38,743 nt of DNA from Burkholderiaceae bacterium (GTDB taxonomy: Bacteria; Pseudomonadota; Gammaproteobacteria; Burkholderiales; Burkholderiaceae): NCBI GenBank assembly GCA_947371415.1, contig CANBPJ010000002.1:1-38743 (forward strand). The letters are read 5' to 3'. Positions 1 through 38,743 of this stretch are shown here, piece by piece (position 1 is the stretch's first letter; each line of letters begins with the position of its first letter). The notes below the pieces were generated by a model that had not been told where the DNA came from, searched no databases, and saw only the letters and a list, made by a program, of their open reading frames with translations. Both the position numbers and the translations under genes were made by a program.

Positions 1-695
<695 letters not shown>

Positions 696-731
696 TTAAC
701 TAGTCCTTTGGTTCAATCTCATTTATTACTC

Positions 732-1226
732 TTAGCGCCACATCCACGCCAGCCACACACACTTTAAGGCAAGCACATAAGTCACCAGTAATGGGACCCA
801 AAGCACGCCTGGGACTAAATACGCAATCCCAACAAATAGCATCAAAGTCACAGCAATTTTGATAAACTCGCCTGAAATCAATGCCGCTAAATAATTTCCT
901 GGGTTCAATATTTGCGTTTTTTTTGCCAATTCCAGCCTGAATAAAAACACAGCTGATGGCAAGACGCTAATTAAACCACCTAAAAAGGCCGACTGAGTAT
1001 AAAGCCTTACCCGTGCCAGCTCCCCAAAAACCGCCCAAATCACCATGCTAAGCACGGTAACCACCACTTGTGCAGCCAAAATCTTCCAGGGTGATAACGG
1101 GGCATGATTTAGCGCATTGCTTTTTTGCAGTGCTGCCATTTCCACCTTGCTGAGAACCCGGTAAACCTCTTCTTCAGGGTCATCCCAGTCATTCACCTCT
1201 GAAAATCGATTTTTTTGAGGAATCAA
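732..1226 (-). CDS. atpI: ATP synthase subunit I (AtpI-like membrane protein)
   Basis: 164-aa ORF with several TM segments, between parB and atpB, the usual atpI position. Confidence 0.8.
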   Translation of the reverse strand: MIPQKNRFSEVNDWDDPEEEVYRVLSKVEMAALQKSNALNHAPLSPWKILAAQVVVTVLSMVIWAVFGELARVRLYTQSAFLGGLISVLPSAVFLFRLELAKKTQILNPGNYLAALISGEFIKIAVTLMLFVGIAYLVPGVLWVPLLVTYVLALKCVWLAWMWR

Positions 1227-1295
1227 TTTAGCCCCGTGAGTTTAATGTGTGCACCGCAATAGGTCAAATGTTTTGGGGTCATTTTTAGCAATGTT

Positions 1296-2183
1296 TTAAG
1301 CCTCGACACCCAGTTTTTTCAACAGAGAATCCAGCTCGTCAAATTGGCTAAAGCGGATTCTAAGCTCGCCACCCTTGCCTTTGAACTTAAATTCCGAGCT
1401 TAAGCCAATCAAATCGGCGATTTCTTGGGTTAAACGGCGCATATCGGGATCGCGGCTTGGAGCCCCCACCTCTGCATTGGTCTTGGCTTTTTTATCGCCA
1501 ATTTGCCCTCCAGCACGCGCCAAGGCAGTTGACATTCTTTCAGCCTCTCTAACCGAGAGGCCTTGAGCGGCAATTCTTTGCGCTAAAGCTACCTGACTTG
1601 CCCCAGGCAGAGGGAGCAGCGCTCGCGCATGACCCATATCTATATCACCAGCCAATAGCATGGCTTGTACTGGTTTTGCCAGCTGGCCTAAGCGCAGTAA
1701 ATTACTAATGGCGCTACGTGATTTGCCAACCGCTTTGGCGGCCTGCTCATGAGTAAAACCAAACTCCTCAATCAACCTTGCCAAGCCTTGTGATTCTTCC
1801 AGCGGATTCAAGTCCTCACGCTGCATATTCTCAACCAAGGCCATTGCTGCAGCAGCTTGATCATCGGCACCAGAAACTAAAACGGGCACCTCTTTTAACC
1901 CGGCCAAGGTTGCCGCACGAAAGCGTCGTTCGCCCGCAATAATTTCGTACTTGCCGGGGCTAACCAAGCGCACTAGTAGTGGCTGCATCACACCTTGCTC
2001 GCGAATACTTTCAGCCAACTCTTGTAGTGCACCCGCTTCCATTTTTTGGCGTGGCTGGTATTTTCCGGCCTGCAATGCAGATAACGGCAGACGATTGATA
2101 TCAGCGGTGGATTCTTTTTGTGCCTTGTCACCAAGCAACGCTTCTAGCCCGCGACCTAAACCTTTTTTCTTTATTGCAACCAT
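1296..2183 (-). CDS. parB: chromosome partitioning protein ParB
   Basis: KKGLGRGLEALLGD start, PRQKMEAGALQELAESIREQGVMQPLLVR, GERRFRAATLAGL and a helix-turn-helix region typical of ParB/Spo0J. Confidence 0.97.
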   Translation of the reverse strand: MVAIKKKGLGRGLEALLGDKAQKESTADINRLPLSALQAGKYQPRQKMEAGALQELAESIREQGVMQPLLVRLVSPGKYEIIAGERRFRAATLAGLKEVPVLVSGADDQAAAAMALVENMQREDLNPLEESQGLARLIEEFGFTHEQAAKAVGKSRSAISNLLRLGQLAKPVQAMLLAGDIDMGHARALLPLPGASQVALAQRIAAQGLSVREAERMSTALARAGGQIGDKKAKTNAEVGAPSRDPDMRRLTQEIADLIGLSSEFKFKGKGGELRIRFSQFDELDSLLKKLGVEA

Positions 2184-2204
2184 AATATTTTTTATTCCTA
2201 GGTT

Positions 2205-2975
2205 TTACATTTGCGCAATACGTTCAATCATTTCAGCGCCAAACTCCAAATAAGCTTTAGCGCCACGCGACGATCTATCGAAAGCCACCCCAGGAAGCCC
2301 ATAGGACGGGGCTTCTGCCAGACGGACATTGCGGGGAATGATGCTCTTAAATACTTTATCGCCAAAGTGCTCAAGCAATTGATCTGAGACTTGTTGTTGC
2401 AATGTCATGCGCGGGTCAAACATTACGCGCAACAAACCAATGATCACTAGGTCTGGATTTAAGTTGGCATGCACCTGCTTAATGGTGTTTACTAAATCCG
2501 ACAAACCTTCCAATGCAAAGTACTCACACTGCATTGGAACGATCACGCCATTGGCTGCACACAATCCGTTGAGCGTCAGCAGAGATAGCGCAGGAGGGCA
2601 GTCAATCAAAATAAAATCATAGTCATTGGCAACAATCGCAAGCGCATCCTTCAACCTTTGCTCTCGTGAATCCAAATCTACCAATTCAATTTCTGCGCCC
2701 GCTAAATCGCGATTTGCCGGGAGCACATCATAAGAAGAGCTCTCGCAACGAACCGCAGATTCTTTCACCGATGCAAGACCAATTAAGACTTGATACACCG
2801 TGTTATTCAGATCGGACTTCTCAATTCCAGATCCCATAGTCGCGTTACCCTGCGGGTCTAAATCGACCAATAAAACACGCTGTTGATGTCCAGCCAAACC
2901 CGCGGCCAAGTTGACTGCTGTAGTTGTTTTACCCACCCCACCTTTTTGATTAGCAATACAAAATATTTTGGCCAT
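2205..2975 (-). CDS. parA: chromosome partitioning ATPase ParA/Soj
   Basis: MAKIFCIANQKGGVGKTTTAVNLAAGLA deviant Walker A; DYDFILIDCPPALSLLT. Confidence 0.97.
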   Translation of the reverse strand: MAKIFCIANQKGGVGKTTTAVNLAAGLAGHQQRVLLVDLDPQGNATMGSGIEKSDLNNTVYQVLIGLASVKESAVRCESSSYDVLPANRDLAGAEIELVDLDSREQRLKDALAIVANDYDFILIDCPPALSLLTLNGLCAANGVIVPMQCEYFALEGLSDLVNTIKQVHANLNPDLVIIGLLRVMFDPRMTLQQQVSDQLLEHFGDKVFKSIIPRNVRLAEAPSYGLPGVAFDRSSRGAKAYLEFGAEMIERIAQM

Positions 2976-2999
2976 AGTTTTTCTTAAAAAGGTCGTGCT

Positions 3000-3662
3000 T
3001 TAAAGGGGTAATTTTCTCACGGGGGATAAGACCAACAGGCGGCGCTCCACCGCTAAATTTGGTATCCGCAAAGGCTCATCGGCCACTAATCGCCAATCAT
3101 CCATACAAACATCCTGTAACTCTTCATCTGCACGCCTAGCCTTCATCGCAAATACCAAGCCATCGGGCTTTAGAAGCGGGAGAGAAAGCTCCAGAAAATG
3201 AGCAAGATTAGTAAACGCTCTAGAAATCACCGCATCAAACTGCCCTGGCTGAGTTTTTGCAACTGTCTCTACGCGCTCACTTAGCACCTGAATATTCTTT
3301 AAACCCAGCTTTCCGCGAACGTGCTGTAAAAATGCTGTCTTTTTGCGAATAGCCTCAATCAACGTTAAATTCCAGGCTGGCTGCAAAATCGCCATAGGGA
3401 TGGCTGGTAAGCCGCCGCCTGAACCGAGGTCAGCAATGCTTGGGCTAGTGCCTGACAAAAATTGACGCATAATTGGTAAAACTGTAATAGAATCAATGAG
3501 ATGCAGTCGAACTGAGTTTTGCTCACCCTCAATTGCAGTCAAATTATGCACCCGATTCCAGCGACCCATTTCCTGTAAAAATAGCTCTAAATTAGCGATA
3601 TTTTCCGGACTTAGATTTAATCCTAAATCTTCAATTCCCAAAGAGACCAACTCATTACTCAT
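3000..3662 (-). CDS. rsmG: 16S rRNA (guanine-N7) methyltransferase RsmG
   Basis: [32 protein letters not shown] motifs; adjacent to mnmG. Confidence 0.96.
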
Positions 3663-5580
3663 GAGTTTCTTCTTGGGTTCGGCCCAAACCCTTTTTAAGG
3701 TGCACCAAGAGCAAAGATAGTGCCGCTGGGGTCACACCAGAGATTCGACCGGCCTGACCCAAGGTGGCAGGTTTGTGCAAGTTCAGCTTTTGTTGCACCT
3801 CTTTAGATAAACCGATAACTTGGGTGTAATCCAACCATTCAGGCAGGGGGAAGGTTTCGTTATGCTCTTGCCGAGCAATCTCAACCGCTTGCCTATCTAT
3901 ATAACCCTGATATTTAATGGAAATCTCAACCTGATCACTGATTTGTTGAGCTAAACCCAAGTCATCATCCAGGGTTCCCGGGGACCATAAGCCCTCTGAA
4001 AGACCAGTAATCGCCTCATAAGTGATGCCAGGGCGCCTCAATAGATCAGCCAAACTGCATTCATGGGATAAATCCTGGCCCAAAAGCTCAGATACCGCCT
4101 TGGCTGAATCATGCTTTGGTCCAATCCAAATTTCTTGCAAGCGTGATGTTTCACGTGAAACAGCCTCTTGTTTCCTGCAAAACGTACTCCAGCGGTAATC
4201 ATCAACCAACCCAAGCTCGCGGCCGATCGTAGTTAAACGCATATCGGCATTATCTTCACGCAAACTCAAGCGGTATTCTGCGCGGCTAGTAAACATGCGG
4301 TAGGGTTCTTGTACGCCTAAAGTAATGAGGTCATCAACCAAAACGCCAATGTAAGATTCGCTACGCTTGGGCAGCCAAGGCTCTTTGCCCTGCGCAGCCA
4401 AACCCGCATTAATGCCAGCAAGCATGCCTTGGGCAGCCGCCTCTTCATAGCCTGTAGTGCCATTAATCTGGCCCGCAAAGTAGAGGCCGGCGATTGCTCT
4501 TGTTTCTAAACTATGCCGCAAATGGCGCGGATCAAAGAAATCGTACTCAATTGCATAGCCGGGACGCACAATCACAGCTGCCTCTAGGCCCCGGATGCTC
4601 CGAACTAAATTCCACTGAACATCAAAGGGGAGGCTAGTGGAGATGCCGTTCGGATAAAATTCATTCGTCGTTAAGCCCTCTGGCTCCAAAAAGATTTGGT
4701 GGCTATTTCTGGAGGCAAAGCGATGGATTTTGTCTTCAATTGAAGGGCAGTAGCGGGGACCAACACCCTCAATCACACCCGTATACATCGGGGAACGATC
4801 TAAACCACCCCGGATAATGTCGTGTGTCTGCTCATTTGTGTGTGAAATCCAGCAGGGCACCTGCTTGGGATGCTGCTCTGGCCGGCCCAAATAGGAGAAA
4901 ACAGGTACGGGGTCTAAATCTCCGGGCTGCTCTAGCATCACGGAGAAATCAATGGTTCGGCCATCTATCCGTGGCGGAGTACCTGTTTTTAATCTCCCCT
5001 GGGGCAGCTTCAGCTCTTTTAATCTTGCAGATAAAGAAACTGCGGCAGGATCGCCAGCACGCCCGCCCGCAAAGTTATTTAAGCCAACATGAATTTTTCC
5101 ATCCAAGAAAGTGCCAGCAGTAAGCACTACCTTCTTGGCCATAAACTTCAGGCCCATTTGTGTAACTACGCCCTGAACCTCATCCCCCTGAACCAAGAGG
5201 TCATCTACGGCAGCCTGAAACAGGGTGAGATTTTCTTGATTTTCTAGGCGACGGCGAATAGCTGCTTTATACAAAACCCGATCGCCCTGGGCGCGAGTCG
5301 CACGAACTGCTGGACCCTTACTTGAATTCAGAATCCTAAACTGAATACCCGCCTCATCGGTAGCTGCTGCCATAGCGCCGCCCATGGCATCAATTTCTTT
5401 AACTAAGTGCCCTTTACCAATACCACCAATTGAGGGGTTACAACTCATGGCACCTAAATTCTCAATACTATGGGTAATGAGAAGGGTGTCGCATCCCATG
5501 CGCGCAGCTGCAAGCGCAGCCTCCGTTCCGGCGTGACCGCCGCCAACCACAATGACATCGAAACTCTTTGAATAGCGCAT
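3655..5580 (-). CDS. mnmG: tRNA uridine-5-carboxymethylaminomethyl modification enzyme MnmG (GidA)
   Basis: [25 protein letters not shown]-binding start; [39 protein letters not shown]. Confidence 0.98.
4147..4162. promoter_or_regulatory. parS centromere-like ParB-binding site (inside mnmG)
   Basis: TGTTTCACGTGAAACA, an exact 16-bp match to the consensus bacterial parS palindrome, about 1.2 kb from parA. Confidence 0.93.
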
Positions 5581-5619
5581 GATTTGCCTCTGATAGGGCG
5601 ATGATCATAGCATTTTGTA

Positions 5620-5635
5620 GGTTTCACGTGAAACA
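5620..5635. promoter_or_regulatory. parS centromere-like ParB-binding site (upstream of mnmG)
   Basis: GGTTTCACGTGAAACA, 15/16 match to parS with a perfect GTTTCACGTGAAAC core. Confidence 0.9.
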
Positions 5636-5766
5636 ATTGTGAATATTAAAGCAAAGTATTAGTAATAAATACTATAAGTCATTGATTTAATTGATTATTT
5701 ATAAAAAATAGGTATAGGTGTGGGGGTCCAGGGAAAGCTGAAACAACACAAAACCACAAATGAGTA

Positions 5767-5782
5767 CGGCGCCGTAGCGCCG
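5767..5782. other. perfect GC-rich hairpin between mnmG and livM (possible weak terminator of the liv operon)
   Basis: CGGCGC-CGTA-GCGCCG inverted repeat; no clean T-tract on either side. Confidence 0.4.
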
Positions 5783-5813
5783 CACTAAAAGCTGTAATGA
5801 AAACTTAAATCAA

Positions 5814-6746
5814 TCAATTCTTACCCTTAAACAAATAGGTAATTTCACCAACAACCCCGCGACGAAATGCTAAAACGCAAATTACAAAAATAAATCCAGT
5901 AGCAATCGTGCTCCAAGATCCAATGTTGGCCAAATAATTTTGCAAGCCAACCACGATGCCAGCACCCACCACCGGCCCAAGAATAGTTCCCATGCCACCA
6001 AGCAGGGTCATTAGAACCACCTCACCAGACATGTGCCAATGAACATCCGTTAATGTCGCCAACTGGAAAACTAAAGTTTTTAAGGATCCCGCCAGACCGG
6101 CGAGGGCCGCTGAAATCACAAATGAAATTAATTTAAAGCGGTCAACATCGTAGCCCAAAGAAATTGCACGCGGCTCATTTTCACGAATGGCTTTTAAGAC
6201 TTGGCCGAATGGGGAATGAACTGTACGCACAATCAAAGCAAAACCAATTAAGAAAACAGCTAATACAAAGTAATACATGCTCACATCGTTTTTTAAATCG
6301 ATGAGGCCAAACAACATTCCACGCGGCACACCCTGAATACCATCTTCGCCGCCAGTAAAAGGAAGTTGAACTGCCAGGAAGTAGACCATTTGCGAGAGGG
6401 CTAAGGTCACCATTGCAAAATAAATACCCTGCCTACGAATTGCCAAAGAGCCAATCAGAAGGCCTAATGCAGCACAACCAAAAACGCCTAATGCAATGCC
6501 CAGCTCGGGTGATAGCCCAACCTCTTTGCAGAGGTAGGCGGTAATGTAAGCAGAGGTTCCAAAAAATGCTGCATGGCCAAACGAGAGTAGGCCAGTAAAA
6601 CCAAGCAACAAATTAAAGGCGCAGGCAAAAAGGGCGAAGCACAAGACCTTCATCGCAAACACTAAATAGATAAAATCCTGAAATGGCAGAAGCAGGGCAA
6701 TTAAAACCAAGATGCCATAAAGTAGTTTTGTTTTTGGGCTCATCAT
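5814..6746 (-). CDS. livM: branched-chain amino acid type ABC transporter permease (LivM)
   Basis: Polytopic permease; LSFGHAAFFGTSAYITAYL and GGMGTILGPVVGAGIVV motifs; in a Liv gene cluster. Confidence 0.9.
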   Translation of the reverse strand: MMSPKTKLLYGILVLIALLLPFQDFIYLVFAMKVLCFALFACAFNLLLGFTGLLSFGHAAFFGTSAYITAYLCKEVGLSPELGIALGVFGCAALGLLIGSLAIRRQGIYFAMVTLALSQMVYFLAVQLPFTGGEDGIQGVPRGMLFGLIDLKNDVSMYYFVLAVFLIGFALIVRTVHSPFGQVLKAIRENEPRAISLGYDVDRFKLISFVISAALAGLAGSLKTLVFQLATLTDVHWHMSGEVVLMTLLGGMGTILGPVVGAGIVVGLQNYLANIGSWSTIATGFIFVICVLAFRRGVVGEITYLFKGKN

Positions 6747-7666
6747 TATTTCTCCCGGCCGAAGAGTCCAGAAGGACGAATGAGCAATACGATTGCCATG
6801 ATCACAAAAATAACTACGCCGGACGCCTCTGGGTAAAAGACTTTGGTTAAGCCCTCAATGAGACCCAAAGCAAGTCCAGTCAAAATGGAGCCCATGATTG
6901 AACCCATTCCGCCGATCACCACAACTGCAAAAACCACAATAATTAAGTTCGAGCCCATCAGTGGGTTCACTTGAAAAATTGGTGCCGCTAAGACGCCAGC
7001 AAAACCAGCAAGACCTACGCCATACGCGTAAGCCAAAGAAATCATTAGGGGAACGTTGATGCCAAACGCTTGAAGTAGTTTTGGATTCTCAGTGCCAGCA
7101 CGAAGATAGGCGCCCAACTTTGTTCTCTCAATCACATACCAAGTGGAGAAACAAACCACCAAAGAAACTATCACTACCCACACGCGATACTTGGGCAAAA
7201 TAATACCGATTGATTCAAGCGGTATAGCACCTTGCAATACCTCGGGGGCCGAATAACTCTCGCCAGAAATTCCATACCAATGACGGAACATGCCCTCAAT
7301 AATGAGTGCTAAACCAAAAGTTAACAACAGGCCATAAAGATGGTCAAGGTGATAAAGGCGCCTAAGCATTGTGCGCTCAAGAATTAAACCAAAACCCGCC
7401 ATAAGCAAAGGCACCAGAATTAACGCAAACCAGTAGTTAATAGAAAACTCAGGAAAACCAAACCATTGGCCAACTTGAGTCAAGCCAATCCATGCAACAA
7501 AAGCACCCATGGTGTACTGGGCACCGTGCGAAAAATTAATAATGTTGAGTAGGCCAAAAATGATGGCCAGACCCAAACTCAGTATGGCGTAGAAGGAGCC
7601 ATTAATAAGCCCCACCAAGAGCTGAGCAACCAGCCCTTGTGGGGTAATTCCAAGAAGTTCAAACAT
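6746..7666 (-). CDS. livH: branched-chain amino acid type ABC transporter permease (LivH)
   Basis: LINGSFYAILSLGLAIIFGLLNIINFSHGAQYTMGAF; GGMGSIMGSILTGLALG. Confidence 0.92.
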   Translation of the reverse strand: MFELLGITPQGLVAQLLVGLINGSFYAILSLGLAIIFGLLNIINFSHGAQYTMGAFVAWIGLTQVGQWFGFPEFSINYWFALILVPLLMAGFGLILERTMLRRLYHLDHLYGLLLTFGLALIIEGMFRHWYGISGESYSAPEVLQGAIPLESIGIILPKYRVWVVIVSLVVCFSTWYVIERTKLGAYLRAGTENPKLLQAFGINVPLMISLAYAYGVGLAGFAGVLAAPIFQVNPLMGSNLIIVVFAVVVIGGMGSIMGSILTGLALGLIEGLTKVFYPEASGVVIFVIMAIVLLIRPSGLFGREK

Positions 7667-7677
7667 GCTTAATTAGA

Positions 7678-8901
7678 TTACTTATTGGTAACCAACTTGC
7701 ATCGTGACAATGAAAGTGGTTGTGTTGCTTCGGCAGCAGGAATCACCGCTTTGACGTTGTAGTAATCCCATGGGCTCTTAGAGTCGGAAGGCTTCTTCAC
7801 CTCTAGCAAATACATGTCATGCTCAAACTTACCGTCAGCACGAATCTTTCCTTTGAACAAGCCATCATCAATGTTGGTAGATTTAAGAACCTTCATTACA
7901 GCTTGAGTATCGTCAGTGCCCGCCTTTTGAACTGCAGTCAGATAAGCAAGTACTGATGAGTAAACACCAGCTTGGACACTAGTAGGCATACGCTTATGTT
8001 GCAAGATAAAACGCTTAGAGAATGCGCGCGTATTGTCATCTTTATCCCAATAAAAACCCTCGGTTAAATACATGCCTTGTGCAGCGTTCAAACCTAAAGA
8101 GTGAACATCGGAAATAAACATGAGTAAAGGAACGACTGTTTGTTTTTTATTAATGCCAAACTCTGAGGCCTGTTTAACAGAGTTGATAGTGTCTTGACCT
8201 GCGTTTGCCAGGGCAACAACATCAGCGCCACTAGCTTGAGCCTTGAGAAGGTAAGAAGAGAAGTCGCTGTTCGGGAATGGATGCTTGCTTGTGCCCAAAA
8301 CCTTGCCGCCGTTTGCGGTAACAACATTGGTTGCATCTTTTTCTAGGGCCGCACCGAATGCATAGTCAGCAGTAATGAAGTACCAATTCTTTTTCCCCTG
8401 CTTAACCACTGCTTTACCTGTACCGTTAGAGAGTGCATAGGTGTCATATGTCCAATGCACATTGTTGGCTGTACATTTCTCATTGGTAATTGGTAAGGAA
8501 GCTGCGCCAGAAACTAAAGTAATTTTGTTTTTCTGCTCAGCAACTTCCATAACTGCCAAAGCAACGTTGGTGGATACCAACTCAACAATCACATCTACAC
8601 CATCTTTGTCGTACCATTCGCGCGCCTTATTTGCGGCAATATCTGCTTTGTTTTGGTGATCCGCGCTAACCAATTCAATTTTCTTACCGAGAACCGTACC
8701 ATCCTTAGAAAAATCAGCGATTGCCATTTTCGCAGCAATAACAGCGCCAGGGCCCGCCAAGTCTGAATAGGTTGACGATAGGTCGGTTAAGACGCCAATC
8801 TTAATAACATCGCCACTGGCTTTTGATGCCTGCGAAAATGCTGGGTTAGAACCAAATATGGTTGCCGCCACCAGGCATGCGGTAATTTGCTTTAACTTCA
8901 T
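7678..8901 (-). CDS. ABC transporter substrate-binding protein, Liv/amide type
   Basis: Signal peptide then IKIGVLTDLSSTYSDLAGPGAVIAAKMAI..., periplasmic-binding fold of the Liv family; between the permease and ATPase genes. Confidence 0.9.
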   Translation of the reverse strand: MKLKQITACLVAATIFGSNPAFSQASKASGDVIKIGVLTDLSSTYSDLAGPGAVIAAKMAIADFSKDGTVLGKKIELVSADHQNKADIAANKAREWYDKDGVDVIVELVSTNVALAVMEVAEQKNKITLVSGAASLPITNEKCTANNVHWTYDTYALSNGTGKAVVKQGKKNWYFITADYAFGAALEKDATNVVTANGGKVLGTSKHPFPNSDFSSYLLKAQASGADVVALANAGQDTINSVKQASEFGINKKQTVVPLLMFISDVHSLGLNAAQGMYLTEGFYWDKDDNTRAFSKRFILQHKRMPTSVQAGVYSSVLAYLTAVQKAGTDDTQAVMKVLKSTNIDDGLFKGKIRADGKFEHDMYLLEVKKPSDSKSPWDYYNVKAVIPAAEATQPLSLSRCKLVTNK

Positions 8902-8923
8902 TTTTGTCTCCTATAAATAACCA

Positions 8924-9628
8924 CTAAACACCAAGATACTCATTTAATAAACTTGCTTTTTCAGTAAGCTCGTTTTGATTTACAACCTCGACCACGTTGC
9001 CGTGTTCAACCACATAATGACGGTCCGCCAGGGGTGCCGCAAAGCGGAAATTTTGCTCGACGAGCACAATGGTGAAGCCTTTATTACGCAGACTGGTAAC
9101 CACCTCACCTAGTTTCTGGACAATTACTGGCGCCAATCCCTCGGTAATTTCATCTAACAATAATAGTTTTGCGCCCGTTCTGAGAATTCGCGCCATTGCA
9201 AGCATTTGCTGCTCGCCGCCCGATAGTCGGGTTCCCGGGCTATTGCGCCTCTCGTAGAGATTGGGGAACATCTCATAAATCTCATCTAAACCCATGCCGC
9301 CAGGAGCAATCTCTGGCAACAACATTAAATTCTCTTCCGTACTTAAGCTTGCAAAAATGCCTCGCTCCTCAGGGCAGAAACCAACACCTAAGCGGGCAAT
9401 TCTGTAAGTTGGCATGGCAATAGTTTGTGCGCCATAAATCTCTATAGAACCCGTTCTCTTGCTAGTTAGGCCCAAGATAGTTTTGAGAATAGTGCTGCGG
9501 CCAGCCCCGTTACGCCCCAACAAAGTCACCACCTCACCATCCCGGACGGCAAAATTAACCCCATGAAGAATGTGGGACTCCCCATACCAGGACTCTAGGT
9601 TTTTAACCTCTAGCGCCATAGTGCTCAT
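8924..9628 (-). CDS. livF: branched-chain amino acid type ABC transporter ATP-binding protein (LivF)
   Basis: LLGRNGAGRSTILKTILGL Walker A; RLSGGEQQMLAMARIL signature; EITEGLAP. Confidence 0.92.
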   Translation of the reverse strand: MSTMALEVKNLESWYGESHILHGVNFAVRDGEVVTLLGRNGAGRSTILKTILGLTSKRTGSIEIYGAQTIAMPTYRIARLGVGFCPEERGIFASLSTEENLMLLPEIAPGGMGLDEIYEMFPNLYERRNSPGTRLSGGEQQMLAMARILRTGAKLLLLDEITEGLAPVIVQKLGEVVTSLRNKGFTIVLVEQNFRFAAPLADRHYVVEHGNVVEVVNQNELTEKASLLNEYLGV

Positions 9629-10416
9629 ACGCTATCGCCCCCATGGCTACCCATATAAGCCTCAACCACTAGGGGGTTGTTTGAAACCTCCTGATAAGAG
9701 CCCTCAGCCAAAACGGAGCCCCGTTGTAGAACGGTAATCCGGTCGGCGATGGAAGAAACCACCTTCATATTGTGCTCCACCATCAAAATGGTTCGGCCTT
9801 TGGAAACCCGATCAATAAGCTCTGTAACACGCTCCACATCCTCGTGCCCCATACCCTGCGTTGGCTCATCCAACAACATCAACTCAGGCTCCATTGCCAT
9901 GGTGGTTGCGATTTCTAACGCTCTTTTGCGACCGTAAGCCAGGTTGAGAGTTTCTTCGTGGGCAAAGTCGGCCAAACCAACCTCACATAAAAGCTCTTCA
10001 GCGCGCTCATTCAGCACATTAAGGGAGTTACCAGACCTCCAAAAATGAAATTCCGTACCCAAACCACGCTGCAGTGCAACACGAACATTTTCTAAAACGC
10101 TTAAGTGTGGAAAAACGGCAGAAATTTGAAATGAGCGAACAACGCCGCGGCGCGCGATTTGGGCCGGTCTCTCTTTGGTGATGTCGAAACCGTTAAACAA
10201 AATTTGGCCGCTGGACGGCTCCAAGAATTTTGTAAGAAGATTAAAGCAGGTTGTTTTGCCAGCGCCATTGGGCCCAATTAGGGCGTGGATAGTTCCCCGA
10301 GCAACATCTAGGTTGACGTCACTTACCGCAGAAAAACCTTTGAACGTTTTTCCAAGGCCAATTGTTTTTAATATTATTTCTTGCAATCTCAAATCCCCAA
10401 ACCCTTTGATGGGCAA
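9625..10416 (-). CDS. livG: branched-chain amino acid type ABC transporter ATP-binding protein (LivG)
   Basis: LIGPNGAGKTTCFNLLTKF; LAYGRKRALEIATTMAMEPELMLLDEPTQGMGHED. Confidence 0.92.
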   Translation of the reverse strand: MPIKGFGDLRLQEIILKTIGLGKTFKGFSAVSDVNLDVARGTIHALIGPNGAGKTTCFNLLTKFLEPSSGQILFNGFDITKERPAQIARRGVVRSFQISAVFPHLSVLENVRVALQRGLGTEFHFWRSGNSLNVLNERAEELLCEVGLADFAHEETLNLAYGRKRALEIATTMAMEPELMLLDEPTQGMGHEDVERVTELIDRVSKGRTILMVEHNMKVVSSIADRITVLQRGSVLAEGSYQEVSNNPLVVEAYMGSHGGDSV

Positions 10417-10483
10417 GAGTTTGAGAATACTCTAAGAAGGCTTTAGCTAATATAGCGATAACCCTAAAGGCGGAGTGAGCTTA

Positions 10484-10708
10484 TTAGCTTGTCTTGCTAC
10501 TGTTTAAATAATTCTGGATAGCAGATTTGGCAGCTTCATCTAAGACATCCATGGGGACTCTTTGCGAACCCTGAACAATCATGAGCGCATAAGGCTTAGC
10601 AAGCGCCGCCGCCTCTAAGCACAAATGCAGCTCCTCGCCCGAGGCTGGCGATTGGCTGCGCCAATAGTTAATGGCCGCCTCTAATTCTTGAATGGAAATA
10701 AACAGCAT
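10484..10708 (-). CDS. small hypothetical protein, DUF3717-like
   Basis: 74-aa ORF MLFISIQELEAAINYWRSQSPASGEELHLCLEAAALAKPYALMIV, resembling the short DUF3717 family of betaproteobacteria. Confidence 0.65.
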   Translation of the reverse strand: MLFISIQELEAAINYWRSQSPASGEELHLCLEAAALAKPYALMIVQGSQRVPMDVLDEAAKSAIQNYLNSSKTS

Positions 10709-10722
10709 GTTGAATAAGAGAT

Positions 10723-11217
10723 TTACTTCTTATCAAGAGACAACATTGTGCCTCGACATTTTTTAGCACCGCAACGGCACTCATAATCTTTTTTCATTTG
10801 CTTGGTAATACGGCCATCAATCCCAAGGGAGTAGTCATAGAAAAGTTCCTCACCGACCTTGAGATCCCTCTTTGCATAGATAAAAACACGAGGTTCACCA
10901 CCAAAACTATCCTCTTGTGTTTCACAAATTGGCTTGCAAGAGTGATTGATCCAGCGCGCTGCATTGCCGCCATATTTAGCATCAATGCAACGACCATCTT
11001 CCAATGAAAAGTAAAAGGTGTGATTTGGGTCTTTTGGATCATGAGGGTGGCGCTTCTCTGCCAACTTCCAACTAATGCGCTCGCCTTTGTATTCAATAAT
11101 GGCATCACCCTTTTTAATTGGCTTTGCAACAAAGACGCCCTTCCCATGAATAGGGGAGGACTTCACAACAATTCGGGATCGATCAATTTTTGGTGCCACT
11201 AATTTCTTTTTACTCAT
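10723..11217 (-). CDS. SET-domain protein, putative protein-lysine methyltransferase
   Basis: IHGKGVFVAKPIKKGDAIIEYKGERIS, RWINHSCKPIC, GEELFYDYS and a post-SET YECRCGAKKCRGTM. Confidence 0.92.
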   Translation of the reverse strand: MSKKKLVAPKIDRSRIVVKSSPIHGKGVFVAKPIKKGDAIIEYKGERISWKLAEKRHPHDPKDPNHTFYFSLEDGRCIDAKYGGNAARWINHSCKPICETQEDSFGGEPRVFIYAKRDLKVGEELFYDYSLGIDGRITKQMKKDYECRCGAKKCRGTMLSLDKK

Positions 11218-11223
11218 AGGAAA

Positions 11224-13728
<2,505 letters not shown>

Positions 13729-13733
13729 CTAAA

Positions 13734-14849
13734 TTAAATACGCATTGGCATCACAACATACTTGAAGTCTTCAGAACCGGGTAGGGTAATCACCGCGCTA
13801 CTATTTGCATCACCCAAACTAATTTGAATTTTTTCGTTCTTCAGGTTTGATAAAACATCTAACAAGTAGCTGACGTTGAAACCAATCTCGACGGCATCAC
13901 CACTATATTCAGTTTCAATCTCCTCTTGAGCCTCTTCTTGCTCAGCGTTGGTTGATTGAACGGTAATTCGATTGGGTGACAGAGAAAAGCGTACACCCTT
14001 AAATTTATCTGTGGTCAAAATAGCTGCACGCTGTAAAGCGGACTGCAAAGCATCACGACCAACCACCAAGGAGTTTTTGTGCCCCTTAGGTATCACTCTT
14101 TGGAAATCGGGAAATTTACCCTCAACCAATTTTGAGATTAACTCAATATCTCCAAAAGTAAACTTCACTTGATTTGAGGTCAGGCTCATCTCAAGAATTT
14201 CATCTGAATCCCCAAGTAAGTGCTGGCACTCAAGAATAGTTTTGCGCGGAATAATGATTTCCTGCCTCTGTCCAGAGCCTATAGGAGCCTCTGCCAGCTC
14301 AACCTGAGAATAGGCTAAACGGTGACCATCTGTAGCCACTGCAATCACTTGCTTGCCCTCTACAACCAACAACATACCATTGAGGTAATACCGAATGTCT
14401 TGTTGCGCCATTGCAAAGTGGACTTGCCCCACTAGTTGACGAAAACTTTTTTGAGTCATTTTCCAGTTGGCAGTAACCTCACCAACACTTTGCATCACCG
14501 GAAACTCTGTTGCCGATAAGGTTTGCAAAGAAAAGCGGCTTTTGCCACTTTGTACAACCATTTTATTGTCTTTAAGGTTAAGCGCCACCGGACCTTCCGG
14601 TAAAGCGCGCAATATATCAAGTAGCTTTCTTGCAGCTACCGTAGTCGTGATGTCTTCAGATCCAACCCCAAAACTTGCGTTAGTGGTAATTTGAATTTCA
14701 ATATCAGTAGATACGAATGACACTTTGTCGCCCTGCTTCTTGAATAACAAATTTGCCAAAATGGGTAATGTGTGTCGACGCTCAACAATGCCACTAACAA
14801 CCTGAAGTGGTTTTAACAAACTGTCACGTGAAGTGTTTACGAGTTGCAT
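13734..14849 (-). CDS. dnaN: DNA polymerase III beta sliding clamp
   Basis: MQLVNTSRDSLLKPLQVVSGIVERRHTLPILANLL; C-terminal YVVMPMRI. Confidence 0.99.
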   Translation of the reverse strand: MQLVNTSRDSLLKPLQVVSGIVERRHTLPILANLLFKKQGDKVSFVSTDIEIQITTNASFGVGSEDITTTVAARKLLDILRALPEGPVALNLKDNKMVVQSGKSRFSLQTLSATEFPVMQSVGEVTANWKMTQKSFRQLVGQVHFAMAQQDIRYYLNGMLLVVEGKQVIAVATDGHRLAYSQVELAEAPIGSGQRQEIIIPRKTILECQHLLGDSDEILEMSLTSNQVKFTFGDIELISKLVEGKFPDFQRVIPKGHKNSLVVGRDALQSALQRAAILTTDKFKGVRFSLSPNRITVQSTNAEQEEAQEEIETEYSGDAVEIGFNVSYLLDVLSNLKNEKIQISLGDANSSAVITLPGSEDFKYVVMPMRI

Positions 14850-14869
14850 TGCTTTTAAATCCTTGTATA

Positions 14870-15110
14870 TATCTTATTAGTAGTAGTAATAAGGCTCGTT
14901 ATTTCGGTGGATAACTCAAAAACCGTATATAAAACAACCCATTAGAACCAAAAAAACCTGTGGAAAACTTTTGTATAAACCCTGCACAAATATTGGATAA
15001 CTTTTTATCAACACCCTATTTTTGCATGAAGAGCAAGCTTTCCACAATTTATCCACACACTATCCCCAAAGTTATCCATTGGGCTATCCACAACCTTATC
15101 CACAGGCCAA
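14870..15110. other. candidate origin of replication oriC (dnaN-dnaA intergenic region)
   Basis: Exact DnaA boxes at 15049-15057 and 15096-15104 (TTATCCACA) plus several near matches (14906-14914, 14959-14967, 15005-15013, 15084-15092); AT-rich flank with TAG/TAA triplets at 14878-14892; divergent gene orientation around it. Confidence 0.88.
14878..14892 (-). other. candidate DnaA-trio unwinding element
   Basis: TAGTAGTAGTAATAA on the + strand (3'-AATAATGATGATGAT-5' read away from the adjacent DnaA-box-like GGTGGATAA at 14906-14914). Confidence 0.6.
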
Positions 15111-15114
15111 AAAC

Positions 15115-16539
15115 CTAAGATTTGAGGGTTTGCTCAATAACGTGGATTTCATGGTTCAACTGGCCATCATGCGAGCGCTCTTCCCCAATCTTCCTAACCG
15201 CATGTAAAACAGTGGTGTGGTCGCGCCCCCCAAACAGCTCCCCAATCTCGGGTAGGCTTTTTTGAGTCAACTCTTTAGCCATAAACATCGCAATTTGACG
15301 TGGACGAGCAATATTTGCAGGGCGTTTTTTGGAGTACATATCAGCAACCTTGATGCTATAAAAGTCTGCCACGGCCTTTTGAATGTTTTCCACTGAAATC
15401 TGACGATTTTGTATAGAAAGAAGGTCTTTAAGCGCTATACGAGCCACATCAATCGTGACCTCTTTCCCGTGAAAGCGCACAAAAGCCAAAATCTTTCGGA
15501 GTGCGCCCTCCAATTCCCTCACATTAGATCTGAGGTGCTTGGCCACAAAGAAGGCAACATCCTCACTCATGGGGATACCTTCGCTTAAGGCCTTTTTCAT
15601 CAAAATGGCGACTCGCATCTCAAGCTCGGGGGGCTCAATAGCAACGGTTAAGCCCGAGTCAAACCTTGAAATAAGTCGATCATCAATGCCCGCCATCTCC
15701 TTCGGGTAGGTATCGCTCGTAATGATGACTTGAGCCTTATTGCCTAGGAGGGCCTCAAAAGCGTAGAAAAACTCTTCCTGGGTCCTGGATTTACCGCTAA
15801 AAAATTGAATATCGTCAATCAGTAGGAGGTCTAGTGAGTGGTAGTAGCGTTTAAAGCGATCAAACGCTTTTTGTTGATAAGCCCTAACCACATCCGAAAC
15901 ATACTGCTCCGCATGGATGTAGCGGATCCGCGCATTAGGCTTTTCCTTTAAGAGGTGGTTGCCAATTGCATGGATTAGGTGGGTTTTACCTAAACCTACC
16001 CCGCCATATAAAAACATGGGGTTATAGGAGGTGCCTGGATTGTGAGCAACCTGAATTGAGGCAGCCCTAGCCAATTGGTTGGCTTTACCAGTTACAAAAG
16101 TTTCAAAAGTAAGGTTTGGGTTGAGTTTCGAGTGGTCCTCAATTTCAAACGCTTGCTCCTCTGTTGATGTGCTGTCCGGACTAATAAGCGCCTCTTGGGG
16201 CTCGGGCCCCTCTTGAGGCGCACCAAGCTCTGGGGTTGAGGTGCCTGCGCCATCAACATTCAGTACAAAACTTAAGGTAACTGAGTGACCAAAATATTGG
16301 TCTGCCATCTCCTGAAAGCGGTCAGCAAAGGTTTTCTTAATCCAGTCTAGCTTGAATCTATTTGGGGCTCCAACAACGAGTGATTGCTCACTTTCATCAT
16401 AAGAAACCAAGCTTAGTGGCTGTATCCAGGTTTTAAATTGTTGGGGGGATAACTCTCGAGCTAGCATGCCAAGGGCGCCATCCCAAAACCCTAGTGGGCT
16501 AAGTGAATTCAATGTGGGGGGATTCTGTAAGTTGCTCAT
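15115..16539 (-). CDS. dnaA: chromosomal replication initiator protein DnaA
   Basis: [62 protein letters not shown] track starts at 16584, but that extension reads through a DnaA box, so ATG at 16537-16539 (MSNLQNPP) is preferred. Confidence 0.97.
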
Positions 16540-16574
16540 ATTTTTGGAGGATCCATTGTAGCGATCCCATAAAG

Positions 16575-16614
16575 TTATCCACAAGTTAGAAAATCGTGGA
16601 AAACCTGTGGATAA
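16575..16614. promoter_or_regulatory. DnaA box pair upstream of dnaA
   Basis: Exact TTATCCACA at 16575-16583 and exact inverted TGTGGATAA at 16606-16614, with a weak CGTGGAAAA at 16595-16603 between them. Confidence 0.85.
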
Positions 16615-16761
16615 CTTGTGTATAAAACCAAAAAACCCAACTAAATTAAGGGTTTATTGATTATTCACCCACAAAATAGAGAAAAATACCTATATATTCT
16701 TCTATAGCGGTTGACCTTTTGCCATCCAACAAGGAAAATACTGGGTTTTGCAGGATGAATC

Positions 16762-16896
16762 ATGAAAAGAACATACCAACCCTCAGTAACACGTCGTAAA
16801 CGCACTCACGGATTTCGTATTCGTATGAAAACTAAGAGTGGGCGCGCAGTATTAAATGCACGTCGCGCTAAAGGCCGCAAACGTCTGGCTGTTTAA
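16762..16896 (+). CDS. rpmH: 50S ribosomal protein L34
   Basis: Translated directly: [44 protein letters not shown]; absent from the ORF track because of length. Confidence 0.99.
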
Positions 16897-16904
16897 TTTA
16901 GCAG

Positions 16905-17222
16905 TTGAACAGCGCCAGGATTTCTGAGTTACTAAAAACACGCCCCAAGACAAGTTTGTATTGGGGTCTGTATTTGGCATCTTCAGATCAGGGCGCGAAA
17001 CCAGATTTAGGTATTGCGGTAGCTAAAAAATTAGCTAAGCGTGCGGTAGATCGCAACCAATTGAAGCGCATGATCCGTGAAATGGTCCGAAGCGCTCAAG
17101 CCTCAACCCTCAACAGCGATGTTGTAGTGAAGCTGAAAAAACCAATTGGTCGCGAAACCCGCGGCAGACTCAGAAGAAAAGAAAAAGAAGTTCTGCGAAC
17201 TCAGATTGCAGGGCTAATTTAA
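16905..17222 (+). CDS. rnpA: ribonuclease P protein component
   Basis: GIAVAKKLAKRAVDRNQLKRMIREMVR motif; between rpmH and yidD; TTG start. Confidence 0.95.
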   Translation: MNSARISELLKTRPKTSLYWGLYLASSDQGAKPDLGIAVAKKLAKRAVDRNQLKRMIREMVRSAQASTLNSDVVVKLKKPIGRETRGRLRRKEKEVLRTQIAGLI

Positions 17223-17223
17223 C

Positions 17224-17463
17224 GTGCGCCTTTTAAACAAGATAGCCATAAAGCTTGTGAGACTCTATCAAGTAGCGCTCAGCCCTTTTGTCGGCATGCA
17301 TTGCAAGTTTGCACCCTCCTGCTCTCAATACGCCTGCGACTGCTTTGCTAACTATGGATTTTTCAAAAGTGTTGGGCTAATGGTGTGGCGCATCTTGCGT
17401 TGCAATCCTTGGTCACAAGGCGGTCATGACCCTGCAGTAAAACCAAGATCTCATCATTATTAA
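17224..17463 (+). CDS. yidD: membrane protein insertion efficiency factor YidD
   Basis: YQVALSPFVGMHCKFAPSCSQYACDCFANYGFFKSVGLMVWRILRCNPWSQGGHDPA. Confidence 0.97.
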   Translation: MRLLNKIAIKLVRLYQVALSPFVGMHCKFAPSCSQYACDCFANYGFFKSVGLMVWRILRCNPWSQGGHDPAVKPRSHHY

Positions 17464-17467
17464 GTGA

Positions 17468-19153
17468 ATGCAAATGGACTTTAAAAAAACAATTCTTTGG
17501 GCGGTCTTCTCCATGTCAGGCCTCATGTTGTACAACAACTGGCAGGTCCACGAAGGCAAACCATCGATGTTTGGTGGAAGCGCTACAAGTAGTGTTGTGG
17601 CGGCCGATAAGGCACCAGCAAGCAAGGCAGACGTTCCATCGCCCGTACAAAATCCAAGCATTCAAGCGCCGAATCAAATTCCTGCTGTTGCTACTACAGG
17701 CGCAATAGAAACAGCAGAAAAATTTGTATTGCAAAACGATGTGTTGATCTTAGAAATCAGCGCTAATGGCGCCAACATTATTGATGCGAAGCTGCCAAAG
17801 CAACTGACTGCAGAAAAAAAACCAGTTGAGCTGTTTCAATATGCACCAAACCATAAATATTTTGCGCGCTCTGGTTTGGTTGCTTTAGGTAATGCAGATC
17901 TACCAAATCACACCAGCACATTTAAGTTGGTCCAATCTGGCAAGGATGGATCTGGAAAACCTTTTATTGTTCTGGCTAGCGAGCGCAACGGCGTAAAGCT
18001 GGAGAAGACATTTGTCTTAAGTCCAGGTAGTTATGTTGTTGATGTTGGGCACCGCATTACACAAAGCGCCGCTAATGCAGCGCCACTGGTTCTCTACACT
18101 GAGATCGTTCGAGACGCTTCCCAGGAACAAAAAATTGGCCCATTTGGCGGGGCATTTTCTGCAAGTACATTTACAGGCCCTGCTACTTACACAGAAAAAG
18201 AAAAATTCAATAAGCTGGAATTCACAGCTATTGATAAAAACAAAATTACTATCCCAACACAAGTGCCAGCTGGAGATCCTGCTTGGATTGCCATGGTGCA
18301 ACATTATTTTGCAAGCGCCTGGATTCCTGGTGACAAAACTGCGCGCGACATCTATGCGGGTCGGATTGACAACAATCTGTATCGCATTGGGATGCAAACA
18401 CCCTTAGGTGTAGTTGCTCCAGGAACTACTGTGGTTGAAAAGGCCAGGCTATTCGTTGGTCCACAAGAAGAAAGTGTTTTGGAGACGATTGCCCCCGGGT
18501 TTGCTTTATTAAAAGACTATGGCTATCTCACCATTCTTGCTAAACCCATTTTTTGGTTGCTAGAGAATATTCATGCATACGTAGGTAATTGGGGTTGGTC
18601 AATTATTCTCCTGACCATTTTGATTAAGTTGGTGTTCTTCCCACTGTCTGCAGCAAGCTACAAGTCAATGGCGCGCATGAAAGAAGTCCAGCCACGACTG
18701 CTTGCCATGAAAGAGCAGTACAAGGGTGAGCCGCAAAAACTAAACCAGGCAATGATGGAGATGTATCGCAAGGAAAAAATTAATCCTCTGGGCGGATGTT
18801 TGCCTGTAGTGATTCAGATTCCTGTGTTTATCTCGTTATATTGGGTATTACTTTCTTCTGTAGAAATGCGTGGTGCGCCTTGGATTTTGTGGATCCAGGA
18901 TCTATCGATTCCAGACCCATACTATATTTTGCCAATCATCATGGCTGCTTCCATGTTTGTGCAAACCAAACTAAACCCAACGCCACCTGATCCAATTCAG
19001 GCAAAGGTCATGATGTACATGCCACTCGTATTCTCCGTCATGTTCTTCTTCTTCCCTGCCGGCTTAGTTTTGTACTGGGTTGTGAATAACTTGCTATCCA
19101 TTGCCCAGCAGTGGCAAATTAATCAAATGTTCGGAAAAAAACCAGCTAAATAA
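17468..19153 (+). CDS. yidC: membrane protein insertase YidC/Oxa1
   Basis: GNWGWSIILLTILIKLVFFPLSAASYKSMARMKEVQPRL; NPLGGCLPVVIQIPVFISLYWVL. Start may be the ATG at 17474 (MDFKK). Confidence 0.98.
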   Translation: MQMDFKKTILWAVFSMSGLMLYNNWQVHEGKPSMFGGSATSSVVAADKAPASKADVPSPVQNPSIQAPNQIPAVATTGAIETAEKFVLQNDVLILEISANGANIIDAKLPKQLTAEKKPVELFQYAPNHKYFARSGLVALGNADLPNHTSTFKLVQSGKDGSGKPFIVLASERNGVKLEKTFVLSPGSYVVDVGHRITQSAANAAPLVLYTEIVRDASQEQKIGPFGGAFSASTFTGPATYTEKEKFNKLEFTAIDKNKITIPTQVPAGDPAWIAMVQHYFASAWIPGDKTARDIYAGRIDNNLYRIGMQTPLGVVAPGTTVVEKARLFVGPQEESVLETIAPGFALLKDYGYLTILAKPIFWLLENIHAYVGNWGWSIILLTILIKLVFFPLSAASYKSMARMKEVQPRLLAMKEQYKGEPQKLNQAMMEMYRKEKINPLGGCLPVVIQIPVFISLYWVLLSSVEMRGAPWILWIQDLSIPDPYYILPIIMAASMFVQTKLNPTPPDPIQAKVMMYMPLVFSVMFFFFPAGLVLYWVVNNLLSIAQQWQINQMFGKKPAK

Positions 19154-19192
19154 AGCCTTGGCTGGTTAGACATCTATAGGGGGGCATCTGCA

Positions 19193-20575
19193 ATGATGAC
19201 TAGAAAACTGCCCATCATTGCAGTTGCTACGGCCCCAGGCAAAGCGGGAGTTGGGGTAATTCGTATTAGCGGACCCAAGCTTTTGCAGATTGCAAAGGCC
19301 TTATTTCAAAAAACACTAGCGCCTCGACAAGCAAACCTATTAACTTTGCGCGATATTGATGGCGCGGCAATTGACCAAGTCATTGCGATTTATTTTGCTG
19401 CCCCCGCCTCTTTTACCGGAGAGGATGTTCTGGAGTTGCAGTGCCATGGTGGTCCACAACTGCTTGAGTTGGTAATGAAGCGATGTCTAGAGTTGGGGCA
19501 GGATCAGGGTTTAGTGATTGCGGAGCCGGGAGAGTTTTCCTTGCGCGCCTATCTCAATAACAAGATTGACCTAGCCCAAGCGGAGGCTATTGCTGACTTA
19601 ATAGATGCTCAAAGTGAAGCTGCAGTTCGCGGCGCGGCACGCTCATTGCAGGGCGCTTTCTCAAGTGATATTAATAGCTTGATTGAGGAAATTACACAGC
19701 TTCGAATTTTGGTGGAGTCCACTTTGGATTTCCCTGAGGAGGAGATTGAATTTCTAGAAAATGCCCAAGCCCGTGAACGCCTAAAAACAGTCATGCATCA
19801 ATTGCATGCATTGCGGGAGGGCGCAAAACAAGGAAAGATTTTGCGTGACGGCATTCAATTGGTTTTGGCTGGTGCCCCCAACGTTGGTAAAAGCTCTCTA
19901 CTAAATCGCCTTGCCGGTGAGGAGGTGGCTATTGTGACGCCCATCGCCGGAACTACGCGAGATCGCGTAAAGGAGAGCATCACTATTAATGGTGTTCCCA
20001 TGCACATTATTGATACCGCCGGATTGCGTGATACCAGCGATCTTGTTGAGGCAAAAGGGATTGAAAGATCCTGGGAGGCGATTCGCGCTGCCGATCTAGT
20101 CATCTTTCTTCAGGACTCTGGGTCTCCAGGTGGGGCGGAGAATGCAAATGCCTTGGAGCTTAAGGATCAAATATTAAAGGCGCTCCCGCCAAAATGCCCT
20201 GTTTTAGAGGTTGGCAATAAATCCGATCTCTTAAACGGCTCCAGTACCAATGAGGGGGGAGAGCCGGTATTGCTCATTTCAGCTAAAAATGGCGACGGGA
20301 TCGAGCTGCTAAAGCAGAAAATCTTGGAGTCAGTGGGCTGGGGCGGCACTCAAGAGGGGGCTATTGTGGCGCGTCGACGCCATTTAGACTGCCTAGATAG
20401 GGCTGCAACCCATTTGGAGAAATCTCAGCAGTTCGCTGCAGATGGCAATATCTCTTTGGAGTTATTTGCAGAAGAACTGCGTTTAGCGCAAGATCAATTG
20501 GGGCAAATTACCGGGAAATTGCTTCCTGACGACCTTTTGGGCAAAATATTTAGCCAGTTTTGTATCGGCAAATAA
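19193..20575 (+). CDS. mnmE: tRNA modification GTPase MnmE (TrmE)
   Basis: PIIAVATAPGKAGVGVIRISG; GAPNVGKSSLLNRLAGEEVAIVTPIAGTTRD; C-terminal LLGKIFSQFCIGK. Confidence 0.98.
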   Translation: MMTRKLPIIAVATAPGKAGVGVIRISGPKLLQIAKALFQKTLAPRQANLLTLRDIDGAAIDQVIAIYFAAPASFTGEDVLELQCHGGPQLLELVMKRCLELGQDQGLVIAEPGEFSLRAYLNNKIDLAQAEAIADLIDAQSEAAVRGAARSLQGAFSSDINSLIEEITQLRILVESTLDFPEEEIEFLENAQARERLKTVMHQLHALREGAKQGKILRDGIQLVLAGAPNVGKSSLLNRLAGEEVAIVTPIAGTTRDRVKESITINGVPMHIIDTAGLRDTSDLVEAKGIERSWEAIRAADLVIFLQDSGSPGGAENANALELKDQILKALPPKCPVLEVGNKSDLLNGSSTNEGGEPVLLISAKNGDGIELLKQKILESVGWGGTQEGAIVARRRHLDCLDRAATHLEKSQQFAADGNISLELFAEELRLAQDQLGQITGKLLPDDLLGKIFSQFCIGK

Positions 20576-20663
20576 AGGGTTTGCACTTGGCAGGGCAGCA
20601 CTATAAATATGTCCAAAATGTTAAAATAGTGTGATCAAAATTATTACTTTCCACGGGAATCTC

Positions 20664-22529
20664 ATGACCACAACAACAAACGGGCAAATTAATGCCAATG
20701 CGCCTGATTATGTAAAAAATCAGCAATTAATTCAGTGGGTTGCAGAAGTAGCAGCCCTAACTAAGCCAGACAAAATTCATTGGTGTGATGGTTCCCAGTC
20801 TGAATACGATCAATTTTGTGAGTTATTAGTAAGTGCAGGTGTATTTAAGCGCCTCAACCCAGCTAAGCGCAAAAACTCTTTCCTGGCACTCTCTGATCCT
20901 GATGATGTAGCTCGTGTTGAAGATCGCACCTTTATCTGCTCTGCAAAAAAAGAAGATGCTGGTCCTACCAATAATTGGGTAGAGCCAAGCGAAATGCGCG
21001 CCACCCTCAAGCCATTATTTGATGGTTGCATGCGTGGTAGAACAATGTATGTCGTGCCGTTTTCTATGGGACCAATTGGCTCTCCAATCGCCCACATTGG
21101 TGTTGAGCTGTCCGACAGTCCTTACGTTGCCATCAATATGCGTTTGATGACGCGTATGGGCAAAGCAGTGATCGATCAGCTTGGTGCTGATGGTGAATTC
21201 GTACCTTGTATTCATACTGTTGGTAAGCCGCTTGCAGCTGGCGAAAAAGATGTTGCTTGGCCAAATAACAAAAACAAATACATCGTTCACTATCCAGAGA
21301 CACGCGAGATTTGGTCTTTCGGATCTGGTTACGGCGGCAACGCCTTGCTAGGTAAAAAATGTTTTGCTTTGCGCATTGCATCGAACATGGGTCGCGACCA
21401 GGGCTGGTTGGCTGAGCACATGTTGATCTTGGGTGTGACTTCGCCTGAAGGCAAGAAATACCATATTGCCGCTGCATTCCCATCGGCTTGCGGAAAAACG
21501 AACTTCTCCATGATGATTCCTCCAAAAGGATTTGAGGGCTGGAAAGTAACAACTGTTGGTGATGACATTGCATGGATCAAGCCGCGCAAAGATGCCGTTA
21601 CAGGCAAAACCCGCTTGTTCGCGATTAATCCCGAGTCTGGTTACTTTGGTGTTGCGCCTGGTACAAACCGTCAAACCAACCCGAACTGCCTCGATTCATT
21701 AAACCAAGATGCGATTTTTACTAACGTTGGTTTAACGGATGATGGTGATGTTTGGTGGGAAGGCTTAACTGATACTCCTCCAGCGCATTTAATTGACTGG
21801 CAAGGTAAAGACTGGACCCCCGCTGATGGCGCTGCTGGTCGTAAAGCCGCACATCCAAATTCACGCTTCACTGTAGCCGCTACAAATAATCCTGCGGTTG
21901 ATCCTAATTGGGATGATCCTGAAGGCGTAGCGATTGATGCATTCTTGTTCGGTGGCCGTCGTTCAAACACTGTGCCCTTGGTAAGCGAGGCGCGCGATTG
22001 GGTGGAGGGCGTTTACATGGCCGCTACGATGGGCTCAGAAACTACCGCTGCGATTACTGGTCAGGTTGGCGTAGTGCGTCGCGACCCATTTGCGATGATC
22101 GCATTTGCTGGTTACAACATGAGCGACTACTTCCAACACTGGTTGAATATCGGTAGCAAGCTTGCCGCTGAAGGCGCTGTGTTGCCAAAAATCTATTGCG
22201 TGAACTGGTTCCGTAAAGATGAAAACGGCAAGTTTGTATGGCCTGGCTTCGGCGAAAACATGCGCGTGCTTTCTTGGATCTTGGGTCGCGCTGAAGGCAC
22301 AGCTAAGGGCAAAGAAACAGTATTTGGTATTTGCCCAGAACATACTGATATGCATTGGGATGGACTTGACTACTCGGTTGAAAAGTTCGAGAAAGCCATT
22401 ACCGTTGCGGCTGATGATTGGAAGAATGAGCTCGAGCTGCACTCCGAACTGTTTGAGCATTTAGGCGAGCGCTTGCCTAAAGAGTTGATCGAAGCCCGTA
22501 GCAAAATTGAGAAGCGCTTAAACGCCTAG
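20664..22529 (+). CDS. pckG: phosphoenolpyruvate carboxykinase (GTP)
   Basis: [20 protein letters not shown]-loop; [31 protein letters not shown]. Start at ATG 20664 (MTTTTNGQ) preferred over the 20631 ORF start. Confidence 0.97.
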
Positions 22530-22577
22530 GCACCCCCTAGAAATTTAAGAAGCCTTTTTCAAAATAATCTTTATTTA

Positions 22578-23813
22578 ATGACCTCACCCCAACACCATGA
22601 CATCGTGGTGATTGGGGCAGGCATTGCAGGCGCAACTATTGCGCACGAGTTACTGGAGCGTGGTCAAACTGTTTGCATTGTTGACTCCGCACCCCAGCCC
22701 GCTTCTGCTTGTTCTAGTCATGCATATGCTATTGCTCACCCACATGTTGGCCGTGGCGCACCTCGCTTATTGCGACTAACCCGCATTGCTTTTCTGATGG
22801 CTGAAGCGCGCTGGGGTAAAGTTTGGAATCAGCATGGCATATTTCAGCCGACCAAAAAAGACAAAGTTTTTAAGCTTAAAGAAGTTTCTGACTATTTAAA
22901 AACCTTAGAACTGGGTGAGGATGTGGCGCAAGCACTTGATGCTAATCAGGCTGCGCAGATTTGCGGCATTCAACAAAGCGGTATTTGGCTTCCACGCGGT
23001 GCATCACTCAACATATCATCAGCAACCAGCGAAGCGCTGAAACCCCATCCGAAATTGACTTGCTGCTGGAGCACTCCAGTGAGTCGATTGGAAAAATTAG
23101 GTGCCAGCTGGCAATTATTTGATCACCAGGATGCACCTATTATGACTGCTGGTAAAGTGATTATTGCCGCAGCGTTGGAGACTAAAAGTTTAGCGGCAAG
23201 CATGGGTGTGCGCCTCCCTCTTAGGCCAGTGCGTGGTCAGCTGAGTATTTTTTCTGTCGCCGCAAATACTGTTTGGATTGAAAAATTACCAAAGACTGCG
23301 CTATCCGGTGACGGTTATTGTCTGCCAACCCAGAGAATGCCAGATGGTAGTTATCGCTGGATAGTGGGCTCCAGTTTTGATGAGGGAGAAGCTGATCTTC
23401 AAGACTGGGCTTCGAGCGATGACTTTAATCGCGAGCAGGCAAAAGGCCTGCTGAACTATGTGGAGGGTGACACAAGCCACCTTCAGAAGGTCGGAAGTTT
23501 TGTCGGTGTGCGTTGTGTTGCTGGCGATCGGCTACCTATCATTGGCGCACTCACTCAACGCCCAGGGATATTTTTGGCAACAGCCCTGGGGTCGAGAGGT
23601 GTACTTTGGTCGGCCTTGGCGGCCAAACTCATTACCGCTCAAGTGCTAGAGGACGACTTCGCTTTGCTGACGCGCTTGGGCTTTGCGGCGGACTTAGTCG
23701 CCGCACTTGCGCCTGCGCGTTTCTTTGCTGGAGCTTTAGCTGCAGCCCCCGCCTTAGGCGCCTTAGCCTCAAATTCAAAGCCAATCTTGCCGTCTGTACC
23801 CAGAGCTAAGTAA
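22578..23813 (+). CDS. mnmC: FAD-dependent oxidoreductase resembling the C-terminal oxidase domain of MnmC (standalone)
   Basis: DIVVIGAGIAGATIAHELLERG; PLRPVRGQLS; GVRCVAGDRLPIIG; ATALGSRGVLWSALAAKLI; terminal LVAALAPARFF, all MnmC(o)-like; no methyltransferase domain. Confidence 0.75.
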   Translation: MTSPQHHDIVVIGAGIAGATIAHELLERGQTVCIVDSAPQPASACSSHAYAIAHPHVGRGAPRLLRLTRIAFLMAEARWGKVWNQHGIFQPTKKDKVFKLKEVSDYLKTLELGEDVAQALDANQAAQICGIQQSGIWLPRGASLNISSATSEALKPHPKLTCCWSTPVSRLEKLGASWQLFDHQDAPIMTAGKVIIAAALETKSLAASMGVRLPLRPVRGQLSIFSVAANTVWIEKLPKTALSGDGYCLPTQRMPDGSYRWIVGSSFDEGEADLQDWASSDDFNREQAKGLLNYVEGDTSHLQKVGSFVGVRCVAGDRLPIIGALTQRPGIFLATALGSRGVLWSALAAKLITAQVLEDDFALLTRLGFAADLVAALAPARFFAGALAAAPALGALASNSKPILPSVPRAK

Positions 23814-26317
23814 GCTTTAAATCCCCGACCAGTGCGATTCGATTTGAAGTTGGTTAGTAAATCTGTTTTGCCCTCTGTAAGCAGTTTTTGTACTTGCTCC
23901 GTAGAAATTTCTTGCTGCAAAACAACCTTACCAGTTTTGAAATCACAGGTTTTTTCGGGGCCAGTATTCTTTTCGCACAAGTAGCGCATGCCATCTTCGT
24001 ACACGGCACCAGAGCACTTGGGACAAGCACCCAAAGCTTGGCGACCAGTAAAGTCGATTGCTTCGGCCTCATCTTCTTGAGAGTTACCAAAATCAAACTC
24101 TAATTTGAAGCCTGCATTTGGATAATCAGCATCGTCTTCAGGGATCTCGCTCAGTTTAATAATCGCCGCAAACGGCCTACCCATTTTGCTGCGGAATCCC
24201 TGTAGCGGCCCAATAGTTTTTTCGCGAAGTAGTTCTTCTACTTCTGGATATTCAAATGCACGCCCACCAGGAGTTTTGCTGATCGTAAAGCCGCACTTCT
24301 CACAAGCAAAGCGACGGTAGTTTTCTTTAACAGCACCTTTGCAGTGTGGGCAAGGTGTGGACATCGTGGCATAGTCACCTGGAATAGTGTCACTGTCATA
24401 TTCTTTTGCACGCTTAACTATGCGCTGCGTCATCTGTGCAATTTCTTGCATAAAAGTGTCGCGGTTCATTTCACCGCGTTCGATTAGCGAGAGCTTGTTT
24501 TCCCAATTACCTGTGAGATCGGGTCTGGTGAGTTCTTCAACATCCAGACCGCGCAAGAGTGTCATTAACTGGAATGCTTTAGCTGTTGGAATGAGTTCAC
24601 GCGCTTCGCGAACCATATATCTTTCTGCCAGCAGCCCTTCAATAATGGCCGCACGCGTTGCCGGTGTTCCTAAGCCCTTTTCAGCCATGGCCTCCCGCAT
24701 ATCGTCGTCATCAACCCATTTGCCTGCACTCTCCATTGCCGATAACAATGTTGCTTCTGTATAGCGGGCCGGCGGTTTGGTTTTTAGGGGGATTGCAGCG
24801 ATGGATTCAGTTTGTACGGTTTCGCCTGCTTGTACCGCTACTAGTTCATCATCCGCTTGATTAGATCGGCCATATACCGTTAACCAACCCGGGGTGACCA
24901 ATACGCGACCTTCAGTTTTAAAGTGATGCCCTGATGCTTCGGTGATGCGAGTGGTGACGCGGAACTCAGCTGCAGGATAAAACACGGCCAAGAAACGGCG
25001 CACAACCAAGTCATATAATTTTTGCTCTGGCTCACTGAGGGTCTTAGGAGACTCTAAGGTGGGAATGATTGCAAAGTGATCGGATATTTTTGAGTTATCA
25101 AAAATTCGTTTGTTTGGCTTGATCCAGCCATAACCCGCTTTAGCTTTTGGATCCTTGGGATCACCTTGCAAAATTTGTTTGGCGAACTGCCGATACTCTT
25201 GTGAGTGCTCAGCCAGGTTTTCCATGGTCTGCTTCACAGTATCCAAATAATCTTCAGGCAAAGCTTTGGCATCGGTACGAGGATAAGTCAGCACCTTATG
25301 GCGCTCGTAAAGCGCTTGGGCAAGCCCCAAGGTGTTTTTAGCGGAGAAGCCAAAGCGAGCATTTGCTTCACGCTGCAAGCTAGTTAAATCAAACAGCTGA
25401 GGCGCTAGTTGGGTGGCTGGCTTTGCCTCTTCTTTCACGCTCGCTTTTTTATCGCGACATGCAGCAACAATGCTTTGTGCGGCGGCTTCGCTCCAAAGGC
25501 GATTCTCTCGGGCGTCTGGGGCCGCAACATCTTTCTTAAATTTAGGGTCAAACCAGCGACCTTCATAAACACCGGCTGCAGCAATAAATTCAGCCTTCAC
25601 TTCCCAATAGTCTTTGGAAATAAATTTGCGAATCAGTTCTTCACGCTCAACCACAATCGATAGGGTTGGAGTCTGCACTCGACCTACTGTCGTCAGAAAG
25701 AACCCACCGCTTTTGCTATTGAATGCAGTCATAGCGCGGGTACCGTTGATGCCTACTAACCAATCCGCCTCAGATCGGCAGCGCGCCGCATCTGCCAGGG
25801 GCTGCATGTCGACATCACTACGGAGGGAGGCAAAGCCATCCCGAATGGCTGCAGGCGTCATTGATTGCAGCCAGAGGCGCTTAATGGCTTGTGGCGCTTT
25901 TGCATGTTGCGCAATCAGGCGGAAGATCAACTCACCTTCGCGACCCGCGTCACAGGCGTTAATGAGCTCATGAATGTCTTTGCGCTTGATGAGCTTTTGC
26001 AAGACCTTCAGGCGCGACTCAGTTTTGGCGATGGGGCGTAAATCAAAATAAGGGGGTACAACCGGTAAGTTGGCGAACGACCATTTACCACGTTTGACGT
26101 CAAACTCTTCGGGAGCGGCAATCTCTAATAGGTGGCCAACTGCAGAAGAGATAACAAAGTCATCGCTCTCAAAATAATCTTCGTATTTAGTAAAGCCGCC
26201 TAAAGCCTTGGCAATGTCATTGGCAACAGAAGGTTTCTCCGCGATGATCAGCGCCTTGGGATGGTCCCCAGCCGAAGTCTTAGTACTGCTTTTTTTGGTA
26301 GATGCTTTAGTTGCCAC
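23639..26317 (-). CDS. topB: DNA topoisomerase III (type IA)
   Basis: KALIIAEKPSVANDIAKALGG; VGRVQTPTLSIVVEREE; C-terminal zinc-ribbon-like CPHC/CEKC and an Ala/Lys-rich tail. Confidence 0.96.
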   Translation of the reverse strand: MATKASTKKSSTKTSAGDHPKALIIAEKPSVANDIAKALGGFTKYEDYFESDDFVISSAVGHLLEIAAPEEFDVKRGKWSFANLPVVPPYFDLRPIAKTESRLKVLQKLIKRKDIHELINACDAGREGELIFRLIAQHAKAPQAIKRLWLQSMTPAAIRDGFASLRSDVDMQPLADAARCRSEADWLVGINGTRAMTAFNSKSGGFFLTTVGRVQTPTLSIVVEREELIRKFISKDYWEVKAEFIAAAGVYEGRWFDPKFKKDVAAPDARENRLWSEAAAQSIVAACRDKKASVKEEAKPATQLAPQLFDLTSLQREANARFGFSAKNTLGLAQALYERHKVLTYPRTDAKALPEDYLDTVKQTMENLAEHSQEYRQFAKQILQGDPKDPKAKAGYGWIKPNKRIFDNSKISDHFAIIPTLESPKTLSEPEQKLYDLVVRRFLAVFYPAAEFRVTTRITEASGHHFKTEGRVLVTPGWLTVYGRSNQADDELVAVQAGETVQTESIAAIPLKTKPPARYTEATLLSAMESAGKWVDDDDMREAMAEKGLGTPATRAAIIEGLLAERYMVREARELIPTAKAFQLMTLLRGLDVEELTRPDLTGNWENKLSLIERGEMNRDTFMQEIAQMTQRIVKRAKEYDSDTIPGDYATMSTPCPHCKGAVKENYRRFACEKCGFTISKTPGGRAFEYPEVEELLREKTIGPLQGFRSKMGRPFAAIIKLSEIPEDDADYPNAGFKLEFDFGNSQEDEAEAIDFTGRQALGACPKCSGAVYEDGMRYLCEKNTGPEKTCDFKTGKVVLQQEISTEQVQKLLTEGKTDLLTNFKSNRTGRGFKAYLALGTDGKIGFEFEAKAPKAGAAAKAPAKKRAGASAATKSAAKPKRVSKAKSSSST

Positions 26318-26446
26318 GCGTTTTGCCTAAATTTGAGCTTGAAATGATGTTTTAACGGGGAAAACAGAGGGCCAATTTAAACCTAATCTCAGCCTGATGC
26401 TCCCTATATCCCTTTTTTATTATTAACCGATAAATTGTCAAAAGTC

Positions 26447-26468
26447 CAAAAACCCAATTTTTTTGGGT
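26447..26468 (-). terminator. putative intrinsic terminator after dprA
   Basis: On the - strand ACCCAA-AAAAA-TTGGGT followed by TTTT; 46 bp downstream of the dprA stop. Confidence 0.5.
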
Positions 26469-26513
26469 GCATTGGCAGTGTATTGACTAGCTTCTTTGCA
26501 CTGAAAACAGGGT

Positions 26514-27212
26514 TTAATGGGCTTTAAAAGCGGTTTTTGGCCATTTTGGCAACTCCTCAAGAATATCTTGAGGAGATTGAATCAGTTTGGCACCTTGCTG
26601 AAGCAGTTGGTGGCAGCCTCTAGAAAGGGGGTGATGTATCGATCCAGGGATGGCGAATATTTCACGCCCAAGCTCGCAGCCTAGCCTTGCTGTAATAAGC
26701 GAACCAGATCGTTCCGCTGCCTCGATCACTAGGATCCCTAGCGAAAGGGCTGCAATGATGCGGTTGCGGCGAGGAAAGTGGCAGGGTTTTGGTCCTAGGC
26801 CAGGCGCTAGCTCGGAGATCAGTAGCCCATATCTGGCGATTTCCCTGGCTAATCCGAGATGCTCTCGTGGATAGACGATATCAAGCCCGGTTCCGCATAC
26901 CGCTAGGGTTGGATGATTCTGCTTCGGCCCGAGAGCCCCCCAATGGGCTGCTCCGTCGATACCCCGGGCCAACCCAGAAATCACTAGATACCCTGCCTCA
27001 GATAGCGCCTGCGCAAAAAAGTGGGCGTTTTTAATTCCCTCTGGGCTGGCAGCCCGTGAGCCAACAATGGCGAGCATGGGTAAGTTGAGCAGACTAATAT
27101 CGCCATATATATAGAGTGAATTGGGCGGGTCGCATAAATCCAGTAGTCGGGTTGGGTAGTTGGGGGTATTTCGCCTAATTTGGGTGATGTGCGATGTTTT
27201 GGGAGTGTTCAT
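26514..27212 (-). CDS. dprA: DNA-processing protein DprA/Smf, short form
   Basis: MLAIVGSRAASPEGIKNAHFFAQALSEAGYLVISGLARGIDGAAHWGAL; CGTGLDIVYPREH; FPRRNRIIAALS; ERSGSLITARLGCELGREIFAIPGSIHHPLSRGCHQLLQQGAKLI. Confidence 0.95.
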   Translation of the reverse strand: MNTPKTSHITQIRRNTPNYPTRLLDLCDPPNSLYIYGDISLLNLPMLAIVGSRAASPEGIKNAHFFAQALSEAGYLVISGLARGIDGAAHWGALGPKQNHPTLAVCGTGLDIVYPREHLGLAREIARYGLLISELAPGLGPKPCHFPRRNRIIAALSLGILVIEAAERSGSLITARLGCELGREIFAIPGSIHHPLSRGCHQLLQQGAKLIQSPQDILEELPKWPKTAFKAH

Positions 27213-27283
27213 AAAGCAATTTTCGGCATAGGGCTAGTTATAACTATCGGGACAGTCTGATTACTCTGTTGGATAATTCCAGC

Positions 27284-27799
27284 ATGGCCTTATTAACTGT
27301 CCTTTGTTATCCAGATCCACGCCTACACAAGGTTGCTAAACCTGTAGCGCAAGTGGACACGCGCATCAAAAAAATTGTGGCTGACATGGCAGATACCATG
27401 TACGAAGCTCCTGGGGTTGGCTTGGCCGCAACTCAGGTGGACATTCATGAGCGGATCGTGGTGATTGACGTATCTGACGGCCAGAATGAGTTGATGGTGT
27501 TTATCAATCCAGAATTAGTTTGGTCAAGCCCGGAAATGAAATCGTGGCGCGAGGGATGTCTTTCTGTGCCCGAGTATTACGATGAGGTTGATCGCCCTGC
27601 CGTTGTTCGAGTAAGGGCGCTCGATATCAACGGTAAAGCATTCGAGGTGGAGGCAGATGGCTTGTTGGCAGTCTGCTTGCAACACGAGATGGATCATTTG
27701 CAAGGCAAGGTATTCGTTGAATACCTCTCTATGTTGAAGCGCAATCGCATTTCTTTAAAAATGAAAAAGCGCGCCAAAGAATTAGTAGGCGAGCGCTAA
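27284..27799 (+). CDS. def: peptide deformylase
   Basis: [52 protein letters not shown]. Start at ATG 27284 preferred over the 27269 ORF start. Confidence 0.97.
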
Positions 27800-27806
27800 G
27801 CGCCCA

Positions 27807-28802
27807 ATGAAAATTGTTTTTGCAGGCACCCCGGATTTCGCTGCACAAGCAATGCGCGCAATAGATCAGGCTGGCCATGAAATTGTTTTAGCGCTAACGC
27901 AACCGGATCGTCGTGCTGGTCGGGGGATGCATCTTCAAGCGAGCCCTGTAAAAGTGTTTGCACAGGAGAAAAACATCCCAGTGTTACAACCGGAAACCTT
28001 AAAGCAAGGCCATACAGACTTACAAAAAAGAGCTGCAGCCCAAGAGGCGTATCAATGTTTATCCGGCATTGAATTTGATGCAATGGTAGTTGTCGCTTAC
28101 GGTTTAATTCTTCCTCAGGACATCCTAGACCTAGCCTCTCAAAATGGACGACAGGGTTGTTTTAATATTCACGCCTCCTTATTGCCGAGGTGGCGTGGCG
28201 CTGCGCCGATTCAGCGCGCCATCGAAAGCGGTGACGACAGTACTGGGGTAAGCATCATGCAGATGGATGCTGGCTTAGATACTGGGGATACTGTCTTAGT
28301 GAGAGATCTGAAAATTACTCCACAAGAAACTAGCGCATCACTGCATGACCGTTTGGCAGTGTTGGGCGCCGAATTAATGGTGAAGACCCTCAACACCTTG
28401 GATCAAGGTGTGGTGATTACCAGAACTCCGCAGCCCAGTGAGGGCATTACCTATGCGGAAAAAATACTCAAGAACGAAGCGGAGATTGATTGGGGGCTAA
28501 GCGCCAATGAAATCGATCGACGCATTCGTGCATTCAATCCATTCCCTGGATCCACTAGTAGTCTCAATGGTGATTTGCTGAAGTTTTGGAATTCTTGCTT
28601 GCCTAGCAAGGGGCAGATAGAGCAATCTCCAAATCCCGGGCAGGTGTTGGGGTTTAGCGAGGATGGCGTATATGTTCAGTGTGGCGAGGGCGCCATTGAA
28701 ATCTTAGAGATGCAAAAGTCCGGTGGAAAAAAGATTAGCGCAAGCGCTTGCCTGCAAACTTATCGCGCGCAAGAAAAAATAATGCAGTTTAAGAAAGACT
28801 AA
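27807..28802 (+). CDS. fmt: methionyl-tRNA formyltransferase
   Basis: MKIVFAGTPDFAAQAMRAI; NIHASLLPRWRGAAPIQRAIESGDDSTGVSIMQMDAGLDTGD. Confidence 0.98.
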   Translation: MKIVFAGTPDFAAQAMRAIDQAGHEIVLALTQPDRRAGRGMHLQASPVKVFAQEKNIPVLQPETLKQGHTDLQKRAAAQEAYQCLSGIEFDAMVVVAYGLILPQDILDLASQNGRQGCFNIHASLLPRWRGAAPIQRAIESGDDSTGVSIMQMDAGLDTGDTVLVRDLKITPQETSASLHDRLAVLGAELMVKTLNTLDQGVVITRTPQPSEGITYAEKILKNEAEIDWGLSANEIDRRIRAFNPFPGSTSSLNGDLLKFWNSCLPSKGQIEQSPNPGQVLGFSEDGVYVQCGEGAIEILEMQKSGGKKISASACLQTYRAQEKIMQFKKD

Positions 28803-28803
28803 T

Positions 28804-30117
28804 TTGACCGACCAAAAAACACCACGCAGCCTTCCTCTATCCGAGGCTATTACGATTTCTGCGCAAGCAATTGGCGAAGTGATGGCTGGTAGATCACTCA
28901 CAGAGGTGTTAGATCAGCTGGATGTGCACGAGCGCCCTATTGTTCAAAGCTTAACTTTTGACGCCTTGCGTAAGTGGGTAAGATCTCAGGAATTTATCGA
29001 GCAATTTATTCCGAAGGCGCCACCACCAGAGGTGGAATATTTATTGTGTGTCGCGATTGCTTTGTTTTTGCAGAATGGGGTAGAGGGCAAAGGATATGCG
29101 ATACACACGATTGTTGATCAGGCCGTAAAGGCTTGTAGCGAATATGAGCCAACAATGTATGCCAAGGGTTTGGTTAATGCTGTTCTGCGCAAAGTAAGCC
29201 TTGCAGTTCAGGCTGAGAATGAAAAGCCTTATCCACCAGACCCCATCCCCATGTTTTTCCCGCCTTGGTGGCGAGCTAGCCTAAAGCGTAACTATTCGAA
29301 GGCTTGGCAGGCAATGCTGATTCAGCAGGCGCAACGTGCACCCCTGATTTTGCGAGTGAATGCCAAACAACATACGCGCCAGGAATATCAAGATTTATTA
29401 AAACAAGCTGGTATTGCATCAGAGCTTATTAGTGAGATAGCTGGCGTTGCCTTAGATTCGGCTTTACTGTTGCGCGAGCCAGTGCCCGTATCGGATTTAC
29501 CGGATTTTTATAGTGGTGCAGTTTCTGTTCAAGATGCTGGTGCGCAAATTGCCGCAGTATTGCTTGATCCAAAGCCGGGAGACCGGATATTGGATGCTTG
29601 TGCTGCGCCCGGTGGAAAAACCGCCCATTTACTAGAGCTTGCCCAATGTGACATGATTGCCTTGGAGCTAGATGGCGAGCGACTTGGAAAAATTGGCGGC
29701 AACCTAGATCGCTTGCGTCTGCATTCTAATGCTGTCCAGGTGGTGCGCGGCGATGCCTCGAAAGCAGCATGGTGGGATGGCAAGCCATTCGACAAAATCT
29801 TGTTGGACGCGCCTTGCTCGGCTTCAGGCATTGTTGCAAGGCATCCTGATATTCCATTTTTACGTCGTGAGGCAGATATTAAGGCGTTGCAGCAAAGACA
29901 ACGGGCAATCCTTGAACAGGCCTGGAAGATGCTAAGGCCTGAAGGAACGCTTTTATACGTGACTTGTTCTGTATTTCCCGAGGAAGGTGAAGAGCAGGCA
30001 ATTTGGTTTTCTGCAGAGCATGCCGATGCGTTACGATTAAGCGCCCCCGGGCAAATTTTGCCTGCCGAGCTAAATGATGGTTTTTACTATGCTTTGTTTA
30101 AGAAAAATGGGCCATGA
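28804..30117 (+). CDS. rsmB: 16S rRNA (cytosine-C5) methyltransferase RsmB (Sun)
   Basis: ILDACAAPGGKTAHLLEL; ILLDAPCSASGIVARHPDI; LLYVTCSVFPEE; NusB-like N-terminus; TTG start. Confidence 0.95.
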   Translation: MTDQKTPRSLPLSEAITISAQAIGEVMAGRSLTEVLDQLDVHERPIVQSLTFDALRKWVRSQEFIEQFIPKAPPPEVEYLLCVAIALFLQNGVEGKGYAIHTIVDQAVKACSEYEPTMYAKGLVNAVLRKVSLAVQAENEKPYPPDPIPMFFPPWWRASLKRNYSKAWQAMLIQQAQRAPLILRVNAKQHTRQEYQDLLKQAGIASELISEIAGVALDSALLLREPVPVSDLPDFYSGAVSVQDAGAQIAAVLLDPKPGDRILDACAAPGGKTAHLLELAQCDMIALELDGERLGKIGGNLDRLRLHSNAVQVVRGDASKAAWWDGKPFDKILLDAPCSASGIVARHPDIPFLRREADIKALQQRQRAILEQAWKMLRPEGTLLYVTCSVFPEEGEEQAIWFSAEHADALRLSAPGQILPAELNDGFYYALFKKNGP

Positions 30118-30695
30118 GCCAAGGCATTAAGCAATTCATTCTCTGCAGTTTGCTAGCGCTGAGTATTTTTTCAGTAGCAGCCAGCGCAGAGGGAATCAAG
30201 ATTAAATCTGCTGAATTGGAGCGGGTGGATAACGACTGGCTCTTAAATGCCACATTTAAGATTGACTTAACCCCAGGCTTGGAGGATGCAGTCCAAAAAG
30301 GGGTGGTTTTATATTTTCAAACTGAGTTTGATTTAACTCGTTCGCGTTGGTATTGGTTTGAGGAAAAGCCAGCATTTGCTCAGCGACAAACGCGCCTCTC
30401 TTATCAGCCGCTGACTCAGGAATATCGCATTGCTTCCGAAGGCTTTACTTTTTCTGCTAAAACAATTTTTGAGGCCCTGCAGGCAGTTGGTAGTATTGGT
30501 GGCTGGAGGGTGATTGATAACAATCAAATCGATCCAAGCAAGTCTTACACTGCGGCATTAAGAATGACTTTGGATTTAAGCAAGCTACCAAAACCGTTTC
30601 AAGTAAACGCCTTAAATAATCGCGATTGGAATGTCGCTAGTGACTGGTTGCGATTTCCATTCTCACCAAGTGGCCCCAATCTAATTAAGCGATGA
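30114..30695 (+). CDS. DUF4390-like putative exported protein
   Basis: Signal-peptide-like N-terminus; location between rsmB and the NtrY-like kinase, with overlapping start/stop codons on both sides. Confidence 0.75.
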   Translation: MSQGIKQFILCSLLALSIFSVAASAEGIKIKSAELERVDNDWLLNATFKIDLTPGLEDAVQKGVVLYFQTEFDLTRSRWYWFEEKPAFAQRQTRLSYQPLTQEYRIASEGFTFSAKTIFEALQAVGSIGGWRVIDNNQIDPSKSYTAALRMTLDLSKLPKPFQVNALNNRDWNVASDWLRFPFSPSGPNLIKR

Positions 30696-33001
30696 AACTA
30701 TTTTTCGACTTCATTGGGTCAAATGCGTTTGAAAGAAGCGCCTGGAAAAGGCGTGCGCTTCCTATAGCAACGGCAGTGATTGGCGCCTTTGCACTTTTGC
30801 TGCTGGTGCTGCTGTCTGTTGCATCTTCTAATACTGAGTTTTTCGACAACTATTTTATTTGGCTCTACGCAGCAAACGTGGTGATTGGAGTTTGCTTACT
30901 CCTAGTCATTTTGACCTTGGTAATTGTGATTGCAATTCGCTGGCACAAGGGACGTTTTGGTACTCGCCTGATTGCAAAGTTGGCCATGATTTTTGCTTTA
31001 GTAGGCGTGGTGCCGGGATTAATTTTGTACGGCGTATCTCTACAATTCGTTTCTCGCAGCATTGAAACTTGGTTTGATGTACAGGTTGAGTCCGCGCTCA
31101 ACTCGGGCTTAGAGTTAGGGCGCATTACTTTGCGGGTTGCTCAAGAAGAGATTTTGGCTGAAGGTAAGTTCATTGCGGAACAGGTGACTCAGGTTCCCTC
31201 CGGAACCAACTCTGATCAAGTCGGCGCCATGGTGATGAAGATTCGCAATCAATTTGGCATTCAAGAAGTGAGTCTTTTCACTATGCAACGCATTTTGATT
31301 TTATCGAGCGAGCTCAAGTCGAAAAAGTATCTACCAGCCCCTAGTGCCGATGTAATTGCAGAGGCATTTAAAAAGCAGGGTCTCACCTCTTTAGAGCAAA
31401 TTGAAATGGAGGGTGGGCAGCGCGGCTACCGAGTGAGAGCGATCGTGCCGATTGTGCGAAAAAAACCGATTCAAAGCAAAGCAGATGCCGGCAAAGAAGC
31501 AGAAGACAGATATTTTTTGCAGTTAGTGCGCTATATTCCGAGCCCATTGGCTAAGAATATTTTTGCAGTTGAGTCTGCTTATAGCGATTATCAAGAGAAG
31601 TCATTGGGGCGCACCGGTTTGCGCAAGATGTTTGTAGGCACGCTCACATTAACGCTGTTCTTTGCATTATTTGTTGCCGTGACTTTGGCCTTAATACTTG
31701 GGCGTCAGCTGGCCAGACCTTTGTTGATGCTTTTAAAGGGAACCCAGGCCGTCGCACAAGGAGATTTATCTCCTAAGCCGGAGCTCAATACCAGTGATGA
31801 GCTTGGCATGTTGACTCGTCAATTTAATGTGATGACACGTCAGCTCGCCGACACAAGAACCTCCCTACAAGAATCTAAATCATTTTTAGAAACAGTATTG
31901 GGCAGCTTAACTGCGGGCGTCTGTATTTTTGATAAAAACTTTAACGTGGTTTCTAGTAATGCTGGGGCTGACCGAATTTTTGGGCAAGACTTAACCCAGA
32001 TAGATGGGCGCCCCCTAAGCGATAGCCCGGCCCTAGTTGAGTTTGAGCAAGCCATTAAAGAAGGTTTTGCAACTATGAAGCTAGCTGTTGGGGTTGATGG
32101 TGGTCAGCCAGATGCGGGGGCCAGCAAATCTGCGCCAGTGTGGCAAAAGCAGGTTCAGCTTCACAGTACAAACGAGTTCGAGAATGAGCCTGGCGTCACT
32201 TTATTTGTGCGTGGAACTGAGCTGACCTCCGATTTGCGCATGGTGGTGTTTGATGACATTACTGATGTGGTGAGTGCCCAGCGCTCCATTGCTTGGAGTG
32301 AAGTAGCTAGGCGTTTGGCCCATGAGATTAAGAACCCACTAACCCCGATACAACTCTCTGCCGAGAGACTGCAGCATAAGTTGGCCGGTAAATTGAGTCC
32401 TGAGCAGGAGGAGATGATGAATCGCAGTACAGAAACCATCATTGGGCAAGTTCAGGCTATGAAAGAGATGGTCAATGACTTTAGGGATTTTGCTAAAACC
32501 CCTAGCCCGCAATTGAAGTCAGTTTCTATCAATACTTTGACGCAAGAGATTTTGGGCTTATATGAGGGTAGCCCCTTAAAAACCCAGCTAGATCCGCAGT
32601 GCCCAAATATTATGGGTGACTCAACTCAATTAAGACAGATTATTCACAACCTTTTACAGAATGCCCAGGATGCTACTCTTGAGGGTAAGCATCAAGCCGA
32701 GCCAGTTGAAGTAAAAACAGAGTTGGTACCTTATGGTGAATTAAACGGTATCGTACAAAATGCGGTGCGTTTAACAATAAGTGATAGTGGTTCGGGGTTT
32801 CCAGCTAAGATATTGGCAAGAGCATTTGAGCCGTATGTAACAACAAAGAGTAAGGGTACTGGATTAGGTTTGGCAGTCGTAAAGAAAATCGTAGATGATC
32901 ACGGCGCCAAAATTGAAGTCCGGAATCGTATGCGGGGTGATGAGGTGGTCGGTGCGAAAGTATCCATTTTGTTTATGAATTTGGCAAAAGAGGCAGCATA
33001 A
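30692..33001 (+). CDS. NtrY-like membrane sensor histidine kinase
   Basis: N-terminal TM segments; HAMP (QLARPLLMLLKGTQAVAQGDLSPK); PAS-like region; H-box ARRLAHEIKNPLTPIQLSAERL; GTGLGLAVVKKIVDDHGAKIEV. Confidence 0.93.
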   Translation: MKLFFDFIGSNAFERSAWKRRALPIATAVIGAFALLLLVLLSVASSNTEFFDNYFIWLYAANVVIGVCLLLVILTLVIVIAIRWHKGRFGTRLIAKLAMIFALVGVVPGLILYGVSLQFVSRSIETWFDVQVESALNSGLELGRITLRVAQEEILAEGKFIAEQVTQVPSGTNSDQVGAMVMKIRNQFGIQEVSLFTMQRILILSSELKSKKYLPAPSADVIAEAFKKQGLTSLEQIEMEGGQRGYRVRAIVPIVRKKPIQSKADAGKEAEDRYFLQLVRYIPSPLAKNIFAVESAYSDYQEKSLGRTGLRKMFVGTLTLTLFFALFVAVTLALILGRQLARPLLMLLKGTQAVAQGDLSPKPELNTSDELGMLTRQFNVMTRQLADTRTSLQESKSFLETVLGSLTAGVCIFDKNFNVVSSNAGADRIFGQDLTQIDGRPLSDSPALVEFEQAIKEGFATMKLAVGVDGGQPDAGASKSAPVWQKQVQLHSTNEFENEPGVTLFVRGTELTSDLRMVVFDDITDVVSAQRSIAWSEVARRLAHEIKNPLTPIQLSAERLQHKLAGKLSPEQEEMMNRSTETIIGQVQAMKEMVNDFRDFAKTPSPQLKSVSINTLTQEILGLYEGSPLKTQLDPQCPNIMGDSTQLRQIIHNLLQNAQDATLEGKHQAEPVEVKTELVPYGELNGIVQNAVRLTISDSGSGFPAKILARAFEPYVTTKSKGTGLGLAVVKKIVDDHGAKIEVRNRMRGDEVVGAKVSILFMNLAKEAA

Positions 33002-33003
33002 GA

Positions 33004-33684
33004 ATGGCAAGTATCTTGGTGGTCGACGATGAGATGGGAATCCGCGAGCTTCTCAATGAGATTTTGACGGATGAGGGCCACACTGTTTATGCTGCTGAGA
33101 GCGCTATGCAGGCTCGCACCATCCGCGAACAAATGCGCCCAGATCTTGTTTTGCTCGACATCTGGATGCCTGATGTTGATGGCATTACTTTGTTAAAAGA
33201 GTGGTCTAAGACCGGTCAACTCACAATGCCTGTTGTCATGATGTCGGGACACGCTACGATTGATACTGCGGTTGAAGCTACTCGTATCGGGGCACTCAAC
33301 TTTTTAGAAAAGCCGATTGCACTCCAAAAGCTGCTCAAGACAGTCACTAAAGCCCTAGAGAGTTCGCCGAAGTATGTTGAGCCTATTGAAGAAAAAGCAT
33401 CTTTAGCACCCTCGTCTACCTCAAGCCCTAAAGCGGTGGTCAGCGAGCAAGTCTTGCAAAATCAAGATGGTGAGTACATTAGCGGAATTGCAAAGACCTA
33501 TTTTGATTTACCTCTCAGAGAGGCCAGAGACTTGTTTGAGAAGGCCTACTTTGAGCATCAAATGATCATCATGGGCGGTAGCATGACTAAGATTTCTGAA
33601 TACACTGGCCTCGAGCGTACGCACCTCTATCGAAAACTAAAAGCTTTGGGAATTGATACTTCGCGTAATAAGGCTGAGCAATAA
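33004..33684 (+). CDS. NtrX-like response regulator (receiver plus Fis-type HTH, no AAA+ domain)
   Basis: ILVVDDEMGIRELLNEIL; LVLLDIWMPDVDGI; VVMMSGHATIDTAVEATRIGALNFLEKPI; C-terminal MTKISEYTGLERTHLYRKLKALGID. Confidence 0.92.
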   Translation: MASILVVDDEMGIRELLNEILTDEGHTVYAAESAMQARTIREQMRPDLVLLDIWMPDVDGITLLKEWSKTGQLTMPVVMMSGHATIDTAVEATRIGALNFLEKPIALQKLLKTVTKALESSPKYVEPIEEKASLAPSSTSSPKAVVSEQVLQNQDGEYISGIAKTYFDLPLREARDLFEKAYFEHQMIIMGGSMTKISEYTGLERTHLYRKLKALGIDTSRNKAEQ

Positions 33685-33798
33685 GGTTTTCAGTAGCGAT
33701 TGATTCTTTGCGTGAGGGCTTGTTGGGAATAGCGATGCATTACACGACATTGGCCTTGCAACGGATAATAGCGCCCACATCATTTCGGAATTACTCCC

Positions 33799-36003
33799 AT
33801 GGAAATTAAAGTTAACTTTCTCGATAAGCTGCGTCTTGAGGCTAAGTTCGACGACTTCACGGTGATTGCTGACCAGCCTATCCGATATAAAGGCGATGGC
33901 TCGGCTCCGGGCCCATTTGATTACTTCCTAGCTTCATCAGCTTTGTGCGCAGCTTATTTTGTGAAGTTGTACTGCGACACTCGCAATATTTCCACTGAAA
34001 ATATTCGCCTCTCACAAAACAATATTGTTGATCCAGAAAACCGGTATCAGCAGATTTTCAAGATTCAGGTTGAGTTGCCAGAGGATATTTCTGCTAATGA
34101 CCGCCAAGGGATATTGCGCTCTATCGAACGTTGTACGGTTAAGAAGGTAGTGCAAGCTGGGCCAGAGTTTGTTATCGAAGAGGTGCGCAATCTAGATGCA
34201 GATGCGCAGACCTTATTGGCCTTGAAACCCGCTTCTGACGCTAGTACCTATATTGCCGGCAAGGATCTGCCGCTCGAGCAAACCATTGCCAATATGTCTG
34301 GCGTGTTGGCGAACCTAGGAATTAAGATTGAAATCGCCTCGTGGCGCAACATCATTCCCAACGTCTGGTCCCTACATATTCGTGATGCGCATTCACCGAT
34401 GTGTTTTACCAATGGGAAGGGGTCAACAAAGGAAAGTGCGTTGGCGTCAGCTTTGGGTGAGTATATTGAGCGCCTGAGTAATAACCATTTTTATGCCGGT
34501 GCATACTGGGGTGAAGATATCGCCAATGGAGCATTTGTGCATTACCCGAATGAGCGCTGGTTTAAGCCGGATGCTCAGGATGCTTTACCCACAGAAATTC
34601 TGGATGAGTACTGTCTCAATATTTTTGATCCCGATAGCGAATTGCGCGGCTCACATTTGATTGACACCAATTCCGGTAATGCGCAGCGTGGCATCTGTTC
34701 ATTGCCGTATGTGCGACAGTCGGATGGCGACACTGTTTATTTTCCTTCCAACTTGATTGAAAACCTTTATGTCAGCAACGGCATGAGTGCTGGCAATACG
34801 CTGGCCGAAGCGCAGGTGCAATGTCTATCAGAGATTTTCGAGCGCGCAGTCAAGCGCGAAATTCTGGAAGGTGAAATCACTTTGCCGGATGTGCCGCAGG
34901 AAGTGCTCGCAAAATACCCTGGCATTCTGGAAGGTATTCGTGGACTAGAGGAGCAGGGCTTTCCAGTACTAGTAAAGGATGCATCACTAGGTGGCATCTA
35001 TCCAGTCATGTGTGTCACCTTGATGAATCCGCGAACAGGTGGCGTATTTGCATCTTTCGGTGCGCACCCAAGCCTAGAGGTGGCATTGGAGCGGAGTTTG
35101 ACAGAATTACTGCAGGGGCGCAGTTTAGAGGGTCTTAACGACTTGCCCCCGCCAACTTTTGCAAGTGAAGCGGTGACTGAGCCAAATAACTTTGTTGAGC
35201 ACTTTATTGATTCCAGCGGAATTGTGTCATGGCGCTTTTTCAGTGCAACAGCAGATTACGATTTTGTTGAGTGGGATTTCTCAGGTGATGGGGAAAACTC
35301 TAACGCTGAAGAAGCGGCAGCTTTGTTTGGCATTCTTGAGTCTATGGGCAAAGAATCCTATGTGGCAGTGTATGACCAGTTGGGCGCGATCGCATGTCGA
35401 ATCTTGGTGCCCGGCTATTCCGAGATTTATCCGATAGAAGATCTCATGTGGGACAACACAAATAAGGCCTTGTTGTTCCGCGCCGATATTTTGAATCTAC
35501 TCACATTAGATGATGCAAGTTTAGGCGCGCTGCTTGAGCGCCTAGAGAATAACGAGTTAGATGAATACGGTGATATCGCCACATTAATCGGCATCGAGTT
35601 TGACGAGAATACGCCTTGGGGTCAGCTAACCGTTCTCGAATTGAAGTTGCTGATTCATCTTGCCCGAAAGCAATTTGATGAGGCTAATGAGTTGACGGCC
35701 GCCTTTCTTCAATATAACGACAACACCGTAGAGCGTAGATTGTTTTATCAGGCCTTAAGTACGGCGCTAGAGATTGAGTTGGGTGACGACTTGGAGCTTG
35801 ATGACTACATGGTTAATTTACGCCGTATGTTTGGCAATGAGCGCATGGATGCAGTAATAGGGTCAGTAGATGGCAGCGTGCGTTTCTACGGCTTGACTCC
35901 AACCAGCATCAAACTGGAGGGCCTCGATAGACACCACCGCTTAATCGATAGTTATAAAAAATTGCACGCAGCTCGGGCCAAATCTATGGCGACCAATAAC
36001 TAG
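33799..36003 (+). CDS. OsmC-like / YcaO-domain fusion protein
   Basis: N-terminal OsmC-like segment (GPFDYFLASSALCAAYFVKLYC ... IERCTVKKVV) fused to YcaO motifs GKGSTKESALASALGEYIERLS and NGMSAGNTLAEAQVQCLSEIFERAVK. Confidence 0.88.
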   Translation: MEIKVNFLDKLRLEAKFDDFTVIADQPIRYKGDGSAPGPFDYFLASSALCAAYFVKLYCDTRNISTENIRLSQNNIVDPENRYQQIFKIQVELPEDISANDRQGILRSIERCTVKKVVQAGPEFVIEEVRNLDADAQTLLALKPASDASTYIAGKDLPLEQTIANMSGVLANLGIKIEIASWRNIIPNVWSLHIRDAHSPMCFTNGKGSTKESALASALGEYIERLSNNHFYAGAYWGEDIANGAFVHYPNERWFKPDAQDALPTEILDEYCLNIFDPDSELRGSHLIDTNSGNAQRGICSLPYVRQSDGDTVYFPSNLIENLYVSNGMSAGNTLAEAQVQCLSEIFERAVKREILEGEITLPDVPQEVLAKYPGILEGIRGLEEQGFPVLVKDASLGGIYPVMCVTLMNPRTGGVFASFGAHPSLEVALERSLTELLQGRSLEGLNDLPPPTFASEAVTEPNNFVEHFIDSSGIVSWRFFSATADYDFVEWDFSGDGENSNAEEAAALFGILESMGKESYVAVYDQLGAIACRILVPGYSEIYPIEDLMWDNTNKALLFRADILNLLTLDDASLGALLERLENNELDEYGDIATLIGIEFDENTPWGQLTVLELKLLIHLARKQFDEANELTAAFLQYNDNTVERRLFYQALSTALEIELGDDLELDDYMVNLRRMFGNERMDAVIGSVDGSVRFYGLTPTSIKLEGLDRHHRLIDSYKKLHAARAKSMATNN

Positions 36004-36025
36004 AATGTAAGCAAAAGGAGTTCAT

Positions 36026-36997
36026 GTGCGGCTGATACAACTTACCCCTCTCATCCTGGCAATACTGTCCGCATTTACTGTATCTGCGTTTGCCGCTTAT
36101 CCAGAGCGCTCAATTCGTCTTGTGGTGCCTTTCGCCACTGGCGGTACTTCTGAAATTATTGCCAGATCTGTTGCGAGTACTCTCAGCGCTAGTTTGGGTC
36201 AATCCGTTTATGTTGATAACAAGCCGGGTGGTGCTGGCAATATCGCAATGGAAGAAGTTAAGCGCGCCAATCCTGATGGCTATACCCTCATGTTAGGACA
36301 CGTAGGTACTTTGGCGGTTAATCCCGCCTTGTTCGGAAAAAAATTACCTTACGACCCAAACAAAGATTTTGCCCCCGTTACTTTGGTGGCAAAAGTACCC
36401 AATGTAATTGCGGTTAGCGAAAAGAGCCCTTACAAAACCTTGGCTGACTTGGTGGCAGATGCCAAAAAGAATCCAGGAAAAATTAACTATGGCTCGGCAG
36501 GCAATGGCAGCGCAGGTCACTTGGCGATGGAATATTTTTCTTCTGAAGCTGGGATTGATTTGGTTCACGTGCCCTACAAAGGCTCAGGACCCATGTTGAC
36601 AGATTTAATTGGGGGTCAGATTCAGGCAACCTTTAATGGTCTTCCATCATTAATGGGGCAAATTAAAGGTGGTGCCTTGCGTCCGCTAGCGGTTGGCTCT
36701 GCTGAGCGCTCAAAAGTATTACCTGCGGTAGCAACATTGTCAGAGTCTGGTTATAAAGGTTTTGAGACTTCACAGTGGTACGGAATAATTGTTCCTGCTG
36801 GAACGCCACAGCCTATCGTGGATAGACTTCAAAAGGACATTGCCAAAGGGCTGAAGTCAAAGGAAGACTCAAGGAGGATGTTGGATGATGGCGCAGTATT
36901 AGTTGGCGATACTTCAGCTCAATTTGGCGCTTTTATTAAATCTGAGCAAGGTCGCTGGGCTAAGGTTGTTGAAAAAGCGCGGATTACTGTCGATTAA
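36026..36997 (+). CDS. Bug/TctC-family tripartite tricarboxylate transporter substrate-binding protein
   Basis: YPERSIRLVVPFATGGTSEIIARSVASTLSASLGQSVYVDNKPGGAGNIAMEEV; GTPQPIVDRLQKDI; GTG start and signal peptide. Confidence 0.95.
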   Translation: MRLIQLTPLILAILSAFTVSAFAAYPERSIRLVVPFATGGTSEIIARSVASTLSASLGQSVYVDNKPGGAGNIAMEEVKRANPDGYTLMLGHVGTLAVNPALFGKKLPYDPNKDFAPVTLVAKVPNVIAVSEKSPYKTLADLVADAKKNPGKINYGSAGNGSAGHLAMEYFSSEAGIDLVHVPYKGSGPMLTDLIGGQIQATFNGLPSLMGQIKGGALRPLAVGSAERSKVLPAVATLSESGYKGFETSQWYGIIVPAGTPQPIVDRLQKDIAKGLKSKEDSRRMLDDGAVLVGDTSAQFGAFIKSEQGRWAKVVEKARITVD

Positions 36998-37101
36998 CTT
37001 TCACAATATTGCTAGATGGCCGCATCGGCAGTGGTTTACAAGCAAATTCAGCAAAGTAAGCTCTGTTGCCCAGATTTGGGCAGTCTAGCTACAGTTTCAT
37101 T

Positions 37102-37107
37102 TATAAT
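37102..37107 (+). promoter_or_regulatory. -10 element candidate for tRNA-Phe
   Basis: Exact TATAAT ending 10 bp before tRNA position 1; no confident -35 identified. Confidence 0.5.
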
Positions 37108-37117
37108 TCCAACTCTT

Positions 37118-37193
37118 GGCCTGGTAGCTCAGTCGGTAGAGCAGAGGATTGAAAATCCTTGTGTCGGTGGTTCGATTCCGCCCCGGGCCACCA
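37118..37193 (+). tRNA. tRNA-Phe (anticodon GAA)
   Basis: 76-nt cloverleaf: acceptor GGCCTGG/CCGGGCC, D-stem GCTC/GAGC, anticodon stem GAGGA/TCCTT with loop TTGAAAA, T-loop TTCGATT, encoded CCA. Confidence 0.97.
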
Positions 37194-37226
37194 AGAAACA
37201 CCAAAACCACCTTCGGGTGGTTTTTT
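37165..37226 (+). repeat. direct repeat copy 1 (tRNA-Phe 3' part plus terminator)
   Basis: 60/62 identity with 37463-37524, offset 298 bp. Confidence 0.95.
37203..37226 (+). terminator. intrinsic terminator after tRNA-Phe
   Basis: AAAACCACC-TTCG-GGTGGTTTTTT hairpin with T-tract. Confidence 0.9.
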
Positions 37227-37462
37227 GTTTTGCACTTGCCCGCTAAGGACTGTCGAAAAAATATAGGGAATGGAGATTTGGCGATTGCTAGCTGCAAGTT
37301 GGAAAGCAGAAAAACTTCTCACTTATCGTTTCCTTTAATGTCTGCTTGACCATTCCTTAATTCACTTTAAAGGTTTTATTTCACAAGAAATGTTCTGTAG
37401 CATACATAGTGCTTTATTAGCCGGGTCTGAGGGCAGCCTGGGGGGGGTGAGGATCGTTTAGC

Positions 37463-37524
37463 CGGTGATTCGATTCCGCCCCGGGCCACCAAGAAATACC
37501 AAAACCACCTTCGGGTGGTTTTTT
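37463..37524 (+). repeat. direct repeat copy 2 (tRNA-Phe 3' fragment plus terminator; candidate att remnant)
   Basis: CGGTGATTCGATTCCGCCCCGGGCCACCAAGAAATACCAAAACCACCTTCGGGTGGTTTTTT; differs from copy 1 at 37468 and 37497; no tRNA 5' half upstream. Confidence 0.93.
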
Positions 37525-37640
37525 CATTTGTGGGATTGATGAGGCTCTATTGGCTAGGGTGTGCCCCTCGGCAGAAAATAGTTAAACTATTTCAAAATTA
37601 AAGCCCAGTTAAGAACTGACTCAAATAAAGGTTTGTCAAT

Positions 37641-38741
37641 ATGTCGGCCATACTATCCTCGGAAAAGAAGTCCTTTCTTAGATATTGGGCGATTGGCATT
37701 TCCATTACATATGTCTTGATCGCCATATTGGTTGTCTATATTGTCCAAGGCGAGAAGAGTGTTGCCAACAGAAATCATGCTCTTAGGATGAGCCCTGATG
37801 CAGTGGAGCCCGGAAAGACACCTCCCGATCCCCTTCCTCCTAATGTCGACTTTAAACCAGTAAATGTCGGTATCTACTTAGACGGCATAGAGAGCTTTTC
37901 AATAAAAGATTCCTACTGGACGCCAACTTTTTATATTTGGTTCCGCTGGAAGGGTGATCAGTCGCTAAACCCAGGAAAAAATTTTAGGCTTGTTGATGGA
38001 AAAATTGAACTGAAAGATCTTCAAGACAGCTATACAGCACCTGATGGCACAAACTACGAGGTTTATAAAGTTGTAGCCAGGGTTACGAAGTTCTTCAACA
38101 CGACACGAGCACCCTTAGACGACCATATGCTCAATATTTACATTGAGGATTCGGCGAATGATGTGCGGCGTATGCGTTATGTCCCTGATCCAACATCTGG
38201 CATTAGCTCTCGGGTAAAAATTTCTGGTTATGACATCACCGGAATGAGCGCAGTGGTAAAACCCCATACCTATAAAACAAGTTATGGCGATCCAAGGGCT
38301 GAAGAAGGCAGGCGGACAACCTTTAGTGAATATAACTATGGGGTGACAGTTAAGCGAAATGGCGTAGGTGTTTTTTTGAAGCTATTCATTGGACTTTACG
38401 CCGGTGTATTGCTTACCTTTTGTAGTTTTTATATTCATCCTTCTGAGACCGGATCGCGCTATGCTTTTCCATCAGCATCATACTTTGGAGTTATAGCAAA
38501 TGCCTACATGACCCACTCTTTGTTGCCCTCTTCGGGCTATTTCGGATTAGCAGATTTAGTTACCGCAATTGGCTTGTTCACCATTACTTTATGTGTAATT
38601 GCCTCACTAATTTCGGTTTATTGCTACCAGCAAAAAAAGGACCCAGACTTTTCCTTGAGGCTGGATAAGGTGTCCCTTAGATATATTGGGGCTGGATTTA
38701 TAGCGGTTAATATCCTTTTGCCTATCTGTGCCTTTTATTAA
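37641..38741 (+). CDS. divergent pentameric ligand-gated ion channel-like membrane protein
   Basis: N-terminal TM, then VNVGIYLDGIESFSIKDSYWTPTFYIWFRWKGD; Pro-loop-like FFNTTRAPLDDHMLNIYIED; C-terminal TM block with SLLPSSGYFGLADLVTAIGLFTIT and a last TM YIGAGFIAVNILLPICAF. Confidence 0.6.
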   Translation: MSAILSSEKKSFLRYWAIGISITYVLIAILVVYIVQGEKSVANRNHALRMSPDAVEPGKTPPDPLPPNVDFKPVNVGIYLDGIESFSIKDSYWTPTFYIWFRWKGDQSLNPGKNFRLVDGKIELKDLQDSYTAPDGTNYEVYKVVARVTKFFNTTRAPLDDHMLNIYIEDSANDVRRMRYVPDPTSGISSRVKISGYDITGMSAVVKPHTYKTSYGDPRAEEGRRTTFSEYNYGVTVKRNGVGVFLKLFIGLYAGVLLTFCSFYIHPSETGSRYAFPSASYFGVIANAYMTHSLLPSSGYFGLADLVTAIGLFTITLCVIASLISVYCYQQKKDPDFSLRLDKVSLRYIGAGFIAVNILLPICAFY

Positions 38742-38743
38742 GG

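Follow-up and report, generated by a model that had tools for sequence, protein, structure and literature searches.

A pentameric ligand-gated ion channel subunit with an additional N-terminal hydrophobic helix, carried in a tRNA-Phe island of a Burkholderiaceae bacterium

The stretch of DNA analysed here (the window, 38,743 nucleotides of one contig of a Burkholderiaceae bacterium) ends in an open reading frame for a protein of 366 amino acids, with the position, strand and length that an earlier note on this DNA had claimed; the peptides quoted in that note are found in the reading frame. Judged by its relatives, the host is a freshwater bacterium, possibly close to Polynucleobacter. The contig terminates 2 bases past the stop codon of this gene, and an exact overlap of 149 bases continues it into a second contig of the same genome, C37. 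Upstream lies a tRNA-Phe gene, whose 3′ end together with a terminator hairpin forms a repeat of 62 bases. A second copy, 97% identical to the first, separates the tRNA from the gene (Table 1), so that both the tRNA and the repeat beside which the earlier note had placed the gene are real. A further copy follows on C37, about 40 bases past the stop, and the gene is thus flanked on both sides. Elsewhere in the window (33799-36003), a 734-amino-acid protein appears by eye to join an OsmC-like N-terminus to a YcaO-like domain.

Table 1. Features of the window around the channel gene, and loci of related MscS fusion proteins in other genomes.
Feature	Residues	Position	Strand	Basis
tRNA-Phe (gaa), island anchor		37118..37193	+	ARAGORN
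Repeat copy 1: tRNA-Phe 3′ end and terminator hairpin		37164..37225	+	blastn self-comparison, pattern search
Repeat copy 2, upstream of the channel gene		37462..37523	+	blastn self-comparison, pattern search
pLGIC subunit gene, 366 aa		37641..38741	+	ATG start; ORF call, sequence matches, model
M0, N-terminal hydrophobic helix, YWAIGISITYVLIAILVVYIV	15-35	37683..37745	+	model; presumed uncleaved
Conserved post-M0 linker, with RNHxLRMxPxxVEPGKTPPDPLP	39-71	37755..37853	+	pairwise identity among relatives
Periplasmic ligand-binding β-sandwich	72-240	37854..38360	+	model strands 72-239; alignment A1
FYIWFRWKG strand, within the β-sandwich	97-105		+	alignment A1
Pro-loop, FFNTTRAPLDDHMLNIYIED	151-170	38091..38150	+	alignment
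Loop C segment PHTYKTSYGD	208-217	38262..38291	+	alignment; loop C named by position
M1; pre-M1 Arg239 directly ahead	241-264	38361..38432	+	model, alignment
M2 pore helix and start of M2-M3 loop, 0′ Arg273 to 23′ Pro296	273-296	38457..38528	+	alignment
M3	303-330	38547..38630	+	model
M4, terminus 1 residue before the stop	335-365	38643..38735	+	model
MscS fusions, same genus		L051:139-3096(+), L052:31-3108(+), L053, L055
MscS fusions, same phylum		L090:1698-4751(-), L092:1746-4853(-), L091:1359-4769(-), L095:1366-4464(+), L096:1494-4535(+)

By sequence and predicted fold, the product of this gene is a genuine subunit of a pentameric ligand-gated ion channel (pLGIC). As a single sequence searched against the PDB with phmmer, it matches a GLIC/GlyR chimera (E 8.5e-11) and GLIC (E about 1e-5), and it matches the NCBIfam model LGIC_1 at E 2.7e-6, a match that falls well short of the curated cut-off of that model. 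The comparison with PF02931 and PF02932 had a divided outcome: Pfam returned no match for the window protein alone, even at E 10, and 13 and 11 of 22 family members, respectively, match the two models at E ≤ 1. Because the family as a group reaches the pLGIC models, we read the blank result as a limit of sensitivity. An alignment of 22 rows of family members (A1), used as a profile, covers both domains end to end, with E-values of about 1e-33 for GLIC and 5e-33 for ELIC, and a second alignment confined to the close clade (A2, the eight closest sequences) still matches the GLIC/GlyR chimera at E 6.6e-11. The AlphaFold model built with A1 (pLDDT 88.5, pTM 0.79) contains a helix at residues 7-50, strands between residues 72 and 239, and helices at residues 241-264 (in two pieces), 270-294, 303-330 and 335-365. 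In the model, a β-sandwich ligand-binding domain is thus followed by four transmembrane helices, and Foldseek ranks structures of GLIC or its chimeras first among its PDB matches (E about 1e-20). The earlier note had called the protein pLGIC-like, a claim that would have fallen with profile and fold searches that returned no pLGIC and no β-sandwich with four helices; both searches return GLIC, and the claim is borne out. A chance open reading frame is ruled out by full-length relatives at 92, 82, 65, 64 and 54% identity and by low dN/dS, and a chance resemblance to pLGICs by the E-values and the fold.

Among 85,462 species genomes scanned, 25 related loci were found. In a maximum-likelihood tree of 34 sequences, the window protein falls into a group of 15 members with a support of 100/100 and a long stem, drawn from the window’s genus, from other Pseudomonadota, and from MAGs labelled Bacteroidota and Thermodesulfobacteriota, labels that may reflect mis-binning. 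The ‘undescribed branch’ of the earlier note therefore survives as a distinct clade, and not as a new superfamily: what is new is the separate clade bearing the N-terminal helix (M0), and the pLGIC superfamily to which it belongs is already known. When the window copy is compared with the three relatives closest to it, dN/dS ranges from 0.035 to 0.08, with dS saturated in some pairs; strong purifying selection thus acts on the intact copies.

The distribution of the channel gene in its genus is sporadic. Any family match, matches to the ligand-binding domain only included, occurs in 13 of 186 genomes of the genus, and copies of the window type occur in five, of which four, the window copy among them, are open. 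In one complete genome of the genus (G103; L045, L054), a window-type copy is broken by three in-frame stops. Among 398 sampled genomes of the order, a search for the close clade found the window’s own copy as the only one of its type; phylum-wide, some family member is present in 46 of 399 sampled genomes. A phage collection contained no match to the channel gene, plasmid matches are relatives of 23-31% identity only, mainly from Azospirillum, and no second pLGIC was found in the window’s own genome (79% complete).

To describe the pore and the coupling elements we used the residue table that Jaiteh et al. compiled for the superfamily (PMC4795631). The Pro-loop proline, which is invariant in that table, and the aspartate two residues on (93%) are present as P158 and D160, and both are invariant across alignment A1. 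The aromatic residue that precedes this proline ([F/Y]PxD; F in 71% and Y in 25%, hence common and not universal) is missing, with A157 in the window protein and valine in close relatives. No cysteines flank the Pro-loop, as expected for bacteria. In the alignment, the pre-M1 arginine (94%) and the M2-M3 proline (88%) are both found, as R239 and P296, and the β9 aromatic is present as a tyrosine; the proline at M1 14′, again common and not universal (77%), aligns with a glycine, a substitution listed at 5%. Because the Pro-loop aromatic is replaced by alanine or valine and the M1 proline by glycine, coupling may differ from that in other pLGICs.

In the pore helix M2, the superfamily table lists arginine or lysine at 0′ (79%) and leucine or phenylalanine at 9′; the window protein has R273 at 0′ and phenylalanine at 9′. 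This Phe 9′ is combined with Tyr 16′ in all 15 clade members, so the unusual pore sequence reported earlier is real and extends through the clade. To call its similarity to other pores weak was an overstatement, since the 0′ arginine, the M2-M3 proline and Phe 9′ all lie inside the known pLGIC range (PMC4795631). Neither -2′ nor -1′ is acidic in the window protein or in the 11 clade members nearest to it, and 0′ is an arginine. This arrangement is closer to the pre-M2 segment of anion-type channels than to that of the cation type. From these pre-M2 residues, the pore is predicted to be more likely anion-selective or weakly selective than cation-selective.

The most distinctive element of the clade lies ahead of the ligand-binding domain. 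The 21 residues of M0 in the window protein carry no charge, and in the model they are part of the helix that spans residues 7-50. The N-terminal run without charged or strongly polar residues is 17-25 residues long in all 15 clade members, compared with 8-17 in relatives outside the clade, whose N-terminal segments mostly resemble signal peptides; the one exception among these relatives is L021, with a run of 24. The extra N-terminal helix that the earlier note had pointed out is hence a property of the whole clade. Behind M0, most clade members share the linker pattern H-x-x-R-M-x-P-x-x-x-E-x-G-K/H-T-x-P-x-P-L-P, which is less well kept in L013 and L097 and missing from L065. Among six close full-length relatives, mean pairwise identity is 75% in the linker (19 of 33 columns invariant), 70% in the ligand-binding domain, and 47% in M0, the least conserved of the helices. 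In a 2004 survey of prokaryotic pLGICs, all bacterial members start with a signal peptide (PMC549065). Because the helix is long and uncharged and the linker is conserved, we infer that M0 stays uncleaved and serves as a membrane anchor.

The repeats that flank the channel gene belong to a larger array. The tRNA-Phe 3′-end/terminator repeat recurs between many genes of C37 (L030) and of related contigs. Such arrays of cargo genes occur in many genomes of the genus, and in several of those that are complete, the copies of the repeat are clustered in one region and on one strand. Homologous channel genes are flanked by the same repeats on both sides in two loci (L005 and L006) and, more weakly, so is the broken copy of G103 (L045). 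In G030, a different pLGIC of about 25% identity also lies inside a tRNA-Phe repeat array (L032:10124-11104(-)). In G002, the channel gene is found at another site, between rlmB and tal, and no such repeat lies close by; rlmB and tal are adjacent, with no channel gene between them, in six genomes of the genus, the window’s own included. The sporadic presence of the gene and its flanking repeats support the earlier description as accessory cargo, that is, an optional single-gene cargo that mostly resides in an additive island derived from tRNA-Phe. Flexible genomic islands of this additive type, in which the 3′ end of a tRNA is repeated, are already known, for example with tRNA-Lys in Methylophilaceae (PMC10872708). 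For this reason we claim no novelty for the array, and we dropped the idea of a novel integron-like cassette system. In both cases copies of a tRNA 3′ end space the cargo genes; the array described here differs in using tRNA-Phe and, in this genome, in including the terminator hairpin in the repeat.

Our searches of the genus and the phylum also returned proteins of about 1000-1140 amino acids that match the family through the ligand-binding domain only (Table 1). They consist of an N-terminal periplasmic binding protein, a central pLGIC-type ligand-binding domain, and a C-terminal MscS mechanosensitive channel. Against the A1 profile, seven of these fusions score 33-50 bits in the middle of the protein, compared with 0 of 200 shuffled controls. 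A profile-profile comparison of three of these proteins gave a probability of 97.4, and a profile of three such domains alone found no match in the PDB. When six fusions were read with Pfam, an MscS β-domain followed the ligand domain in each, and a periplasmic binding protein domain preceded it above the Pfam cut-off in five and just below it in L051; L091 has, in addition, a cyclic-nucleotide-binding domain at its C-terminal end. A sensor domain related to that of pLGICs thus appears to be mounted on an unrelated pore. A strict search for MscS fusions across the order returned none. Fusions of periplasmic binding proteins to pLGICs are known (PMC549065), and a limited literature search found no report of the binding-protein/pLGIC-ligand-domain/MscS architecture, which is possibly more novel than the M0 channel itself.

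M0-type genes were also found next to other pLGIC genes. In G620 (L087:4415-7925(-)), a binding-protein/pLGIC gene for 775 amino acids is directly followed, on the same strand, by an M0-type gene, whose product shares 45% identity with the window protein; this arrangement points to an operon and perhaps to mixed channels. In G709 (L088), an M0-type gene and a second, divergent pLGIC are arranged tail to tail (1240-2358(+) and 2362-3375(-)).

We consider it probable that the window protein forms a homopentameric ligand-gated channel of the inner membrane, in a distinct clade in which an uncleaved M0 replaces the cleaved signal peptide. The pentamer, the ligand class, the selectivity and the path of gating are those we infer for it. 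M0 would pass from the cytoplasm to the periplasm and lead, through the conserved linker, into the usual β-sandwich ligand-binding domain. A small solute would bind at the subunit interface, where loop C (PHTYKTSYGD) would face the FYIWFRWKG strand of the neighbouring subunit. The binding signal would then be relayed via the Pro-loop/pre-M1 arginine pair to M2, which would open a pore whose lining includes Phe 9′ and Tyr 16′. Because family members associate with Peripla_BP_6-type binding proteins, there are hints that the ligands may be small organic solutes, for example amino acids. We lean slightly towards a fuller reading, namely that of a five-helix pLGIC clade (M0 plus M1-M4, which makes 25 membrane helices in a pentamer). 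In this reading, M0 and the linker would tie the ligand-binding domain at its top back to the membrane, the pore would be doubly aromatic (Phe 9′, Tyr 16′), and the gene would have spread between phyla as optional cargo.

The fate of M0 decides whether this architecture differs from that of an ordinary bacterial pLGIC, in which M0 would be a long, cleaved signal peptide and the mature subunit would retain four transmembrane helices. Several observations argue against cleavage: the uncharged run is long in 15 of 15 clade members and short in most other sequences, cleavage motifs are not conserved through the clade, and the model shows one unbroken helix that runs into the conserved linker. However, signal peptides are evident in other branches of the family, the low conservation of M0 would also fit one, and V-Q-G at (-3,-1), ahead of EKS, is a tolerable cleavage motif. 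We therefore hold a cleaved M0 to be unlikely while granting it some weight. The pore raises a separate question, as two aromatic rings, together with the loss of the M1 proline and of the Pro-loop aromatic, could instead mark a receptor or auxiliary subunit of pLGIC fold that does not conduct alone, either needing another subunit or signalling without ion flow. The M0-type gene of G620, directly downstream of the 775-amino-acid gene, and that of G709, whose neighbouring pLGIC is encoded on the other strand, fit such a role. Yet 13% of pLGICs have Phe 9′ (PMC4795631), and because no other pLGIC was found in the window’s genome (79% complete), a partner subunit is not evident there; we give this explanation little weight. 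Finally, the absence of the channel gene from most of the genus and the three in-frame stops of the G103 copy might mean that the gene is island cargo in decay and has no function in this host, which is highly improbable in view of the window copy and three other copies of the genus that are open, and of the strong purifying selection. A conducting, M0-anchored channel thus remains our preferred reading.

Structural models of nerve receptors come mainly from bacterial pLGICs. If M0 is kept, the anchored channel would add a new architecture to the superfamily and provide a natural test of the influence of an N-terminal tether on gating. With its invariant Phe 9′ and Tyr 16′, the pore offers a clean case for studies of hydrophobic gating, and the optional spread of the gene on a tRNA island bears on the open question of what pLGICs do for bacteria.

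Among known channels, GLIC, the proton-gated channel of Gloeobacter (PDB 3eam and others), is the best match in fold and sequence over both domains and has the Pro-loop, the pre-M1 arginine and the M2-M3 proline in common with the window protein, from which it differs in an overall identity of about 20%. We take GLIC to have no N-terminal membrane helix and to carry a glutamate at -2′, an isoleucine at 9′ and the M1 proline (partly PMC4795631). ELIC (PDB 2vl0) is matched by the family profile over its full length (5e-33). It presumably has no M0 either, and we take its pore and loop sequences to differ from those of the window protein. DeCLIC is likewise a prokaryotic pLGIC with an N-terminal addition (PMC9897478); its addition consists of two folded, β-rich periplasmic domains, whereas that of the window protein consists of a hydrophobic helix and a short conserved linker. 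The window protein lacks the binding-protein domain of the PBP-I/pLGIC fusions (Tasneem et al. 2004, PMC549065); it shares with them the same family of ligand-binding domain, and one such fusion gene adjoins the M0-type gene of G620.
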